64,000 nucleotides of DNA, from the NCBI GenBank assembly GCA_947623505.1, contig CANQGT010000007.1:1-64000 (forward strand). The letters run 5' to 3'. Within the stretch, counting starts at the first letter, position 1. Each line of letters begins with the position of its first letter. Below are positions 1 through 64,000 of the stretch, piece after piece. The position numbers and the translations under genes are program-made. Source of the DNA: an uncultured Clostridia bacterium (lineage in GTDB: Bacteria; Bacillota; Clostridia; Oscillospirales; Acutalibacteraceae). The notes below the pieces were generated by a model that worked only from the letters and a program-made list of their open reading frames with translations, had not been told where the DNA came from and searched no databases.

Positions 1-55
1 TTTACACGATCTGAGCTGTGTTGTCCTATTTTTTTCTCCCGGTGTTGCACTTCAT

Positions 56-200
56 ATGATAACCTGTCCCCTCCCCTTACACAGGGGAGGCAGTGGGAGG
101 GAGGGATTGTTCGCTTGTAACAGCATTACACAGGGAAGGCTTGTTTTTACATATACATTCTTTTACCTCTTTGGCTCACCTATGCAAGCGGAGCCAAAAG
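56..200. repeat. Interspersed inverted-repeat block 1 (degenerate)
   Basis: This stretch lies downstream of the cohesin-like gene and its terminator. It contains a short hairpin (about 69-90, CCTCCCC/GGGGAGG arms around TACACA), a partial copy of the CACAGGGAAGGCTTGTTTTT motif and a mutated TTGGCTCACC...GGAGCC motif. All of these recur at 3375-3862, 30138-30508 and 53127-53715. No credible gene is present in 1-204; the small frames here are repeat sequence. Confidence 0.7.
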
Positions 201-204
201 GGGA

Positions 205-233
205 CAAAAAACCGCAGGGCGGGAGCCCTGCGG
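205..233 (-). terminator. Terminator of the cohesin/dockerin operon
   Basis: A 9-bp GC-rich stem (212-220 with 225-233) around a GGGA loop is followed on the minus strand by a T-run (205-211). It lies 37 bp beyond the stop of the cohesin-like gene. Confidence 0.85.
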
Positions 234-270
234 GAAAATTATTTTTTATTGATTTTTGGCTTTTGCCGAA

Positions 271-1137
271 TTAGTCTTCCTTCTTCTTGCGCGCAAGGAG
301 AGTTACAACAGCGGCTGCTGCCATTACGGTTACGGCGGATACGCCTACCGTTGCTCCGGTCGCGGGAGACTTATCTCCGGCGTTCGGCTTCGCGGCCGGC
401 TTATTATCCTGTGCGGGAGTCTTATCGCCTGTGGAGGGCTTTTCTCCGGTTGCGGGGATAACTTTTGTCTCTACAGCGCCGCATACGGTGCAGGTTCTCT
501 GCTGTTCGCCGTCTTCAGTCGCTGTCGCGGCCTTGGTTTCTTTCCATTCGCCAAAGGTATGCTCGCCGGTTGCGGGGATAACTACTCCCTTTTCAACATT
601 GCCGCATACCGTGCAAGTTACGTCCTTAGAACCCGCTGTTCCGCAAGTTGCTTCGGTTATAACTTCCTCTGTGGCTACAGAATGATCGCAAGCAAATGCT
701 ACGGTAACTTCGTTAGTCGGTTCATAAGTTACGGTATAGTTATTAACTCCGTCAAGGGATACGCTATCTTTGTCAATAGGAGCTTCCCTATCGGCCTTAA
801 CTTTGAAATCAGCGGTAAAAAGTACCGTATCGTTGGCATACGCTTCTCCCATCGGCTCAACAAACACGCAAATCATTGTATCGGGATTGAACATATTGCC
901 GTGGCTGTCATAACCTGTATATTCAAGCTTCGTTTCGTCAAAATCCAATACGAATCTGCCTGTGGCAATTTTGGAAGCTGCCTGAGCAGTTACGGTTGCC
1001 GTTACGGTTTCTCCTTTAGCGGAAATATCTAACTTAAGTGCGGGCGTCGCTTCAGCCGCCATTGCCGCAAAGCCTGTTGTCAATACTACCGCTACCATAG
1101 CAATAGCAAGCAAAACAGATAAAATTCTTTTTTTCAT
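271..1137 (-). CDS. Secreted cohesin-like protein with C-terminal wall-sorting signal
   Basis: The 288-residue product starts with a signal peptide (about 1-28). A beta-rich region at about 31-150 has the look of a cohesin domain: alternating hydrophobic strands and an FDETKLEY-like segment typical of the cohesin fold. Two CxxC/HTFGEW-type repeats follow (about 155-235), then a Pro/Lys-rich linker, and a sorting signal: SPATG near residue 257, a hydrophobic stretch and a KKK tail. I infer that it is anchored to the wall by sortase and presents the cohesin to dockerin partners. It lies 32 bp downstream of a dockerin protein gene in the same direction, so the two are probably co-transcribed. 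The cohesin assignment rests on pattern recognition and is less certain than the export and anchoring signals. A GGAAGG ribosome site precedes the ATG. Confidence 0.75.
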   Translation of the reverse strand: MKKRILSVLLAIAMVAVVLTTGFAAMAAEATPALKLDISAKGETVTATVTAQAASKIATGRFVLDFDETKLEYTGYDSHGNMFNPDTMICVFVEPMGEAYANDTVLFTADFKVKADREAPIDKDSVSLDGVNNYTVTYEPTNEVTVAFACDHSVATEEVITEATCGTAGSKDVTCTVCGNVEKGVVIPATGEHTFGEWKETKAATATEDGEQQRTCTVCGAVETKVIPATGEKPSTGDKTPAQDNKPAAKPNAGDKSPATGATVGVSAVTVMAAAAVVTLLARKKKED

Positions 1138-1169
1138 TGTTCTTTTCCTTCCTTATTTATTAATTGTTT

Positions 1170-3125
1170 TTATTGATTAACTTTCTGAACTTCGTCAAAT
1201 GCTTTGATTTTGCCTACAAGGAACTGCTTTATGGCAAGAAGATCCTGAGTATCTATTATTTCATCACCGTTTACATCGGCAAGAGCTTTCTGAACATCAT
1301 CAAGTTTTTGACTCTCGGCGAGATGTCTCTGAAGCATAAGAAGGTCTAAAGGATCAATCTCAGTGTCTTTGGAGATACTGCCGAGCGTGCCCTCAACTTT
1401 CGCTAATACGATGTCAATAGCGTCTTCGTCGGCGGCATCTTCCTTAGCATCGGGAGCAAAATTCTTTCTGCATTTAGTGCAGGGCTTGTATGCTTTGTTG
1501 CCTTCCTTAAAGTAGGTGGGAACTTTAGCTGCAACTACATCACCGAATACATGGGCGCCGAAAGCTCCAACTTTCTCGGGCGCGGGAACAGCCGTATCCT
1601 TGGCAGCATACATCGCTTTCTCTTGAGAGGGATAATCAGACTTCAGGAAATAAAGATCGCAACCTGAACAATGCCAACATTCTTTATCCCAACCGGTTTT
1701 AACGCATGTTGCGGCCTGATCTGACAAATCTTCAAGCTCAACGTGATGACCTGCCATTTCGCCAACCAAGGAGAGAGCCATGGTGAGAAGCTCATCCTTA
1801 GGCATCGGAACATATTTAACATCGTCTTTCGGATCAATTATGTTGAGAATAGTTTTTTTAACATCGGCCGAAAGAAACGGTAAATTAGTCGTCTGAAGAA
1901 CACGGTAAAGATTTTTATTATTATATTTATTAACAAGAACCGTATTATAAAGATAATCTATGATAAACTCAACGGCATCCGCAGGGGACTCAGCGGACGC
2001 AACCTTAGCAAGGTCATCCGCCATTGGCAAAAATATTAACGCAAGCGACTTCTTTTCGGGCTTCGGATGGTCTGCGTAATCATATGACTCTTCAAATAGA
2101 GTTTTATCAAATGTAATCGATATTAAATTGTCAAAATTTGCAGCTTCAATAGCAAAAGGAATAGCTGCTTGAAGATCAATTCGCGCATTATTTCCTTCTT
2201 CGTCAACGATAACGGGAAGAGACCTTACAATGCCGCAAATCTTATCGAGTGTGCTCTTTAAGTCTCCTCCGAGGCCGTTGCCTATTTTTTCAAGGCCGTC
2301 AATTATTTTCATAAGGCCGGAATAAACCAAGGGGCCTTCATTTTCGGAAACAAGAGCCTGTATGATTTTAACAATATTTTCGGCAAGATCGGGGAAAAGA
2401 GCATTTACAATATTATTTGAATACTTGGTAGCGCCGTCGTAATCAAATTTCAATCCTAATCCCGAGCCGCTTACCATGGAAACGGCGCTTTTCTTCTGCT
2501 CAATTCCGAGGGCGGCGCATAAATAGTCAAAGCCGGCCTGAAAATCCCTTATTCCATTCATTATTTCAGGCATAGCAACATCCAACAGATTCATTTGCAT
2601 ATTGTGGAAAATGAAATCAAGGAAACCGTTAGCCTTAACGCGAAAATCCTCAATGCCTTCACAAGGGAATGGATATTCGGCAAAAAATCTTGTGAAAGAA
2701 TCGGCAATATCATCGCGAGCCATATCAATCTTTCCGTCGGGAACGAAACCTTCGTCTCCCTGAGCCATTTCAGTCTCGGCATTATAAGTGTCGTAATCTG
2801 CCAATTTTGAGAAATACTCCCTCATTGACTCAACAGGATATTTTTCAATCCAAGTATCGATATATCCCAATGACGGAAAAAGAAGGTTAATAGGATCGCT
2901 TGTAGTTATCGTCTTGCAAAGCGTCTCAAACAGCGAACCGTTCAGCATTCCGGAAAGAAGAGTATCCGCATCGTTCAAAAGAAGCGAAACATCTTCTTCC
3001 GTAACATTTTCGGTATATTCCGGCTTAGGGGATTCTGCGGCAGTTGCCGACAATGCAACGGCAAACGTTGAAAACGCCATAATAAGCGCGAGAACAACAC
3101 TTAAAACTTTTTTACTTAATTTCAT
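1170..3125 (-). CDS. Secreted dockerin-containing protein of unknown function
   Basis: I chose the ATG at 3125 because it has a good AAGGAG site and begins a clear signal peptide (MKLSKKVLSVVLALIMAF...); the longer frame adds 37 residues without a ribosome site. The 651-residue product has a long, mostly helical middle that I do not recognise. A cysteine-rich segment follows (CWHCSGC near 500, CTKC near 550). The C-terminal dockerin occupies about 589-651. Its second calcium loop is canonical (DVNGDEIIDTQD), while the first is degenerate and lacks the DVNGDG start. The dockerin should dock to a cohesin, and the adjacent gene encodes a wall-anchored cohesin-like protein. No catalytic domain was recognised, so the role may be structural or ligand binding. 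Confidence 0.85.
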   Translation of the reverse strand: MKLSKKVLSVVLALIMAFSTFAVALSATAAESPKPEYTENVTEEDVSLLLNDADTLLSGMLNGSLFETLCKTITTSDPINLLFPSLGYIDTWIEKYPVESMREYFSKLADYDTYNAETEMAQGDEGFVPDGKIDMARDDIADSFTRFFAEYPFPCEGIEDFRVKANGFLDFIFHNMQMNLLDVAMPEIMNGIRDFQAGFDYLCAALGIEQKKSAVSMVSGSGLGLKFDYDGATKYSNNIVNALFPDLAENIVKIIQALVSENEGPLVYSGLMKIIDGLEKIGNGLGGDLKSTLDKICGIVRSLPVIVDEEGNNARIDLQAAIPFAIEAANFDNLISITFDKTLFEESYDYADHPKPEKKSLALIFLPMADDLAKVASAESPADAVEFIIDYLYNTVLVNKYNNKNLYRVLQTTNLPFLSADVKKTILNIIDPKDDVKYVPMPKDELLTMALSLVGEMAGHHVELEDLSDQAATCVKTGWDKECWHCSGCDLYFLKSDYPSQEKAMYAAKDTAVPAPEKVGAFGAHVFGDVVAAKVPTYFKEGNKAYKPCTKCRKNFAPDAKEDAADEDAIDIVLAKVEGTLGSISKDTEIDPLDLLMLQRHLAESQKLDDVQKALADVNGDEIIDTQDLLAIKQFLVGKIKAFDEVQKVNQ

Positions 3126-3301
3126 ATTTTTACTCCTTATAAAAATATTTCGGCATTTTAATACAGAATCTCCGACCGAACGCCGTAAAACAGAGGGAAT
3201 CCTTTTGGTTTTCAGTTTGTGAGCGCCAAAAACCACCCCGCATCAGCAGGTTTCGCGTTTTAAATAGCCATAAAAATATTAGACTATTTTGCTACTATTA
3301 T

Positions 3302-3330
3302 AGTTTAACCTTTAATGAGACGTTTGTCAA
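3302..3330 (-). promoter_or_regulatory. Sigma-A-type promoter of the dockerin/cohesin operon
   Basis: On the minus strand a TTGACA -35 (3325-3330) is separated by 17 bp from TAAACT (3302-3307). A second TATAAT lies 5 bp further downstream and could be used instead. The start codon is about 175 bp away. Confidence 0.6.
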
Positions 3331-3374
3331 GTGTCAAGCAAAACAAAATTATTTACCAATATTAAATATTATTA

Positions 3375-3862
3375 AGAGGTGGGATTGTTTGCTTGCCACA
3401 GCCTTGCACAGGGAAGACTTGTTTTTACATATACGTTCTTTCACCTCTTTAGCTCACCTGTGCAAGGGGAGCTGTCTGCCGTCAGGCAGACTGAGGGGTT
3501 GGTGATACAATCTTTAACCGCTTTGGCTCACCTGTGTAAGGGGAGCTGTCTGCCGTTAGGCAGACTGAGGGGTTGGTGATACAATCTTTAACCGCTTTGG
3601 CTCTCCTGTGCAAGGGGAGCTGTCTGCATTTATGCAGACTGAGGGGTTGGTCAGTTACAATAACGCTGTTTTAACAGCACAACCCCTCCGCCTCACATTC
3701 GCTCGGCACCTCCCCTTACACAGGTGAGGCAATAAGGAATATCATATGCACAACCCTTCCGTTTCGCTTACGCTCAACACCTTCCCTTGCACAGGGAAGG
3801 CGGAGAGGGGTGGGATTGTCCGCTTATCTTCGCCTTGCACAGGGAAGGCGAAAAACAGCATG
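3375..3862. repeat. Interspersed inverted-repeat block 2
   Basis: At least three copies of the A unit (GGCTCACCTGTG-type hairpin, a GTCTGCC/GGCAGAC hairpin, then TGAGGGGTTGGT) are followed by B units (CAACCCTTCCG ... CCTTCCC/GGGAAGG hairpin). The B unit is the imperfect reverse complement of A, so an A-B pair forms a long hairpin. The block begins close to the dockerin promoter and ends 7 bp from the carboxylesterase stop codon. No gene is present. Confidence 0.9.
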
Positions 3863-3868
3863 TAAATA

Positions 3869-5371
3869 TCATTTTTTCCACGGTGAGACGTAATCATAAT
3901 ACAGCGACATACGCTCGCCAAACGGGTTATGAACAATCGAATCCTTTTTATCGATAAGCATAATCGCTCTTTTTTGAGGATCGTATTTTTCCCATTCCGG
4001 GCAGGGCGAGCCGAATTTGGCAAAATTTCCCCACCATTTTCTCATACGGGCGCCGATTTCAAGCGCGTAACGAGAATATGAAATTTTGATTTCGAGCGGC
4101 CCGGCTTTAATTCCCCTGCCGAAAATTATAGGAACCTCTGTTGCGTGAAGTATTCCGGAATTTAAAAGACTTACCGAAAACGGCATAAAATCAAATCTGT
4201 AAAAATATAGGTCGGAGCAACGGGAATAACGGTCCGCAAAAACCGTGGCAGGATAGCGATACATACGCTCCGCCGAAAGCGTTATAAACGCCTTGTTTGA
4301 AGGATATTCTATTTTTGATGTTATTCTTTTACGCAGTTCGTCGCCGTAACCGTTAATAACAAGCTCGCGGGCAAGAGGCGCTTTTGCCGCCGGCCCTCTC
4401 ATTAAGATGAGAAGAGGCTCCGTTTCGTCTTTTGTAAGACCCATCATCAGCTTTTTGTTCATTCTTTCGGGCGGCAGTTCGGAGGGATGGCAAACAAGAA
4501 ATTCGCCGTCTATGACGGGATTGAAAATGCAGTCCATTCCGTCGCCGAATGTTTTTTTGAAATACAGCGCCGAATTTTCAGATAGGAGTTTCTTTGGCGG
4601 CATACTCATCAGTTCGCGCCTGAGAGGATATCCCATAAGTGAAAGCCACATATCACTCAGGCGTTTCGCCTGCTTAGGAGAATAGTAGGAATCTCCGCAG
4701 GAGCTCTGCGCTATAACCTTGTGAAACAGACCGTCGGCGGCGGGAACGGCAAGAAGAGCCTGAGAAAGCACGGCTCCGGCGGAATGCCCAAACACGGTCA
4801 CGTTTTCGGGATCGCCCGCGAACGCGGCAATATTATTATGCACCCATTTAAGCGCGCAGACAATATCCCTGAGCCCGTTGTTTGCGCCTGAGCCCGGCAA
4901 GGTATCACGCAAATCGAGAAAGCCCAAAACATTCAGCCTGTAATTTGCGGTTATTATAATGCAGCCGGTATCCCTTGCCATAACGCTCATATCGTAAAAA
5001 TTTTCCCTGATGCCGCCGCTTGAAAAAGAACCGCCGTAAATCCAAAACATCACCGCTTTTTTTGACTCGCCGCCTTTCGGCACCCATATGTTGAGCTTCA
5101 GGCAGTCCTCGCTTTGAGTTTTGGAATCAAACGTACCCTGCGGAGGGTTTTTCGGCATAACGTTCGCATTAAAAACTCCCGAATATTTTTCGGGCTCTTC
5201 CGGCGGCATAAACCTAAGCCTGCCCAACGGGGGCTTCGCATAAGGTATACCTAAATAGCGGACTCCGAAACCGTAATCCTCTCCCCTAACCTTTCCGTAT
5301 TCGGTTTCTGTAATTTCAGCCTGTTCGGCGTGAATAGCGCCGGACGCGGGATTTTCAGAGTTGCTTTTCAT
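3869..5371 (-). CDS. Type-B carboxylesterase
   Basis: This alpha/beta-hydrolase of the carboxylesterase/cholinesterase family (500 residues) hydrolyses carboxylic esters; the substrate cannot be read from sequence. The nucleophile elbow GHSAGA places the catalytic Ser at about 197. An EDCLKLNIW motif at about 88-97 and the oxyanion-hole YGGSF at about 112-116 are typical of the family. The HATEVP segment near the C-terminus supplies the likely catalytic His. The start at 5371 follows GGAGGGG; an upstream in-frame ATG adds 14 residues with no ribosome site. No signal peptide is visible, so it is probably cytoplasmic. It is a single-gene unit next to repeat block 2. Confidence 0.9.
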   Translation of the reverse strand: MKSNSENPASGAIHAEQAEITETEYGKVRGEDYGFGVRYLGIPYAKPPLGRLRFMPPEEPEKYSGVFNANVMPKNPPQGTFDSKTQSEDCLKLNIWVPKGGESKKAVMFWIYGGSFSSGGIRENFYDMSVMARDTGCIIITANYRLNVLGFLDLRDTLPGSGANNGLRDIVCALKWVHNNIAAFAGDPENVTVFGHSAGAVLSQALLAVPAADGLFHKVIAQSSCGDSYYSPKQAKRLSDMWLSLMGYPLRRELMSMPPKKLLSENSALYFKKTFGDGMDCIFNPVIDGEFLVCHPSELPPERMNKKLMMGLTKDETEPLLILMRGPAAKAPLARELVINGYGDELRKRITSKIEYPSNKAFITLSAERMYRYPATVFADRYSRCSDLYFYRFDFMPFSVSLLNSGILHATEVPIIFGRGIKAGPLEIKISYSRYALEIGARMRKWWGNFAKFGSPCPEWEKYDPQKRAIMLIDKKDSIVHNPFGERMSLYYDYVSPWKK

Positions 5372-5437
5372 TTTTACCCCTCCAAAAAATATTACGATTA
5401 TATAATATATCAAAATCTCCGCGGGAGCAACAAAAAT

Positions 5438-5458
5438 CGGCGGGAAATCTTCCCGCCG
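5438..5458 (-). terminator. Terminator of lon-engB-lysA
   Basis: A 9-bp stem CGGCGGGAA/TTCCCGCCG with a 3-nt loop is followed on the minus strand by ATTTTTG. It lies about 70 bp after the lysA stop. Confidence 0.85.
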
Positions 5459-5525
5459 AAATATCTATAATATGTATTTTATATAATTTATGGACTTTTT
5501 CTGATTTTCGGCAGTAATATCGCGT

Positions 5526-6803
5526 TTACTCTTTATTTATCAGCTTATTATAGAAATCAAAGCAATCAAAGGTCGCGAAATAATCCTTCGGTGTTTCCGC
5601 GCGGCGAATAAGCTCAACGCTGCCGTCGGTGCGCAAAAGCAGTTCTGCCGAACGGAGCTTTCCGTTGTAGTTATAGCCCATAGAATGGCCGTGAGCCCCC
5701 GTATCGTGAATATACAAAATATCGCCCGTTTCGATTTTAGGAAGCTTTCTGTCCACGGCAAATTTATCGCAGTTTTCGCATAGGGAGCCGGTCACGTCAT
5801 AAGTGCATCCGCAAAACTCGTTTTCCTTTCCGAGGACGGTTATGTGATGATAAGCGCCGTAAATCGCGGGACGCATAAGATTTGCCGCGCAGGCGTCAAC
5901 GCCTATATATTCCTTGTGAGTGTGCTTTTCGTTTATCGCGGTTGTTACCAGCGCGCCGTAAGGGCCCATCATAAATCTGCCCATTTCCGTGTAAATAGCC
6001 ACGTCGCCCATACCGGCGGGAACCAAAACTTCCTCGTAAACCTTGCGAACGCCTTCGCCTATCTTCATAATATCGTTAGGCTGCTGATCAGGCATATATG
6101 GTATGCCTACTCCGCCGGAAAGATTTATAAACGTGATATTTACGCCGACTTTGTTTTTAAGCTCCGCCGCAAGCTCAAAAAGCACCTTCGCTAAAATAGG
6201 ATAATAATCGTTTGTAACGGTGTTTGAGCAGAGAAAAGAATGTATGCCGAATTCCTCAACGCCCTTGCTTTTCATTATTTCAAAAGCCTTGAAAATCTGC
6301 TCCGTCGTCATTCCGTATTTCGCGTCGCCCGGATTATCCATAATGCTGTTTGAGATTTGAAAAACTCCACCCGGATTATAGCGGCAGCTCATTTTTTTCG
6401 GCAAACCGCCGCAAGCCTTTTCAACGGCCTCAATGTGCGTTATATCGTCAAGATTTATAATGCCGCCCAAGTCGCTGCAATATCTAAATTCTTCGGGAGG
6501 AGTATCGTTTGAGGAAAACATAATGTCCTCTCCCGTAACGCCTATGGCGTTTGAAAGCATAAGCTCCGTCATTGAGGAGCAGTCACAGCCGCAGCCGTAA
6601 TCTCTCAGAATATTTATAAGAAACGGATTCGGCGTTGCCTTAACCGCGAAAAACTCTTTAAATCCCTTATTCCACGAAAACGCTTTAAGAAGCCTTTCGG
6701 CGTTTTCCCTTATTCCCTTTTCATCGTAGATATGAAAAGGCGTGGGATATTTTTTTATAATCTCAAGTGCTTTTTCCTTAGTTAAAAACGGTGTTTTACT
6801 CAT
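5526..6803 (-). CDS. lysA: Diaminopimelate decarboxylase
   Basis: This PLP enzyme of the group IV (alanine-racemase-fold) decarboxylases should convert meso-diaminopimelate to L-lysine and CO2. The PLP lysine is in FFAVKATPNP near residue 53. A glycine-rich phosphate-binding segment (NLSGGVGIPY) is present, and the C-terminal part carries the GSLCENCD segment containing the conserved substrate-binding Cys. Length (425) fits the family. It lies 9 bp after engB, so it is probably the last gene of the lon operon. A carboxynorspermidine- or other group IV decarboxylase is a possible alternative, since this subgroup diverges from Bacillus LysA. Confidence 0.85.
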   Translation of the reverse strand: MSKTPFLTKEKALEIIKKYPTPFHIYDEKGIRENAERLLKAFSWNKGFKEFFAVKATPNPFLINILRDYGCGCDCSSMTELMLSNAIGVTGEDIMFSSNDTPPEEFRYCSDLGGIINLDDITHIEAVEKACGGLPKKMSCRYNPGGVFQISNSIMDNPGDAKYGMTTEQIFKAFEIMKSKGVEEFGIHSFLCSNTVTNDYYPILAKVLFELAAELKNKVGVNITFINLSGGVGIPYMPDQQPNDIMKIGEGVRKVYEEVLVPAGMGDVAIYTEMGRFMMGPYGALVTTAINEKHTHKEYIGVDACAANLMRPAIYGAYHHITVLGKENEFCGCTYDVTGSLCENCDKFAVDRKLPKIETGDILYIHDTGAHGHSMGYNYNGKLRSAELLLRTDGSVELIRRAETPKDYFATFDCFDFYNKLINKE

Positions 6804-6812
6804 ATTTTCCTC

Positions 6813-7394
6813 CTATTTTTCAAGCGTTTGTGCAATCCGCGCTTTTATTTCTCCAAGCCCCTGCCCCGTTAAAGCCGAAAAAGGAATCACCGGATAATCC
6901 GGACCGCCAAGCTCTTCATCAAACGCCGCGAGCCTGCTTTCATATTCCTTTTTGTTGAGCCTGTCCGCCTTAGTGAGCACAACGATAAACGGCAAACCTG
7001 TCTGTTTAAGAAAATCTATCATAACAAGATCGTCCGCGCTCGGCTTATGCTGCATATCGATAAGCTGAACAACAAGCGCTATATTTCTGCCGCTGTGGAA
7101 ATATTCATCCACGAGCCTGCCGAACCGCTCCTTTTCACGCTTCGATATTCGCGCATAGCCGTAACCGGGAAGATCCACAAACCTGCGGCCGTCTACATTA
7201 TAGAAATTTACGGTTACGGTTTTGCCCGGAACGGAGCTTACACGCGCAAGATTTTTTCTGTTAAAAAGTTTGTTCAGCAAAGAGCTTTTTCCCACGTTTG
7301 ATTTGCCTGAAAATACCGTTTCGGGCATATCCGACTTCGGCAGTTGGCTGAAAACGCCGAACGCTCTGTCAAATTCGACTTTATTGAAATTCAT
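6813..7394 (-). CDS. engB: Ribosome biogenesis GTPase EngB (YsxC)
   Basis: A 193-residue TrmE-Era-EngA-EngB-family GTPase needed for maturation of the 50S subunit. G1 (GKSNVGKSS), G3 (DLPGYGYA), G4 (TKAD) and a G5-like SAL segment are all present in order. Its start is 1 bp from the lon stop, the conserved Firmicutes lon-ysxC arrangement. Confidence 0.96.
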   Translation of the reverse strand: MNFNKVEFDRAFGVFSQLPKSDMPETVFSGKSNVGKSSLLNKLFNRKNLARVSSVPGKTVTVNFYNVDGRRFVDLPGYGYARISKREKERFGRLVDEYFHSGRNIALVVQLIDMQHKPSADDLVMIDFLKQTGLPFIVVLTKADRLNKKEYESRLAAFDEELGGPDYPVIPFSALTGQGLGEIKARIAQTLEK

Positions 7395-7395
7395 A

Positions 7396-9801
7396 TCACT
7401 GTGTTATCGTTATCCTCTTATCCTTAACGCTTTCCGCAACGCTGTTTATTTCTTTTTTGACGGTGGGAGGCATTTTTTCAAGTGCCGCCGGCATAACCTG
7501 CGTAAATTCCTTAACAGGGATAAAACTTATCCCGCATTTTACCTCCTCGGATATATCCGCAAGATCTTTTATGTTTTCCTCGGGAATAATTACCGCTTTG
7601 CAGCCTGCCTTGTAAGCGGCCATACTTTTTTCTTTAAGACCGCCTATCGGCAGGGCTCTGCCTTTAAGGCTTATCTCGCCTGTCATAGCCACGTCGCGCT
7701 TTATCGGGATTCCCGTAAGCTCCGAAACAAGCGCCGTGGTTATCGCGAGGCCTGCGGAAGGCCCGTCCTTTGGAACGGCGGCCTCAGGAGCGTGGATATG
7801 TATGTCTTTCGTTTTATAAAAATCTCCGTCTATGCCGAAATCGCAGGCTTTGGAGCGAACATATGTAACCGCCGTTTTCGCGCTTTCTTTCATAACGTCG
7901 CCCAAATTTCCGGTGAGCTCTATTTTGCCCGTTCCCTCCGTTGCCGAAACCTCTATCGGCAAAAGCGTGCCTCCCGCGCTTGTCCACGCAAGGCCGTTCA
8001 CGGTGCCGACAAGATTTGTTTTGCTTATCTTTTCCCTGAGATATTTTTTCGGGCCGAGTAACCGCTCTATATTTTTATCCGTAACGCCGAAGCTGCCCTC
8101 GCCCGTTTCGAGGGCGACGCTCGCCTTTCTGCAAAGTGAAGCGATGGCTTTCTTCAGATTTCTTACTCCCGCCTCCGCCGTGTAGCAATCTATCAGCGTG
8201 TATATCGCGTCGGAAGAAATCTTGAATTCCTTTGATGTAAGGCGGTGCTTTTTCATTTCCTCTTTAAGCAGATAATCCTTTGCGATATGGAATTTTTCCT
8301 CAACTGTATATGAATTGAGTTCGATTATCTCCATTCTGTCGTAGAGAGGAGCGGGTATCGTTGAGGTATCGTTGGCGGTTGTTATAAACAGAACCTTTCC
8401 GAGATCCACCGGAAAATCGATAAAATGATCCGTAAAACTGAAATTCTGCTCGGGATCGAGAGCCTCCAAGAGAGCCGACGAGGGATCGCCCTTGTAATCA
8501 GCGCCCACCTTGTCTATCTCGTCAAGCAGAACAATCGGATTCATAACGCCGCTTTTTATTATTGCCTCTATTATTCTGCCGGGCATCGCGCCTATATATG
8601 TTCTTCTGTGACCTCGTATCTCCGCCTCGTCGTGGACTCCTCCGAGAGCTATGCGAACATATTTTCTGTTCATACTTTTCGCAAGGCTCTTAACGATTGA
8701 AGTTTTACCTACTCCGGGAGGGCCCGCAAGGCATAATATCTGCCCCGAAAATTCAGGATTCCTTTTGAAAACGGCAAGAGATTCAAGTATTCTTTCCTTA
8801 ACTTTTTCAAGGGAATAATGCTCGCGCTCAAGTATTTTTCTGCTTTTTTCTATATTTATCGAATCCTTGGTAAACTTTCCGAACGGTATCTCAAGGCATT
8901 TGTCGAGATAGCCTCTTACAACGGTTCCCTCGTGAGAGCCCTGAGGCATTTTCGCGAGCTTATCGCATTCTTTTATAAGCTTTTCCTTTATCTCGCCGGA
9001 GCATTTCAGCTTTTCAATTCTTTCGCGGTAGATCTCCGCTTCTTCCGTCGGGTTATCCCCTTCTCCCAAAGCTTCCGAAATAACTCGCAGTTCCTCGCGA
9101 AGATAATATTCGCGCTGATTCCTGTCAATCGAGTTTTGCACCTTTTCGTGGAGCTCCGCCTCTATTTCAAGAATAGAATTTTCCTTTTTCAGCGTTACAA
9201 GCGTTTTCGCGAGTCTTTCGGCTACCGAAACGGCCTCAAGTATTTCCTGCTTTTCCTCATAATCTATAAAAGAGTTTGAAGCGATAAAATCGCAGAGCTT
9301 TCCGCCGTCTCCGATAGATAAAACGCCCGCTCTTATTTCATTGCTTATTTTCGGCATTATTGAGGCGTATCTTTCAAATTCTTTTTTTATCGCGCGAACG
9401 TAAGCCTTTGATTCTCTGCTTTCCTCGAAAGTCGTGTCCTCAACCGCGTCTATCGCGGCGTTTATAAACGGTCTGCTTTGAGTAAAGGACAGAAGTATTC
9501 CTCTGCGCTCCCCTATCACAACGGCGCGTAGATTTTCGGAATTGGGTATTCTTATAAGCTGCTTTACGGTGCATATAACTCCGAAAGGAAAAAGGTCTTC
9601 GATATCGGGATCGTCCACCGCAGCGTCACGCTGGGCAACAAGAAAAACCTTTTGATTTGAATTCATAGCTGATTTAAGAGCCGCGACGCTCTTTTTTCTG
9701 CCCACGTCAAAATGCAGCGTCATATCGGGGAAAACAACAAGCCCCCGAAGCGGCACCGTCGGCATATAAAGCATTTCGTTTTCTATTTCAAAGTTTTCCA
9801 T
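7396..9801 (-). CDS. lon: ATP-dependent protease Lon
   Basis: The product of 801 residues degrades misfolded and regulatory proteins in the cytoplasm. It has the N-terminal Lon substrate-binding domain (starting around MPTVPLRGLVVFP), an AAA+ module with Walker A GPPGVGKTS and Walker B LLDEIDK, and the C-terminal S16 protease with Ser in KDGPSAG and the downstream Lys. The start at 9801 follows an AGAGGA site; the 32 extra upstream codons overlap the promoter. It is the first gene of lon-engB-lysA. Confidence 0.97.
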   Translation of the reverse strand: MENFEIENEMLYMPTVPLRGLVVFPDMTLHFDVGRKKSVAALKSAMNSNQKVFLVAQRDAAVDDPDIEDLFPFGVICTVKQLIRIPNSENLRAVVIGERRGILLSFTQSRPFINAAIDAVEDTTFEESRESKAYVRAIKKEFERYASIMPKISNEIRAGVLSIGDGGKLCDFIASNSFIDYEEKQEILEAVSVAERLAKTLVTLKKENSILEIEAELHEKVQNSIDRNQREYYLREELRVISEALGEGDNPTEEAEIYRERIEKLKCSGEIKEKLIKECDKLAKMPQGSHEGTVVRGYLDKCLEIPFGKFTKDSINIEKSRKILEREHYSLEKVKERILESLAVFKRNPEFSGQILCLAGPPGVGKTSIVKSLAKSMNRKYVRIALGGVHDEAEIRGHRRTYIGAMPGRIIEAIIKSGVMNPIVLLDEIDKVGADYKGDPSSALLEALDPEQNFSFTDHFIDFPVDLGKVLFITTANDTSTIPAPLYDRMEIIELNSYTVEEKFHIAKDYLLKEEMKKHRLTSKEFKISSDAIYTLIDCYTAEAGVRNLKKAIASLCRKASVALETGEGSFGVTDKNIERLLGPKKYLREKISKTNLVGTVNGLAWTSAGGTLLPIEVSATEGTGKIELTGNLGDVMKESAKTAVTYVRSKACDFGIDGDFYKTKDIHIHAPEAAVPKDGPSAGLAITTALVSELTGIPIKRDVAMTGEISLKGRALPIGGLKEKSMAAYKAGCKAVIIPEENIKDLADISEEVKCGISFIPVKEFTQVMPAALEKMPPTVKKEINSVAESVKDKRITITQ

Positions 9802-9868
9802 ATTATCCTCTGCAAAAATATAGTTTTTCGTTAGGGCTTGCAAACGCCCGTAAACAGTTATTGATTGA

Positions 9869-9897
9869 ATTATATAATATAAAAATGAAAAAGGCAA
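9869..9897 (-). promoter_or_regulatory. Promoter of lon
   Basis: TTGCCT (9892-9897), 17-bp spacer, TATAAT (9869-9874) on the minus strand. A small GGGC/GCCC hairpin lies in the leader between here and the lon start. I see no CIRCE element. Confidence 0.65.
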
Positions 9898-9906
9898 GCA
9901 AAAAGG

Positions 9907-9948
9907 AAAAAGGCGAGCAAAAGCCGAATACCGCTAAGCCGCCTTTTT
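9907..9948 (-). terminator. Terminator of tig-clpP-clpX
   Basis: AAAAAGGCG (9907-9915) pairs with CGCCTTTTT (9940-9948). On the minus strand the stem ends in a T-run. It directly precedes the lon promoter. Confidence 0.75.
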
Positions 9949-9953
9949 CGTTA

Positions 9954-11231
9954 TTATGCGTTTTTGAGATCGGAAATTTTAAGTTCTCTGCTCTCTCTCA
10001 CCGGATTGCGGAGGATTATCGGCTCCGTTCCGTTTTTGACCGAGTCCGCCGTGATTATTATTTTTTCAACCGTATGGTCGCTCGGTATTCTGTACATAAG
10101 TCCTGTGAGCAGCTTTTCCAAAACGCTTCGCAGTCCCCTTGCGCCGGTTTTTCTTTCAAGCGTTACATCGGCGACGGCCTCAAGCGCCTCCTTCTTAAAT
10201 TCAAGGCTTACTCCGTCCATCTCAAACAGCTTAACATACTGCTTGACAATGGCGTTTTTCGGCTCCGTCATTATTCTGATAAGAGATTTTTTGTCAAGAT
10301 CGTCAAGAACCGTTATAACAGGTATTCTTCCGATAAGCTCGGGAATAAGGCCGTATTTGACAAGATCGTGATGCACCGTCTGCTTCATAAGCTCGGCGGG
10401 CTCTATTTCCTTGCTTTCAATATCCGCACCGAAGCCCATTGAGCTTGAACCCACACGCTTTTTGATGACTTTTTCGATACCGTCGAAAGCGCCTCCGCAG
10501 ATAAACAGGATATTCGTTGTGTCAATCTGAATAAAATCCTGCTGAGGATGCTTTCTTCCGCCCCCGGGAGGAACGTTTGAAACGGTGCCCTCAAGTATTT
10601 TCAAAAGAGCCTGCTGAACGCCTTCGCCGCTTACGTCCCTTGTGATAGAGCGGTTTTCCGACTTACGGGATATTTTATCTATCTCGTCAACGTAAATGAT
10701 TCCGCGCTGCGCTCTTTCAATATCAAAATCGGCGGCCTGAATAAGACGAAGCAGTATATTTTCAACGTCCTCGCCTACATAACCCGCTTCGGTGAGCGTT
10801 GTGGCGTCTGCTATTGCAAACGGCACGTTCAGTATTTTGGCAAGAGTCTGGGCAAGCATCGTTTTGCCGACGCCCGTAGGCCCGATAAGCAGAATATTGC
10901 TTTTCTGAAGCTCCAAATCGTCCTTTGAAGACGAATAAATACGCTTGTAATGATTATAAACGGCTACCGAAAGGGCGATTTTGGCGTCCTCCTGCCCGAT
11001 AACGTATTCGTCAAGCATATTTTTAATTTCTTCGGGCTTTGGCAGAAGCATATCCGCCTCCGTCTCGTTTTTTTTCGGCAAAGGAGGCATGCCTATGATC
11101 TGATTGCAAACGGATATGCATTCATCGCAGATAAATACACCCGGGCCCTCGATGAGCTTGTGAACCATTTTCTCGGATTTTCCGCAAAAAGAGCATCTCG
11201 CGTAATGATTTTTTTCCTCTTCGTTGTTCAT
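9954..11231 (-). CDS. clpX: ClpX ATP-dependent unfoldase
   Basis: ClpX (425 residues) unfolds tagged substrates and feeds them to ClpP. The N-terminal zinc-binding domain has CSFCGKS and CDEC. The AAA+ core has Walker A GPTGVGKT and Walker [10 protein letters not shown]. The conserved [10 protein letters not shown] segment lies in the C-terminal lobe, and a GFGAD loop is present. It follows clpP by 20 bp. Confidence 0.97.
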
Positions 11232-11251
11232 AGCTAAACCTCGTTTATAGA

Positions 11252-11842
11252 TTATCTTTTGTCGATTACTTTATCAACAAGACCGTACTCCATAGCCTCT
11301 TGCGCCGTCATCCAGTTGTCCCTGTCCGTATCCTTCGCAAGCTCCTCAACGGTCTTTCCGCAGTTATCGGCAAGTATCTTATTCAGCCTTTCCTTAGTCT
11401 GAACAAGGTTTTTGGCGGCTATTTCTATATCCGTCGTCTGGCCGGTAAGCCCGTGGCCGCCGATAAGCGGCTGATGAATGAGAATGGAACTGTTCGGGAG
11501 CGCTATCCTCTTGCCCTTTGCTCCGCTTGAAAGCAGAAACGCGCCCATTGAGGCCGCCATACCGACGCAGATGGTGGAAACGTCGCACTTAATATACTGC
11601 ATCGTATCGTAAATCGCGAGGCCGTCAGTAACTGAGCCGCCGGGAGAATTGATATAAAGGCTTATATCCTTCTCGCTGTCCTGGCCCTCAAGAAAAAGGA
11701 GCTGCGCCACAACGAGGGATGCCGTCTGCGCGTTTACCTCGTCCGAAAGAACGATAATTCTGTCGTTCAGAAGACGGGAAAAAATATCCATTGAGCGCTC
11801 TCCGTTGGAAGTCTGCTCAACTACATAAGGTACCAATGCCAT
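11252..11842 (-). CDS. clpP: ClpP protease proteolytic subunit
   Basis: The 196-residue S14 serine peptidase forms the tetradecameric chamber used by ClpX and other Clp ATPases. The catalytic Ser is in GMAASMGAF, the His in [10 protein letters not shown] and the Asp in DTDRDNWM. It sits between tig and clpX, the common bacterial order. Confidence 0.97.
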
Positions 11843-11870
11843 AATAAATCACTGCCTTTTTAAATAATAT

Positions 11871-13148
11871 TTATTCGATGACCGCCGAGCTGACGATCAA
11901 ATCAACCGCTTTGTTTCTCGCAACGTCCTCAGCAAGCTGAGAAGCGGGCACTGCCTTTTTCACCTGTTCGGCGTCCATTCCGTAATTTTCACCGAGCTTT
12001 GCGGCCTCTTCGTTTATCTCTTCTTCGTTGGCCTCTATATTCTCCGCCTTAATAATCGCGGTAAGAGCAACGGAAAGTTTCACCTGCTTTTCGGCGCTCT
12101 CTTTAAGAGTTGCTCTGAAAGTATCCTTATCCTGCCCCATATACCGGAGATAAGTGTCTAAATCAAGGCCGCTGTTTTTGAGTCTGTAAGTATATTCGTT
12201 GAGCATTTCGTCCGTTCTCTTTTCTATCATACATTCGGGAATAACGGCTTCCATATTTTCAACGACTTTATCGAGCAGCTTGTTTTCGGTTTCAGTCTTT
12301 GCGTTTTCCGTTTTGCGCTCTTCTATTTTCTTTTTTAGATCGGCTTTGAGTTCATCAAGAGTATCAAATTCCGAAACGTCCTTTGCAAATTCATCGTCAA
12401 GCTCGGGGAGCTCGTTTTTCTTAATCTCATGGAGCTTGCATTTGAACACCGCGTCCTTGCCGGCGAGTTCGGGAGTGTATTCCTGCGGGAAAGTAACGTT
12501 TACATCAAATTCATCATCGATATTATGGCCGACAACCTGATCCTCAAATCCCGGAATAAAGCTGCCTGAGCCGAGTTCGAGGGAATAATTTTCGCCTTTT
12601 CCGCCGTCAAAAGCGGCGCCGTCGACAAAGCCCTCAAAATCTATTGTAACGGTGTCTCCCGTCTCGGCGGCTCTGTCAGCAACGTCGATAAGGCGGGAAT
12701 TTCTCTTCTGCATTGAAAGAAGCTCGTTTTCAACATCCTCATCCGTTGCCTCAACGGATATTTTTTCCGTTTTAAGGCCTTTATATTCACCGAGTTTTAC
12801 TTCGGGATAAGTAGTTACCGTCATAGTGATCTCAACGCCCTGCGCTTTGCTCATAACGGGAACGTCAACGTCCGACGTGTCAACGACGTTGAGGCCCGCC
12901 TCTTCAAAAGCGGCGGAAACGGCGTCGGGATAAACCTCGTCGAGAGCGCCCTCATAGAACGTCTGCTCGCCGTACATTTTTTCTATCATTCCCATGGGCG
13001 CCTTGCCCTTTCTGAAACCGGGAAGCTGAATATTCTTTTTCTCTTTAAAATATGCCTTTTTGCAGGCTTCGGTGAAGGTTTCACTGTCCACCGTTACGGT
13101 GAGTCTGTATGTATTCACATCAGTTTTCTCGGATGATTTAAGCGCCAT
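11871..13148 (-). CDS. tig: Trigger factor
   Basis: The product (425 residues) is a ribosome-associated chaperone with PPIase activity that binds nascent chains. The ribosome-binding GFRKGKAPMG signature lies near residue 45, the FKBP-like PPIase domain at about 150-235 (TVTIDFEGFVDG...), and the helical C-terminal domain follows. The start at 13148 has a strong TAGGAGGTC site; the ATG 11 codons upstream has none. It is the first gene of tig-clpP-clpX. Confidence 0.97.
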   Translation of the reverse strand: MALKSSEKTDVNTYRLTVTVDSETFTEACKKAYFKEKKNIQLPGFRKGKAPMGMIEKMYGEQTFYEGALDEVYPDAVSAAFEEAGLNVVDTSDVDVPVMSKAQGVEITMTVTTYPEVKLGEYKGLKTEKISVEATDEDVENELLSMQKRNSRLIDVADRAAETGDTVTIDFEGFVDGAAFDGGKGENYSLELGSGSFIPGFEDQVVGHNIDDEFDVNVTFPQEYTPELAGKDAVFKCKLHEIKKNELPELDDEFAKDVSEFDTLDELKADLKKKIEERKTENAKTETENKLLDKVVENMEAVIPECMIEKRTDEMLNEYTYRLKNSGLDLDTYLRYMGQDKDTFRATLKESAEKQVKLSVALTAIIKAENIEANEEEINEEAAKLGENYGMDAEQVKKAVPASQLAEDVARNKAVDLIVSSAVIE

Positions 13149-13173
13149 CAATAGACCTCCTAAGAAATTTTTA

Positions 13174-13219
13174 CTAATCATCGATTAGGCATTATATCAC
13201 ATATGCGGCTCATTTTCAA
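13174..13219 (-). promoter_or_regulatory. Promoter of tig-clpP-clpX with inverted repeat near the start site
   Basis: TTGAAA (13214-13219), 17-bp spacer, TATAAT (13191-13196). Just downstream, CTAATC-ATC-GATTAG (13174-13188) is a perfect 6-3-6 inverted repeat near the expected transcription start, a position suited to a repressor site. Confidence 0.65.
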
Positions 13220-13245
13220 GAAAAAATAAATAATATTATATTATA

Positions 13246-13932
13246 TCAATACTTTAAAACCAAATAAGGGGTAAAATTCACTCTGTCACAGGAAACAAGT
13301 CTGAAAACAACGCCGTTTCTTTCGCCGTTTTCCGCGTATCTGGCCGCCTCTCCATGAAGATGCCCGTAAAAGCATTTTTTTATTCCGTATTCGTTAAGAA
13401 GCGAAAGGATGCCTTGGCACTGAGTATCGGCGGTGAGCGGCGGATAATGAAGAAAAACTATTTTTTCGTCGTTTTCGGCGCTGTCAAGGCTCATACGCAG
13501 GCGTATAAGCTCTCTTTCGAGCACTTTTTCATCGTGCTCCTCCGCGTTTTCAAAAAGCCAGCCGCGTGAACCGCAGACCGAAACGCCGCCGCACGAAAAT
13601 GAATTGTTTTGCAGTATCTTAATCGTGTTAAAGCCATTATCGTTTATAAAAGCATTCATTTTTTTAAGCGTGCTCCACCAATAATCGTGATTGCCTTTGA
13701 TTATTATTTTGTTTCCGTTAAGTCCGTTTATGAAACGAAAATCGGCTTCGAGCCCGTCAAAATCCATCGCCCAGCTTATATCGCCCGCAATAACAACGGT
13801 ATCGTTTTCGCCAACGACTTTATTCCAATTGTTTTTTAATTTTTCTGTATAATTTTCCCAGCCGTCAAACGTATCCATCGGCTTATCTGTTCCGAAAGAA
13901 AGATGAGTGTCGGCAATAGCGAATAAAGACAT
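13246..13932 (-). CDS. Calcineurin-like metallophosphoesterase
   Basis: The 228-residue protein carries the complete dinuclear-metal signature: ADTHL at the N-terminus, AGDISW, GNHDYWW, a lone His in FLHYPPL and GHLHG. It resembles the small YkuE/phosphoesterase proteins of Firmicutes. The substrate cannot be read from sequence. No signal peptide or membrane segment is visible. It is transcribed alone, divergent from the DUF1540 gene. Confidence 0.88.
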   Translation of the reverse strand: MSLFAIADTHLSFGTDKPMDTFDGWENYTEKLKNNWNKVVGENDTVVIAGDISWAMDFDGLEADFRFINGLNGNKIIIKGNHDYWWSTLKKMNAFINDNGFNTIKILQNNSFSCGGVSVCGSRGWLFENAEEHDEKVLERELIRLRMSLDSAENDEKIVFLHYPPLTADTQCQGILSLLNEYGIKKCFYGHLHGEAARYAENGERNGVVFRLVSCDRVNFTPYLVLKY

Positions 13933-13994
13933 AATTTCTCCTTGAATAAACGGAAACGGCTCCGTTAAAAATATATATGAAGGGAGTGAAAACG

Positions 13995-14162
13995 ATGAAC
14001 GAAATCAAAGGAATTTCCTGCGAGGTAAAGAACTGCATTTACCACGATAAATCCGATCGCTGCAACGCCGGCCACATCGTAGTCGGAAACGAAAGCGCCA
14101 CAAAAACAACAGAAACAAAATGCGAGACCTTTGAATGCTGCGATAATTGCAACTGCGAATAA
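13995..14162 (+). CDS. DUF1540 small cysteine-rich protein
   Basis: Fifty-five residues with a Cx4C...Cx(n)C pattern (CEVKNCIYHDKSDRCNAGHI) and a C-terminal CETFECCDNCNCE cluster, matching the DUF1540 family common in Clostridia. The start at 13995 is preceded by AGGGAG. Metal binding is plausible from the eight cysteines and one His, but the function is unknown. It is an isolated gene on the plus strand. Confidence 0.85.
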   Translation: MNEIKGISCEVKNCIYHDKSDRCNAGHIVVGNESATKTTETKCETFECCDNCNCE

Positions 14163-14188
14163 GGCTTAAAAAACTTACTCATCAAATA

Positions 14189-14216
14189 AAAACGGCTCTT
14201 TGAGCCGTTTTTTATA
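14189..14216. terminator. Bidirectional terminator between the DUF1540 gene and thrC
   Basis: AAAACGGCTC...GAGCCGTTTT stem with A- and T-runs on both sides. Its right edge overlaps the thrC stop codon, so one hairpin probably serves both convergent genes. Confidence 0.85.
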
Positions 14217-15708
14217 TTTTTAAAAGTTCAAATACCATTTCGCTCATATTTTCCTTACCGCACACATTCGTAAATCTTACGGCTTTTTCCTTTAGAGAGG
14301 CGATTGGCGCGGGTATGGGCGCTTTGGTCGTTTCAAACAATTTATCGGCCATTTCAAATTCATCTGAATCGAAAGACTTTCCGCCGTTCAGCGCGGTAAG
14401 AACGCTCTTTGAAAATTTATACGGCGAGGCGGTCGAGTCTATCACCGTAGGCGTGCCGTCCCCCGTTCGCTTTGCGTATTCGTCATAAACCTTCAGCGCC
14501 ACCGCGGTATGGGTATCGCAAAGATATCCGTATTTTTCAAAATGTGACTTGATTGTTTCGTCCACCTCGTCCTCCGCGGCAAAGCCCGCGTCAAAGGTTT
14601 CGCGAATATCGGCAAGAAGTTCTTTTGAAATCTCATATTTGCCTTTTTCCGAAAGCGCTTTCATAAGAGATTTTACGAAATTATCGTCGTTTCCGCCGAT
14701 ATGATAAAGAAGTCTCTCAAGGTTTGAGGAAATGAGAATATCCATACTCGGGGAAGTCGTTGTGTAAAATCTTCTGTTTTTATCATAAACTCCCGTGCAG
14801 AGAAAATCCGTCAGAACATTATTTGAATTGGATGCGCACACGAGTTTTTTGATCGGCAGACCCATTTTCTTCGCGTAATACGCGGCAAGAATGTTGCCGA
14901 AATTGCCCGTCGGAACAACTGCGTTTATCACATCGCCGGCTTTTACCGAACCGTTCTTAATCATATCGCAGTAGGCGGAAAAATAATAAACGATCTGCGG
15001 AACGAGTCTGCCCCAATTTATGGAATTTGCGGAAGAAAACGCCATATTTTTTTCGGCAAGGCGTCTTTTTACTTCAGCGTCGGTAAAAATTGATTTAACC
15101 GCGCTTTGAGCGTCGTCAAAATTGCCTTTAACGGCGCAGACGGCAACGTTTTCGCCCTCTTGTGTAACCATTTGCAGCTTCTGCATAGGAGAAACGCCGT
15201 CAACGGGATAGAAAACGAGGATCTTCGTTTTGTCAACGTCTTTAAATCCCTCAAGCGCCGCCTTGCCGGTATCGCCCGAAGTGGCGACAAGTATAACGAT
15301 CGTCTTACCGTCGGCGGTTTTTTTGGCGGAGACCGTCATAAGATACGGCAAAAGCTGGAGCGCCATATCCTTAAAGGCGCAGGTCGGCCCGTGCCATAAC
15401 TCAAGAATATTTTTTGCTCCGTCGATATGCACAATGGGCGCTATCGCGGGAGACGAAAATTTATCCGCGCCGTATGCCCCCTCAACGCAGTAATTCAATT
15501 CCTCCTCGGAAAAATCGGTAAGAAATTCCCTGAGCACCGTTTTTGCCCTGTCAATATAGCTCATATCGACCATTGAGGCAATTTTTTCAGCGGAAAAACA
15601 CGGAATTTCGCAAGGCACAAAAAGGCCGCCTTCGTCGCTTATTCCCTTGGCGATTGCCTGCGCGGAGGTTATTTTGATTGAACTGTCACGGGTTGAGGTG
15701 TAAAACAT
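14212..15708 (-). CDS. thrC: Threonine synthase
   Basis: A 498-residue fold-type II PLP enzyme that makes threonine from O-phosphohomoserine. The PLP-lysine segment is GPTCAFKDMALQ (about residue 113), and the glycine-rich phosphate loop is VPTGNFGN. The long form with a YTSTRDSS N-terminus is the type shared by Clostridia and fungi/E. coli. It lies 44 bp after yraN and may be the last gene of the rplS operon, although an internal promoter is possible. Confidence 0.95.
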   Translation of the reverse strand: MFYTSTRDSSIKITSAQAIAKGISDEGGLFVPCEIPCFSAEKIASMVDMSYIDRAKTVLREFLTDFSEEELNYCVEGAYGADKFSSPAIAPIVHIDGAKNILELWHGPTCAFKDMALQLLPYLMTVSAKKTADGKTIVILVATSGDTGKAALEGFKDVDKTKILVFYPVDGVSPMQKLQMVTQEGENVAVCAVKGNFDDAQSAVKSIFTDAEVKRRLAEKNMAFSSANSINWGRLVPQIVYYFSAYCDMIKNGSVKAGDVINAVVPTGNFGNILAAYYAKKMGLPIKKLVCASNSNNVLTDFLCTGVYDKNRRFYTTTSPSMDILISSNLERLLYHIGGNDDNFVKSLMKALSEKGKYEISKELLADIRETFDAGFAAEDEVDETIKSHFEKYGYLCDTHTAVALKVYDEYAKRTGDGTPTVIDSTASPYKFSKSVLTALNGGKSFDSDEFEMADKLFETTKAPIPAPIASLKEKAVRFTNVCGKENMSEMVFELLKI

Positions 15709-15752
15709 AGTTTTTCTCCTGTAATCTGCATATAGTTTTTATTTAACACATT

Positions 15753-16106
15753 TTAATATAACTGAAAAGCATTTTCAAGATGTTTTATAGATTTAATTTC
15801 GCCGTTTTCGGTAAATACCTCCACAACGTCGAACCTCGGCTGAAGTTTTGCGGGATTTTTCTGCAAATACAGCGCGGCGGTTTTGGCGATTTTTTCCTGC
15901 TTTGAAATATCGACAAATTCCGACGGCGAGGCGATTGACTTCGCGCTGCGCATTTTGACCTCGATAAAGCATATATAGCCGCGCTTTTTCATTATCAAAT
16001 CTATCTCGCCGAAACGTGAAGAATAATTTACGTCAAGTAGCTTGTATCGCTTTTTTTGCAGATACTCGCAGGCTTTAAGCTCCGCCAGCTTACCGAGGCT
16101 GTTCAT
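15753..16106 (-). CDS. YraN family protein (UPF0102)
   Basis: The 117-residue protein has the restriction-endonuclease-like core: GE(A/L)KA-type start, FGEIDLI and CFIEVKMR, which supply the D...ExK catalytic pattern. The cellular role is not established. It overlaps rnhB by 17 bp, the usual rnhB-yraN order. Confidence 0.93.
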   Translation of the reverse strand: MNSLGKLAELKACEYLQKKRYKLLDVNYSSRFGEIDLIMKKRGYICFIEVKMRSAKSIASPSEFVDISKQEKIAKTAALYLQKNPAKLQPRFDVVEVFTENGEIKSIKHLENAFQLY

Positions 16107-16719
16107 CGTTCAGCACCTTTTTCAAAAAACTTTTTCTATGCGCGGCGCATATACCGTATTTAGCTATTCTTTCATAATGCAGCTTTGTGCCGTAGCCCTT
16201 ATGGCGTTCAAACGCGTACTGCGGATATTTTTCGGCAAGAGCAAGCATATATCTGTCCCTCGAGACTTTGGCGATTATTGAGGCCGCGGCTATTGAGGCG
16301 CTGCGGGCGTCGCCTTTTACAATCGTTTTGCAGTCGGTATCGAGCGGCGGCTTTTGATTCCCGTCCACAAGCGCTATATCGGGCCTGATATTAAGCCCGT
16401 CAACCGCTCTTTTCATCGCGAGAAAGGTTGCCTGCAAAATGTTTATTTCGTCAATTTCCTTTTCGCTCGCGGTGCCGACCGACCACGCGGCGCACTCGTC
16501 GATTATTTTATCGTAAAGAATTTCGCGCTTTTTTTCCGAGAGCTTTTTTGAATCGTTCACGCCCTCGATGATATGCCCTTTCGGCAGAACGACCGCGGCG
16601 GCGAAAACAGGCCCCGCAAGAGGGCCTCGGCCGGCTTCGTCCACTCCGCAAATAATATTGTACCCGTTGGCGCGGGCCTCGTTTTCAAATTCAAGCCAAT
16701 CCATATCACGGCAGCTCAA
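16090..16719 (-). CDS. rnhB: Ribonuclease HII
   Basis: The 209-residue enzyme removes ribonucleotides and RNA from RNA-DNA hybrids. The acidic residues are seen in GVDEAGRGPLAGPV and in the ALVDG segment. It overlaps rbgA at its start and yraN at its end, so translation is probably coupled. Confidence 0.96.
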   Translation of the reverse strand: MSCRDMDWLEFENEARANGYNIICGVDEAGRGPLAGPVFAAAVVLPKGHIIEGVNDSKKLSEKKREILYDKIIDECAAWSVGTASEKEIDEINILQATFLAMKRAVDGLNIRPDIALVDGNQKPPLDTDCKTIVKGDARSASIAAASIIAKVSRDRYMLALAEKYPQYAFERHKGYGTKLHYERIAKYGICAAHRKSFLKKVLNDEQPR

Positions 16720-17569
16720 GACTTATACGCCCGAGCTTTCCTCCCCTGAATTCATCGCATATAATAACGGCGGCACGTTCGTAATCTATTTCTCCGCCTT
16801 TTAAAAGAAAGCCGCGTTTCTTTCCTATTTTTTCAAGGATTTCCCAGCCTTCAAGCTCCTCGAATTTCTCGATTTTATACCGTTCGGCTATCATTTCGGG
16901 GTGAGTTTTTACAAGCGTTTCGAGAAGCCTGCACGCAAGAGTTTCCCTATCCGTAACCTCGTCCTTAACGGAGCCGATGAACGCCAGCCTGTCGCCCACC
17001 TCGGGATCGTCGAATTTCGGCCAAAGCACTCCGGGCGTGTCAAGCAGTTCTATTCCGCCGCCGCAGCTGAACCACTGATTGTTTTTTGTCACTCCCGCGC
17101 GGTCGGCCACCGCCGCCTTGCTCTCCCCCGACATTCTGTTTATGAAAGAGGATTTGCCCGTATTCGGAATGCCCACAACCATAAGTCTTAACGGTTTTCC
17201 CGCCATTTCACGCTCGCGGTTGCGCTTTATAACGGGCGCGAGAGCGCTTTTGCAGACCGAATGAAACTTTCCGAGCCCCCTGCCGCTTCGGCAGTCGGCG
17301 GCGAGAGCGAAAATGCCGCGGCTTTTAAAATAATCTATCCATATCTCCGTTGCCTTGTCATCCGCCATATCGCATTTGTTGAGCACAACGACGCGAGGCT
17401 TTGTGCTTATCATTTCGCCAAGCTCGGGATTTGCGCTTGAACGCGGTATTCTCGCGTCAACTATTTCAACTATCCCGTCAACAAGGCTGAGATTTTCTTT
17501 TATCAGCCGCCTCGTTTTAGCCATATGACCGGGGAACCACTGCACGCTCTGCTTTTGAAAATCGGGCAT
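16706..17569 (-). CDS. rbgA: Ribosome biogenesis GTPase RbgA (YlqF)
   Basis: A circularly permuted GTPase of 287 residues used in late 50S assembly. G4 (NKCD) precedes G1 (GIPNTGKSS) and G3 (DTPGVLWP), the permuted order expected. The N-terminal WFPGHMAKT motif is diagnostic. It follows rplS and precedes rnhB, as in many Firmicutes. Confidence 0.96.
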   Translation of the reverse strand: MPDFQKQSVQWFPGHMAKTRRLIKENLSLVDGIVEIVDARIPRSSANPELGEMISTKPRVVVLNKCDMADDKATEIWIDYFKSRGIFALAADCRSGRGLGKFHSVCKSALAPVIKRNREREMAGKPLRLMVVGIPNTGKSSFINRMSGESKAAVADRAGVTKNNQWFSCGGGIELLDTPGVLWPKFDDPEVGDRLAFIGSVKDEVTDRETLACRLLETLVKTHPEMIAERYKIEKFEELEGWEILEKIGKKRGFLLKGGEIDYERAAVIICDEFRGGKLGRISLELP

Positions 17570-17625
17570 TATGCCACCGCCTTTACCAAAAATATAATAC
17601 CAAAAATCCGTTCGTTTTTCAACAC

Positions 17626-17656
17626 GAAAAAACCGCCTCTTTGAAAGAAGCGGTTT
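17626..17656 (-). terminator. Partial terminator after rplS
   Basis: AAACCGC (17630-17636) pairs with GCGGTTT (17650-17656), with a further CTTT/GAAAG pairing inside, followed by TTTTTTCG on the minus strand. Read-through would be needed to transcribe rbgA-rnhB-yraN-thrC from the rplS promoter. Confidence 0.8.
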
Positions 17657-17668
17657 AAAGGCAAAACT

Positions 17669-18010
17669 TTATATATCGGCCTTGACTTTTGCGGACTTGC
17701 CGACTCTGCTGCGCAGATAATAGAGCTTGGCGCGGCGAACCTTACCGCGGCGAACGATCTCCACGGAATCCACGTTAGCGGAATTGTAAGGGAACACACG
17801 CTCGATACCAACGCCGTAGGATATGCGGCGAACGGTAAAGGTTTTTGAAATGCCGGAGCCCTTTATAGCAATGACGGTGCCCTCAAACATCTGAACTCTT
17901 TCGTTTTTACCCTCACGAATGCGAACACCTACTCTTACGGTGTCGCCGATGCTGAAATCGGGAAGCTGCTTTTGGGCGCTGCCCGCTTCAATGATTTTAA
18001 TAGCGTCCAT
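17669..18010 (-). CDS. rplS: 50S ribosomal protein L19
   Basis: The 113-residue L19 lies at the interface of the ribosomal subunits. The conserved [19 protein letters not shown] and [14 protein letters not shown] segments are present. The start follows AGGAGG. It has its own promoter and a structured leader (18011-18133). Confidence 0.98.
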
Positions 18011-18133
18011 TAAAATTTCCTCCTTATTATTTTTCAGATGTTCTTAACAAATCGATTGACAGAGGACCATCCGCTTAAATGCTTTAAAACGCCAAGCATT
18101 TAACGCGTTGCGGGATAGCAACGGAGCAAATGC
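18011..18133 (-). ncRNA. Structured leader of rplS (L19-leader-like)
   Basis: Reading 5' to 3' on the minus strand, the leader holds GCATTTGC (18133-18126), a CGTTGC/GCAACG hairpin (18123-18106), TTAAATGC (18103-18096) and GCATTTAA (18082-18075). The third element can pair with the first, enclosing the hairpin, or with the fourth in an 8-bp stem, but not both at once. That is the layout of a switching leader. Ribosomal-protein leaders upstream of rplS are known in Firmicutes, but whether this belongs to that family is inference. Confidence 0.55.
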
Positions 18134-18139
18134 CTAAGT

Positions 18140-18168
18140 AATATAACACAAAGCCGCGAAAAATGCAA
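18140..18168 (-). promoter_or_regulatory. Promoter of rplS
   Basis: TTGCAT (18163-18168), 17-bp spacer, TATATT (18140-18145) on the minus strand. The predicted start falls at about 18133, exactly where the structured leader begins. Confidence 0.65.
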
Positions 18169-18173
18169 GCCTT

Positions 18174-18839
18174 TTATTTAAAAATCTTATAATCCTTATC
18201 AAGAAGCGCCGTTCTCGTTATGTTTTTCCACTCATAATCCAAGCCCGTGAGCTTTATCAGCGTATCAAGCAAAAGAGCAGGATTGAGATTTTTTGAGTTT
18301 CCCGCCGCGAGCCTCGCGTTGAGAACTATCCCGTTATCCTTAATCGATAAACTGTATTCGTCTATAAGCGGTTTTATATCCGTTTCTTTCACAACGCGGC
18401 GTCTGCCCTGCTTCGCCTTCTTTTCAACCGTTATCCGCTCGGAGCCGAGCGCCTCTTTGATTTTTTCAAACGCCGACGCGTTATCGTTAAATTCAAGCCG
18501 AAAAACATAATCCGAAAAAGCGATTTCGCCGCTGTCACGAAAATCGTCGTAAATATCGGTTATCCTTATTCCGTCCGGCAAAGCGTCGTTAAGCCTGCGC
18601 TTTATCTCAGCGTTCGCCATTTCTCCCACAATGCGTATATCCATACTCTCGCAACGGCTTTCGACGCCGAGCGAAAGAGGCAGAGAAAAGCTCATATACG
18701 GATGGGGGTTATAGCCCTCGGTATACCATAGAGGTATCCGCGCCCTTGCAAGCGCTCTGGCCATACAGCGGTTTAAATCGAGATGACTTATATATTTGCA
18801 TCGGTCGGTCTTTGAAAAGCGAACTCTAATCTCTCGCAT
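18174..18839 (-). CDS. TIGR03936 family (DUF2344) radical-SAM-associated protein
   Basis: The 221-residue protein has the RVRFSKTDRCKYISHLDLNR start typical of DUF2344, including the EGYNPHPYMSFSLPLSLG motif. It overlaps the TIGR03960 radical-SAM gene by 14 bp and probably works with it. The reaction is unknown. Confidence 0.92.
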   Translation of the reverse strand: MREIRVRFSKTDRCKYISHLDLNRCMARALARARIPLWYTEGYNPHPYMSFSLPLSLGVESRCESMDIRIVGEMANAEIKRRLNDALPDGIRITDIYDDFRDSGEIAFSDYVFRLEFNDNASAFEKIKEALGSERITVEKKAKQGRRRVVKETDIKPLIDEYSLSIKDNGIVLNARLAAGNSKNLNPALLLDTLIKLTGLDYEWKNITRTALLDKDYKIFK

Positions 18840-20667
18840 CGCAGTGGCCTCCGTTCAGCGTATTTGCCCCGCAGCCCGCGCATTTTACGCGGCAGTGCGG
18901 CGTTGTTTTGCCCTCGTATGCCCTGATGTTTTCACGCTCAAGAAATTTTCTTGAAACGCCGAAATCAAGGTGATCCCACGGCAAAAGCTCATCAAACGGC
19001 CTTTTGCGCCTTGTGTAAAAATACGGATCTATGCCGTTTTCGTCAAACGCTTTCATCCAAGCGTCAAAATTGAACTTATCGTCCCAGGAATCAAATTTGC
19101 AGCCAAGCTTCCAAGCATCCAGCAAAACGGCGCAGAGCCGCCTGTCCCCTCTCGCCAAAACGCCCTCAAGCAAAGAGCTCGGCGTTTCGTGGTAGGAAAC
19201 CTTCACCTTTTTGCTCGGTATTGCCTCAAGCAGGCGGCGTTGCTTCTCTTTGAGGCTCTCCATACTGTCCTCCGCCTCCCACTGAAACGGAGTGAACGGT
19301 TTCGGTATAAAAGAAGCGCAGCTCACCGAAACCTGCATTCCGGAGCCTTTTCTGCTGTTGGGATTATTGTAAAACGCGTGCAGTACCTTCATCGCAAGGT
19401 CGGCGATACCCTCTATATCCTCCATCGTCTCGGTCGGCAGACCCATCATAAAATAGAGCTTTACGGAAGTCCAGCCGTTGTCAAAGGCTTTGTTGCAGGT
19501 GGAGAGCACCTCTTCCTCCGTAACGTTTTTATTTATAACGTCTCTGAGTCTCTGCGTTCCCGCCTCGGGCGCAAACGTAAGCCCGCTTCGCCTGACTTTA
19601 TTGAGCTTGTCCACAAGCTCATCGGAAAAATTATCAACTCTGAGCGACGGCAGAGAGAGGTTGATTTTTTCCTCAACCGTCCAGTCGATAAGAGAACTGA
19701 GCATTTCGTTTACGCGGCTATGGTCGGACGTGGAGAGAGAGCATAGGGAGAGCTCATCGTAGCCCGTTGATTTTATCAGAGCCTTTGCCTGCTCGTTAAT
19801 TGTTTCAACGCTTTTTTCCCTGATAGGTCTGTATGTAAAACCCGCCTGGCAAAAACGGCAGCCTCTTATACAGCCCCTGAATATTTCCTCAACCGCTCTG
19901 TCGTGAACGATGCTTATAAACGGAACGACAAATTCCTTTGGATAATAGCATTTGTTCATATCAGAAACGACCGATTTTTTAACCTTTTCGGGCGCACCGA
20001 AAAGCGGTTTCAACTGTTTCAGCGTTCCGTCGGCGTTATAGCTCGGTTCGTAAAGAGACGGCACGTAAACGCCCGTTATATCCTTGGCTTTAAGCAAAAA
20101 TTCGCGCTTGGACAAGCCGTTTTTCTTACATTCCTTCAGCAGTTCGATAACAGCTGGGGTGCTTTCCTCGCCGTCCCCCAAAAAGACAATATCCACAAAA
20201 TCAGCCACGGGTTCGGGATTGCAGGCGCAGGGGCCTCCGCAACAGATTATGGGGGTAAGCTCCGTTCTGTCCGCCGATTTCAGCGGAATTTGGGCAAGAT
20301 CGAGCATATTGAGCATATTTGTATAACAAAGCTCATACATAAGCGAAAAGCCGACCATATCAAAATCCTTTATAAAATCCCCGCTCTCAAGGGCAAAAAG
20401 AGGAACGCCGCGCTTTCGCATCTGCTCCTCCATATCGATATCGGGGGCAAAAACACGCTCGCACCAGCTGTCCTCCCTTTCATTCACAAGGGAATAGAGT
20501 ATTTTCATACCGAGGTGGCTCATTCCTATCTCGTATAAATCGGGGAAGCAGAACGCATAGCGTATATCCACCTTTTCGGCGTCTTTTACAACGCTGTTTA
20601 ACTCGCCGCCCGAATAACGCGCGGGTTTTTGCACATATTGAAGCAGCTTTTCAATAATTTTTTTCAT
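18826..20667 (-). CDS. TIGR03960 family B12-binding-like radical SAM protein
   Basis: The 613-residue product has an N-terminal cobalamin-binding-like Rossmann region (about 30-190). The radical-SAM core starts near residue 270 with the 4Fe-4S motif CIRGCRFCQAG. A C-terminal extension ends in a Cys-rich CRVKCAGCG segment. The family is widespread in Clostridia with unproven function. Neighbouring overlaps with the M50 gene and TIGR03936 indicate a tight operon. In many relatives the next genes are rng-rplU-rpmA; here rplS follows. Confidence 0.93.
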   Translation of the reverse strand: MKKIIEKLLQYVQKPARYSGGELNSVVKDAEKVDIRYAFCFPDLYEIGMSHLGMKILYSLVNEREDSWCERVFAPDIDMEEQMRKRGVPLFALESGDFIKDFDMVGFSLMYELCYTNMLNMLDLAQIPLKSADRTELTPIICCGGPCACNPEPVADFVDIVFLGDGEESTPAVIELLKECKKNGLSKREFLLKAKDITGVYVPSLYEPSYNADGTLKQLKPLFGAPEKVKKSVVSDMNKCYYPKEFVVPFISIVHDRAVEEIFRGCIRGCRFCQAGFTYRPIREKSVETINEQAKALIKSTGYDELSLCSLSTSDHSRVNEMLSSLIDWTVEEKINLSLPSLRVDNFSDELVDKLNKVRRSGLTFAPEAGTQRLRDVINKNVTEEEVLSTCNKAFDNGWTSVKLYFMMGLPTETMEDIEGIADLAMKVLHAFYNNPNSRKGSGMQVSVSCASFIPKPFTPFQWEAEDSMESLKEKQRRLLEAIPSKKVKVSYHETPSSLLEGVLARGDRRLCAVLLDAWKLGCKFDSWDDKFNFDAWMKAFDENGIDPYFYTRRKRPFDELLPWDHLDFGVSRKFLERENIRAYEGKTTPHCRVKCAGCGANTLNGGHCDARD

Positions 20668-21193
20668 ATAAACCTCTTATATCGTCAAAATTAAAAAAAA
20701 TAAGATAGGCGGTTATCAACAGCAGAGAATATATTTTGTACTCAAAAAGGAGATAAAGGGATAAAAAAAGGAGGGCGATAAGTGATAAAAAAGTGACAAT
20801 TAGCCCCGCCTTAGGGAAAAACAACCGCAGTATTCTGCCGCCGTCAAGAGGTGACGCGGGAAAGATATTGAGAAGAAAAAGGGCAAGATTTGCGTCGTCT
20901 TTCATCGCGGCATACAAGGCAAGATTTACGGCGGGCCCGCTGAGAAGAACAAAAAATTCTTTCAACGCCGAAAGATTTTTTTTATATTTCATCGAAAAGC
21001 CGTAAAACGAAAGATTCATATAATAGGGCTTTGCGCCGAACAAAATCAGCGCCGCTATATGCCCCGCCTCGTGCAGCAGGGAAAACAGGATAAGCCTCGC
21101 CGCGCCGTCATACCCGTAAAGCACGGCAAACGAAAGCAGAATAAGAAAAGTAAATTCAAGCCTGAAAGTAAAACCGTTTATTTTAATTTCCAC
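20651..21193 (-). CDS. Site-2-protease-like M50 metallopeptidase
   Basis: A 180-residue polytopic membrane protein with HEAGH (metal-binding HExxH) near residue 41 and NIFPASPLDGG near residue 110, the two M50 signatures. It resembles a minimal SpoIVFB-type intramembrane protease without a PDZ or CBS domain. The substrate is unknown. It overlaps the TIGR03960 gene by 17 bp. Confidence 0.88.
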   Translation of the reverse strand: MEIKINGFTFRLEFTFLILLSFAVLYGYDGAARLILFSLLHEAGHIAALILFGAKPYYMNLSFYGFSMKYKKNLSALKEFFVLLSGPAVNLALYAAMKDDANLALFLLNIFPASPLDGGRILRLFFPKAGLIVTFLSLIALLFLSLYLLFEYKIYSLLLITAYLIFFNFDDIRGLYEKNY

Positions 21194-21223
21194 GATACCA
21201 CCGTAAAATCATACGGCGGAAAT

Positions 21224-21637
21224 TTATTTTTTATTCTTATCGAGATAAGATTGCAAAATCATAACGGCGGAAACGGCATCCACCTTTTCCCTGCGCTTTT
21301 TTCCGTAAACATTATTCGCGGAAAGAATATCATAGGCCATTACGGTAGTCAGCCGTTCGTCCTCAAATTCAACGGGAACGCCGGATTTTTCGGCAAGCGC
21401 TTTTCCGAATTCCGAGCAGGCCTCGGCGCGAAAGCCGAAACTGCCGTCCATATTTTTAGGCAGCCCCAAAACGATTCTTGAAATGCCTTCGCTTTTAACG
21501 ATATTGCACAGCCTGTCAATCAGCGCGGGCATATTCTTTTCTTTTATCACTTCATAAGGGGAAGCAAGAGAGAGCCCTATATCGGATAACGCCACACCCG
21601 TTCGCGCGTCGCCGTAATCCACGCCCATAATTTTCAT
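21224..21637 (-). CDS. ruvX: Holliday junction resolvase-like RuvX (YqgF)
   Basis: The start at 21637 has a GAGGT site and gives 137 residues; the longer frame has no support. The RNase H-like fold is shown by MGVDYGDARTGVALSD at the N-terminus and GLPKNMDGS and ERLTT further on. YqgF proteins take part in 16S rRNA 5' processing and possibly junction resolution. Confidence 0.94.
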   Translation of the reverse strand: MKIMGVDYGDARTGVALSDIGLSLASPYEVIKEKNMPALIDRLCNIVKSEGISRIVLGLPKNMDGSFGFRAEACSEFGKALAEKSGVPVEFEDERLTTVMAYDILSANNVYGKKRREKVDAVSAVMILQSYLDKNKK

Positions 21638-21655
21638 AAAATTTACCTCAAGAAA

Positions 21656-21685
21656 TAACGGCATCACAAAAATATGATGCCGTTA
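21656..21685 (-). terminator. Terminator of the penicillin-binding protein gene
   Basis: An 11-bp perfect stem TAACGGCATCA/TGATGCCGTTA with an 8-nt loop, 11 bp after the PBP stop. The T-run on the minus strand is weak, so some read-through into ruvX is possible. Confidence 0.7.
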
Positions 21686-21696
21686 CAGCTTTTTAT

Positions 21697-24192
21697 TTAT
21701 CGGTCACCGTTGCCGTCATTGCCGCCCGAAGAAGAATTATCCGCGGCGGTTCCCTCACCGCCCGAAGCGGTGCCTGACGAGTTGCCGCCCGCAGCAGTAC
21801 CTGACGAGTTGTCGCCCGAAGCGGTGCCGTTTGAGTCTCCTCCCGAAGCGCCGTCCGCCGCAGCAGCGGTCGTTTCGGGTGGCTTAGTCGTCCCCGATCT
21901 GCCTGAATACGCGGGAAGATTGTTTACGTCGTACCAACCGTATCTTCCGCTCGAATACCGCGCTAAAAGTCCGTTATACGGATCGTAAGCTTTTCTCACA
22001 ATACCGTCGTATTCGGGAAATTCTTTTACATTTTTCCCGTTTTTTTCATAAATGCGTGTGAATACGGCATTCCAAAGCGTGCCCGCGGGGTTCGGCGAAA
22101 GGTGGTAAACGATTTCCTTATTCGTGTCGTAACCGTACCAAACGGCGGCAATATATTCGGGAGTGCCGCCTATAAACCAACGGTCAAAGCTGCCGCTGGT
22201 GGTACCCGTTTTTCCTATGCACTGAACGTTATTTATTTTATAGTAACGGCCCGTACCGCTTGTCATAACAGTTTGCAGAAGCTTGTTCATTACCCAAGCC
22301 GTGCCTTCCGAAAGCGCCTGTTCCTTTGTCTCCTCCGGCTTGCTTTCAAGTATAACGTTATCGCGGCTGTCCGTAACCTTATAGTAACAGTAAGGATAAT
22401 AGTATTTTCCGCCGTTGCCGAAAGCGGCATAAGCCGCGGTCATTTCAAGCGGGATAGTGCCCGTTGTGGTACCGCCGAGGCCTACGGGAGACCAGTCTCT
22501 GTCCTTCACGTCGTCAAGGGTGGAAATGTGAAATTTCTTTGTAAGGTAATCAAAGGAATAATCGACGCCGATTTTGATAAGAGTCCTTATGGCGATAGTA
22601 TTCTTTGACAGGGCAAGCCCTACCTGAATCGGTATTCTGTCGCCCGAATAGCCTCCGCCCTCATTGGTGGGCCACGGCTTTCCGTCTACCTTGATGCTTG
22701 AGGGTGCGTCCAGCTCGATAGTGGACCAATAAAAATCGAAATCATCTTCCTGAAGGCTCTTTTCAAGCGCGGGGCCGTAAACGCCGATCGGCTTCATTGT
22801 GGATCCCGGTGGGCGCTCCGCTTCGGTTGCTCTGTTGAAGCCGAGAGCGGTTTTCTTTTTACCCGTTCCGCCAACAAGGCCGAGCACTCTGCCCTTGTAA
22901 TCCATTACCGCCATTGCACCCTGAACGGATTCGTCAGGCATTCTTCTGTAATTTTCATAAACATCTTCAAGGGACGCCTGAACGTTCTGATCCATTGCCG
23001 AATATATTTTCAGACCGCCGCCGTAAATCATATTACGCGCGCGGCGATAAGTGTAGCCCTGTTTCTGAAGATCGCTTATAACGGTTTTTATAACGTAATC
23101 TATATACCACGAATCAATAACGTTTGTCTGCGCGTCTTTATCATCGCCCGTTACCTGACTGCCCTTATAATCCGGGCTGTTGGTAAACACCATTTTATAG
23201 GCGACCGCCTCGTCGTACTGCTCTTTAGTGATAAGATTCTGCTCGAGCATTGCGGAGAGCACCAAAAGCTGCCTTTTCCTGTTATTGTCGGGATTGATAA
23301 GCGGATTGTACTTTGAAGGCGACTGAGTGATAGAGGCAAGGCAGGCGCATTCGGCTATATTCAGTTTGTCAACGTCCTTGCCGAAATAAGTTTCCGCCGC
23401 GGTTCTCACTCCGTAGCACCCGCTCGAAAGGAAAATAGTGTTGAGATAAGCCTCAAGAATATCGTCCTTTTTATTATGCTTTTCAAGGTTAAGCGCGGAA
23501 AGTATCTCGTTGAATTTTCTTGAGAGGGTTACCTGCTTTTCATCCGTAAGATTTTTGATAAGCTGCTGCGTTATCGTTGAACCGCCCTGGCCGAGATTCG
23601 ACGGCTTGACTATAACGCCGACCGTTCGTATCCAGTCCACCCCGTGATGCTTTCTGAATCTTTGATCCTCGATCGCGATAACAGCCTTGGGCAGATATTC
23701 GCTCATATCCTCAAGATTGACCCAAATACGGTTTTCCTCGCCGTGAAGACGGGTAAGCTCTTTAAGGGAGCCGTCCTCATTATAAGCGTAAATATAGGAT
23801 GTCTGGTTAAGAGAATATTTGCGCTCGGTAAGATCGAAAACGGCCTCGCCGTTTATAACGCTGAACGCGTAAATCAGCATAACGGAAGCGCACACAACCG
23901 CAACTACGGCGCACACCATCGCTATGCCCGCGATAGCCCTAAATATCCTGAAACCGACTGAGGTTTTGCGGCTTTCTTTCTTTTTATCGGATTTCTTTTT
24001 CTTTTTTTCGATAACTCTTCCGCGTTCGGCGGATCTTATGTCCTTTGATTTAGACGCGGGGCCTTCGATATTGTAAGCGGCGGGCACATCGTTCTTTTTG
24101 GAACTCAGGCTGTTCTTATCCTCGTCGTAAACCTTCGCGGAATTATTCAAAAATGATTCCAACAGGTCGTCGTTATAATCTTTTGACGCCAT
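21697..24192 (-). CDS. Class A penicillin-binding protein (PBP1A type)
   Basis: The 831-residue bifunctional enzyme polymerises and crosslinks peptidoglycan. A basic cytoplasmic region precedes one membrane segment (about 85-108). The glycosyltransferase domain has IAIEDQRFRKHHGVD and QGGSTITQQLIKN. The transpeptidase domain has the nucleophile Ser in GSTMKP, SKN and KTGTT. The last ~55 residues form a low-complexity tail rich in Gly, Ser, Thr and Ala with repeated SSGTA(S/A)GG units. Confidence 0.95.
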   Translation of the reverse strand: MASKDYNDDLLESFLNNSAKVYDEDKNSLSSKKNDVPAAYNIEGPASKSKDIRSAERGRVIEKKKKKSDKKKESRKTSVGFRIFRAIAGIAMVCAVVAVVCASVMLIYAFSVINGEAVFDLTERKYSLNQTSYIYAYNEDGSLKELTRLHGEENRIWVNLEDMSEYLPKAVIAIEDQRFRKHHGVDWIRTVGVIVKPSNLGQGGSTITQQLIKNLTDEKQVTLSRKFNEILSALNLEKHNKKDDILEAYLNTIFLSSGCYGVRTAAETYFGKDVDKLNIAECACLASITQSPSKYNPLINPDNNRKRQLLVLSAMLEQNLITKEQYDEAVAYKMVFTNSPDYKGSQVTGDDKDAQTNVIDSWYIDYVIKTVISDLQKQGYTYRRARNMIYGGGLKIYSAMDQNVQASLEDVYENYRRMPDESVQGAMAVMDYKGRVLGLVGGTGKKKTALGFNRATEAERPPGSTMKPIGVYGPALEKSLQEDDFDFYWSTIELDAPSSIKVDGKPWPTNEGGGYSGDRIPIQVGLALSKNTIAIRTLIKIGVDYSFDYLTKKFHISTLDDVKDRDWSPVGLGGTTTGTIPLEMTAAYAAFGNGGKYYYPYCYYKVTDSRDNVILESKPEETKEQALSEGTAWVMNKLLQTVMTSGTGRYYKINNVQCIGKTGTTSGSFDRWFIGGTPEYIAAVWYGYDTNKEIVYHLSPNPAGTLWNAVFTRIYEKNGKNVKEFPEYDGIVRKAYDPYNGLLARYSSGRYGWYDVNNLPAYSGRSGTTKPPETTAAAADGASGGDSNGTASGDNSSGTAAGGNSSGTASGGEGTAADNSSSGGNDGNGDR

Positions 24193-24292
24193 ATTTCAAC
24201 CTCCCTTGGAAAAGCCGAAATTTTCAATAACAGATTTATTATATAATAAATCAATTTACAGATAAAGGGTTTTATGCAAAATTAACACAATC

Positions 24293-25162
24293 TTAATTAT
24301 TAAAGCCATCCGCTCTCTTTTTATTCATAACGTTTATCTTTTTCGTTACGACAACTCCGTCATAAGTCTTTTTGGCTCTGATAAACGCCCAAAATTTCTT
24401 TTTGCATTTCCTGCATTCGCATACCGTGCGGAATGATTTATTTACCGATTCGTAGCCTTTCAGCACCCGAAGATCCGACTTACAGTATGGGCAATTCAGC
24501 TTTTCCGTATTCACATTGAAATCCTCGGCAACGTTTCTTGTAAGATAATAAGGCTTGAATATAAGCCTTTCAAAGAAGCGGCTGTCGCACTCGGTCATAA
24601 AGCCCGCGAATTTCTTTTTATCGAAAACTTTGCGAAAGCATTCGGCGGCAAGATAGCAATCCTCAAGCGCCCTGTGCAGATTTTCCGTGTTTACCGATAT
24701 CTCCATCAGCTCGGCGCACTTTGAAAGCCCCACCTGATTGGAGCCCGTGTTTTCAAGAAAGGACTGGCAGTATTTCTGCACGTCGGCATATTTTTTTATA
24801 AAACCTACGTTGCTTGTGCCGATAAGATTTTTAAAATTATCCACAAGCACATAGAGGTCGCTGTTCGACCAGCTCATAAAAACGCTGTTATCCCTGCCGC
24901 TCCACCTTGAGAAATCGGCCATCGCCTTATCAAACGGCACGCCGTTTTCCCTTATCTCGTCAACCGAAATATGGGTAAGATTTTTAAACCTTGACGAGAG
25001 CTTTGAATAATGCTTTGTTTTTATAAGCTGCTTGAACGTGTCGGCAATATTAAGTTTTTCGTCAAGCTTGACAGCGCCTATCTCAACTATTTCGTTAACG
25101 CCCTTTCGCAATTTATAGTCGTAAGCGTTGTTCCATTCCAAATCGAAAATAACGTAAAACAT
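24293..25162 (-). CDS. 3'-5' exonuclease (DnaQ/KapD-like) with C-terminal zinc-ribbon
   Basis: The start at 25162 (GCGGAG site) gives 289 residues. The DEDDh exonuclease fold begins with YVIFDLEWN (first acidic pair DxE), and continues with EIGAVK, FSRWSGRDN and an HRALEDC segment supplying His and Asp. A C-terminal CPYCKSD...CECRKCKKKF segment looks like a zinc ribbon, suggesting nucleic-acid binding. Whether the substrate is RNA or DNA cannot be told. It is 59 bp downstream of secG with a terminator between. Confidence 0.87.
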   Translation of the reverse strand: MFYVIFDLEWNNAYDYKLRKGVNEIVEIGAVKLDEKLNIADTFKQLIKTKHYSKLSSRFKNLTHISVDEIRENGVPFDKAMADFSRWSGRDNSVFMSWSNSDLYVLVDNFKNLIGTSNVGFIKKYADVQKYCQSFLENTGSNQVGLSKCAELMEISVNTENLHRALEDCYLAAECFRKVFDKKKFAGFMTECDSRFFERLIFKPYYLTRNVAEDFNVNTEKLNCPYCKSDLRVLKGYESVNKSFRTVCECRKCKKKFWAFIRAKKTYDGVVVTKKINVMNKKRADGFNN

Positions 25163-25182
25163 TTTTACTCCGCAGTCTGCAA

Positions 25183-25210
25183 AAAAATAACCTTGCATAA
25201 CGCAAGGTTA
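25183..25210 (-). terminator. Terminator of secG
   Basis: TAACCTTGC/GCAAGGTTA hairpin followed on the minus strand by a run of seven T. It lies between the secG stop (25222) and the exonuclease start (25162). Confidence 0.88.
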
Positions 25211-25221
25211 CCGGCAAATCC

Positions 25222-25473
25222 TCAGCCAATGAAAAGAAAAACAAAAAACGCGGCAAGCACAACAACAAAGAAACCGCCGATGAGCCACTTCGTCGCTTTT
25301 TCGAGTTTTGCCTCGATCGTGCGCGCTTTTGCTTTACCGAGGAAGGTTTCCGCGCCGCCGGCTATTGCGCCCGAAAGATTCTGCGATCTTCCCTCCTGCA
25401 TAAGAACGATAACCGTTATTATCAGCGACGCCACAATCAAAACGGCGCCGAATACATAATGATACCAAAGCAT
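25222..25473 (-). CDS. secG: SecG, protein translocase subunit
   Basis: The 83-residue protein has two membrane segments (about 5-25 and 60-82) separated by LMQEGRSQNLSGAIAGGAETFLGK, the conserved SecG loop. It assists SecYE in export. It has its own promoter and terminator. Confidence 0.95.
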   Translation of the reverse strand: MLWYHYVFGAVLIVASLIITVIVLMQEGRSQNLSGAIAGGAETFLGKAKARTIEAKLEKATKWLIGGFFVVVLAAFFVFLFIG

Positions 25474-25509
25474 CGTGATTTTCCTCCGTAGATAAATTAG
25501 TACTTATGG

Positions 25510-25538
25510 ATTATAGCACAACATAATTCATAATGCAA
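25510..25538 (-). promoter_or_regulatory. Promoter of secG
   Basis: TTGCAT (25533-25538), 17-bp spacer, TATAAT (25510-25515), 37 bp upstream of the secG start. Confidence 0.7.
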
Positions 25539-25708
25539 GATATTTTTTTCTAATAATTTACTCGAATTATTTTTGCGGTAAAAGATTATAATATTATCGG
25601 AAGATATGATTATATTAACGCTAATCAAAAACCTAAGCGTTCGACTTAATTTACAAACAGTTTTTATCGCCGCGCTTTAAGATTTCCGCGCTATTTCTCA
25701 TACCTTCC

Positions 25709-25730
25709 GAGCTGCCGGCAACGGCAGCTC
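25709..25730. other. Stem-loop downstream of parC
   Basis: A perfect 9-bp stem GAGCTGCCG/CGGCAGCTC closed by a GCAA tetraloop, 7 bp after the parC stop. It lacks a clear T-run on the minus strand, so it is more likely an mRNA 3'-end structure or a weak terminator. The rest of 25540-25708 is AT-rich with no gene seen. Confidence 0.6.
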
Positions 25731-25737
25731 TCTTTAT

Positions 25738-27981
25738 TTAAAACGTAAGCTGCTCGCCTATATCTCCGGCGGACGGCAGCGCTCCGGCGGCAGGAAGATT
25801 TTTTGCCCTGAAGCGCCACGGCTTTTCAAATTCGCCCTCGTTGTAAATATGCGCTGAAACGGCTTTATCCGTCTTCTTTTTGAGTTGAAGCGCTTTTACG
25901 CCCTGGGTGTTTTTTGTTGTTTTCGTGGAAATCAGCGCCGTGTTCACAAGAAGCTTTCTTCCGTTTGCGCCGCATATAACGATTTCCGTATCTTCGGGAA
26001 TATAAAGCGCCGCGGCCAGCGGGGATTTATCGCAATAGGCGTTTATCAGTTTTTTTCTGTTTGTTTTCGTTTCGTAAGCGGAAATATCCACCTTGGCCAG
26101 TTTTCCGTCCTCAAAAACGAATATCATATAGCCCTTGTATTCTTTAAGAACGGCGACATAATTGCAGTACTCTCCCTCGTCCATACCCAATTTCGCGGGA
26201 ATATAATCGCCGAGGACTGAGGCTTTAGTATCCTGAAAATCGTCTATTTTCGCCTTATAGACCTGATGCATTGTTGTAAAGGCAAGAAGCTCGTCTCTGT
26301 TTGAGCATTCAACCGTTTCGGTTATCTCATCGCCCTCTTTTACTTTATGCTCTCCGCTGAGGCGGAGATTCGCGGTGCGGATTTTTTTGAAATATCCCTC
26401 TCTTGTTATAAAAACCGTTACGGGATAATCCGGTATTTCGGTAGTTTCGTCCGCAATTTCGTCGGAAATCTCATAAAGTATCTCGCTTCGCCTGCCCGAA
26501 TCGTATTTTTCGATGACGTTTTCAAGCTCCGAAACGATTATCTTTTTAAGCCTGGTTTGGCTGGAAAGCGTTTTTTCAAGATCCGCCGCCTCGTTTTCAA
26601 GCGTTTCAATATCCTTGATGCGCTTTAAAATATACTCTCTGTTTAAATGGCGCAGTTTTATCTCGGCAACGTATTCCGCCTGTGTCTCGTCTATTCCGAA
26701 GCCTATCATAAGATTCGGCACAACGTCCGCCTCGCTCTCAGTTTGGCGGATTATTTTTATCGCTTTATCTATATCGAGCAGTATTTTTGAAAGCCCTTTG
26801 AGCAAATGCAGCTGTTTTCTTTTTTTATCAAGAGTAAAGCTGACTCTTCTCGTTACGCAGCCGAGCCTGAATTTCGTCCATTCGTCAAGTATTTCGCGCA
26901 CTCCGCGAACTTTCGGCGTTCCGTTGATAAGAACGTTAAAATTGCACGGAAAAGCCTCTTCAAGCGGCGTCATTTTATAAAGACGGGCCATCAGCCTTTC
27001 GGGATCGGTGCCGCGCTTAAGATCTATGGTTATTTTGAGTCCTTTAAGATCTGTTTCGTCCCTGACGTCGGAAATTTCTTTAATTTTATTCGCCTTAACA
27101 AGCTCGATGATTTTATCTATAACCGCCTCCGAGGTGGTGGTAGGCGGTATCTGCGTTATATCAACGCAGTTATATGATTTATCGTAAGAGTAGCGCGCCC
27201 TTACTTTAACGGAGCCTCTGCCCGTTTCATAAATTCTTTCAAGCTCTTCTTTATCATATATTACAAATCCTCCGCCCACAAAATCGGGAGCTATCAGAGT
27301 ATCAGAAATGATATGATTCGGATTTTTAATCAGGGCAATCGTTGTTTCGCAAAGCTCTTTAAGATTGAATGATGCGATTGAAGACGCCATACTGACCGCG
27401 ATTCCGGTTGTTACGTTGCAGAGAATGGACGGGAAAGTGACCGGAAGCAGCTTCGGTTCTTTCATGGTATTGTCGTAATTATCCACAAATTCAACGGTAT
27501 CTTTGTCTATATCGTCAAAAAGCTCTTTGCATATCGGCGCGAGCTTTGCCTCGGTGTAACGCGAAGCGGCATACATCATATTTTTAGAATACGCCTTGCC
27601 GAAATTCCCCTTCGATTCAACGTAGGGATACAAAAGCGTTTCGTTGCCCCTTGAAAGACGCACCATAGTTTCGTAAATGGAAGCGTCGCCGTGGGGATTG
27701 AGCTGCATGGTTCTGCCAACGATATTTGCGCTTTTTATTGTGCCGCCTTTCAGCAGGCCCATATTATACATTGTGTATAACAGCTTTCTGTGAGAAGGCT
27801 TCAGGCCGTCTATATCGGGTATCGCGCGCGAAAGAATAACGCTCATAGCATAGGGCATAAAATTTTCAACGAGCGTTTTTGTTATAATTTCGCTCTTGAC
27901 CTTGCCCGCGTCCTCAATATGAACGTTTTCATTAAGCGGATTCGCATTGCTTTCGGGAATATTTTTCTTTCTTTTAGCCAT
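25738..27981 (-). CDS. parC: DNA topoisomerase IV subunit A
   Basis: The 747-residue type IIA topoisomerase breakage-reunion subunit. The QLNPHGDASIYETMVRLS segment and the catalytic Tyr in AASRYTEAKL are clear. The C-terminal half carries a diverged beta-pinwheel. Pairing with parE 13 bp upstream supports topoisomerase IV or a gyrase-like paralogue. Its short length and C-terminal domain without an obvious GyrA box favour ParC. Confidence 0.92.
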   Translation of the reverse strand: MAKRKKNIPESNANPLNENVHIEDAGKVKSEIITKTLVENFMPYAMSVILSRAIPDIDGLKPSHRKLLYTMYNMGLLKGGTIKSANIVGRTMQLNPHGDASIYETMVRLSRGNETLLYPYVESKGNFGKAYSKNMMYAASRYTEAKLAPICKELFDDIDKDTVEFVDNYDNTMKEPKLLPVTFPSILCNVTTGIAVSMASSIASFNLKELCETTIALIKNPNHIISDTLIAPDFVGGGFVIYDKEELERIYETGRGSVKVRARYSYDKSYNCVDITQIPPTTTSEAVIDKIIELVKANKIKEISDVRDETDLKGLKITIDLKRGTDPERLMARLYKMTPLEEAFPCNFNVLINGTPKVRGVREILDEWTKFRLGCVTRRVSFTLDKKRKQLHLLKGLSKILLDIDKAIKIIRQTESEADVVPNLMIGFGIDETQAEYVAEIKLRHLNREYILKRIKDIETLENEAADLEKTLSSQTRLKKIIVSELENVIEKYDSGRRSEILYEISDEIADETTEIPDYPVTVFITREGYFKKIRTANLRLSGEHKVKEGDEITETVECSNRDELLAFTTMHQVYKAKIDDFQDTKASVLGDYIPAKLGMDEGEYCNYVAVLKEYKGYMIFVFEDGKLAKVDISAYETKTNRKKLINAYCDKSPLAAALYIPEDTEIVICGANGRKLLVNTALISTKTTKNTQGVKALQLKKKTDKAVSAHIYNEGEFEKPWRFRAKNLPAAGALPSAGDIGEQLTF

Positions 27982-27994
27982 AAAATATCTCTCC

Positions 27995-29971
27995 TCAGCT
28001 TACGTCGGCGGCGTCTATATAAAGATGGCCGAAATCGGTAATATATTGCTTTCTGCCCTCAAGATCGTCGCCTACAAGCAAATCAAATATGCGCGAGGTT
28101 TTTTCGGCCTCGTCCGGCGTTACAAGGATAAGCCGCCTTGTAGCGGGATTCATCGTTGTGAGAGCCATCATCTCCGCCTCGTTTTCACCGAGACCTTTTG
28201 AGCGCTGAACGGTGTATTTCTGATCACCGAGCTGCGCCTTTATTCTGTCCATTTCCATTTCGTTATAGGCAAAATAAGTCTGATCCCTGCAAGTGACCTC
28301 ATAAAGCGGCGATTCGTCAATAAAGACCTTACCCTGCTCAATAAGCTTAGGCATAAGGCGGTAAATCATCGTAAGCACCATAGTTCTTATATGGAATCCG
28401 TCAACGTCCGCGTCGGTGCAGATAAGTATTTTGCTCCAGCGCAGGTTGTCCATATCAAAATCGGAGATCCCTTTTGACGCTTTGGAGCGAACCTCAACTC
28501 CGCAGCCGAGAACCTTTATAAGATCTGTAATAATATCGCTTTTGAAAATTTTATCGTATTCGCATTTAAGGCAGTTTAATATTTTGCCCCTTATAGGCAT
28601 TATCGCCTGAAAATTCGCGTCTCTCGCCTGCTTGCACGCGCCGAGAGCCGAATCGCCCTCAACTATGAATATTTCCCTTTCGTTTACGTCTTTTGAACGG
28701 CAGTCAACGAATTTCTGAATACGGTTCGTCATATCGATTTTTGACTGAAGAGTATTCTTTAGGGTTTTTCTTGTGTTTTCCGCCTTTAAGCGGCTGCGCA
28801 TATTTATTATTACCTGATCGGCAATTTTTTCCGCGTCAAGTTTGTTTTCGATAAAATAAACCTCAAGCTGCCTGCGGAAGAAATCCGTCATAGCGTCCTG
28901 AATAAATTTATTTGTTACGGACTTTTTCGTTTGGTTTTCGTAAGACGCCTGAGTTGAAAAAGACGATACTATAAAGATAAGAATATCCTCTATATCCTGT
29001 ACATTTATCTGCCCGTCCGTTTTACTGTATTTATTATTCGCTTTAAGATAAGCGTTTATTTGATTCAGAAAAGCGCTTCTGAAGGCCTTTTCGGGCGCGC
29101 CGCCGTGCTCGAGGAAACTTGAATTATGATAATATTCCTTTAACTGCGTTTTCTGAGAAAAGCAGAGCACCGCTTTTATCTTGAGCTTGTAATCGCGCAT
29201 ATTTTCCCTGTCTTTTCCGACTCTTTCGCATTCCCAATACTGCGGAGCGGTAAACGCGCTTTCTCCCGCTATTTCTTTGATATAGTCCCTTATTCCCTCT
29301 TTATAGCAATACTCTTCCGTTTCAAACCTTGAACCGATCTGATTTTTAAAAATGAAAGTTACCCCATCGTTTACAATGGCCTGGCGCTTAATTGTGTCAC
29401 GGTAGTATTGAACGGGAATATCTATATCTGTAAAAACATCGAGATCCGGCTTCCAGCGGATACGGGTTCCGGTGTCTTTTTTTGAATATTCCTCTTTATG
29501 CAGGCCGCCGACGTTTTCGCCTTTTTCAAAATGGAGCTTATAGCAATATCCGTTCGAGTGTATCTCGGCGTCCATATATTCGGAGGCATACTGCGTGGCG
29601 CAGAGTCCGAGACCGTTAAGACCGAGCGAATATTCATAATTGCCGCCGTCCTCATCGTATTTTCCGCCGGCATACATTTCGCAGAAAAGGAGCTTCCAGT
29701 TGTATTCATTTTCCGCCTTATTGAAATCAACGGGTATTCCCGCGCCGAAATCCTGAACCTCAACGGAGCCGTCCTCAAATCTCGTAACTATAATTTTATT
29801 TCCTCTGCCCTCCCTTGCCTCGTCAATGGAGTTAGAGATAATTTCAAAAACGGAATGTTCGCAGCCCTCAATACCGTCCGAGCCGAAAATAACTCCCGGC
29901 CTTTTTCTGACACGCTCAGCGCCCTTGAGCATTGAAATGCTGTCGTTTCCGTATTCCTTTTTCCTTGCCAT
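27995..29971 (-). CDS. parE: DNA topoisomerase IV subunit B
   Basis: The start at 29971 (GAGGTTA site) gives 658 residues. The GHKL ATPase domain has ISNSIDEAREG, DFGAGIP and SLGLNGLG. The TOPRIM domain has FIVEGDSALG, the DADVDGFHIR metal site and the RSKGLGE segment. ParE supplies the ATPase that drives decatenation with ParC. It is the first gene of parE-parC. Confidence 0.94.
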   Translation of the reverse strand: MARKKEYGNDSISMLKGAERVRKRPGVIFGSDGIEGCEHSVFEIISNSIDEAREGRGNKIIVTRFEDGSVEVQDFGAGIPVDFNKAENEYNWKLLFCEMYAGGKYDEDGGNYEYSLGLNGLGLCATQYASEYMDAEIHSNGYCYKLHFEKGENVGGLHKEEYSKKDTGTRIRWKPDLDVFTDIDIPVQYYRDTIKRQAIVNDGVTFIFKNQIGSRFETEEYCYKEGIRDYIKEIAGESAFTAPQYWECERVGKDRENMRDYKLKIKAVLCFSQKTQLKEYYHNSSFLEHGGAPEKAFRSAFLNQINAYLKANNKYSKTDGQINVQDIEDILIFIVSSFSTQASYENQTKKSVTNKFIQDAMTDFFRRQLEVYFIENKLDAEKIADQVIINMRSRLKAENTRKTLKNTLQSKIDMTNRIQKFVDCRSKDVNEREIFIVEGDSALGACKQARDANFQAIMPIRGKILNCLKCEYDKIFKSDIITDLIKVLGCGVEVRSKASKGISDFDMDNLRWSKILICTDADVDGFHIRTMVLTMIYRLMPKLIEQGKVFIDESPLYEVTCRDQTYFAYNEMEMDRIKAQLGDQKYTVQRSKGLGENEAEMMALTTMNPATRRLILVTPDEAEKTSRIFDLLVGDDLEGRKQYITDFGHLYIDAADVS

Positions 29972-30004
29972 TTTAACCTCCGAAAACAGTTTATACAAAT
30001 TTAT

Positions 30005-30032
30005 ATTATACAATATATTGTATTTTTGTCAA
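30005..30032 (-). promoter_or_regulatory. Promoter of parE-parC
   Basis: TTGACA (30027-30032), 16-bp spacer, TATAAT (30005-30010) on the minus strand. Confidence 0.65.
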
Positions 30033-30036
30033 GATT

Positions 30037-30054
30037 TTGTAATAATTATTACAA
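30037..30054. promoter_or_regulatory. 18-bp perfect palindrome upstream of the parE promoter
   Basis: TTGTAATAATTATTACAA is a perfect palindrome located 4 bp upstream of the parE -35 box. Its shape recalls FUR-family boxes (GTAATxATTAC core), but no regulator can be assigned from this window. Confidence 0.55.
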
Positions 30055-30095
30055 TATGAAGAAAATTATGATTTATAATACTTCTCCGAGCGGTA

Positions 30096-30132
30096 AAAAA
30101 TTCCGGCAGTTTTAAAAACTGCCGGAATTTTT
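30096..30132. terminator. Bidirectional terminator facing the isp operon
   Basis: TTCCGGCAGTTTT/AAAACTGCCGGAA, a 13-bp stem flanked by A- and T-runs. On the minus strand it ends the isp operon about 410 bp after the ispF stop, with repeat block 3 in between. Confidence 0.85.
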
Positions 30133-30137
30133 AATAT

Positions 30138-30508
30138 ACCTTTTTGGCTCACCTGTGTAAGGGGAGCCGGCTGCCGACAGGCAGACTGAGGGGTTGGTCA
30201 GTTACAATAACGCTGTTGTAACAAAACATCACAACCCTTCCGTTTCGCTTACGCTCAACACCTTCCCTTACACAGGGAAGGCTTGTTTTGGCAAAAATGT
30301 TCTTTCACCTTTTCGGCTCTCCTGTGCAAGGGGAGCTGTCTGCCGCAGGCAGACTGAGGGGTTGGTCAGTTACAATAACGCTGTTCTAACAAAACATCAC
30401 AACCCTTCCGTTTCGCTTACGCTCAACACCTTCCCTTACACAGGGAAGGCTCGTTTTTTTCAGATACGTTCTTTTATATATTCGGCTCCACTGTGTAAGG
30501 GGAGCCGA
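30138..30508. repeat. Interspersed inverted-repeat block 3
   Basis: Two A-B pairs in tandem. Each runs TTGGCTC(A/T)CCTGTG..., the GCTGCCG/GGCAGAC hairpin, GAGGGGTTGGTCAGTTACAATAACGCTG, then CACAACCCTTCCG and CCTTCCCTTACACAGGGAAGG. A partial third A unit ends at about 30508. In the first pair, GTTACAA/TTGTAAC closes an apical hairpin. It lies between the ispF stop codon and the terminator, so it is transcribed with the isp operon. Confidence 0.9.
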
Positions 30509-30540
30509 AAGATCGAGATCCAAAAAAACTATCCGCTTAT

Positions 30541-31008
30541 TCAGATAAGCAGGCAGACGGCGTGCGCGGCTATTCCCTCGAGCGCGCCGGTAAAGCCGAG
30601 CTTTTCCTCGGTGGTTGCTTTTACGGAAACGCAGTCCTTGCCGCAGCCGCAGGCTTCGGCTATATTCCCGCGCATTTTGGAAATATACGGCGCGAGCTTC
30701 GGCTCCTGAGCTATAACCGTTGCGTCGATATTGCCTATTCCGTATCCGGCTGATTTAATTTTTACGGCAACCGTTTTCAAAAGAACGAGACTGTCCGCCC
30801 CCCTATACTTTTCATCGGTATCGGGGAAAAGATGACCTATATCCCCCATTGCCGCCGCGCCGAGCAGAGCGTCCGCCACGGCATGGAGCAGAACGTCCGC
30901 GTCCGAATGGCCGAGCAGACCTTTTTCATATGGTATTACAACTCCGCCGATAACGCACTTCCTGTTTTCGGCAAATCTGTGAACATCATATCCGTGGCCT
31001 ATGCGCAT
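30541..31008 (-). CDS. ispF: 2-C-methyl-D-erythritol 2,4-cyclodiphosphate synthase
   Basis: A 155-residue enzyme of the MEP isoprenoid pathway. The zinc ligands are in GYDVHRF and [16 protein letters not shown], and the [11 protein letters not shown] signature follows. It overlaps ispD by 1 bp. Confidence 0.97.
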
Positions 31009-31685
31009 TACAGTTCTCCCCTTTTCCTCAAAATGTTTTCAGCAAGCGCAATATCGCTTTGCGTCGTTATTTTTATATTATCGTAATCGCCGATGACGGC
31101 GCTCACTTTTGCGCCGAGCTTTTCGACAAGCCGGCAATCGTCCGTATAATCTTCGCCGCTTTCTTTAGCGAGCTCAATCGCGCGCGTATAGAGTTTAAAA
31201 TCAAATATCTGCGGCGTTTGTATCGCGATAAGCGCGTCTCTGTCCGGCGTGTCGATAATATTAAAATCACCGTCTATTACCTTTATCGTATCTTTTACCG
31301 GCACGCCCGTCGCGGCGGCGCCGGTTTCCTGCGCTTTATCAAGAGTTTTCAGTATCGTCTGCGGTGAAACGAGCGGCCGCGCCCCATCGTGAATAATTAA
31401 GTAATCGCACCCGTCAATCGTTTCAACGGCGTTGAAAACGCTCTGCTGACGTGTGCTTCCGCCAATCACAAAGCTGACCGATTCATCGGGCAGCAATTCG
31501 GAAAACGCTTTCAAATCACATTCGCGGCAGACGACTATTATCTCGTCTATTTCGGGCATATCGGAAAACGCCTCAACACTTCTTTCAATAACCGTTTTTC
31601 CGCCGATTTTCAACAGCATTTTGCTTTTTTCCCCGCCCATTCTTGCGGAGTTCCCCGCTCCAAGGATTATCGCTGTATTATACAA
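31008..31685 (-). CDS. ispD: 2-C-methyl-D-erythritol 4-phosphate cytidylyltransferase
   Basis: The 225-residue enzyme transfers CMP to [12 protein letters not shown] and the downstream Lys form the CTP site, and [10 protein letters not shown] is diagnostic. With ispF and ispH in the window it shows a MEP pathway. It overlaps rqcH by 8 bp. Confidence 0.96.
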
Positions 31686-33357
31686 TTCTCTTTATCCTTT
31701 CAAGTTCTGAAGTATTCGGAGTAACAAATTCGGTTTTGTAGTCCGTATAAATTACCATTCCCGGCTTAGCGCCCGCGGGCTTTCTTACGTTTTTAACTAA
31801 AGTGTAATCAATCGGAACGTTTGACGAGCCCCTTGCCTTGCTGTTGTAAGCGGCAAGCAAAGCGGCTTCCCTTATTACCGTATCGGAAAAATCGCGGCCG
31901 TTGCTTACAACGACTACGTGAGAGCCCGCCGTATCCTTAACGTGAAACCATAAGTCGTGATTTTTGGCGGTTTTCAAGGTGAGCCTGTCGTTCATAACGT
32001 TGTTTCTGCCAACAAGTATTCGGTATCCTTGCGAGCTTTCAAACTCCATGGGCGCAAGCGCTTTTTGCTTCTTTGCGTTTTTGGCGTTTGCGTTTTTTAT
32101 AAATCCGGCAGAGGCGAGCTCGCTTTTAATTTCTGTAATTTCCGCGTCGGTTTCCGCACGCGAAAGAGCGTCCTCCACGCTTTCAAGATAATCGGCCTCG
32201 CTTTCGGCCTCGGCGATGAAATCGTTAAGCATAGCCTCGGCGACCTGTTTTTTTCTGTATTCCTTATAATATTTCTGCGCGTTTTCCCTTGCCGAAAGAG
32301 CGGGATCGACGGGCACACGCACCGTTTTGCCGCCGTCGTAATAATTTTCAAGATCAAAATACGGCAGACCTTTTTTCAGCTGATACTGATTTGTGGAAAG
32401 AAGATCGCCGAATATTCTGTATTTTTCCTTATCCCTGCATTCTTCAAGTTCTTTTTGGCGGTTAACCGCTTTTCTCACCGCGCGCTCACGCAGACTTTGC
32501 AGCATTTTGAACAGTTCTCCGGAACGCTGGCGTATTCTGTCCGCTCTGACTTTTTCGTAATAGAAAAAATCAAGCAATTCGGAAAAAGAGGAAAACTCTT
32601 TCGTTTCGGCGAGCTTGCCGTACTGCGTTATCGGCATAAAAGCAAAATCCATCGGGTGATCGCCTATAACAACAGTAGGCACGGGGGAAAGAGCGTATTT
32701 CCTTATCGTTTCAATGGAAACGCCGTTTTCATACTCTCGGCAGATTATCGGGGAAACGCCCATCACCGTATCCTGAAATGCTCCTGAGACGGATTTTTTG
32801 CTACGCGAAATTCCGCTTTTGATTTCCGAAAGCGAATCCGTAAAAATATCCAGCTTGTTTTGCGGCGGCGGAGAAACATAATCAAGACCGGGAAGCACAA
32901 GCCTTACCTGCGATCTGCTTTCATCCACCCTTTTGACGGCGTCGATTATCCTGCCGCCCTCGGTAAGAATTATATTGCTGTATTTCCCCATTATCTCAAC
33001 GATGAGCGAAAGAGAAACGGGATCTCCCAATTCGTTTGACGCGGCTAAGCGTATCTTCAGTATCCTCTCAAGGCCGTCCTGCTCGAGCGCCGTAATTTTA
33101 GCGCCTGTCAGACGTTTGCGCAGCAGCATACAAAGCATCGGCGGCTTTGCGGGATTTTCCGGCGCGTGAGCCGTAAAGTGAATACGGGCGCTGTCCGCGC
33201 GGCAGGAGATAAGCAGCTTTTTCGCACCCTCTCTTGAGCGCAGAGACAAAACGATTTCTTCCCTTGACGGCTGGTGTATCTTTTCGATACGGGAGCCGAC
33301 GGCAAAATCGCTTATTTCATTTTTAAGATGATAGAGAAAAATACCGTCTAATGCCAT
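31678..33357 (-). CDS. rqcH: NFACT family ribosome quality-control protein RqcH
   Basis: The 559-residue homologue of RqcH/Rqc2 and fibronectin-binding proteins adds alanine tails to stalled nascent chains on 50S subunits. It starts with MALDGIFLYHLKNEI, has the NFACT-N region (about 1-200), coiled coils and HhH region (about 270-420), and the NFACT-R domain with NDRLTLKTAKNHDLWFHVKD and GSHVV. It is near trmK and the Nif3-like gene. Confidence 0.93.
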   Translation of the reverse strand: MALDGIFLYHLKNEISDFAVGSRIEKIHQPSREEIVLSLRSREGAKKLLISCRADSARIHFTAHAPENPAKPPMLCMLLRKRLTGAKITALEQDGLERILKIRLAASNELGDPVSLSLIVEIMGKYSNIILTEGGRIIDAVKRVDESRSQVRLVLPGLDYVSPPPQNKLDIFTDSLSEIKSGISRSKKSVSGAFQDTVMGVSPIICREYENGVSIETIRKYALSPVPTVVIGDHPMDFAFMPITQYGKLAETKEFSSFSELLDFFYYEKVRADRIRQRSGELFKMLQSLRERAVRKAVNRQKELEECRDKEKYRIFGDLLSTNQYQLKKGLPYFDLENYYDGGKTVRVPVDPALSARENAQKYYKEYRKKQVAEAMLNDFIAEAESEADYLESVEDALSRAETDAEITEIKSELASAGFIKNANAKNAKKQKALAPMEFESSQGYRILVGRNNVMNDRLTLKTAKNHDLWFHVKDTAGSHVVVVSNGRDFSDTVIREAALLAAYNSKARGSSNVPIDYTLVKNVRKPAGAKPGMVIYTDYKTEFVTPNTSELERIKRIV

Positions 33358-33358
33358 A

Positions 33359-34105
33359 CTACACCGCCGAAACAGGATTTTTTTGATTTGCGCTTATAAA
33401 CTCAATGCCGGGAAACGCCTTTTCAAGCCCATCCTTGATAAACATAAAAGAGGCGTATTCCGTTTCGTAATGCCCGGCCTCTACCACGGGAAATCCGCTT
33501 TCAAGGCAATCGAGCATGGTATGATATTTCAGTTCGCCCGTAATAAAACAGTCCGCCGCACTTTTCGCGGTTTCGATATATTCTCCGCAGGCTCCGCCGC
33601 CGACGGCAACGGTTTTAACGCGCTTTTCGCAATCGATAAATCTCACACGGCGCGAGTCGAGCGCCGCCGCGGAATAATCGGCAAGCTCTTTTACCGTCAT
33701 TTCCCTTTCAAGCTCGCCGACAAAGAGAAACGAGCCGTCGATCGGCTTTGCGTTTTTCAAATTCAGCCGTTTCGCAAGCGCTCGGTTTATGCCGTTTCGG
33801 GAATTATCATAATTCGTATGGGCGCATATAACGGAAATGCCGCTTTGAACGCAGAGGGAAACAGCGCTGTCGGCTTCGATCGAAGAAAGCGGGGAGAATA
33901 TAACGGGATGATGAGAAATGATAAGCTGAGCCGAATTTTCGGCCGCGAAACGCGCAACCCGCTTTGTAACGTCGAGACAAAGCACGGCAGTCTTTACTTC
34001 AGCCTTTTTATTCCCCAAAAGAATACCCGAATTATCCCATTCCTCCTGAGAGTCGAACGGCGCTATTTTATCTATGTAACCGTAAATATCGCTTACAGCA
34101 GTCAT
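33359..34105 (-). CDS. Nif3-like dinuclear metal-centre protein (YqfO family)
   Basis: The 248-residue protein has the IAPFDSQEEWDNSGILLG start, ISHHPVIF and CAHTNYDNS metal-binding motifs, and GEYIETAKS, GELKYH and GHYETE in the second half. It lacks the central PII-like insertion found in Bacillus YqfO. The substrate is unknown. It overlaps trmK by 4 bp. Confidence 0.93.
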   Translation of the reverse strand: MTAVSDIYGYIDKIAPFDSQEEWDNSGILLGNKKAEVKTAVLCLDVTKRVARFAAENSAQLIISHHPVIFSPLSSIEADSAVSLCVQSGISVICAHTNYDNSRNGINRALAKRLNLKNAKPIDGSFLFVGELEREMTVKELADYSAAALDSRRVRFIDCEKRVKTVAVGGGACGEYIETAKSAADCFITGELKYHTMLDCLESGFPVVEAGHYETEYASFMFIKDGLEKAFPGIEFISANQKNPVSAV

Positions 34106-34743
34106 TTCATTTTTTCCTTTACGGCGCTTATAACTTCGGAGAGCCGAGCGCCGCCCTTTTCTTTGTTTTCAAGATATTTCAGAAGATGCGCCAAATATTC
34201 GCCGCCCGCGAAATCGGTTATATTTCCCAGGTAATAATAACTCTCGGGGCGCGGAATTAAAACGCCGGTGTAAACCGCGTCAAAAACTACGTAATAATGC
34301 CTGCCCTCTTTTACGATTTTATCGGTGCCTATCTCAAAGCCGTTTTCGCAGAGATATTTTCGGAGTATCTCGGGGTGAGTCATAGGATTGAATATAAAAT
34401 GCTTTGAGGCGTTTTTTATCCATGGGCATTCGGAAAGGATTTTAACGATAAGCTCGCCGCCCATTCCGCACACGGCTATATCCTGAGCGTCGTCCTCACC
34501 CAAACATTTTAGGCCGTCGCCGATAACGCATTTGACTTTATCCTCAAGCCCGTAACGCGCGACAAGGGCGCGGCAGGAATTGAGAGGGCCCTCGTTTATA
34601 TCGCAGGCAAACGCTTTTGTTATCCTGCCGTTCATTAAAAGATAAACAGGAAGAAAGCCGTGGTCGCAGCCTATATCCGCAAGAGAACGGTTTTCCCTTA
34701 CAAGCAGCGCCACGGCAGACAGCCTTTGCGTTAATTCAAACAT
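34102..34743 (-). CDS. trmK: tRNA (adenine(22)-N(1))-methyltransferase
   Basis: A 213-residue class I SAM-dependent methyltransferase of the TrmK/YqfN family. The SAM loop is DIGCDHGFLPVYL, followed by ACDIN and the AVCGMGGELI motif. The pairing of trmK with a Nif3-like gene is a conserved Firmicutes context and supports the call. Confidence 0.92.
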   Translation of the reverse strand: MFELTQRLSAVALLVRENRSLADIGCDHGFLPVYLLMNGRITKAFACDINEGPLNSCRALVARYGLEDKVKCVIGDGLKCLGEDDAQDIAVCGMGGELIVKILSECPWIKNASKHFIFNPMTHPEILRKYLCENGFEIGTDKIVKEGRHYYVVFDAVYTGVLIPRPESYYYLGNITDFAGGEYLAHLLKYLENKEKGGARLSEVISAVKEKMK

Positions 34744-34744
34744 C

Positions 34745-34945
34745 TCAGCCGTTTATGGCAGCGTTGATCTTTTCAACAAGCTCGTCGGCATCCGTGCCGT
34801 GAACGGCGCAGGCTTCCTCAATAGTCTCGCCTCTTGAGGCGGGGCATCCGAGGCAGTGCATTCCCATTTCAAGGAAAAGCGGCGCGGTCTCGGGGCATAT
34901 GTCAAGAATATCGCCTATAACCGTATCTTTTGTAACAGAGGTCAT
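34745..34945 (-). CDS. DUF1858 domain protein
   Basis: Sixty-six residues with the DUF1858 pattern: TKDTVIGDILDICPETAPLF and a GMHCLGCPAS motif with two cysteines. Related small proteins are thought to bind redox or metal centres, but the function is unproven. It lies 1 bp upstream of trmK. Confidence 0.88.
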   Translation of the reverse strand: MTSVTKDTVIGDILDICPETAPLFLEMGMHCLGCPASRGETIEEACAVHGTDADELVEKINAAING

Positions 34946-35006
34946 TTTTAAAACTCCTTTTCAATTTGATCGTCATTTTCGGAAGAATACTGCCTTCCGC
35001 CAAAAT

Positions 35007-35058
35007 ATTATAATATATAACAAAAACCTTTGCAAGTGCATAAAGTTTATGTTAATAT
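35007..35058. promoter_or_regulatory. Divergent promoters sharing one palindromic -35 box
   Basis: TTGCAA at 35030-35035 is its own reverse complement. On the plus strand it is 17 bp from TAATAT (35053-35058), toward the acyltransferase gene. On the minus strand it is 17 bp from TATAAT (35007-35012), toward the DUF1858-trmK operon. Confidence 0.65.
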
Positions 35059-35107
35059 AGTTTTTGCGGAAAAACCGTTTATTATTTTAATTTTTCGGTG
35101 AGGAAAA

Positions 35108-36163
35108 ATGGAAAAAACCACGCCGCAGGCGAAAAAGAGGCTTGAATATCTTGATATCGCAAAAGGTATCGGCATATTTCTTGTTGTTTGGGCGCATGCG
35201 AAAGCGCCGTTCACAAATTATATATATCAGTTCCACATGCCGTTTTTCTTTCTTATTTCGGGCTTACTTTATAACTCAAAGGATTCCGTAAAAACATACA
35301 CGGTAAAAAAAATAAAGGGGCTTTATATTCCTTTCGTTTTTTGGAATCTTCTTTTTTACACCGCGCAAAATTATCAGAAGCTTGAAACAAACGAAATAAA
35401 GAATTTCGCAAAAGGCGCGTTAGAAATAATACTTACACTCTCAAAGGACGGCAGATTTCTCGGGGCAACATGGTTTTTGGGCGCACTTTTCGCCGTTTCC
35501 GTAATATACAAAATTGCGGACAGATTGGCCGGCGACGCGAAATACAAGGATTTTACGCTTATGTGCCTATTTGCTGTTGCCGCTGTTATAGGATTTGAAA
35601 TAAATTTTAAATATATGATAAGCCGAACACTTATACTCAGCCTTTTCTTTGCCGCAGGCGTTGTTATCAAAAACAATATGAGCGCCGTAAAAGCCGTTGG
35701 AAAAGGCGTTGGTCTGCCTCTCATGTGCTTTTTGATTTTTTGCGTTATCGGCCGTTACGGTTCGGCAAATATGGGCCAAAATGAATACCGGTATCCGTTT
35801 CTTTTTATAATAGGCTCTTTTCTTATTTCATATGCCATACTTTATTTTTGCAAAAAATTTGAAAATCTAAAGATCAAGTCGGCCGTATTTATAAAAAATT
35901 CAATAACATATATCGGCAGACATTCAATGGATATAGTTATTTGGCAGTTCGTTGCCTTCCGACTTGTAATAATATTGCAGATGTATCTGAACGGTGAAGA
36001 GCTTACGCTAAACAATATACTATCATATTTCCCGATGTATGACAGTACGCACGGCTGGTGGCTTGCTTACACGGCAGTAGGCGTTTTGGCGCCCATTATT
36101 TGGTGCTCGCTGCTGAGACTCGGCATATCGGGAAAAATTGTAAAAAAGCTGCACATCGCGTAA
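35108..36163 (+). CDS. Membrane acyltransferase family 3 protein
   Basis: The 351-residue protein has about 10 predicted membrane segments. It begins with RLEYLDIAKGIGIFLVVWAHA, which carries the Asp-Ile-Ala-Lys-Gly and the catalytic His typical of OafA/WecH-type O-acyltransferases; the FHMPFFFLISGLLY segment is also typical. It probably acylates a cell-surface sugar or lipid; the substrate is unknown. The GAGGAAAA site supports the start. It is followed by the DUF4364 gene at 31 bp. Confidence 0.9.
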   Translation: MEKTTPQAKKRLEYLDIAKGIGIFLVVWAHAKAPFTNYIYQFHMPFFFLISGLLYNSKDSVKTYTVKKIKGLYIPFVFWNLLFYTAQNYQKLETNEIKNFAKGALEIILTLSKDGRFLGATWFLGALFAVSVIYKIADRLAGDAKYKDFTLMCLFAVAAVIGFEINFKYMISRTLILSLFFAAGVVIKNNMSAVKAVGKGVGLPLMCFLIFCVIGRYGSANMGQNEYRYPFLFIIGSFLISYAILYFCKKFENLKIKSAVFIKNSITYIGRHSMDIVIWQFVAFRLVIILQMYLNGEELTLNNILSYFPMYDSTHGWWLAYTAVGVLAPIIWCSLLRLGISGKIVKKLHIA

Positions 36164-36194
36164 ATCTCTTATCTACAAAAGGAAGTATTTATAT

Positions 36195-36776
36195 ATGAAC
36201 GGCAAAAGCGAGGAAAAGACGGACAGAAATCTGAACTTTGACGCTTATACCTACGGTATAGAGCCCGGCGGTCTGCGCTCAAAAAGCGATATAAACACCA
36301 TAATCTGCTACACGGTTACGAAATCAAAAGTAAAACTGACCGAAAAAAACATTACCGATACGATGGCACAAGGCGGTATCGCCAATTATTTTGAGGTGGC
36401 GGACGCTTTTTCAAGAATACTTAAAAACGGGCTGCTCACGGAGGATAAGGACGGCTATCTTATTGCCTCGCCGCAGTGCAGACAGCTTCTTGAGATGGTG
36501 GAAAAAGATCTGCCCCTTTCCATTCGCGAAAAAAGCATAAATATCGCCACGAGGCTCGCGTCAAAGGAAATTTACAGCAAAGAAAACAAGGTGGAAATCC
36601 AAAAAAACGAACGCGGATTTGACGTTACGATGCACATTACCGATATGGGCGAAGATTTTATGGTGCTGAAGCTGAATGTGCCCACAAAGGAACAGGCGGA
36701 GGTTATAAAAGACAAATTTCTTGACAACCCCGTAAAGATTTACGACAACCTGATAAATTCTCTTTTCTCGGAATAA
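36195..36776 (+). CDS. DUF4364 family protein, probable winged-helix regulator
   Basis: The 193-residue protein has the DUF4364 arrangement. A winged-helix-like N-terminal half (about 30-95, including NYFEVADAFSRILKNGLL) precedes a beta-rich C-terminal half. The family is found in Clostridia with no assigned function; regulation is inferred from the fold. Confidence 0.85.
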   Translation: MNGKSEEKTDRNLNFDAYTYGIEPGGLRSKSDINTIICYTVTKSKVKLTEKNITDTMAQGGIANYFEVADAFSRILKNGLLTEDKDGYLIASPQCRQLLEMVEKDLPLSIREKSINIATRLASKEIYSKENKVEIQKNERGFDVTMHITDMGEDFMVLKLNVPTKEQAEVIKDKFLDNPVKIYDNLINSLFSE

Positions 36777-36794
36777 AGCGCAATTTAAAGCAAC

Positions 36795-36826
36795 AAAAAA
36801 TGCTATGGAAAACCATAGCATTTTTT
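36795..36826. terminator. Bidirectional terminator between the DUF4364 gene and ispH-S1
   Basis: AAAAAATGCTATGG/CCATAGCATTTTTT stem with a 4-nt loop, between two convergent genes. Confidence 0.92.
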
Positions 36827-36841
36827 ATTATTTAATGATTA

Positions 36842-39037
36842 TTATTCAGCCGTTTCCTCTGCGGGAGCATCTTCAACAGCCGTTTCCTCTGCGGGAGCCT
36901 CTGTTGCTGGGGTCTCCTCAGCAGGTGCTTCCTCAGCGGGAGCTTCTTCAACAGGCGCTTCCTCGGCGGGAACCTCTTCCTCGGGCTCATCGTCCGCAAG
37001 CGCGGCAATTCTGTCCTCCGGCTTCGCGAGAAGCTCTTTCATTGAAAGGCTTACTCTCTTCTTGTCAAAATCTATTTCGGTTATTCTGGCTTTGACAACG
37101 TCGCCTATTTTGAGCACATCGGCGGGAGCCTTAATGCGATCCCAGCTTATCTGGCTTATATGGATAAGTCCGTCTATGCCAGGAATAACGTTTGCGAACG
37201 CGCCGAAAGTGGCAAGGCCGACGATTTTTGCCTCTATATCCGTACCGACGGGATAATCTCTCTTGAGTATCTCCCACGGATTGTCTTCGATTTTCTTGAA
37301 ACCGAGAGAGATCTTTTTGTTTTCTTCGTCAAGAGCCTTAACGGTAACCTCTACCTGATCGCCTACCTTAACGACCTCCGAGGGGTGCTTGATCCTCGTC
37401 CAGGAAAGCTCGCTGATGTGGATCATACCGTCTATTCCGCCAATGTCGACAAACGCGCCGTAGCTTGTCAGCGACTTAACGGTTCCGGTTATAACCATTC
37501 CCTCTTCGAGTCTGTTCCAGGCTTCCTCCTGAGCGGCCTTTTTCTCTTCGTTGATAACGGCCTTGATTGAGCCTACCGCCCTTCTTCTTGACGTATTAAC
37601 ATCAATAATCTTAAAGCGAACGACCGCGCCTTTAAGGACGTCAAGCTCCTGATTGCGCGGAACACCGGTAAGGGACGCCGGAACGAAAATTCGGGTGCCT
37701 TTAACGGTTACAAGAACACCGCCGCGAATAACCGCGGTAACGGTGCCCTCAAGAGCTTCGCCGCTTTCTTTTGCCGCAACTATCTCGTCCCAGCCTTTGA
37801 AAGCGTCCGTCAGTTTCTTTGAAAGCTTCAGCACGCCGTCCTGATCGTCGGTTTTCATTATGATGAGATCAAGCTCATCACCGATCGAAACAACATCTTC
37901 GCATTTTTCAAAAGGCTCTGATGAGAGATCTTCGGCGGAGATAACGCCTGTTTGCTTTCTTCCGGGAACGTCAACAAAAACCTCGGTGGGGGTTATGTTT
38001 ACGACTTTTCCCTTAACTACTTTGCTTGTGTCGTTGTCACTAAAAGATTCTTCGAGCATTTCTGCGAAGGTTGTCTCACCATCAGCAGACGCATCGACAG
38101 CAGCCTCTTCGGCGTCAGCGGCCTTTTCGGCGTTATCAACGACTTCTGCTGTCTCGGCAACTTCCTCGGTTGCTTCAACTTCCTTTTCAATAATTTCTTC
38201 GGACATGGTTTTGAGTACCTCCTTGATGATTACCGAGGGCGTTGAAGCCCCCGCGGTTACGCCGACCGAAACATAAGGTGAAAAATCTATCTCCGAAAGC
38301 TCCGCGGCGGTTTCAACGAGAAACGCCGGACAGTTTTCGGCACATACGTTTTTCAACTTACAGGTGTTGGAAGAATGCCTGCCGCCTATAACAACAACGG
38401 CGTCGCACTCCTCCGAAAGAGCGCGCGCTTCTTCCTGCCTATCGGCCGTTGCACTGCATATTGTATCAAATATTTCACAATTTGTATATAGTTTTTTCAA
38501 AAATTTTTTACATTTTTTCCATTCTTTCAAAGAAAAAGTCGTTTGAGAAACGCAAATTATGCTTTGATCGGGCAATATTTTATTTTCGGAGACAATTTTT
38601 TCAAGTTCTTTTTCATTATTGAAAACGAAAAACCTGCCCCTGCAATAAGAGCAAATGCCCTTAACTTCGGGGTGATCGGCGTCCCCGGCGATAAGTGTTA
38701 CAGAATCCGCCGAATGCTCGCTGACTATCCTATGAATCTTTTTAACGAACGGGCAGGTGGCGTCAACGTATGCTATACCGGATTTTTCTATTTCCTCGAT
38801 AACGCTTTTTTCAACACCGTGCGTGCGCACAACCAGCTTGTAGCCCTTCTCGCACTGAGACGGTTCTTCAACGGTTCTCACGCCCCTGCTTTCAAGATTT
38901 TCAACAAGCTGCCGGTTATGGATTATGGGCCCGAGCGTGCAGACCTTTTCGCCCTTATTCACAAGGTCGTACACCATATTAACGGCTCTGTCAACTCCGA
39001 AACAAAAGCCCGCGGTTTCGGCAAGCTTAATCCGCAT
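36842..39037 (-). CDS. ispH: IspH-S1 fusion: HMBPP reductase joined to S1 RNA-binding domains
   Basis: The 731-residue fusion has IspH at about 1-277, the last enzyme of the MEP pathway. Its three cluster cysteines are seen in [13 protein letters not shown] and TICSAT. An acidic Ala/Glu linker (about 278-335) leads to four S1 repeats (about 340-660), the last two with the YGAFVDIGG and [10 protein letters not shown] signatures. The tail (about 665-731) is made of EEAPAEE-type repeats. IspH-RpsA fusions are known in Clostridia. An in-frame ATG at 38206 preceded by AAGGAGG suggests the S1 part may also be made separately. It overlaps the plsC end by 11 bp. Confidence 0.95.
38204..38224 (-). promoter_or_regulatory. 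Internal Shine-Dalgarno and ATG inside ispH-S1
   Basis: On the minus strand a full AAGGAGG (38224-38218) sits 11 nt before an in-frame ATG (38206-38204) at codon 278, exactly where IspH homology ends. Initiation here would yield a free S1 protein of 454 residues. Confidence 0.6.
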
Positions 39038-39686
39038 TCCTTTCCGCCTCCCAAAGAGCGAGAATATTATCCATTACCATATTCGCGGCGTTTTTTATAT
39101 CTGAGGCGACGCACTCTTCCTTATCAAGTCCCATATCTTTAAGAGACAGGGGTCTGCCGTAGGAAACGGTCACCTTTTTGCCCACCTTTATGCGTCCGTT
39201 GCAGCATATCGCAACGGGAAGCACGGAAGCATTCGTGGCCTTGGCTATAACCGCCACGCCGGATTTTGCTTTCTGAGGCACGCCGTCCTTGTCCTTCACC
39301 CTTTTGCCCTCAGGGCAGATAGCCATAATATGCCCCTCACGCACTATTTTTTCGCCGTACTCTATGGCCGAGGTGTCGCCCTTTCCGCGTCTGACGGGAA
39401 AGCCGTAAAGATGCTCTATAACCCAGCCGACGATCGGATTTTTGAAAAGCTCTATCTTTGCCATAAAATGCAGCGGTGGCATATTCTTCGGCATTGCCGC
39501 GAAAACGGGATCCATAGCGCAGGTGTGATTTATTGCCACTATGTATTTCTCCGTGCCGGCCTCGGGGATATTTTCAAGCCCCTTGAATTTCAGCCTGTAA
39601 AACAGCCTGAAAATCGGGCCGAAAACCGTTTTTACGAAGCCGTAAAATTTATAATGCTTAACAACGGAATAGTCAAATTCTTTCAT
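39027..39686 (-). CDS. plsC: 1-acyl-sn-glycerol-3-phosphate acyltransferase family protein
   Basis: The start at 39686 forms an ATGA overlap with the cmk stop and has a GGGGAAG site, giving 219 residues. The acyltransferase motif is NHTCAMDPV (HxxxxD), with CPEGKRV as the EG(T/K)R motif. An N-terminal membrane-associated segment is likely. It acts in phospholipid synthesis on the inner face of the membrane. The order cmk-plsC-ispH is common in Clostridia. Confidence 0.92.
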   Translation of the reverse strand: MKEFDYSVVKHYKFYGFVKTVFGPIFRLFYRLKFKGLENIPEAGTEKYIVAINHTCAMDPVFAAMPKNMPPLHFMAKIELFKNPIVGWVIEHLYGFPVRRGKGDTSAIEYGEKIVREGHIMAICPEGKRVKDKDGVPQKAKSGVAVIAKATNASVLPVAICCNGRIKVGKKVTVSYGRPLSLKDMGLDKEECVASDIKNAANMVMDNILALWEAERNAD

Positions 39687-40348
39687 TATTCTTCCCCTTT
39701 TATGATTTTTATAATAAGCTCGATACTTTCGTCGAGGGTCAAATCGCTTGTGTCGGCGATAACGGAATCGGCGCACGGCCTCATTGGCGCTATCTCTCTG
39801 TGGCTGTCCTGATAATCGCGCTGATTAACGTCGGCAAGAACGTCCTCGTACATAACGCTTTCGCCCTTTTCGATAAGTTCTTTATAACGCCTTTCGGCGC
39901 GTTTTTCAGGCGAAGCGGTAAGAAAGATCTTTACCTGCGCGTTCGGCAACACGACCGAGCCTATGTCTCTTCCGTCCATAATAACGTCGTTTTTCGCGGC
40001 AATGCTTCTTTGCAGATCAAGCAGAAACGCCCTGACCTCGGGAATGCTCGAAACCTTTGAGGCACCCATTGATATTTCGGGGGTTCGTATCTGCGGCGAT
40101 ACGTCCTCGCCGTTAAGTATAACGCACTGATTTCCGTTTTCATCGAATTTAAGCGAAACGTCGGTGCTTTCAAGCATTTTCACGAGCCCGTCCTTATCGT
40201 TCAAAACGCCGTTTCTTGCCGCGTCCAGCGCCACGGCTCTGTAAAGCGCGCCGGTATCAACGTAGATGAAGCCGAGCCGCTTTGAGGCCGCTCTCGCGAT
40301 AGTGCTTTTGCCTGCTCCGGCAGGTCCGTCTATGGCAACGTTTATCAT
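39686..40348 (-). CDS. cmk: Cytidylate kinase
   Basis: The 220-residue enzyme phosphorylates CMP and dCMP. The P-loop is DGPAGAGKST, and VDTGALYRAVAL and MDGRDIGSVVLP supply the CMP-binding residues. Confidence 0.97.
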   Translation of the reverse strand: MINVAIDGPAGAGKSTIARAASKRLGFIYVDTGALYRAVALDAARNGVLNDKDGLVKMLESTDVSLKFDENGNQCVILNGEDVSPQIRTPEISMGASKVSSIPEVRAFLLDLQRSIAAKNDVIMDGRDIGSVVLPNAQVKIFLTASPEKRAERRYKELIEKGESVMYEDVLADVNQRDYQDSHREIAPMRPCADSVIADTSDLTLDESIELIIKIIKGEE

Positions 40349-40426
40349 TTTATATTCTCCTTTATCAAACCGAAAAACGCAAGTTTAAAAGCCGTATTGA
40401 CAGCTCCCGCGCTTTTTTCTCTATAT

Positions 40427-41650
40427 TCACATACTTTGCCCGCAGAGAACACCCGTTGAAAACGCTATCTGCAAATTAAATCCGCCCGTATACGCGTCAA
40501 CGTCTATTACCTCACCCGCGAAATAAAGGTTATCAACAAGCTTTGATCTCATCGTTTTCGGATCTATCTCTTTTACGCTTACGCCCCCGCCGGTCACTAT
40601 GGCGGTTTCTATATCGTAAAAATCAGTGATGTTCACCTCAAAATTTTTTAAAAGGGAACCGAGGCGGAGTCTTTCGGCGCGGGTTACGGAGTTCACCTTT
40701 TTCGTAGGCTCCGTTCCGCTTAACGAAACGATAACGGGAATCAGTTTTTTTGGTAGCAGAGCCGAAAGGGAGTTTATAAAATCCCTGTTTGAATTATCGG
40801 AAAAATCCCGCTGTATTCTTTTATCCAGCGTTTCGGAATCAAGAGCGGGCTTTAAATCAATAATAAGCTTATAACCGCCGTTTTCAAAGCCGTCTATATG
40901 GCTTGACGCGGAAAGAACCACGGGGCCGCTCACGCCGAAATGGGTAAAAAGCATTTCTCCGAAATCATTATAAACGGTTTTACCGCCCTTTATAAGCTTT
41001 ACCGAAACGTTTTTTAGACTGAGCCCCTGCAATTCGGGAATAAAACTATCGCCGCAAACAAGGGGCACGAGCCTCGGCCTTATCTCCGTTATCGTGTGGC
41101 CCGCCGATTTCGCGAGAGCGTAACCGTCGCCTGTTGAACCTGTTGCGGGATAACTTTTTCCGCCTGTGCATATCGCGGCGCAGTCGCAGGGGATCCTGCC
41201 GCCACCCTCCAAAATAACGGCTGAAATCCTGCCGTTTTCAAAATCAAATGCCTTTGCAGCTGCCGTTGTGATTTTTGCGCCGCTGCTTTTCGCGTTTTTC
41301 ACAAGCGCGTCAACAATATCGCCGGCCTTATCAGAAACGGGGAAAACCCTGTTTCCCCTTTCGACCTTAATCGGAACACCGAGGTTTTCAAAAAACGCCA
41401 TAGTGTCACGCGGCATAAAATTCGCGAAAGCGGAATAGAGAAATCGGGGATTTGTGGGAACGTTAGCAATAAGCTGCGCAATATCGTCGCAGGCGTTTGT
41501 AAAATTGCATCTGCCCTTTCCCGAAATCATAACCTTTCTTGCGGGCCTCGGCATTTTTTCAACAACGGTAACATCGTTGCCTTTTTTTGCGCTCTGAGCG
41601 GCGGCCATAAGTCCCGACGCGCCCGCTCCGATTATAACGATTTTTTTCAT
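40427..41650 (-). CDS. NAD(P)/FAD-dependent oxidoreductase, HI0933/BaiN type
   Basis: The start at 41650 (AGAGGG site) gives 407 residues. The Rossmann FAD loop IIGAGASGLMAA is at the N-terminus, followed by the MISGKGRCNFTN motif diagnostic of this family, CTGGKSYPATGSTGDG, and a C-terminal FAGEVIDVDAYTGGFN segment. The bile-acid BaiN is one member, but most have no assigned substrate, so no bile-acid role should be read from this alone. Confidence 0.92.
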   Translation of the reverse strand: MKKIVIIGAGASGLMAAAQSAKKGNDVTVVEKMPRPARKVMISGKGRCNFTNACDDIAQLIANVPTNPRFLYSAFANFMPRDTMAFFENLGVPIKVERGNRVFPVSDKAGDIVDALVKNAKSSGAKITTAAAKAFDFENGRISAVILEGGGRIPCDCAAICTGGKSYPATGSTGDGYALAKSAGHTITEIRPRLVPLVCGDSFIPELQGLSLKNVSVKLIKGGKTVYNDFGEMLFTHFGVSGPVVLSASSHIDGFENGGYKLIIDLKPALDSETLDKRIQRDFSDNSNRDFINSLSALLPKKLIPVIVSLSGTEPTKKVNSVTRAERLRLGSLLKNFEVNITDFYDIETAIVTGGGVSVKEIDPKTMRSKLVDNLYFAGEVIDVDAYTGGFNLQIAFSTGVLCGQSM

Positions 41651-41691
41651 TGCGCCCTCTCTTATCCGCAAAACATCAACGTAATTATAAA

Positions 41692-43581
41692 TTATTCCTC
41701 AGCCGTTGTCAATTCCTCTGAAAGCCGCTCCCATTCAAGATAGAGCCCGTTTTTTTGAACGTTCAGTTCTTCAAGCCGCCGCGAAATCTCAATCAGTTTT
41801 TCATACGGAAGCGCTTCGGCAAGGTTTTCCTCAAGTTCAGCCGTTTCTCTCTCCGCTTCTTCAATCTGCTCTTCAAGGCGCGTAAGTCTCGTTTTCATTT
41901 TTCGCAGATTGCTTGCGCGCTCTTTTTTCAACTTGTAATCATTCGGCTTAGGCGCGGCATATTTTTTGATTTCCTTTACCGCGATTTCCCTGTTTTCGGC
42001 GTAATCGTCGTAATTTCCCGAAAACTGTTTTATTCCGTTCGGTGTGAGCTCCATAATGGAAGTGGCGAGTTTGTTTATAAAATACCTGTCGTGCGAGACA
42101 ATCAGCATCGTTCCGCTGTAATTCATCAGCGTGTTTTCAAGCTCCTCGCGCGAAAAAGCGTCAAGATGATTTGTAGGCTCGTCAAGAAGCAGAAAATTAT
42201 ATCTTCCGAGCATTAACTTCAGCAACGCTATTCTTGCGCGTTCGCCTCCCGAACAGGCGGAAAGCCTTTTAAAAACATCGTCGCCTTTGAAAAGAAAAGC
42301 GGCAAGGGCGTTTCTTATCACCGTTTCCGTCATAAACGGAAAAGACGACCACACCTCCTCGAGCGCCGTTTTTCCGAGATCCAGCTTTGCCTGCACCTGA
42401 TCGAAATATCCCGTAAACACATTTGCGCCGAACTTGAATTTGCCGCCGTCGGGATAAAGGTCTTTCATCAGTATTTTTAGCAGAGTGGTTTTTCCGCAGC
42501 CGTTATCTCCGAGCAAAAAGACGCGCTCGCCTCTTTTTATTTCAAACGAAACCTCACCGAATATCTTTTTATCACCAAAAGATTTTGAAAGATTGCTAAC
42601 CTCCAGCACGTCCTCGCCCGAAACGCATTTCGGAGTAAAATCAAATCTGATTTTCATTGAACGCGCGTCCGGAGGAACAAGCTGCGCTCTTATCCTTTCG
42701 ATCACCTTTTCCTTGCTTTCGGCGGTTTTTATGTTTTTTTCCCTGTTCCACTGCCTTTGTTGGGCTATAATTCCCTCAAGGCGTTCTATCTCTTTAAGGT
42801 CGTTTTCGTATTTTTCCCTTATCGCCTTTTGCTCCGCCTCTTTTTTCATCAGAAAAACGGAATAATTCCCGTTATACGAACGCATTCGGCCGTTGTCTAT
42901 CTCAATGGTCTTATTCGTAACGCGGTCAAGAAAATACCTGTCGTGCGAAACTACGATATAAGCCCCCGAAAATGACGAAAGAAAGCTCTCAAGCCATTCA
43001 ACGGCGCTTACGTCAAGATGATTTGTGGGCTCGTCGAGCAAAAGAAAATCGGCTCTTGAAAGCAGTAGCTTCGCGAGAATCAGCTTTGACCTTTGACCTC
43101 CCGACAGCTTTGAAGTAGGCATATCAAAATCCTTTTCCTCAAAACCGAGCCCAATAAGGCTTGAGCGGGTCAGGCTTTTATATGTGAGCCCGCCGTTTTT
43201 CTGAAATTCCTCCGTCAGAGTATCCTGCCTCGCTATAAGGCTCGACGACGGTTCTTTTGTAAGACGAGCCGCTATTTCCTCAAGCTCTTTTTCGGCGTTT
43301 ATAAGATCGTCAAAAACGGAGATAAGTTCATTGTAAACTGTTTTATTGTCCGAGCAGGTGTGCTGCTCCATATATCCGAGCCTTATGTTTTTTCCTAAAA
43401 AGCATGCGCCGCCGTCAGGCTGATATTCGCCTTTTATCACTTTGAAAAGCGAGGTTTTTCCCGCGCCGTTCACGCCCACGAGCCCGACTTTATCCTTATC
43501 CCCTATTTCAAAGGAAACATTGCCGAAAACCGTGTTTTCGCCGAAGGACAGCGTTAAATTTTGCGCGCTTACTGCCGACAT
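41692..43581 (-). CDS. ABC-F family ATPase
   Basis: The 629-residue protein has two ABC domains and no membrane segments. Walker A sites are GVNGAGKTS (about 36) and GDNGCGKTT (about 352), signatures are KLSGGQRSKL and CSGGERARIA, and both Walker B sites read LLLDEPTNHLD. A charged coiled coil forms the linker and another the C-terminus (about 555-629). Such proteins act on ribosomes; a housekeeping YdiF-like role is likelier than antibiotic resistance given the operon context. Confidence 0.93.
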   Translation of the reverse strand: MSAVSAQNLTLSFGENTVFGNVSFEIGDKDKVGLVGVNGAGKTSLFKVIKGEYQPDGGACFLGKNIRLGYMEQHTCSDNKTVYNELISVFDDLINAEKELEEIAARLTKEPSSSLIARQDTLTEEFQKNGGLTYKSLTRSSLIGLGFEEKDFDMPTSKLSGGQRSKLILAKLLLSRADFLLLDEPTNHLDVSAVEWLESFLSSFSGAYIVVSHDRYFLDRVTNKTIEIDNGRMRSYNGNYSVFLMKKEAEQKAIREKYENDLKEIERLEGIIAQQRQWNREKNIKTAESKEKVIERIRAQLVPPDARSMKIRFDFTPKCVSGEDVLEVSNLSKSFGDKKIFGEVSFEIKRGERVFLLGDNGCGKTTLLKILMKDLYPDGGKFKFGANVFTGYFDQVQAKLDLGKTALEEVWSSFPFMTETVIRNALAAFLFKGDDVFKRLSACSGGERARIALLKLMLGRYNFLLLDEPTNHLDAFSREELENTLMNYSGTMLIVSHDRYFINKLATSIMELTPNGIKQFSGNYDDYAENREIAVKEIKKYAAPKPNDYKLKKERASNLRKMKTRLTRLEEQIEEAERETAELEENLAEALPYEKLIEISRRLEELNVQKNGLYLEWERLSEELTTAEE

Positions 43582-43629
43582 AGTGCTTTACCTCTCAAAA
43601 AACTTAATGCTATTTTACAATATTATAAC

Positions 43630-43658
43630 TTGAATGTGAAGTAAAAATTTGATATATT
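43630..43658 (+). promoter_or_regulatory. Promoter of manA
   Basis: TTGAAT (43630-43635), 17-bp spacer, TATATT (43653-43658), about 30 bp before the start codon. Confidence 0.6.
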
Positions 43659-43689
43659 AATTTAAAATCGGATTTTCCGGAGGCGCGAT

Positions 43690-44643
43690 ATGGATATTTT
43701 AAAACTGAAACCTGTTTTTAAGGATTATATATGGGGCGGCACAAGGCTTCGCGACGATTACGGATACGACTGCGATCTCGATCCTGTAGCCGAGGGATGG
43801 CTCCTTTCCTGTCACAAGGACGGAAAAAGCGTTATCGACGGCGGAGAATTTGACGGCAGAACGCTTGAAAGCGTTATCGAAAAATACGGCAAGGAAAAAA
43901 TTACAGGCAAAAAATCTCTTGATTTTCCGTATTTTCCCGTTCTTATAAAGTTGATAGACGCGAAAGACGACCTTTCTATTCAGGTTCATCCCGACAATGA
44001 ATACGCCGAAAGAGTGGAGCACGAATTCGGGAAAACAGAGATCTGGTATGTGCTTGACGCCGCCGAGGGCTCGACGCTTGTTTACGGTTTCAAGAAAAAG
44101 ATATCCTCCGAAGAATTTAAAAGAGCAATCGAGAGCAATACGCTTACCGAAGTGCTGAACGTTGTAAAAGTCAAAAAAGGCGATTTGTTTTTCATCGAGG
44201 CAGGCACTGTTCACGCCATAGGAAAAGGCGCGCTTATAGCTGAAATTCAGCAAAACAGCAATTCAACCTACAGAGTTTACGATTACGGCAGAGTAGGAAA
44301 AGACGGCAAACCGAGAGAACTTCATATTAAAAAAGCGGTAGACGTTTCAAAAACGGAGCCGCCGAAATACGAGCCGAAGCCGTTCGGCGAAGAAACGGAG
44401 ACTGACGGCGGGAAAGCACAGCTTCTTACAAAATGCGATCTTTTCACCGTTTGGCGTTACGAAATAAATTCAAAAATGATTTTTGAAACAAACGAAAAAA
44501 CTTTTAATCACATTCTTGTGCTTGAAGGCTGCGGAAAAATAAACGGCAGAAATTTAAAAAAAGGCGACAGTTATTTTGTTCCCGCGAATTTCGGAAAATA
44601 TGAAATCAGCGGAAACGCCGAAATTCTTATAACAAATATCTGA
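43690..44643 (+). CDS. manA: Mannose-6-phosphate isomerase, class I
   Basis: The 317-residue cupin enzyme interconverts mannose 6-phosphate and fructose 6-phosphate. The metal-binding QVHPDNEYA and GKTEIWYVLDA segments and AGTVHAIGKG are present, and YIWGGTRLR marks the start. Bacillus-type short form. The GGAGGCG site supports the ATG. Confidence 0.95.
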   Translation: MDILKLKPVFKDYIWGGTRLRDDYGYDCDLDPVAEGWLLSCHKDGKSVIDGGEFDGRTLESVIEKYGKEKITGKKSLDFPYFPVLIKLIDAKDDLSIQVHPDNEYAERVEHEFGKTEIWYVLDAAEGSTLVYGFKKKISSEEFKRAIESNTLTEVLNVVKVKKGDLFFIEAGTVHAIGKGALIAEIQQNSNSTYRVYDYGRVGKDGKPRELHIKKAVDVSKTEPPKYEPKPFGEETETDGGKAQLLTKCDLFTVWRYEINSKMIFETNEKTFNHILVLEGCGKINGRNLKKGDSYFVPANFGKYEISGNAEILITNI

Positions 44644-44705
44644 ATGAATAAAAAGCCGTTGGTATGGGCAACATACTAACGACTTTGTTATTTGGAGATG
44701 ATATT

Positions 44706-44915
44706 ATGACTGTTATAAACAGGATCGCCCTGATCCTCAACATTATCGGCGGACTTAACTGGGGACTGATCGGTCTTTTTAAATTTGACCTTGTCGCCTG
44801 GATCTGCGGCGGGCAGGACACCGTTTTCGCAAGAATAATCTACTGCATCGTAGGACTTGCGGCAATTTGGTGCATCAGCCTGCTTTTCAAAAGCAACAGC
44901 GTTGTTGAGGAATAA
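44706..44915 (+). CDS. DUF378 small membrane protein
   Basis: The start at 44706 (TTGGAGA site) gives 69 residues with two membrane segments, containing IIGGLNWGLIGLF and a RIIYCIVGLAAIW segment, the DUF378 signature. Function unknown. It lies 62 bp after manA. Confidence 0.88.
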   Translation: MTVINRIALILNIIGGLNWGLIGLFKFDLVAWICGGQDTVFARIIYCIVGLAAIWCISLLFKSNSVVEE

Positions 44916-44953
44916 GCTCTGCCCAAAGGCAGGGCTGCCTGCCTACATAACCG

Positions 44954-45649
44954 CTACACATATTCGCGTGTCATTTCCGTTCTGATTTTGTTTATTATCC
45001 GCTTTTCAAGCCTTGAAATATAACTTTGTGATATGCCCATAAGATCGGCAAGCTGTTTTTGCGTATGCTCCGTTTCGCCCAAGATTCCGAATCGCATTTT
45101 CATAAGCTCCCTTTCCTTTTCGGAGAGGGAGTTTACTATTTTCAGCAGCAATTTTTTTTCGTCGCTGTATTCGATATCAACCGAAATTTCGTCAGGATCG
45201 CTGCCGAGGACGTCTCTGAGAGTAAGCTCGTTTCCGTCCCAGTCAATGCTGAGAGGATCGTCGAAGCTCATTTCGTGGCGCGCGCTGTTTACCTTGCGAA
45301 GATGCATCAGTATCTCGTTTTCTATGCAGCGGGAAGCGTATGTTGCGAATTTTATGTTTTTTTCGGGATCAAACGTTCTTACCGCTTTCATAAGCCCTAT
45401 TGTGCCTATGGAAACAAGATCCTCCGTTGAAGTGACACACCCCTCAAATTTTTTCGCTATATACACCACAAGCCTCAGATTATGCGTTATAAGCAGTTCT
45501 CTGTGCGTCTCGTCGCCCGCCCGCAGTTCATTCATAACCGTTTCCTCTTCCTCTTTCGTCAAAGGAGGCGGAAGCGTTTCCGGCCCGTTTATGTAAAAAC
45601 ATTCTTTTTTAAACAATCTGAGAAATAATAATTTTAGCCTGTATATCAT
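44954..45649 (-). CDS. sigE: Sporulation sigma factor SigE
   Basis: The 231-residue mother-cell early sigma factor. Region 2 has [25 protein letters not shown] and [13 protein letters not shown]; region 4 has [23 protein letters not shown] short N-terminal pro-sequence with hydrophobic and basic residues precedes the PPPLTKEEE start of the mature part and should be removed by SpoIIGA. I prefer the ATG at 45649, 4 nt after GAGGTG; the ATG at 45661 overlaps the spoIIGA stop as ATGA but has no ribosome site. No sigG follows. Confidence 0.95.
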
Positions 45650-45657
45650 ACCGCACC

Positions 45658-46455
45658 TCATAAATTTAAAATTTTCGGATTTAATATTCCGCGGTACTCT
45701 CCCCTCTTCACGCTGTCGCTCAGCGCTATGTAAACCTCCTGCGTTTCGGCGCTGCCGCGCGACGTGCTTATTTCTACTTTTTCCGGCTTAAATGCCGGCA
45801 TCACCCCCTCGCCGCCGATAGTTTTAAAAGGAATAAGCCTTTGGCATTCAACGTTTTCAAACAGCTTTTTTTCGGCAACTATCACCGGATATTCGGAAAA
45901 AGGCTCTCTAAGATTATTGCCGCTGTCGGCAAAAGCAAAAAACCTCACTTCCCCGCCGCCGTAAAGCACCTTTACGCTGTATATCTCCTTAGCGGACGTT
46001 TTTCCGTTATATATTCTTATTATCAGCGCCGATATAAGATAAGCCGCCAAAGCGGTTATCAAAAGCACCTTCGCGGAAACGTTGAAATACACGGTGGAAT
46101 TGTTGATTACAATGCCCTCCGGCCTGAAAATGAGCCATAAACCGACCATAATTCCCACAAAAAGAAAATTCACAAAAAAGAATATGGCGGTCTCTTTTAT
46201 AAAAACCTTTATACCTATATATTTGAATGCCGTAAGAACGATAAGGCAGGCGGCGGCCAGCTTTCCCAAGAATGAAACGGCAAAGTTCAGCTCGTCCGCA
46301 AGAATAACGAGAGAATATGCCCCGCCTATAAACGAAGCCGGCACAAGCCGCCATATTTTACCGCTGCGCTTTGAAAATTTTTCCGTGACGATGAGCAGGA
46401 AAAAAGTGATAAAAAAATTCACCGCAAAAAGAACGTCAACATAAATCACCCGCAC
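45658..46455 (-). CDS. spoIIGA: SpoIIGA, sigma-E processing peptidase
   Basis: The 265-residue protein has five N-terminal membrane segments (about 1-140) and a C-terminal aspartic-protease-like domain with ADSGNNL, the catalytic-Asp motif. It activates pro-SigE at the sporulation septum. The start appears to be GTG at 46455, with a GGGCGGTG site. It is directly upstream of sigE, as in Bacillus and Clostridia. Confidence 0.94.
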
Positions 46456-46535
46456 CGTTTATCACCGCCCTTTTATATTTTAGCGCCACCAAAAGGAATA
46501 TTATGTCAAATCAAACTACGGCGTAAAAAAATACG

Positions 46536-46565
46536 TTGACAGTTTTTCGCCGATAACATTATAAT
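46536..46565 (+). promoter_or_regulatory. Promoter of the ECF sigma factor operon
   Basis: TTGACA (46536-46541), 18-bp spacer, TATAAT (46560-46565), a strong housekeeping promoter 35 bp before the start codon. Confidence 0.65.
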
Positions 46566-46600
46566 TTTTATATGTTTTAAGCAATTCGGCGGAGGAAAAT

Positions 46601-47152
46601 ATGTTAGCATTTTTAAATGCCATAGAGAACGATGAGATAAAGGGCTCCCTTGAACAGCTCTATCGGCAATACAGATCACTGATGTTTAAAATCGCATATG
46701 ATTATGTTAAAAACGAAGCCTCCGCTGAGGACGCGGTTCAGGAGGCTTTCTTATATGCGGCAAAAAATTTTGAAAAGATAGATATATCATCGCCGCAAAA
46801 AACGCGCAATTATCTTGCAACCATCACAAGAGGCTGCGCGATAAAAAGCTATAAGCACGGCGTAAAGGCTCAAATGCTGAAAACAAAAATTACGGAAACA
46901 CTTAAAAACAAGGAAGATTCTTTGGAGGACGAGTACCTTCAAAGGGCGGCGCTGAACACGGTAAAAAACGCCATAAGCGCACTTGATGAAAAATACAAAA
47001 TCCCGTTTTATCTAAAGGTAATTTACAATTACAAATGCAAGGATATAGCGGAACTTTTAGGTATATCCGGCGAATGCGTGCGGCAGCATATTTACATTGC
47101 ACGAAGACTTATTAAAGAAAAACTTGAAAAGGAGGCGGCTGAAAATAAATAA
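46601..47152 (+). CDS. ECF-type RNA polymerase sigma factor
   Basis: The 183-residue protein has region 2 at about 20-90 (SLMFKIAYDYVKNEASAEDAVQEAFLYAAKNF) and region 4 at about 125-175 with the helix-turn-helix YKCKDIAELLGISGECVRQH. The ribosome site GGAGG is 7 nt from the ATG. It overlaps the following DUF4367 gene, suggesting a sigma/anti-sigma pair. Confidence 0.93.
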   Translation: MLAFLNAIENDEIKGSLEQLYRQYRSLMFKIAYDYVKNEASAEDAVQEAFLYAAKNFEKIDISSPQKTRNYLATITRGCAIKSYKHGVKAQMLKTKITETLKNKEDSLEDEYLQRAALNTVKNAISALDEKYKIPFYLKVIYNYKCKDIAELLGISGECVRQHIYIARRLIKEKLEKEAAENK

Positions 47153-47774
47153 TATTCTTTACGAGGCATGCGTCGCCTCACAGACTGAATGGGTAGAATC
47201 CTTTGAAAGCAGCCGCGAACATATATTCAGCCAAAGGCATGAAAAAAGAATAAGGGCTACGTTCTCAAAAATCAGAAACAACAAATACCGCAAGATAACA
47301 AAAAACACCGTAAGATTTATCATTATTGCGGCGATACTTCTGTCGCTTACAATAATAACCGCGTTTGGCATACAGGCCATTTTTGAAAGCGGAGCTTACA
47401 GAATGAAAGACGAAACACTTTTTAAAGCGCAAAGTTCACAAGAGCATTCTCTCAAGGAAAATTTGACAACGACATATATTCCGAACGGTTACAGCTTAAA
47501 ACACTTCAAAACCGACAGTCATTACAAAATAAAATATTACAGCAACACCGTTGAAGATTATTTTATGGTTGAAAAATCCGTTTTAAACTCGGAAGTTATG
47601 TTTCATTCCGATGGTAAACTTTGCGACAAAATCAGTAAAAACGGAATTGATTATTATTTCTATACAAAAGACGAACTGAGTTTTGTAGTTTGGAGAAATA
47701 AAGATTATATTTATTATGTTGGAGGAATAATTCAAAAAAATGAGCTGCTAAAAATAGCATATTCTACAAAATAA
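47097..47774 (+). CDS. DUF4367 membrane protein, probable anti-sigma factor
   Basis: The product has a cytoplasmic N-terminus, one membrane segment (about 73-93 from the TTG at 47097), and an extracytoplasmic domain ending in a DUF4367-like segment (YYFYTKDELSFVVWRNKDYIYYVGG). It should hold the ECF factor at the membrane. The start is uncertain. The strong GGAGG at 47131-47135 points to a start near 47139-47145, where only CTG or ATA codons are in frame. TTG codons at 47097 and 47124 lie upstream of that site. The true product is probably about 16 residues shorter than annotated. Confidence 0.8.
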   Translation: MHEDLLKKNLKRRRLKINNILYEACVASQTEWVESFESSREHIFSQRHEKRIRATFSKIRNNKYRKITKNTVRFIIIAAILLSLTIITAFGIQAIFESGAYRMKDETLFKAQSSQEHSLKENLTTTYIPNGYSLKHFKTDSHYKIKYYSNTVEDYFMVEKSVLNSEVMFHSDGKLCDKISKNGIDYYFYTKDELSFVVWRNKDYIYYVGGIIQKNELLKIAYSTK

Positions 47775-47866
47775 CAGATTAAATTTTGTGAAATAAGCCG
47801 ATTTTGTATTATTTTTATAACAAAATTACATTTAAAAGTATTTAATTATCGGAAAGGAGGGAAAAA

Positions 47867-48301
47867 ATGGAAAAGACAGGAACAGCAAATAAAAATAAAG
47901 TGTTGAGGATACTGCTTGTATTTGTCATTGCTTTTTCATTATTCACCACGGCAGGAGTAAAAACAGCCGAAGCCGCCGCAAATAACGATAATGAAATAAT
48001 GCCATGCTTTAAATCCATATTATCAGTATCTTACTGCATAACCATCGATGGAATAAAAGCGCATGTATCAGGTACAATTCTCGCTCAATATTTAACTGAT
48101 CTTCAAATCACTCTTGAACTTCAAAAGTATAAAAAAGCCGATGGATGGTACACTGTTCAACTATGGGCGGAAGCGGCCCGAAACGGTGCAACATCATTGA
48201 GCGGAACCGAATATATCAATATTTTCAGCAAATACAGATTAAGAGCGACTTTCAAAGCGGATAAAGAGACCTGTACCCGTATTATGTATCCCGAAGATTG
48301 A
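47867..48301 (+). CDS. Small secreted protein (DUF6147-like)
   Basis: The 144-residue protein has a signal peptide (about 1-38, cleavage likely after AEAAA) and a small beta-rich domain. A segment with alternating polar and hydrophobic residues and a GWYTVQLWAEAARNG motif recalls a family of secreted Firmicutes proteins often encoded near ECF or surface-signalling genes. Function unknown. The GGAGGG site supports the start. The AT-rich 92-bp gap to the DUF4367 gene shows no terminator, so it may belong to the same operon. Confidence 0.7.
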   Translation: MEKTGTANKNKVLRILLVFVIAFSLFTTAGVKTAEAAANNDNEIMPCFKSILSVSYCITIDGIKAHVSGTILAQYLTDLQITLELQKYKKADGWYTVQLWAEAARNGATSLSGTEYINIFSKYRLRATFKADKETCTRIMYPED

Positions 48302-48325
48302 TTTACTTAATAACAAAACGCCTAT

Positions 48326-48396
48326 CGGCGATATTCGCTTGCTTTAACAAGACTTTCAGCCTTTATAACTCAGCAAGCGAAAATACATAATCGCCG
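48326..48396. other. Long imperfect hairpin downstream of the secreted-protein gene
   Basis: CGGCGAT and ATTCGCTTGCT (48326-48343) pair with AGCAAGCGAA and ATCGCCG (48372-48396), separated by an AT-rich loop and an asymmetric bulge. It begins 25 bp after the stop codon. It is a likely RNA structure or a relic of a small inverted-repeat element. Confidence 0.5.
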
Positions 48397-48466
48397 TTTG
48401 GCACGAGCAACGTGATACAAAATGGGCGCCGGCCGAAAAGCCGCAGCCCTTTCGTGAAAAGACGCT

Positions 48467-48501
48467 AAAAATGCCAAGGTGAAAATCACCTTGGCATTTT
48501 T
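48467..48501. terminator. Terminator between the ECF operon and the tRNA-tail array
   Basis: A 16-bp stem AAAAATGCCAAGGTGA/TCACCTTGGCATTTTT with an AAA loop. It is symmetrical and would stop transcription from both sides. Confidence 0.88.
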
Positions 48502-49114
48502 GGTGCGGGGGATGGGCTTGCCGTCTGCTTCGGCTTTGCCTCGCATACTTTTGGCTCGGCGACCGCAGTTGCGCTGCGGTGCCCGCCTCACCGCTCTTCG
48601 CTAAAAACGGTTCACCGAACCGTTTTCTTTACGCTCAGACCCTCTCGGGTTCAAGTCCCATCATTATTAAATAAATCCGAGGCACAAAAATACCTCGGAT
48701 TTATTTGGTGCGGGGGATGGTCTTGCCGTCTGCTTCGGCTTTGCCTCGCATACTTTTGGCTCGGCGACCGCAGTCGCGCTGCGGTGCCCGCCTCACCGCT
48801 TTTCGCTAAAAACGGTTCACCGAACCGTTTTCTTTACGCTCAGACCCTCTCGGGTTCAAGTCCCATCATTATTAATAAATCCGAGACGCAAAAGCGCCTC
48901 GGATTTATTTGGTGCGGGGGATGGGCTTGCCGTCTGCTTCGGCTTTGCCTCGCATACTTTTGGTTCGGCGACCGCAGTCGCGCTGCGGTGCCCGCCTCAC
49001 CGCTCTTCGCTAAAAACGGTTCACCGAACCGTTTTCTTTACGCTCAGACCCTCTCGGGTTCAAGTCCCATCATTATTAAATAAATCCGAGGCAAAAAAAT
49101 GCCTCGGATTTATT
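48501..49114. repeat. Three tandem 204-205 bp units carrying the tRNA-Leu 3' end
   Basis: Units are 48501-48705, 48706-48909 and 48910-49114. Each starts on the plus strand with TGGTGCGGGGGATGGG, the exact reverse complement of the tRNA-Leu 3' end including CCA. Each continues through about 140 bp of nearly identical filler (with an ACGGTTC/GAACCGT hairpin and a CCGCAG/CTGCGG hairpin), then GGGTTCAAGTCCCATC, a T-arm-like sequence in the opposite orientation, and ends with an AAATAAATCCGAGG terminator hairpin. The intact tRNA begins where a fourth unit would start. Small frames here are repeat sequence. Confidence 0.92.
49079..49114 (-). terminator. Terminator of tRNA-Leu
   Basis: AAATAAATCCGAGGC/GCCTCGGATTTATTT hairpin immediately after the CCA end on the minus strand. 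Near-identical hairpins end array units 1 and 2. Confidence 0.85.
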
Positions 49115-49201
49115 TGGTGCGGGGGATGGGACTTGAACCCACATGAACTTGCATTCACTAGAACCTGAATCTAGCGCGTCTGCCAATTCCGCCACCTCCG
49201 C
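49115..49201 (-). tRNA. tRNA-Leu (anticodon CAG)
   Basis: An 87-nt tRNA with encoded CCA. Minus-strand features: acceptor GCGGAGG, D-arm GGCGGAATTGGCAGACGCGC, anticodon stem CTAGA/TCTAG with loop TTCAGGT (anticodon CAG), a long variable arm (TGAA/TTCA) and a T-arm GTGGG-TTCAAGT-CCCAT. The acceptor 3' strand is CCCCCGC, which leaves an A5:C68 mismatch; the other six pairs are canonical. A promoter lies upstream. Confidence 0.93.
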
Positions 49202-49298
49202 GTATTAAATTATGCCCTCTAAATTTTACACGGCGAGGGCAACCGAGGCCGAGCGTACTTTCAGTTAAAACTTACTGTTCCGCTTAACCGGCAAAAGT

Positions 49299-49327
49299 AT
49301 GTTACCACATTGTCCTTGAAAAGTCAA
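49299..49327 (-). promoter_or_regulatory. Promoter of tRNA-Leu
   Basis: TTGACT (49322-49327), 17-bp spacer, TAACAT (49299-49304) on the minus strand, giving an approximately 90-nt leader. I see no other gene in 49202-49434. Confidence 0.55.
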
Positions 49328-49434
49328 ATAAAATATAATATAATATTTCCATAAATTTTGTAACATTTCAGGATAAGCAAGGGCTTAAAGCCCGTTATCC
49401 GCGTTTTTTCCGAAAAGCCGTATCGGAGCGTAAA

Positions 49435-50001
49435 ATGAAAAAAATAATGCTAATTATTCTCAGCGTCTGCGCCGGAATTTATACCGTTTGGTATATGCAC
49501 TTCGGCAGCCTTACCCAAAACAGCGGCGCGCTTTCGTCAACGGGGCTCAAGCACCCCGTTTTGTTCGCCGTTTGGGGAATCCTTGTTTTTACGGCGCTTT
49601 ACTCAAACATTCTTTACGCCTATCGCGTATTTTCCAAGCCTCGCAGATTTCAGTATTACATCTGCGCCGTTTCCGCGCTCGGTATGGCGTTGACTCTGTT
49701 TTGCGATTTTGATTATTTAAAGCGCACGGAATATCTGCTTCACTGCGCCGGTTCCCTCACCTTCTCGGTTTTAACGGGAGTTTGCGTTTTTTTGATATTT
49801 CTGCTCAACTACAAAAACGGCCGCCTTTACGCCGTTTTCACTTACATAGTGGGAGCGATTCTTTTGTGCGACCTTGCTTTGCTTCTTATTTTTAAGCAAA
49901 CTGCGCTTATAGAGGCAGTGCCGGTGCTTTTCGCGCTGGTGATTATGCCGATTCACAATTTTACCGATTTATTCAAGGAAAAAGCCAATGCTTCACGATG
50001 A
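49435..50001 (+). CDS. Multi-pass membrane protein of unknown function
   Basis: The 188-residue protein has about six predicted membrane segments and short loops; no family is recognised. It overlaps the following decarboxylase-like gene by 14 bp, so the two are translationally coupled. Confidence 0.75.
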   Translation: MKKIMLIILSVCAGIYTVWYMHFGSLTQNSGALSSTGLKHPVLFAVWGILVFTALYSNILYAYRVFSKPRRFQYYICAVSALGMALTLFCDFDYLKRTEYLLHCAGSLTFSVLTGVCVFLIFLLNYKNGRLYAVFTYIVGAILLCDLALLLIFKQTALIEAVPVLFALVIMPIHNFTDLFKEKANASR

Positions 50002-51298
50002 TTTGAAAGAACTGAAAAGATACCCGTTTCATATGCCGGGGCACAAGAGAAATACGGCTCTCGGCATTGAGGGAAGCGAAATCGATATAACGGAAATATC
50101 AGGCTTTGACGATCTGCACAAGCCGACGGGGGCTATTCTTGACTTGGAGCGGGAGCTTGCGGAGCTTTACTGCTGTTCACGTTCGCATTTGCTTGTAAAC
50201 GGCTCAACGGTGGGCATTTTGGCGGCGGTTTTCGCCGTCGCCAAACGCGGAGACAAGGTGCTTATTTCGCGAAACTGCCACAAAAGCGTTTACAACGCAT
50301 GCCTCTTGCGTGAGCTCAAAACCGTATATATAGAACCTGAATTTGACGGCTTAAACGGATATTATACCAGAATAAATCAGAGCGCAATCGACAGAGCAGT
50401 TGCCGAAAACCCGGACGCTTCCGCCGTCATCGTAACTTCGCCTACATACGAGGGAAACGTAAGCTATATAACCGACGAAATCCCCGTAATCATTGACGCC
50501 GCTCACGGGGCGCATCTTCCGTTTTGCGGTTTTTGCCCATATCCCAAAGGAGATTTGGTTATCTCAAGCCTGCACAAAACGCTTCCGGCGCTTACTCAAA
50601 CAGCGGTGATAAATATATACAATGAGTATTACGCCGAAAAAGTCAAGGAATATCTTGATATATTTGAGACCTCGTCTCCGAGTTACGTCCTTATGAACTC
50701 CGTTTCAAAGTGCGTTCGGTATATTAAAAACGGCAAAAAAGATTTCGCAGAATACAAAAAAAATCTTGAAGAATTTTACAAAACGCCGCTGAAAAATCTT
50801 GAATTTACAATAAACGACGACATAGGAAAAATAGTTGTGTCCACCGCTCGGTGCGGCATTACAGGCGTTGAGCTTGCAAATATTTTAAGAGACGAATTTT
50901 TAACGGAATGTGAAATGGCAAGTCTCAATTACGTGCTGCTTATGACTTCGCCCGCCGACACTGAAATTGCGTTTAACAGGCTTTCATCGGCGCTTGAGAT
51001 AATTGACGGCAGATTGAGCAGAAAAACTCCGCGTTTGATAAAAAAGCCCGATATTCCCGAAAAAATCTGCGAATCGTTTGAGGTTGAAAACACCGCCGCC
51101 GTTCCTCTAAATAATGCAGAGGGAAAGATTTGCGGCGAATTTGTTTACGCCTATCCGCCCGGTGTTCCCATTATCGTTCCCGGTGAAATAATAACGGCCG
51201 ATATAATTAAAACGCTGACCAAAGCCGAAGCCGACGGAATAAATATTTTGAGCGCCGGTAATTTACTGCCCCGCTTTATATTGACAAAATCCGTATAA
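49988..51298 (+). CDS. Orn/Lys/Arg decarboxylase-fold PLP enzyme
   Basis: The 436-residue fold-type I PLP enzyme has the family start YPFHMPGHKRN, the ISGFDDLHKPTG segment, VTSPTYEGN, IDAAHGAHLPF and the PLP lysine in SSLHKTLPALTQ (near residue 200). The size matches the short SpeA/YaaO-like group of Firmicutes. The substrate (lysine, arginine or ornithine) cannot be told. The reaction releases CO2 and a di- or polyamine. Confidence 0.9.
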   Translation: MLHDDLKELKRYPFHMPGHKRNTALGIEGSEIDITEISGFDDLHKPTGAILDLERELAELYCCSRSHLLVNGSTVGILAAVFAVAKRGDKVLISRNCHKSVYNACLLRELKTVYIEPEFDGLNGYYTRINQSAIDRAVAENPDASAVIVTSPTYEGNVSYITDEIPVIIDAAHGAHLPFCGFCPYPKGDLVISSLHKTLPALTQTAVINIYNEYYAEKVKEYLDIFETSSPSYVLMNSVSKCVRYIKNGKKDFAEYKKNLEEFYKTPLKNLEFTINDDIGKIVVSTARCGITGVELANILRDEFLTECEMASLNYVLLMTSPADTEIAFNRLSSALEIIDGRLSRKTPRLIKKPDIPEKICESFEVENTAAVPLNNAEGKICGEFVYAYPPGVPIIVPGEIITADIIKTLTKAEADGINILSAGNLLPRFILTKSV

Positions 51299-51309
51299 TA
51301 TTATAAAAT
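51281..51309 (+). promoter_or_regulatory. Promoter of the SCIFF peptide gene
   Basis: TTGACA (51281-51286), 17-bp spacer, TAAAAT (51304-51309). The -35 box lies inside the last codons of the decarboxylase gene, and the predicted start is about 35 bp before the SCIFF ATG. Confidence 0.65.
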
Positions 51310-51351
51310 AAGCACATAGCAAAAAGTAATTAAGAAAGAGGTGTTTTCAAT

Positions 51352-51498
51352 ATGAAAAAAATCAACACTTTAAATTCGCGCAACCTTTGCGAATCCGCTA
51401 AAAAAGGCGGCTGCGGCGAATGCCAGACCTCCTGCCAATCCGCCAGCAAAACTTCATGCTCTGTTGCAAATCAAAAGTGTGAGCAGCTTAAAAAATAA
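51352..51498 (+). CDS. SCIFF-type ranthipeptide precursor, variant
   Basis: The 48-residue peptide matches the six-cysteine-in-forty-five-residues family: an RNL segment, SAKKGGCGECQTSCQSA and a VANQKCE end. Six cysteines are present (13, 21, 24, 28, 36, 43). Relative to the usual family, position 32 is Ser (AGC) rather than Cys and position 37 is Ser (TCT) rather than Thr, and Cys13 is extra. The strong GAAAGAGGTG site supports the start. The radical-SAM maturase gene follows at 65 bp. The mature product and its role are not established. Confidence 0.95.
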   Translation: MKKINTLNSRNLCESAKKGGCGECQTSCQSASKTSCSVANQKCEQLKK

Positions 51499-51520
51499 GC
51501 AAAACAATTATCAACGATTT

Positions 51521-51547
51521 ACGGCGGTAATGTTTACCGTCGTTTTT
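51521..51547 (+). terminator. Attenuator-like hairpin between SCIFF and its maturase
   Basis: ACGGCGGTAA/TTACCGTCGT (one G-U pair) with a 2-nt loop, followed by TTTTT. It ends 16 bp before the maturase ATG, so partial termination could give more precursor than enzyme. Confidence 0.75.
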
Positions 51548-51563
51548 CTATGGAGAACTTTTT

Positions 51564-52955
51564 ATGATACACGCCTACAAAATGAACGGCTATAATATCA
51601 TCATTGACCAAAACAGCGGCTGCGTTCACTCGGTTGACGAGGCGACGTTTGATATTATAAATCTGTATAAAGAAAAAAGCAAAGATGAGATAAAAGCCTA
51701 TATTATCGAAAAATACAAGGACGACCCCGAAGTTACGCCAGAAGATATAGATACCTGCTTCGGCGACATTGAAGCACTTATAGCGGACGGCAGACTTTTT
51801 GCCGAAGATACATTTGAGCAAACCGCGGCGCAGTTCAAAAAAAAGCAGGGCGTTTTAAAGGCCTTGTGCCTGCACGTTGCCCACGGATGCAATTTAGCCT
51901 GCAAATATTGCTTTGCGGGAAAGGGCGAATACTTTGGGCCAAAGGGGCTTATGAGCCTTGAAACAGGAAAGCGCGCCCTTGATTTTCTTATAGAAAACAG
52001 CGGCACAAGAAAAAACCTTGAAGTCGATTTCTTCGGGGGAGAGCCTCTGCTGAATTGGGAAGTTTGCAAAAAGCTTGTGGCCTACGGCAGAAGCCGTGAA
52101 AAAGAAAGCGGAAAAAATTTTCGTTTTACCCTCACCACAAACGGACTGCTTGTTGACGACGACGTAATAGAATTCTGCAACAAAGAAATGGGCAACGTTG
52201 TGCTCTCTCTTGACGGCAGAAAGGAAACGCACGACCGGCTGCGGTGCTTTCCCTCCGGCAAAGGCTCCTATGATTTGGTAACGGAAAAATTCAAGCGCTT
52301 TGCCGACGCGAGAAATCAGCGCGATTACTATATGCGCGGCACTTACACCCACTATAACACGGATTTCGCCGCAGACGTAATACATATGGCCGACCTCGGA
52401 TTTAAAGAATTATCCGTAGAACCCGTTGTATGCTCAGGCACGGAGCCGTATGCTCTGCGCCAAAGCGACCTTACGGCGCTTAAAGAGCAATACGAAATAC
52501 TTGCAAACGAAATGCTTAAAAGATACAGAAAAGGAAACGGTTTTACGTTTTACCACTATATGATAGACCTTGAGGCCGGACCATGCATAGTAAAAAGGAT
52601 TTCCGGCTGCGGCGTTGGAACGGAATATCTTGCCGTAACGCCGAACGGAGAGCTTTACCCCTGCCATCAGTTTGTGGGCGACGAAAAATTCCTCCTCGGA
52701 GATATATGGAACGGCATTAGGCGCGCGGATATTCTGAAACAGTTTAACGAATGCAATATATATTCGCACAAAGAGTGCAAAGACTGTTTCGCAAAGCTGT
52801 ATTGCAGCGGCGGATGCGCCGCAAACGCCTATCACTCGACAGGAAGCGTAAACGGCGTTTACGAATTTGGCTGCGAGTTGTACAAAAAGCGCATAGAATG
52901 CGCCATTATGCTGAAAGTGGCGCAGGCGGAAGAAAATCTGAAAGTGGAATATTAA
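51564..52955 (+). CDS. SCIFF maturase, radical SAM/SPASM (TIGR03974 family)
   Basis: The 463-residue enzyme has an N-terminal peptide-recognition (PqqD-like) region (about 1-90). The radical-SAM motif is CNLACKYC (Cys 109, 113, 116), with FFGGEPLLNW next. The C-terminal SPASM domain has the auxiliary cluster cysteines GCGVGTEYL, GELYPCHQF, CKDCFAKLYCSGGCAAN and a final Cys. The family forms thioether bridges in SCIFF peptides using S-adenosylmethionine. It is encoded right after the precursor. The N-terminal MIHAYKMNGYNIIID segment is typical. Confidence 0.96.
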   Translation: MIHAYKMNGYNIIIDQNSGCVHSVDEATFDIINLYKEKSKDEIKAYIIEKYKDDPEVTPEDIDTCFGDIEALIADGRLFAEDTFEQTAAQFKKKQGVLKALCLHVAHGCNLACKYCFAGKGEYFGPKGLMSLETGKRALDFLIENSGTRKNLEVDFFGGEPLLNWEVCKKLVAYGRSREKESGKNFRFTLTTNGLLVDDDVIEFCNKEMGNVVLSLDGRKETHDRLRCFPSGKGSYDLVTEKFKRFADARNQRDYYMRGTYTHYNTDFAADVIHMADLGFKELSVEPVVCSGTEPYALRQSDLTALKEQYEILANEMLKRYRKGNGFTFYHYMIDLEAGPCIVKRISGCGVGTEYLAVTPNGELYPCHQFVGDEKFLLGDIWNGIRRADILKQFNECNIYSHKECKDCFAKLYCSGGCAANAYHSTGSVNGVYEFGCELYKKRIECAIMLKVAQAEENLKVEY

Positions 52956-53061
52956 GACAAATTAAGGATAACTCCGCGTTATCTCTTCCGCTTTTCCTCG
53001 CTTTCCTACCTTTTTGGCTCCGCCGTATAGAATGCTTATGCTTTCAAGAATGATTTAAAAA

Positions 53062-53091
53062 AATCGGCTCCCTTGTTAACGGGAGCCGATT
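53062..53091 (-). terminator. Terminator of the large dockerin gene
   Basis: AATCGGCTCCC/GGGAGCCGATT, an 11-bp stem with an 8-nt loop. The A-run to its left (T-run on the minus strand) shows it stops minus-strand transcription, about 630 bp after the dockerin gene stop. It may also act weakly for the maturase on the plus strand. Confidence 0.75.
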
Positions 53092-53126
53092 GCACTTATA
53101 CAGACCGGAGTTGTCGATATAATCTT

Positions 53127-53715
53127 TAACCGCTTTGGCTCTCCTGTGTAAGGGGAGCCGGCTGCCGCAAGGCAGACTGAGGGGTTGGTTAGTTACAATA
53201 ACGCTGTTGTAACTAGAACATCACAACCCTTCCGTTTCGCTTACGCTCAACACCTTCCCTTACACAGGGAAGGCTTGTTTTTGTAGATACGCTCTTTAAC
53301 TCCTTTGGCTCTCCTGTGCAAGGGGAGCTGGCTGCCGCAAGGCAGACTGAGGGGTTAGTTAGTTACAATAACGCTGTTGTAACAAAACATCACAACCCTT
53401 CCGTTTCGCTCTCGCTCAACACCTTCCCTTACACAGGGAAGGCTTGCTTTTTGCAGATACGCTCACTCCTTTGGCTCTCCTGTGCAAGGGGAGCTGTCTG
53501 CCGTCAGGCGGACTGAGGGGTTGGTCAGTTACAATAACGTTATTATAACAGAACACTACAACCCTTCCGTTTCGCTTACGCTCAACACCTTCCCTTACAC
53601 AGGGAAGGCGGAAAGGAGGTGGGATTGTTCGCTTGCCATCGTCTTGCACAGGGGAGGCAATAAGGATTATCGTATGCTCAACACCTTCCCTTACACAGGG
53701 AAGGCAGAAAGGAGG
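53127..53715. repeat. Interspersed inverted-repeat block 4
   Basis: Three A-B pairs plus extra B-type hairpins. In one pair the apical loop is GTTACAATAACGCTGTTGTAAC; in another it is GTTACAATAACGTTATTATAAC, which retains self-pairing through an AATAACGTTATT palindrome. The final copies (53640-53715) are B hairpins alone. The block lies between the dockerin gene stop (53722) and its terminator (53062). Confidence 0.92.
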
Positions 53716-53721
53716 GCGATT

Positions 53722-56700
53722 TTATTTTTGTTTGATTTCATCAAAGTTGTCGATTATCTCTGCGATTTTTTGCATTATGAACAACACATCTAACGGGTCT
53801 ACTTTTCCGTCGCCGCTTACATCGGCACGCGCAAACGCATCGCCCTCAAGCTTAGCGTCGTCGAATTCTGCAATATATCTCTTGACAATAAGCACGTCTA
53901 ACGGGTCTATATTTCCATCGCCGTTTACGTCGCCAAGAGTTACGGTTTTATCCGAGCCTAAAGATACAAATTCATATCCGTTTTCCTCGGCATAAGTTTG
54001 GGCATACGAATTTTCATAACCGTAAATCGTTTTAAGGGCTGTTCCGTAAAACGCGTCTTTGCCTATACTTGTTACACTGCTCGGTATCGTTACGCTTGTT
54101 AAGCTGCCCGCATCGGAAAACGCGTAATCGTCTATGCCCGTTACGGTATAACCGCCAAGCTTTTTGGGAATTTCAAGTTGCGAAGCGCTTCCGCCGTAAC
54201 GCGTAATTACGCAGGTTTTATTCTGCTCAGAAAGTATTTTGTATTCAAAATTTCCCGAAATCAAGACCTCGCTGCCAATATCATACGGATTTACCGAGCA
54301 GATAACGGGCGCGGAATTATCCGTATAGTACCAACGCACAAATCCGTCGCCGCATAAAATCGGCTTGCAATCCGACAGTCTCAAAGAAGAAGTGAAAATA
54401 TCGGAAGTAAAATTACCCTGATCGTCAATCGTGGCAATTTTTGTAATCGTCTTGCCGCTGTTTCCGTTATATTCTTCCCACGCAATCAGGAACTGATCGC
54501 TGCCGAGCTTTACAAGCTGCGGGGTACGAACGGTTATCTCGGAGCCCTCATCATAATTTGTAAGCCAAACGACTTTTGAAGAAACGGGAAGCGATTTATC
54601 GGTAATGCTTACAAATATGTTTCTCTTTCCGTAGCAGTCGGCGTTGGATTTTGTGTAATCAACGGCATTTCCCGCGATTATACAATTAGATGATGACAAT
54701 TCAAAGCCGCCGATTGACGCGCCTGTCGGATTATAGCCTGTAACATTGCTTAAATCTACAGGTAATGCGTAGTTTATATCGGTTATTTTTCCGTTTACCG
54801 CGCAAGATGTTATGCTTATCGCCCGCGGATAAGCGTCGCCGTGATCCACTCTGTAAACGTTTTTACCATCCGTCTGAATAAATTGGTTGAAAGAATGGCT
54901 TACGTAGCCCGCCTGTGCCAAATTCATAACATCGTAATACTCATCGACTATTTCCATTGTGCTTTCATTTACGACGAAGGTCATATTCGCCTGATGATTT
55001 ACACCATCTTCATCGGCAAACATTTCATGGCAGGTGTAAATATAGAGCTTACCGTCCGTTTCGGTCATTCTCAAAGAACCCGCGTCAAAAGGAATATGGG
55101 TATTCGCCCCTTTGACTGATGCCGAACCGAGCTTGCCCCAATCCTTATCGTACTTAACTATCCTCACAACCTCTTTTTCTTCACTATCGGAGGTATTGCT
55201 TTCGCCGAATACGAGGAAATTATAGTTTTCCCCGCTGTAAAATCCGCCGAAAATCGACAGTTCGGGGCTTATCTTTTTCGTGCTCAAGAGATTTCCGTCG
55301 GAAGAATACGTTTCAACGAGCACTTGATCGTTCACAAATTCAACGCGCGTAAGCGTTGAGTCGGCGTTTTCTGCCAAATAAGAATTTACAACGCTGCTCC
55401 AAACGGTGTAGTTATTATCCGAAACGTTATTTGATACCGCTCCTTTGGCGGTTACCGAATTTTCGGGCGGGTTCTTAGAGGGAAGTCCGGAGCTAACCGT
55501 CACATTATAGGTGCCTTTAAGCCCTGTTTCCGTTGTCACGATTATTGTTGCCGTACCCTCGCTCCAGCCGAATACCTCGCCATGAGCATTGACGGACGCC
55601 ACTTTCGGATTACTGCTTCTCCAAGAGTATATTTCGGAAAGAGAGCCGTCGGTGCTTGCCGTAAGCTGAACCGATTCTCCGACTTTAACGGTGTTCGGGC
55701 CTGTTACATTCAAAGACGAGGCACGATTCCAATTAAATATTTCAAGATAAAAATCCTTTCCGCTTTTTTCAATAGCAACTATTTTGTCGTTATATTTTAA
55801 GAGAGAGAAAACAGGATAGGCTGTCTTTACGCTTCCAAAGCAATCGCCGGTATCCGGATCAAATTCAGATATAGTTTCATCGTCAACATATGATACTATC
55901 GTATTTGTGCCGTCAAGATAAACCGTTCGTGAACCGACAGAGCCTTCGTTATCGAAGTTTTTGGTGTCTACCGGACGCTCAATAAATACGTTTTCGATAT
56001 CAGCGAAGCTTTCCGCCGTTGAATCTATTTTATTTGAATTCAGAACAAACATACCCGAATTAAAGGAAGTGTCCACGCAGAGATAACGGCCGGCAAGAAT
56101 GTCCATTGGCGACTGCCTGTCAAAATAATCATACTGGCTGATATAAGTTATGGGAGTATTATTAAACGATATTTTGTCGCCGCTCACGTTGCCTATATAA
56201 AGGGTGTGCATCGGATGCGGATAGCCCCAGTATACCCAATTATAATATCCGTCAATATAGAAATTTCCGTTTGTGCTGTCAAACGCGCCGAAATCGTTGA
56301 CCGAATCGGTTAATGAAACCTCGGAAAGAAGAGACATTGAGGAGGAAAACAGGTAAATCTTATTTTCACCCGATTGGGAATCATATCCGGAAAGATAGAT
56401 CCTTCCGCTTGAGTCGGCGCCTATAGCTTCGGCAAGCTGTGAAACGCGAAAAACATTTTCCACGCGCTGCTCGGCAAGATTGTAAACGGTAACAATGTAG
56501 GGATTGCTTCCCGTAAAATACTCTTCTTGCAAAATATATAGCTTATCGGCAGTAGCGTAGCTGTCAAGAAGATCAGCCCGATCGTTTGTGAAATCATAAA
56601 CAAGCTCGGACTTATTATCGCCGAGCGAATAGAACGTAAGTTCCTCTCCGTTAAGAAAATAAATCCCTCCGAGCGAAGCGCACGGGACCTGAACGCATTC

Positions 56701-56862
56701 TGTTCTATAATTTTCATAGGAAATAACATCCGTGCCGAGCTTTACGACTTCGCCTGACTGAGCGGCATAAGCCTTTTCGTTAAACAAGGCCGGCGGACCA
56801 AAAAACACCCCAAGCAAAAGCGCTAACGAAAGCACGGCGCAGATAATTCTTTTTTGTTTCAT
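53722..56862 (-). CDS. Secreted dockerin/BIG2/LRR multidomain protein
   Basis: The 1046-residue protein begins with a signal peptide (about 1-33). An N-terminal region (about 40-380) contains repeated Y/F-rich beta blades and may be a propeller; a similar stretch follows at about 480-890. A BIG2 Ig-like domain is at about 385-457 (VKVGESVQLTA...VASVNAHGEVFGWSEGTATI). One or two BspA-type leucine-rich repeats lie at about 905-965 (DDYAFSDAGSLTSVTIPSSV). A complete type I dockerin is at about 976-1046 with two calcium loops (GDVNGDGNIDPLD and ADVSGDGKVDPLD). It is a likely client of a surface cohesin. No catalytic motif was recognised. The sequence around the start has no unusual features. Confidence 0.92.
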   Translation of the reverse strand: MKQKRIICAVLSLALLLGVFFGPPALFNEKAYAAQSGEVVKLGTDVISYENYRTECVQVPCASLGGIYFLNGEELTFYSLGDNKSELVYDFTNDRADLLDSYATADKLYILQEEYFTGSNPYIVTVYNLAEQRVENVFRVSQLAEAIGADSSGRIYLSGYDSQSGENKIYLFSSSMSLLSEVSLTDSVNDFGAFDSTNGNFYIDGYYNWVYWGYPHPMHTLYIGNVSGDKISFNNTPITYISQYDYFDRQSPMDILAGRYLCVDTSFNSGMFVLNSNKIDSTAESFADIENVFIERPVDTKNFDNEGSVGSRTVYLDGTNTIVSYVDDETISEFDPDTGDCFGSVKTAYPVFSLLKYNDKIVAIEKSGKDFYLEIFNWNRASSLNVTGPNTVKVGESVQLTASTDGSLSEIYSWRSSNPKVASVNAHGEVFGWSEGTATIIVTTETGLKGTYNVTVSSGLPSKNPPENSVTAKGAVSNNVSDNNYTVWSSVVNSYLAENADSTLTRVEFVNDQVLVETYSSDGNLLSTKKISPELSIFGGFYSGENYNFLVFGESNTSDSEEKEVVRIVKYDKDWGKLGSASVKGANTHIPFDAGSLRMTETDGKLYIYTCHEMFADEDGVNHQANMTFVVNESTMEIVDEYYDVMNLAQAGYVSHSFNQFIQTDGKNVYRVDHGDAYPRAISITSCAVNGKITDINYALPVDLSNVTGYNPTGASIGGFELSSSNCIIAGNAVDYTKSNADCYGKRNIFVSITDKSLPVSSKVVWLTNYDEGSEITVRTPQLVKLGSDQFLIAWEEYNGNSGKTITKIATIDDQGNFTSDIFTSSLRLSDCKPILCGDGFVRWYYTDNSAPVICSVNPYDIGSEVLISGNFEYKILSEQNKTCVITRYGGSASQLEIPKKLGGYTVTGIDDYAFSDAGSLTSVTIPSSVTSIGKDAFYGTALKTIYGYENSYAQTYAEENGYEFVSLGSDKTVTLGDVNGDGNIDPLDVLIVKRYIAEFDDAKLEGDAFARADVSGDGKVDPLDVLFIMQKIAEIIDNFDEIKQK

Positions 56863-56973
56863 ATCGCTTACCTCTCTTTCTTTATTTCTATGTAAATTCT
56901 ATCACTAAAATAAATAATATTCAATAATTAAGCACACAAAAAATATAAATTAATTCTTCCGTTTTCCGTCCGC

Positions 56974-57019
56974 TTGACAATATTCTACAAGTGGATTATA
57001 ATATTTATATTCCACTTGT
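56974..57019 (+). promoter_or_regulatory. Promoter and probable PadR operator
   Basis: TTGACA (56974-56979), 17-bp spacer, TATAAT (56997-57002). A perfect 9-bp inverted repeat ACAAGTGGA (56987-56995) and TCCACTTGT (57011-57019) brackets the -10 box. This is the expected place for autorepression by the PadR protein encoded next. Confidence 0.78.
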
Positions 57020-57054
57020 TGAATATAAATATTGCAATTCGGGAGGAATTAGGT

Positions 57055-57606
57055 ATGCTTAAGCACGGAATACTTGGGCTTTTAAATTACGGCGATATGA
57101 GCGGTTATGAAATACGCGAGGTTTTCAAGGATTCGTTAAACTATTTTTGGACCGCTCAAACAAGCCAGATCTACCGTGAGCTTTCCGTTTTGGAAAAAAA
57201 CGGCTGGATAAAAAAGCAAACCGTTGAGCAATGCGGAAAGCCAAACAAAAATATCTGCTCAATTACAGACGAGGGGCGCGAAGAATTGCTTCGCTGGCTT
57301 TCGGCGCCCGATACCGATACGGATATGCGCTCCGCCATTTTAATGAAAACATTTTTTATGGGTGAACTGCCTATTGAAAACAGCCTCGCCTTTTTTAAAG
57401 AGCTTGGCGAAGGATACGACCGCGCTTTGAAAAACCTGAAAAACGCGAGCTCCTCAATCGATTTGTACCGTGAAATTACATCCGATAAAAAGAGCGCGCT
57501 GTTTTGGCAGATGACCTTGGATTTCGGAGAACGCTATATGAAAATGTTTATTGATTGGACAGAAAATTGCGTACATCTTTTGGAAAATTCGGAGGATCGG
57601 CAATGA
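57055..57606 (+). CDS. PadR family transcriptional regulator
   Basis: The start at 57055 follows GGGAGGA. The 183-residue repressor has the PadR winged helix (about 1-85; LGLLNYGDMSGYEI, SQIYRELSVLEKNGWI) and a C-terminal helical dimerisation region of the Vir family type. Its stop overlaps the next ATG by 4 bp (ATGA), so it should regulate itself and the fusion protein from the promoter and operator just upstream. Confidence 0.94.
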   Translation: MLKHGILGLLNYGDMSGYEIREVFKDSLNYFWTAQTSQIYRELSVLEKNGWIKKQTVEQCGKPNKNICSITDEGREELLRWLSAPDTDTDMRSAILMKTFFMGELPIENSLAFFKELGEGYDRALKNLKNASSSIDLYREITSDKKSALFWQMTLDFGERYMKMFIDWTENCVHLLENSEDRQ

Positions 57607-59216
57607 ATATTCTTGTGTTAAACGGAAGCCCAAAGGGCGAACGAAGCAACTCGCTTCGTCTTACAAACGCCTTTTTGGACGGAATACGGCAAAAGCAAAA
57701 CGAATTTCCTTCCGAAATTGAAAAGCTCAATATTGCGCAGATGGAGATAAATCCCTGCCACGGATGCTTTTCCTGCTGGAAAAGCACTCCGGGAAAGTGC
57801 TGTGTTTACGACGATATGGAAACCGTTCTTGAAAAAATATTGAAAGCGGACTTGATAATTTGGAGCTTTCCGTTATATTACTTCGGCTTGCCGGGAAAGC
57901 TGAAAACGGTTATGGACAGACAGCTTCCTTTGACTCTGCCGTTTATGGAAAGCGGAGCGCAGGGCGGCTCTCACCCGTCAAGATACGATATGAGCGAAAA
58001 GAAAACCGTTTTGATTTCAACCTGCGGTTTTTACACGGCAAAATCAAATTACGACAGCCTAACGGCGCAGTTTGACAGGATATGCGGCAAAGGAAATTAT
58101 ACGGCTTTGTTCTGCGGCGAAGGCGAGCTTTTTTCGGTTGACGAATTATCCGACCGTACCGAAGAATATCTTGAAACCGTCCGCCGTGCGGGCGCTGAAT
58201 ATGTGTCAGGCGGAATAAAAGAAGAAACATTCGCAAAGCTTAATGAGCCGCTATTTGAAAGAGAGGTTTTCGAGCGTATGGCGGACGCGAGCTGGGGCAT
58301 TACTCAAGACGGAGAAAAAGAAGATTATTCTTTGACTTTTACAAAGCAGATGGCGGCACTTTACAATCCCGCGTCGTACGGAAAAGCGGATATTGTTTTT
58401 GATATGGATTATACGGATATAGGAAAGCGTTACCGCGTTATACTCGGAAAAAGCGAAAGCCGCGTAACGGAGCCGCTCGAAGGTAAACCGGCAACGGTGA
58501 TACATACGCCTTTCAGCGTGTGGAAATCCATCGCGGCGGGAGAGATCGACGGCGCGGACGCTTTGATGAAGCACCTGTATTCCGTTGAGGGCGATTTTGA
58601 TATATTGCTGAGATGGAGCGACTATTTCGGGCACAATCAGGATACTGCCGAGGCGGAAAAGAAAATCAAATCAAAAGAAAAAACGGATATGCGGTGCCTT
58701 TTAACGCCGTGGTGCGTTTTTTGGATAGCCGCAAGCATCAATAACTTTTGGGGCGGCATTATCAGCGTTTTCGTATGCTGTTTACTTCCCGTTATATTTT
58801 ATAGGAATAAAAAAACCGTTTATGATGTGATTTCCACCGCGTTGATCGGAACTTTTTCCGTAATGCTTATTATAAATTTACCGGCGGTTGCCGCAATAAC
58901 GCTGTCTTATTTGGCGTTCGGCATAATGTGGAGCGTATCAGCCTGCTTTAAAATTCCGCTTACCGCCGAATATTCAATGAATGATTACGGCGGCGAAAAC
59001 GCGTTGTCAAATTCCATATTTATAAAGACGAACCGTATTCTTACCGCCGCATGGGGCGTTCTCTATTTGCTTATACCCATTTGGACTTATTTCATTATGC
59101 TCAACCCCGCCGCAAACTATATCGGAATTATCAATTCGGTGATTCCCGCAATAATGGGCGTCTTCACCTATTGGTTTCAAAGATGGTATCCGCGCAAAAT
59201 CGCTAAAGGAGCGTAA
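57603..59216 (+). CDS. Fusion protein: FMN-dependent NAD(P)H oxidoreductase, SCP2-like domain and membrane domain
   Basis: The start at 57603 gives 537 residues. Residues about 1-205 are a flavodoxin-like NADPH-dependent FMN reductase (MNILVLNGSPKGERSNS; CHGCFSCWKSTPG; SFPLYYFGLPG). Residues about 235-350 look like an SCP2 sterol-carrier domain. Residues about 365-530 contain four or five membrane segments. The first part suggests reduction of a quinone or an aromatic compound, the second a lipid-like ligand, the third membrane localisation. The substrate is unknown. It is co-transcribed with a PadR regulator, a family that often senses phenolics or drugs. Confidence 0.88.
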   Translation: MNILVLNGSPKGERSNSLRLTNAFLDGIRQKQNEFPSEIEKLNIAQMEINPCHGCFSCWKSTPGKCCVYDDMETVLEKILKADLIIWSFPLYYFGLPGKLKTVMDRQLPLTLPFMESGAQGGSHPSRYDMSEKKTVLISTCGFYTAKSNYDSLTAQFDRICGKGNYTALFCGEGELFSVDELSDRTEEYLETVRRAGAEYVSGGIKEETFAKLNEPLFEREVFERMADASWGITQDGEKEDYSLTFTKQMAALYNPASYGKADIVFDMDYTDIGKRYRVILGKSESRVTEPLEGKPATVIHTPFSVWKSIAAGEIDGADALMKHLYSVEGDFDILLRWSDYFGHNQDTAEAEKKIKSKEKTDMRCLLTPWCVFWIAASINNFWGGIISVFVCCLLPVIFYRNKKTVYDVISTALIGTFSVMLIINLPAVAAITLSYLAFGIMWSVSACFKIPLTAEYSMNDYGGENALSNSIFIKTNRILTAAWGVLYLLIPIWTYFIMLNPAANYIGIINSVIPAIMGVFTYWFQRWYPRKIAKGA

Positions 59217-59300
59217 AGCAAAAGCGGCGGGCATAATTCGGTTTGAATTTCAAAGCCGTAAGACACGCCATTCGGTCTTACGCACGCAAAGAAAGTATTA

Positions 59301-59333
59301 AAAAATCCCACGGCTTGCCGCCATGGGATTTTT
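59301..59333. terminator. Bidirectional terminator between the fusion gene and ftsH
   Basis: AAAAATCCCA/TGGGATTTTT stem with a GC-rich loop, flanked by A- and T-runs, between two convergent genes. Confidence 0.9.
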
Positions 59334-59378
59334 CCGATTTATATCAAATTCTTTGTTTGCCGAGATCAGAAAATTCGG

Positions 59379-61400
59379 TTATTCGGTCGCTTCGCCCGTT
59401 TCATCGCTCTGCGGCGCGGTTTCGTCATTCCGTTCCTCGGTTTCCGCCGCGGAAATTTCCGTTTCGGCTTCGCCGCTCGTTTTCGGTTCCTGCGCCGTGT
59501 CGGATTCTTCGGCCTGAGGCTCGACCGCCGGAGGGAGCTTTCCATCCTTCATAAGCGACTCAAACTCCGTTCCCGTGATTTTTTCTTTTTCAAGCAAAGT
59601 CTCCGCGATAAGAACGAGCTTGTCGTTGTGCTCGGTCAGAATCCGCTTCGTTTTTTCGTATGCTTCACGCATCATTCTTTCGATTTCACGGTCGATTTTT
59701 GCGGAAGTTTCTTCACTGTAATTATTAACGTGACCGAAATCTCTTCCGAGAAAGACTTCATCGTTTTCATCGCTGTAAACAACGGGGCCGATACTGTCGC
59801 TCATACCGTATTTTGCTACCATATCGCGGCAAATCTGCGTTGCTCTCTGCAAATCGTTTGAGGCTCCCGTGGAAATATCGTTGAGCGAAATGGCTTCGGC
59901 AACTCTTCCGCCGAGCATTGAAACAAGAAGATCAAGCATTTCGCTTCTTGAATCGAAATTTTCCTCTTCCTGGCGGTACATTGTGTAGCCGCCCGCGCCG
60001 AGGCCACGCGGAATTATCGAGATTTCCTGAACGGGATCGTGATTTTCAAGATAATATGCGGCAACGGCATGCCCCGCCTCGTGATACGCGGTGAGCTTTT
60101 TCGCCTTGTCGGTGTATTTATGAGATTTCTTTTCCGTGCCGAGCATAACCTTTGTGGAAGCGTCCTGTATATCTTCATAGGTAATGGCGTGCCTGCGCCG
60201 TCTCGCCGCAAGCAGGGCGGCCTCGTTCATAAGATTTTCAAGATCCGCGCCGGTAAAGCCGGTGGTATTTTGAGCAACGTCTTTAAGATTTACGTCAGGA
60301 GCAAGAGGCTTGTTTCTTGAATGGACTTTGAGAATATCCTCCCTGCCCTGCGCGTCCGGCCTGTTTACGGTTATCTGGCGATCAAATCTGCCCGGGCGCA
60401 AAAGAGCGGGATCAAGAACGTCCGGCCTGTTCGTTGCGGCCATTATTATAACGCCGCTGTTTGTGCCGAAACCGTCCATCTCAACAAGAAGCTGGTTAAG
60501 GGTCTGCTCTCTTTCGTCGTTGCCGTTGCCCATACCGGTGCCTCTGTGCCTTCCCACGGCGTCTATCTCGTCGATAAAAACTATTGCCGGGGCTTTCTTT
60601 ATCGCCTGCGAAAACAAATCTCTTACGCGGCTCGCGCCCACACCGACGTACATTTCAACAAAATCGGAGCCTGAAATTGAAAGGAAAGGAACGTCCGCCT
60701 CGCCCGCCACCGCTTTGGCAAGCAGAGTTTTACCTGTTCCCGGAGGGCCGACGAGCAAAACGCCCTTGGGTATCCTCGCGCCGAGTTCGGTGAACTTTTT
60801 CGGATCCCTCAAAAACTCGACTATTTCAACAAGCTCTTCCTTTTCCTCGTCACAGCCCGCTACATCTTCAAAGGTCTTTTTGTCGCCGCCTTCATTGCCC
60901 GAACGCGCCTTTACCCTTCCGAAGCTGAGCGAGCGGTTCGTTTCGCTGTTCATCGAATTGGTCATTCTTCTTACCATCATCCAACCGCCGACCGAAAGAA
61001 GAATAACTATCAGCAGCGACGGCAAAAGACTGATAAGCCAGCTTCTTGTGTTGCTCGCCTTGTAATTATATTTAATCATATTGTCAGGGTTTGCCTCGTT
61101 ATAAGCGTTTATGCTTTCCCTTATATCTTCGATAAAATACGAAACGCTCTTAACGGAATATTTCTGAACCTTATCGGGCTCCTTAAAAGTTTTGTATTCC
61201 ATAGCGCCCGTTGAAAGATCAATATCAAAATATGAAACCTGATTTGTTTTGAAAAGGTTTACAACGTCGCTGTAAATAAGCTCCTCCTGCTGCTTATTCT
61301 GGCCCATATTGTTTACATACATAACGGCACAGAACGCAAGCATCAGGAACGCAAGCGCGCATACTATGAAAGAAGTTTTGTTTTTGCTGAATTTGTTCAT
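59379..61400 (-). CDS. ftsH: ATP-dependent zinc metalloprotease FtsH
   Basis: The 673-residue membrane protease has two N-terminal membrane segments (about 9-28 and 118-138). The AAA+ domain has Walker [14 protein letters not shown], Walker [12 protein letters not shown] and the SRH region [18 protein letters not shown]. The M41 site is HEAGH. The C-terminal acidic tail (about 615-673) is rich in Glu, Thr and Ala. It overlaps tilS by 1 bp. Confidence 0.97.
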
Positions 61401-62713
61401 TAAATACTGTCCTCCGTCAAAACATTTACAACCAAAAAGCTCCGCGTGCTTTTTTCGGCCTTAACGCGCTCGTCAACGCATATGCCGTAAATGCCTATAA
61501 CACCGCCGCCGTCAACAATAACGGGAATATCCCCTCTGCTTTCCGCGGGTATTTTTAATTCGTTAAATAATTTCTTCAGCGTTTTGGCGCAGCCTCTGCC
61601 CGCAGGAGAGATTCTGTCTCCCGCGCGCCTGCTCCTAACGCAGATACTGCCAATTATTTTATCACAGTCGCAGTAAAAATCAAATCTTTTATCCGATAAT
61701 TCACATTTATTTAAAAAATAGGAACGTGAATAAACGTTTTGCTTAAAATTAAACTTTTTGTCTGTATTTTTTTCACTTTCGGCAAGCCTTGCGAAACGAA
61801 GTGTTTTGCCGTCCGAAACGGCGAATAAATTGCCGCTTAACTGCGTTTTACCACGGGAAACAAGCAATTTTCTTACTTTTTCAAGGTGAAAGCCGTTCAG
61901 CGAAACGCCGTTTCCCGAAAAATAATTCATCAACACACGGTTCAGAACCGCATCGTGATAGGATTTCAGTTTTTCAACGGAAAGTCCTGCGCCTTGAACG
62001 GCTTCTTTTTCGGCCGCGCGCGCCTGCTCTTCAATAAATTCGCAGTCCTCAGCTGCGGTTTCGATAAACCTTGCGATGGCGGTTTCGGCGCTTTCGTTTA
62101 TTTGTTTCAGTACGGGAAAAACGTGATTTCTGATAAGATTTCTGCTGTAATCATCGGTCAAATTCGTGGAATCCACGCGATAAGGTATTCCCCTGCCGTC
62201 AAGATAATTTCTTATCTCTTCACCCGTAACGCAAAGAAGCGGCCTTACGATTTTTCCCCTTTTCGCGGGTATTCCGCAGGCGCCTTTCAGCCCCGTTCCG
62301 CGCGCAAGGCGGAAAATAAGAGTTTCGGCATTATCCGTAAGATTATGCGCGGTTGCTATCTTATCGCATTCAACGGAATCGAAAAATTCATAACGCCGCT
62401 TTCTCGAATATTCCTCAACGCCGAGTCCCGACGCTTTCGCCTCGTTTTCCGCGTCTATGTGCAGCGTAAAGCACTCAACTCCGTGTTCGGCGCAAAGATT
62501 TTCCACAAAGCGGCAGTCGGAGAGGCTTTCCTCTCCCCTTATTCCGTGTTCGATATGAGCCGCTTTCAGCTTCAGCATATATTTATCTCTGATACCGAGC
62601 AGAAAATGAAACAGAAAAACCGAATCCGCTCCGCCCGAAACGGCGGCAAGCACTATATCCCCTTTTTCAAAAAGACGGTTTTTTTCGATAAAATCAATTA
62701 TTTTGCTGTTCAT
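61400..62713 (-). CDS. tilS: tRNA(Ile)-lysidine synthase
   Basis: The start at 62713 gives 437 residues. The PP-loop [12 protein letters not shown] is near residue 25, and [28 protein letters not shown] and the TilS-C segment [14 protein letters not shown] follow. It modifies C34 of tRNA-Ile(CAU) so it reads AUA. It overlaps the dnaB 3' end by 20 bp. The hpt gene that usually lies between tilS and ftsH is absent. Confidence 0.95.
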
Positions 62714-64000
62714 ATTTTTCTTCAATGGCTCTGAACCTTGTAAATTCAGCGTCAAATATCATTTTAACGGTTCCCACTCCGCCGTGGCGGTTCTTCGCCA
62801 CTATAACTTCCGTGAGATTGGCATCTATATCCTCCTGCTGTTCTTCGTCAAATTCGTTTTTGTAATAATACGGACGATAGAGAAAGAGAACGATATCCGC
62901 GTCCTGCTCAATAGAGCCGGATTCTCTCAAATCGGAGAGCTGCGGTCTGTGGGATTTTCCCCTGCCCTCGGTTCCGCGCGAAAGCTGAGCGCAGCAGACT
63001 ACAGGAACGTTGAGATCCTTTGCCATCATTTTAAGCATTCTCGTTATCTCGGAAACGACCTGAACACGGTTTTCAAGCACGCGGTTATCCTTGCGCGCGG
63101 CAGGCTCTATAAGGCCGAGATAATCTATCATTATAACGTCAACGTCTCTCATTCTCTTTACCACGGATTTAATATCCGGAACGGTGATGGAGGAAGAATC
63201 GTCGAGCCATAAATTGTATTTTTCAAGCTTACCGGCGGCGTTTCCGAGCCTCGTCCACTCGTCGGGAGTAAGATCGCCGTTTCTCAGCTTTTGGCTTGGA
63301 ACCCCCGAATTTGCGGAAAGTATTCTTTCGGCAAGCTGCTCTTTTGTCATCTCAAGACTGAAAAACAGGCACTTTTTGCCGGAAACGGAAATATTCTGCG
63401 CAAGATTGAGCGCAAAAGACGTTTTTCCCATTGCGGGGCGCGCGCCTATCAGAATCAGATCGGATCTGTTCAGTCCCGTTATGTATTCGTCAAGCATACC
63501 GAAACCTGTTGAAATCGGCTTATAAAGCTCTTTGTCCTCTCCCGTCAGCTTTCCGAGACGGTCATAAACCTCGTTCAGAACAACGTAAGACAGTTTTTTG
63601 GGACCTTCCCTGTCCTTATCCTGCCTAAGGCCGTAAATCGCGTCCTCGGCATAATTAAGCAGATTTTTGGCCTCTCCGCTGCCTTCCTGCGCTCTTTCGA
63701 TAATATCCTGCGAAACGTTTATAAGAGAACGCAGAAGATATTTTTCCTCAACAATTTTCGCGTACGTTTCAACGTTCGCGACAGAGGGGACGCTGTCCTT
63801 GAGCATTAGAAGATATTCCCTGCCGCCCGCCGCGTCAAATTTGCCGGATTTTACAAGCGCGTCGGCTATAACGACCGGATCTATCTTCGTTTCCGTAAAT
63901 GAAAACATCGAAAGCATAGAGCCGTAAATCACCCTGTGCTGCTCAAGGAAAAAATGATCCTGCTTTAAAAAAGCGATTTTTTTCATACATTCCGAATCGT
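62694..64000 (-). CDS. dnaB: Replicative DNA helicase DnaB (5' end beyond the window)
   Basis: The frame runs off the right edge. The first ATG at 63986 is unlikely to be the start, because upstream codons in the window remain open (reading D-S-E-C before it) and the FFLEQHRVIYGSM segment is normally about 30-50 residues from the N-terminus. The RecA-like domain has Walker A GARPAMGKTS and Walker B VIMIDYLG, followed by QLSRGTEGR and SGSIEQDADIV. It lies at the head of dnaB-tilS-ftsH. Confidence 0.95.
   Translation of the reverse strand, partial: DSECMKKIAFLKQDHFFLEQHRVIYGSMLSMFSFTETKIDPVVIADALVKSGKFDAAGGREYLLMLKDSVPSVANVETYAKIVEEKYLLRSLINVSQDIIERAQEGSGEAKNLLNYAEDAIYGLRQDKDREGPKKLSYVVLNEVYDRLGKLTGEDKELYKPISTGFGMLDEYITGLNRSDLILIGARPAMGKTSFALNLAQNISVSGKKCLFFSLEMTKEQLAERILSANSGVPSQKLRNGDLTPDEWTRLGNAAGKLEKYNLWLDDSSSITVPDIKSVVKRMRDVDVIMIDYLGLIEPAARKDNRVLENRVQVVSEITRMLKMMAKDLNVPVVCCAQLSRGTEGRGKSHRPQLSDLRESGSIEQDADIVLFLYRPYYYKNEFDEEQQEDIDANLTEVIVAKNRHGGVGTVKMIFDAEFTRFRAIEEKYEQQNN

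Follow-up and report, generated by a model that had tools for sequence, protein, structure and literature searches.

Serine in Place of the Published Thioether Donor in a Clade of SCIFF Precursor Peptides

Introduction

What does a SCIFF maturase make when the cysteine reported as thioether donor is missing from its precursor? The question is raised by a locus in the window, by which we mean the whole 64,000-nucleotide stretch of DNA analysed here, taken from an uncultured member of the Clostridia. According to the accessible text of two reviews, a Cys32-Thr37 thioether was found in vitro for Tte1186a, the first such link to be obtained in this way, and for CteA; for CteA co-expressed in E. 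coli, two reviews give Cys32-Thr34 in the text available. The available part of PMC6231123 assigns the first 18 residues of CteA to the leader, and in the CteB crystal the peptide's Cys21 is found at the open Aux I site (review and PMC6231123, both in part). Whether further SCIFF cysteines participate is left open in the accessible portion of a review. Other ranthipeptides with non-alpha thioethers, freyrasin (PapA/PapB) and NxxcA, have precursors that differ from SCIFF and are linked, in the reviews as available, at Cys-X3-Asp sites or between Cys23 and Asn20. In the part of the literature covered by our search, no report of natural SCIFFs with Ser32 was found, and an earlier one may lie outside that coverage.

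Results

A SCIFF precursor with serine at positions 32 and 37

The precursor gene (Table 1) encodes MKKINTLNSRNLCESAKKGGCGECQTSCQSASKTSCSVANQKCEQLKK, as read by translation. The product scores 75 bits against TIGR03973 (cut-off 50) and 76.8 bits against the Pfam SCIFF family PF13165 (cut-off 27); the SCIFF family model had no match in any of 14 control genomes. Sequence and translation agree with the initial annotation of the window in placing AGC at codon 32, TCT at codon 37 and cysteines at positions 13, 21, 24, 28, 36 and 43. SCIFF peptides are characterized by six cysteines in about 45 residues. Six are present in 48 here, one of them in the leader, which leaves five in the core. The donor Cys32 is replaced by Ser32; this is the site reported in two members, and it lies outside the cut-off of the family models. 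Thr34 is present and Thr37 absent, and which of the two serves as acceptor is disputed between the reports, so far as their accessible parts go. A profile search of the genome (1.82 Mb, 24 contigs) found one SCIFF.

The maturase gene begins 65 bases downstream on the same strand. Its score of 727.1 bits against TIGR03974, together with those of the precursor, upholds the earlier description of a SCIFF peptide beside an intact maturase. The look-alike exception model NF040492 gives 545.8 bits, under its cut-off of 855, and the PapB model 274.6 bits, under its cut-off of 340. The closest solved structure is that of CteB (5wgg/5why; phmmer 9.4e-167). The radical SAM motif CX3CX2C corresponds to Cys109, Cys113 and Cys116, and the SPASM-type cysteines are Cys341, 349, 367, 405, 408, 414, 418 and 437. 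The available part of PMC6231123 gives the SPASM motif as CX9-15GX4C-CX2CX5CX3C-C; in our own fit, Cys349, 367, 405, 408, 414, 418 and 437 would match this motif, with Cys341 preceding it.

Both the precursor and the maturase families are shared with CteA/CteB, the thermocellin system of Clostridium thermocellum. The initial annotation had placed this pair in Caldanaerobacter, whose own pair is Tte1186a/Tte1186 in the sources as available. CteA has Cys32, Thr34 and Thr37 in the published material accessible, whereas the window peptide has serine at 32 and 37; 5wgg includes a stretch of 21 CteA residues, which aligns weakly (E 0.4) to residues 1-21 of the window peptide. Tte1186a/Tte1186 of Caldanaerobacter subterraneus likewise combine a SCIFF with a radical SAM maturase, but the window peptide is without their Cys32 donor and Thr37 acceptor.

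Table 1. Features of the SCIFF locus and its surroundings (positions in the window)
Feature	Position	Strand	Basis or remark
188-aa protein without Pfam match, before the decarboxylase gene	49435-50001		kept in 27/71 Ser32/Ser37 loci
Orn/Lys/Arg decarboxylase-like gene, upstream neighbour	49988..51298	+	PF01276, 134.8 bits
Likely Shine-Dalgarno AAAGAGGTG, ATG 8 bases further on	51335..51343	+	sequence
SCIFF precursor peptide gene, 48 aa, Ser32/Thr34/Ser37 type	51352..51498	+	translation, TIGR03973, PF13165
Putative leader, residues 1-18	51352..51405	+	CteA boundary of PMC6231123 (available part), applied by analogy
Codon 13, TGC, leader Cys13	51388..51390	+	sequence
Cys24-Gln25-Thr26, candidate alternative Cys-X-Thr site	51421..51429	+	Thr26 fixed in Thr37-less clade, variable elsewhere; putative role
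Codon 32, AGC, Ser replacing published donor Cys32	51445..51447	+	sequence, survey
Codon 34, ACT, Thr34, CteA acceptor reported in E. coli	51451..51453	+	sequence; Thr34 in 486/494 peptides
Codon 37, TCT, Ser replacing published in-vitro acceptor Thr37	51460..51462	+	sequence, survey
SCIFF maturase, radical SAM/SPASM, 463 aa	51564..52955	+	TIGR03974, 727.1 bits (cut-off 425)
Maturase Val351, two residues past SPASM-type Cys349	52614..52616	+	Val in 71/71 distinct Ser32/Ser37-Ala37 maturases
Maturase Phe409, adjoining SPASM-type Cys408	52788..52790	+	Phe in 71/71 distinct Ser32/Ser37-Ala37 maturases
1046-aa protein, dockerin + Big_2 + BspA-type LRR domains, downstream of maturase	53725-56862	-	

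Serine 32 among relatives

Relatives were drawn from the genus (80 genomes, 71 with a SCIFF match; 30 loci read, the window's included), the family (300 genomes, 220 with a match) and the class (391 genomes drawn, 322 with a match), and were supplemented by 80 maturase relatives from titled records (named loci L061-L140). Peptides were obtained from 489 of the 490 fetched loci, L119 being the one without, and number 495; L235, which ends after Thr34, is omitted from all counts based on 494. At family level, reading covered the 30 best matches, 66 that scored low and a further 89; at class level, it covered the 30 best plus 165 lower-scoring matches chosen by eye. The unread remainder was mostly high-scoring. 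The sample is weighted towards the window's own family and, since only part of the matches was read, the counts should not be taken as class-wide frequencies. Named loci may repeat coded genomes, and genus counts rest on coded genomes alone. A model-based search may overlook peptides that have lost several cysteines; we can think of nothing that would make a missing Cys32 easier to detect than a missing Cys21.

Ser32 occurs in 93 of the 495 peptides, 91 of them of a main type with Ser37 or Ala37. The main type is present in ten coded genera, nine in the window's family and one in another (g76 has both types). An alignment of close relatives at positions 13, 32 and 37, as the initial annotation had suggested, gives Cys13 and Ser32 in 30 of 30 genus loci, with Ser37 in 29 and Ala37 in one. 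What had been described as the trait of a single peptide is the property of a clade, comprising 91 peptides in ten coded genera and two families.

At residues 32-34-37 (n = 494), Cys-Thr-Thr is the commonest combination (218), followed by Cys-Thr-Gly (175) and Ser-Thr-Ser (88); rarer types are Cys-Val-Thr (6), Ser-Thr-Ala (3), Ser-Val-Thr (2), Val-Thr-Ala (1) and Cys-Thr-Ala (1). Cys21, Cys24, Cys28, Cys43, Gln29, Ala31 and Lys33 do not vary in any of the 494 peptides, and Cys36 is retained in 490, Thr34 in 486, Cys32 in 400 and Thr37 in 226. Among the six cysteines, Cys32, the published donor, is conserved least; it is the dispensable one and stands outside the invariant SCIFF core. The statement that most family members keep both Cys32 and Thr37 is, on account of Thr37, not supported by this sample with its bias towards the window's family. 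The statement that both known crosslink residues are changed holds for Cys32 and Thr37 and falls short at Thr34, the second reported acceptor. This residue is kept by all 91 main-type peptides, as are Cys21, 24, 28, 36, 43 and Thr26.

All 400 Cys32 peptides have Thr34, Thr37 or both: Val34 is accompanied by Thr37 in six of six, and Gly37 by Thr34 in 175 of 175. The survey contained no Cys32/Ser37 or Ser32/Gly37 peptide, and Ser32/Thr37 only in two degenerate peptides of genus g67. We do not claim a strict coupling of residues 32 and 37; should Ser32 have a single origin, both residues may have changed in one event, for which no statistics are possible.

The extra cysteine at position 13 was considered as a substitute donor and rejected. 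Cys13 falls within the leader, and Cys32 relatives often have it too; in coded genomes it is found in 72 of 135 Cys32/Gly37 and 8 of 218 Cys32/Thr37 peptides, as against 30 of 44 Ser32/Ser37 and 2 of 2 Ser32/Ala37 peptides. For the same reasons the notion that one cysteine had been moved does not hold; the core has five.

Some unusual peptides deserve mention in their own right. The Val34 SCIFFs that keep Cys32 and Thr37 (L205, L207 and L225 in g54; L218, L228 and L230 in g86) provide a naturally occurring test of the acceptor in dispute. Four degenerate SCIFFs are without Cys36, namely L233 and L234 (g67), L236 (g99) and L232 (g33). Three of the four are also without Cys32; L233 and L234 have Ser32 with Thr37 retained, and L236, which has Val26, Thr34 and Ala37, lacks both Thr26 and Thr37. 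Beside L233, L234 and L236 are full maturases in which none of the eleven cluster-type cysteines is missing. Six ORFs (L130, L131, L133, L369, L395 and L420), all Cys32/Gly37, are tandem SCIFFs with two leader-plus-core units each.

Selection on peptide and maturase

Within the genus (30 loci), pN/pS is 0.023 for the core and 0.064 for the leader; over the 91 Ser32 loci the values are 0.049 and 0.24, all of them uncorrected and with synonymous sites close to saturation. The median maturase omega of the genus, from 88 usable pairs, is 0.067; the other genera for which a value was obtained span 0.014 to 0.202, many of them with one to three pairs. The peptide core and the maturase are under strong purifying selection; therefore, Ser32 is neither error nor decay. 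A decaying peptide, or an assembly error at codon 32, is scarcely credible to us: the three peptides of other genera that look degenerate, having lost both Cys32 and Cys36, show that such decay has a likeness elsewhere, but the 30 genus loci agree throughout, with the low core pN/pS just given. Sequencing error is rejected on the same agreement.

Ser32 is written AGC in 74 of the 91 loci, TCA in 8, AGT in 7 and TCT in 2. Both AGY and TCN codon families are used, also inside the genus, and retention of the residue across them would be in keeping with a role for Ser32 itself, linked as an ether by the maturase. Against this, we know of no ranthipeptide maturase that makes such a serine ether. 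The model proposed in the accessible parts of a review and of PMC6231123 moreover employs a cysteine at Aux I, and we regard the ether as very improbable.

Descent of the locus

In a FastTree phylogeny of 244 maturases, thinned by genus and type, the Cys32/Gly37 (106), Ser32/Ser37 (39) and Ser32/Ala37 (3) rows form one clade with support 99. The same joint clade (99/96) appears in a mixture-model tree of 85 rows rooted on Thr37 rows. This smaller tree holds 30 of 42 Ser32-type rows (12 near relatives were removed by hand), 32 random plus six chosen Cys32/Gly37 rows, and 17 chosen Cys32/Thr37 rows (one with Val34), with L233, L234 and L236 excluded. When free, it has the Ser32 rows as a grade and the Cys32/Gly37 rows as a clade (96/89); with the 30 Ser32 maturases constrained to one clade, the likelihood was 15.2 log units above that of the free tree, and the AU test does not reject the constraint (p 0.699). 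Both trees set the Cys32/Gly37 rows within or next to a grade of Ser32 rows. This could be read as loss of Cys32 followed by its regain; we do not claim this, because the tree with Ser32 as one clade scored better. A single origin of Ser32 is open and, on these trees, probable.

In the maturase trees, the Ser32 clade stands nearest to the Cys32/Gly37 SCIFFs of Faecalibacterium and its relatives, in which Thr37 is absent and Thr26 fixed (175 of 175). Unlike the Ser32 clade, they keep Cys32. Counting loci with room upstream, the decarboxylase gene precedes 58 of 71 Ser32/Ser37, 2 of 2 Ser32/Ala37, 23 of 73 Cys32/Gly37 and 0 of 87 Cys32/Thr37 loci, a distribution that fits common descent of the SCIFF locus; we do not claim that the decarboxylase takes part in maturation. 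In the search for an extra enzyme, clusters of flanking ORFs were blurred by shadow ORFs on the opposite strand; the decarboxylase and the 188-aa protein were checked directly. The SCIFF locus of the window is flanked by direct repeats (48499-49129 and 53129-53609), in which a 222-nt unit and a 145-nt unit each occur three times.

A shift of constraint at residue 26

Thr26 is present in every non-degenerate peptide without Thr37 (175 of 175 Cys32/Gly37, 88 of 88 Ser32/Ser37, 3 of 3 Ser32/Ala37 and the single Cys32/Ala37), the sole exception being the degenerate L236 with Val26; among Cys32/Thr37 peptides no more than 108 of 218 have it. Over a tree length of 31.0 without Thr37, residue 26 does not change at all, versus 13 changes over a length of 45.2 with Thr37 kept (p 0.0013, or about 0.015 after correction, since twelve positions were tried). 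The groups were set by residue 37, so that counts at residue 37 itself carry no weight. L233, L234 and L236 were excluded at first; a recount with these degenerate rows on the Thr37 side, and without 14 long or long-joined rows, gave 0 versus 10 changes (p 0.0027). Residues 22, 25, 26 and 27 together change 0 times without Thr37 and 25 times with it. Residue 38 behaves in the opposite way (7 changes without Thr37, 1 with). Residue 39 resembles residue 26 (2 without Thr37, 12 elsewhere), which is at odds with a simple shift to residues 22-27. It is the Thr37-less clade as a whole that shows the shift at residue 26, and most of this clade bears Cys32; its Ser32 part is short (length 8.8), and taken alone its lack of change would be non-significant.

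Maturase positions typical of the Ser32 clade

Full maturases accompany 89 of the 94 peptides without Cys32, and the other five frames reach the end of the fetched piece. In Ser32-type maturases ten of the eleven cluster-type cysteines are conserved at 1.0 and Cys437 at 0.988 (genus-weighted). Among the 405 maturases remaining after removal of identical sequences, the seven positions most typical of Ser32 were 351, 440, 409, 402, 119, 343 and 95. Except for position 95, each is no more than three residues away from a cluster cysteine (p 1e-5, uncorrected and post hoc, the near-cluster set of 51 of 452 positions having been defined once the list was known). Seven other contrasts, two of which are one comparison in both directions, placed 0 to 3 of their top seven near cluster cysteines; the contrast of Cys32/Gly37 with the rest is also enriched there, with three of its top seven positions and five of its top ten (p 0.0025 for the ten). 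At the positions of Val351 and Phe409, CteB has Ser and Trp by alignment.

Because peptide Cys21 is held at Aux I in CteB, the Ser32-typical changes sit where altered substrate handling might be expected, which is support and not proof. The value of Val351 and Phe409 as marks specific to Ser32 is weakened by nine Cys32/Gly37 maturases (genera g30, g106 and named loci) that also carry Val351, Phe409 and His440; with all three residues shared, none is strictly tied to Ser32. The nine are L099, L106, L129, L140, L439, L443, L449, L464 and L490, with peptides of Anaeromassilibacillus and relatives.

Discussion

Since Cys32 and Thr37 are both missing beside an intact maturase, the ring must be elsewhere or absent, as the initial annotation had proposed. 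We favor the view, at a probability of about 0.6, that this is a working ranthipeptide locus that has dismantled its Cys32 thioether and whose maturase makes a thioether from a remaining donor and a threonine. Judged from sequence, the dismantling would consist of the replacement of Cys32 by Ser on the donor side and of Thr37, one of two reported acceptors, by Ser or Ala; at this level of the crosslink residues the Ser32 clade is a counter-example. Our confidence is high that the locus is functional and without a Cys32 ring, and low for any particular new ring. Since the relatives keep both Ser32 and the maturase, the enzyme probably forms another ring or leaves the usual place without one.

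By analogy with CteB, the leader would be held by the RRE of the maturase, a remaining core cysteine would be bound at the open Aux I site, and the SAM cluster would generate a radical on a threonine. The thioether would then close away from position 32, with Cys21, 24, 28, 36 or 43 as donor and Thr26 or Thr34 as acceptor. The likeliest sites would be Cys24-X-Thr26, which has the spacing of Cys32-X-Thr34, or Thr34 with another donor.

The latter variant, in which Thr34 is still the acceptor and Cys36 or Cys28 the new donor, is possible while short of probable. Thr34 and Cys36 are retained in 91 of 91 main-type peptides, and a donor on the C-terminal side of its acceptor has a precedent in NxxcA, where Cys23 is the donor to Asn20 (review, in the part available). 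Thr34, however, is equally conserved in Cys32 peptides, which makes its conservation uninformative, and the altered constraint is found at residues 22-27 and not at 34-36.

The other variant takes its cue from the shift at Thr26 and from the equal spacing of Cys24-Gln25-Thr26 and Cys32-Lys33-Thr34. The maturase would perhaps act in the Cys21-Cys28 segment, and the ring might have been re-sited there, with a Cys24-X-Thr26 link, throughout the Thr37-less clade, the Ser32 branch being its extreme. We put this forward as a doubtful proposal.

A rather unlikely alternative dispenses with the thioether: the crosslink would be lost, the five core cysteines would bind metal, form disulfides or serve otherwise, and the maturase would be kept for, e.g., a different oxidation. 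The invariance of Cys21, 24, 28 and 43 in all 494 peptides, set against a variable published donor, suggests that the peptide may fulfil its essential function without the thioether. Yet the cluster cysteines of the maturase are retained, and its omega in the genus falls inside the range of the other genera.

If the Cys21-Cys28 segment does hold the ring, this would be a naturally re-sited ranthipeptide, in which the target of the maturase has changed within one peptide scaffold. SCIFF is widespread in the class (322 of the 391 genomes drawn), and its mature form is unsettled, the acceptors of CteA differing between reports. The Ser32 clade is a ready-made natural experiment, in that the product of its maturase would show which residues matter.
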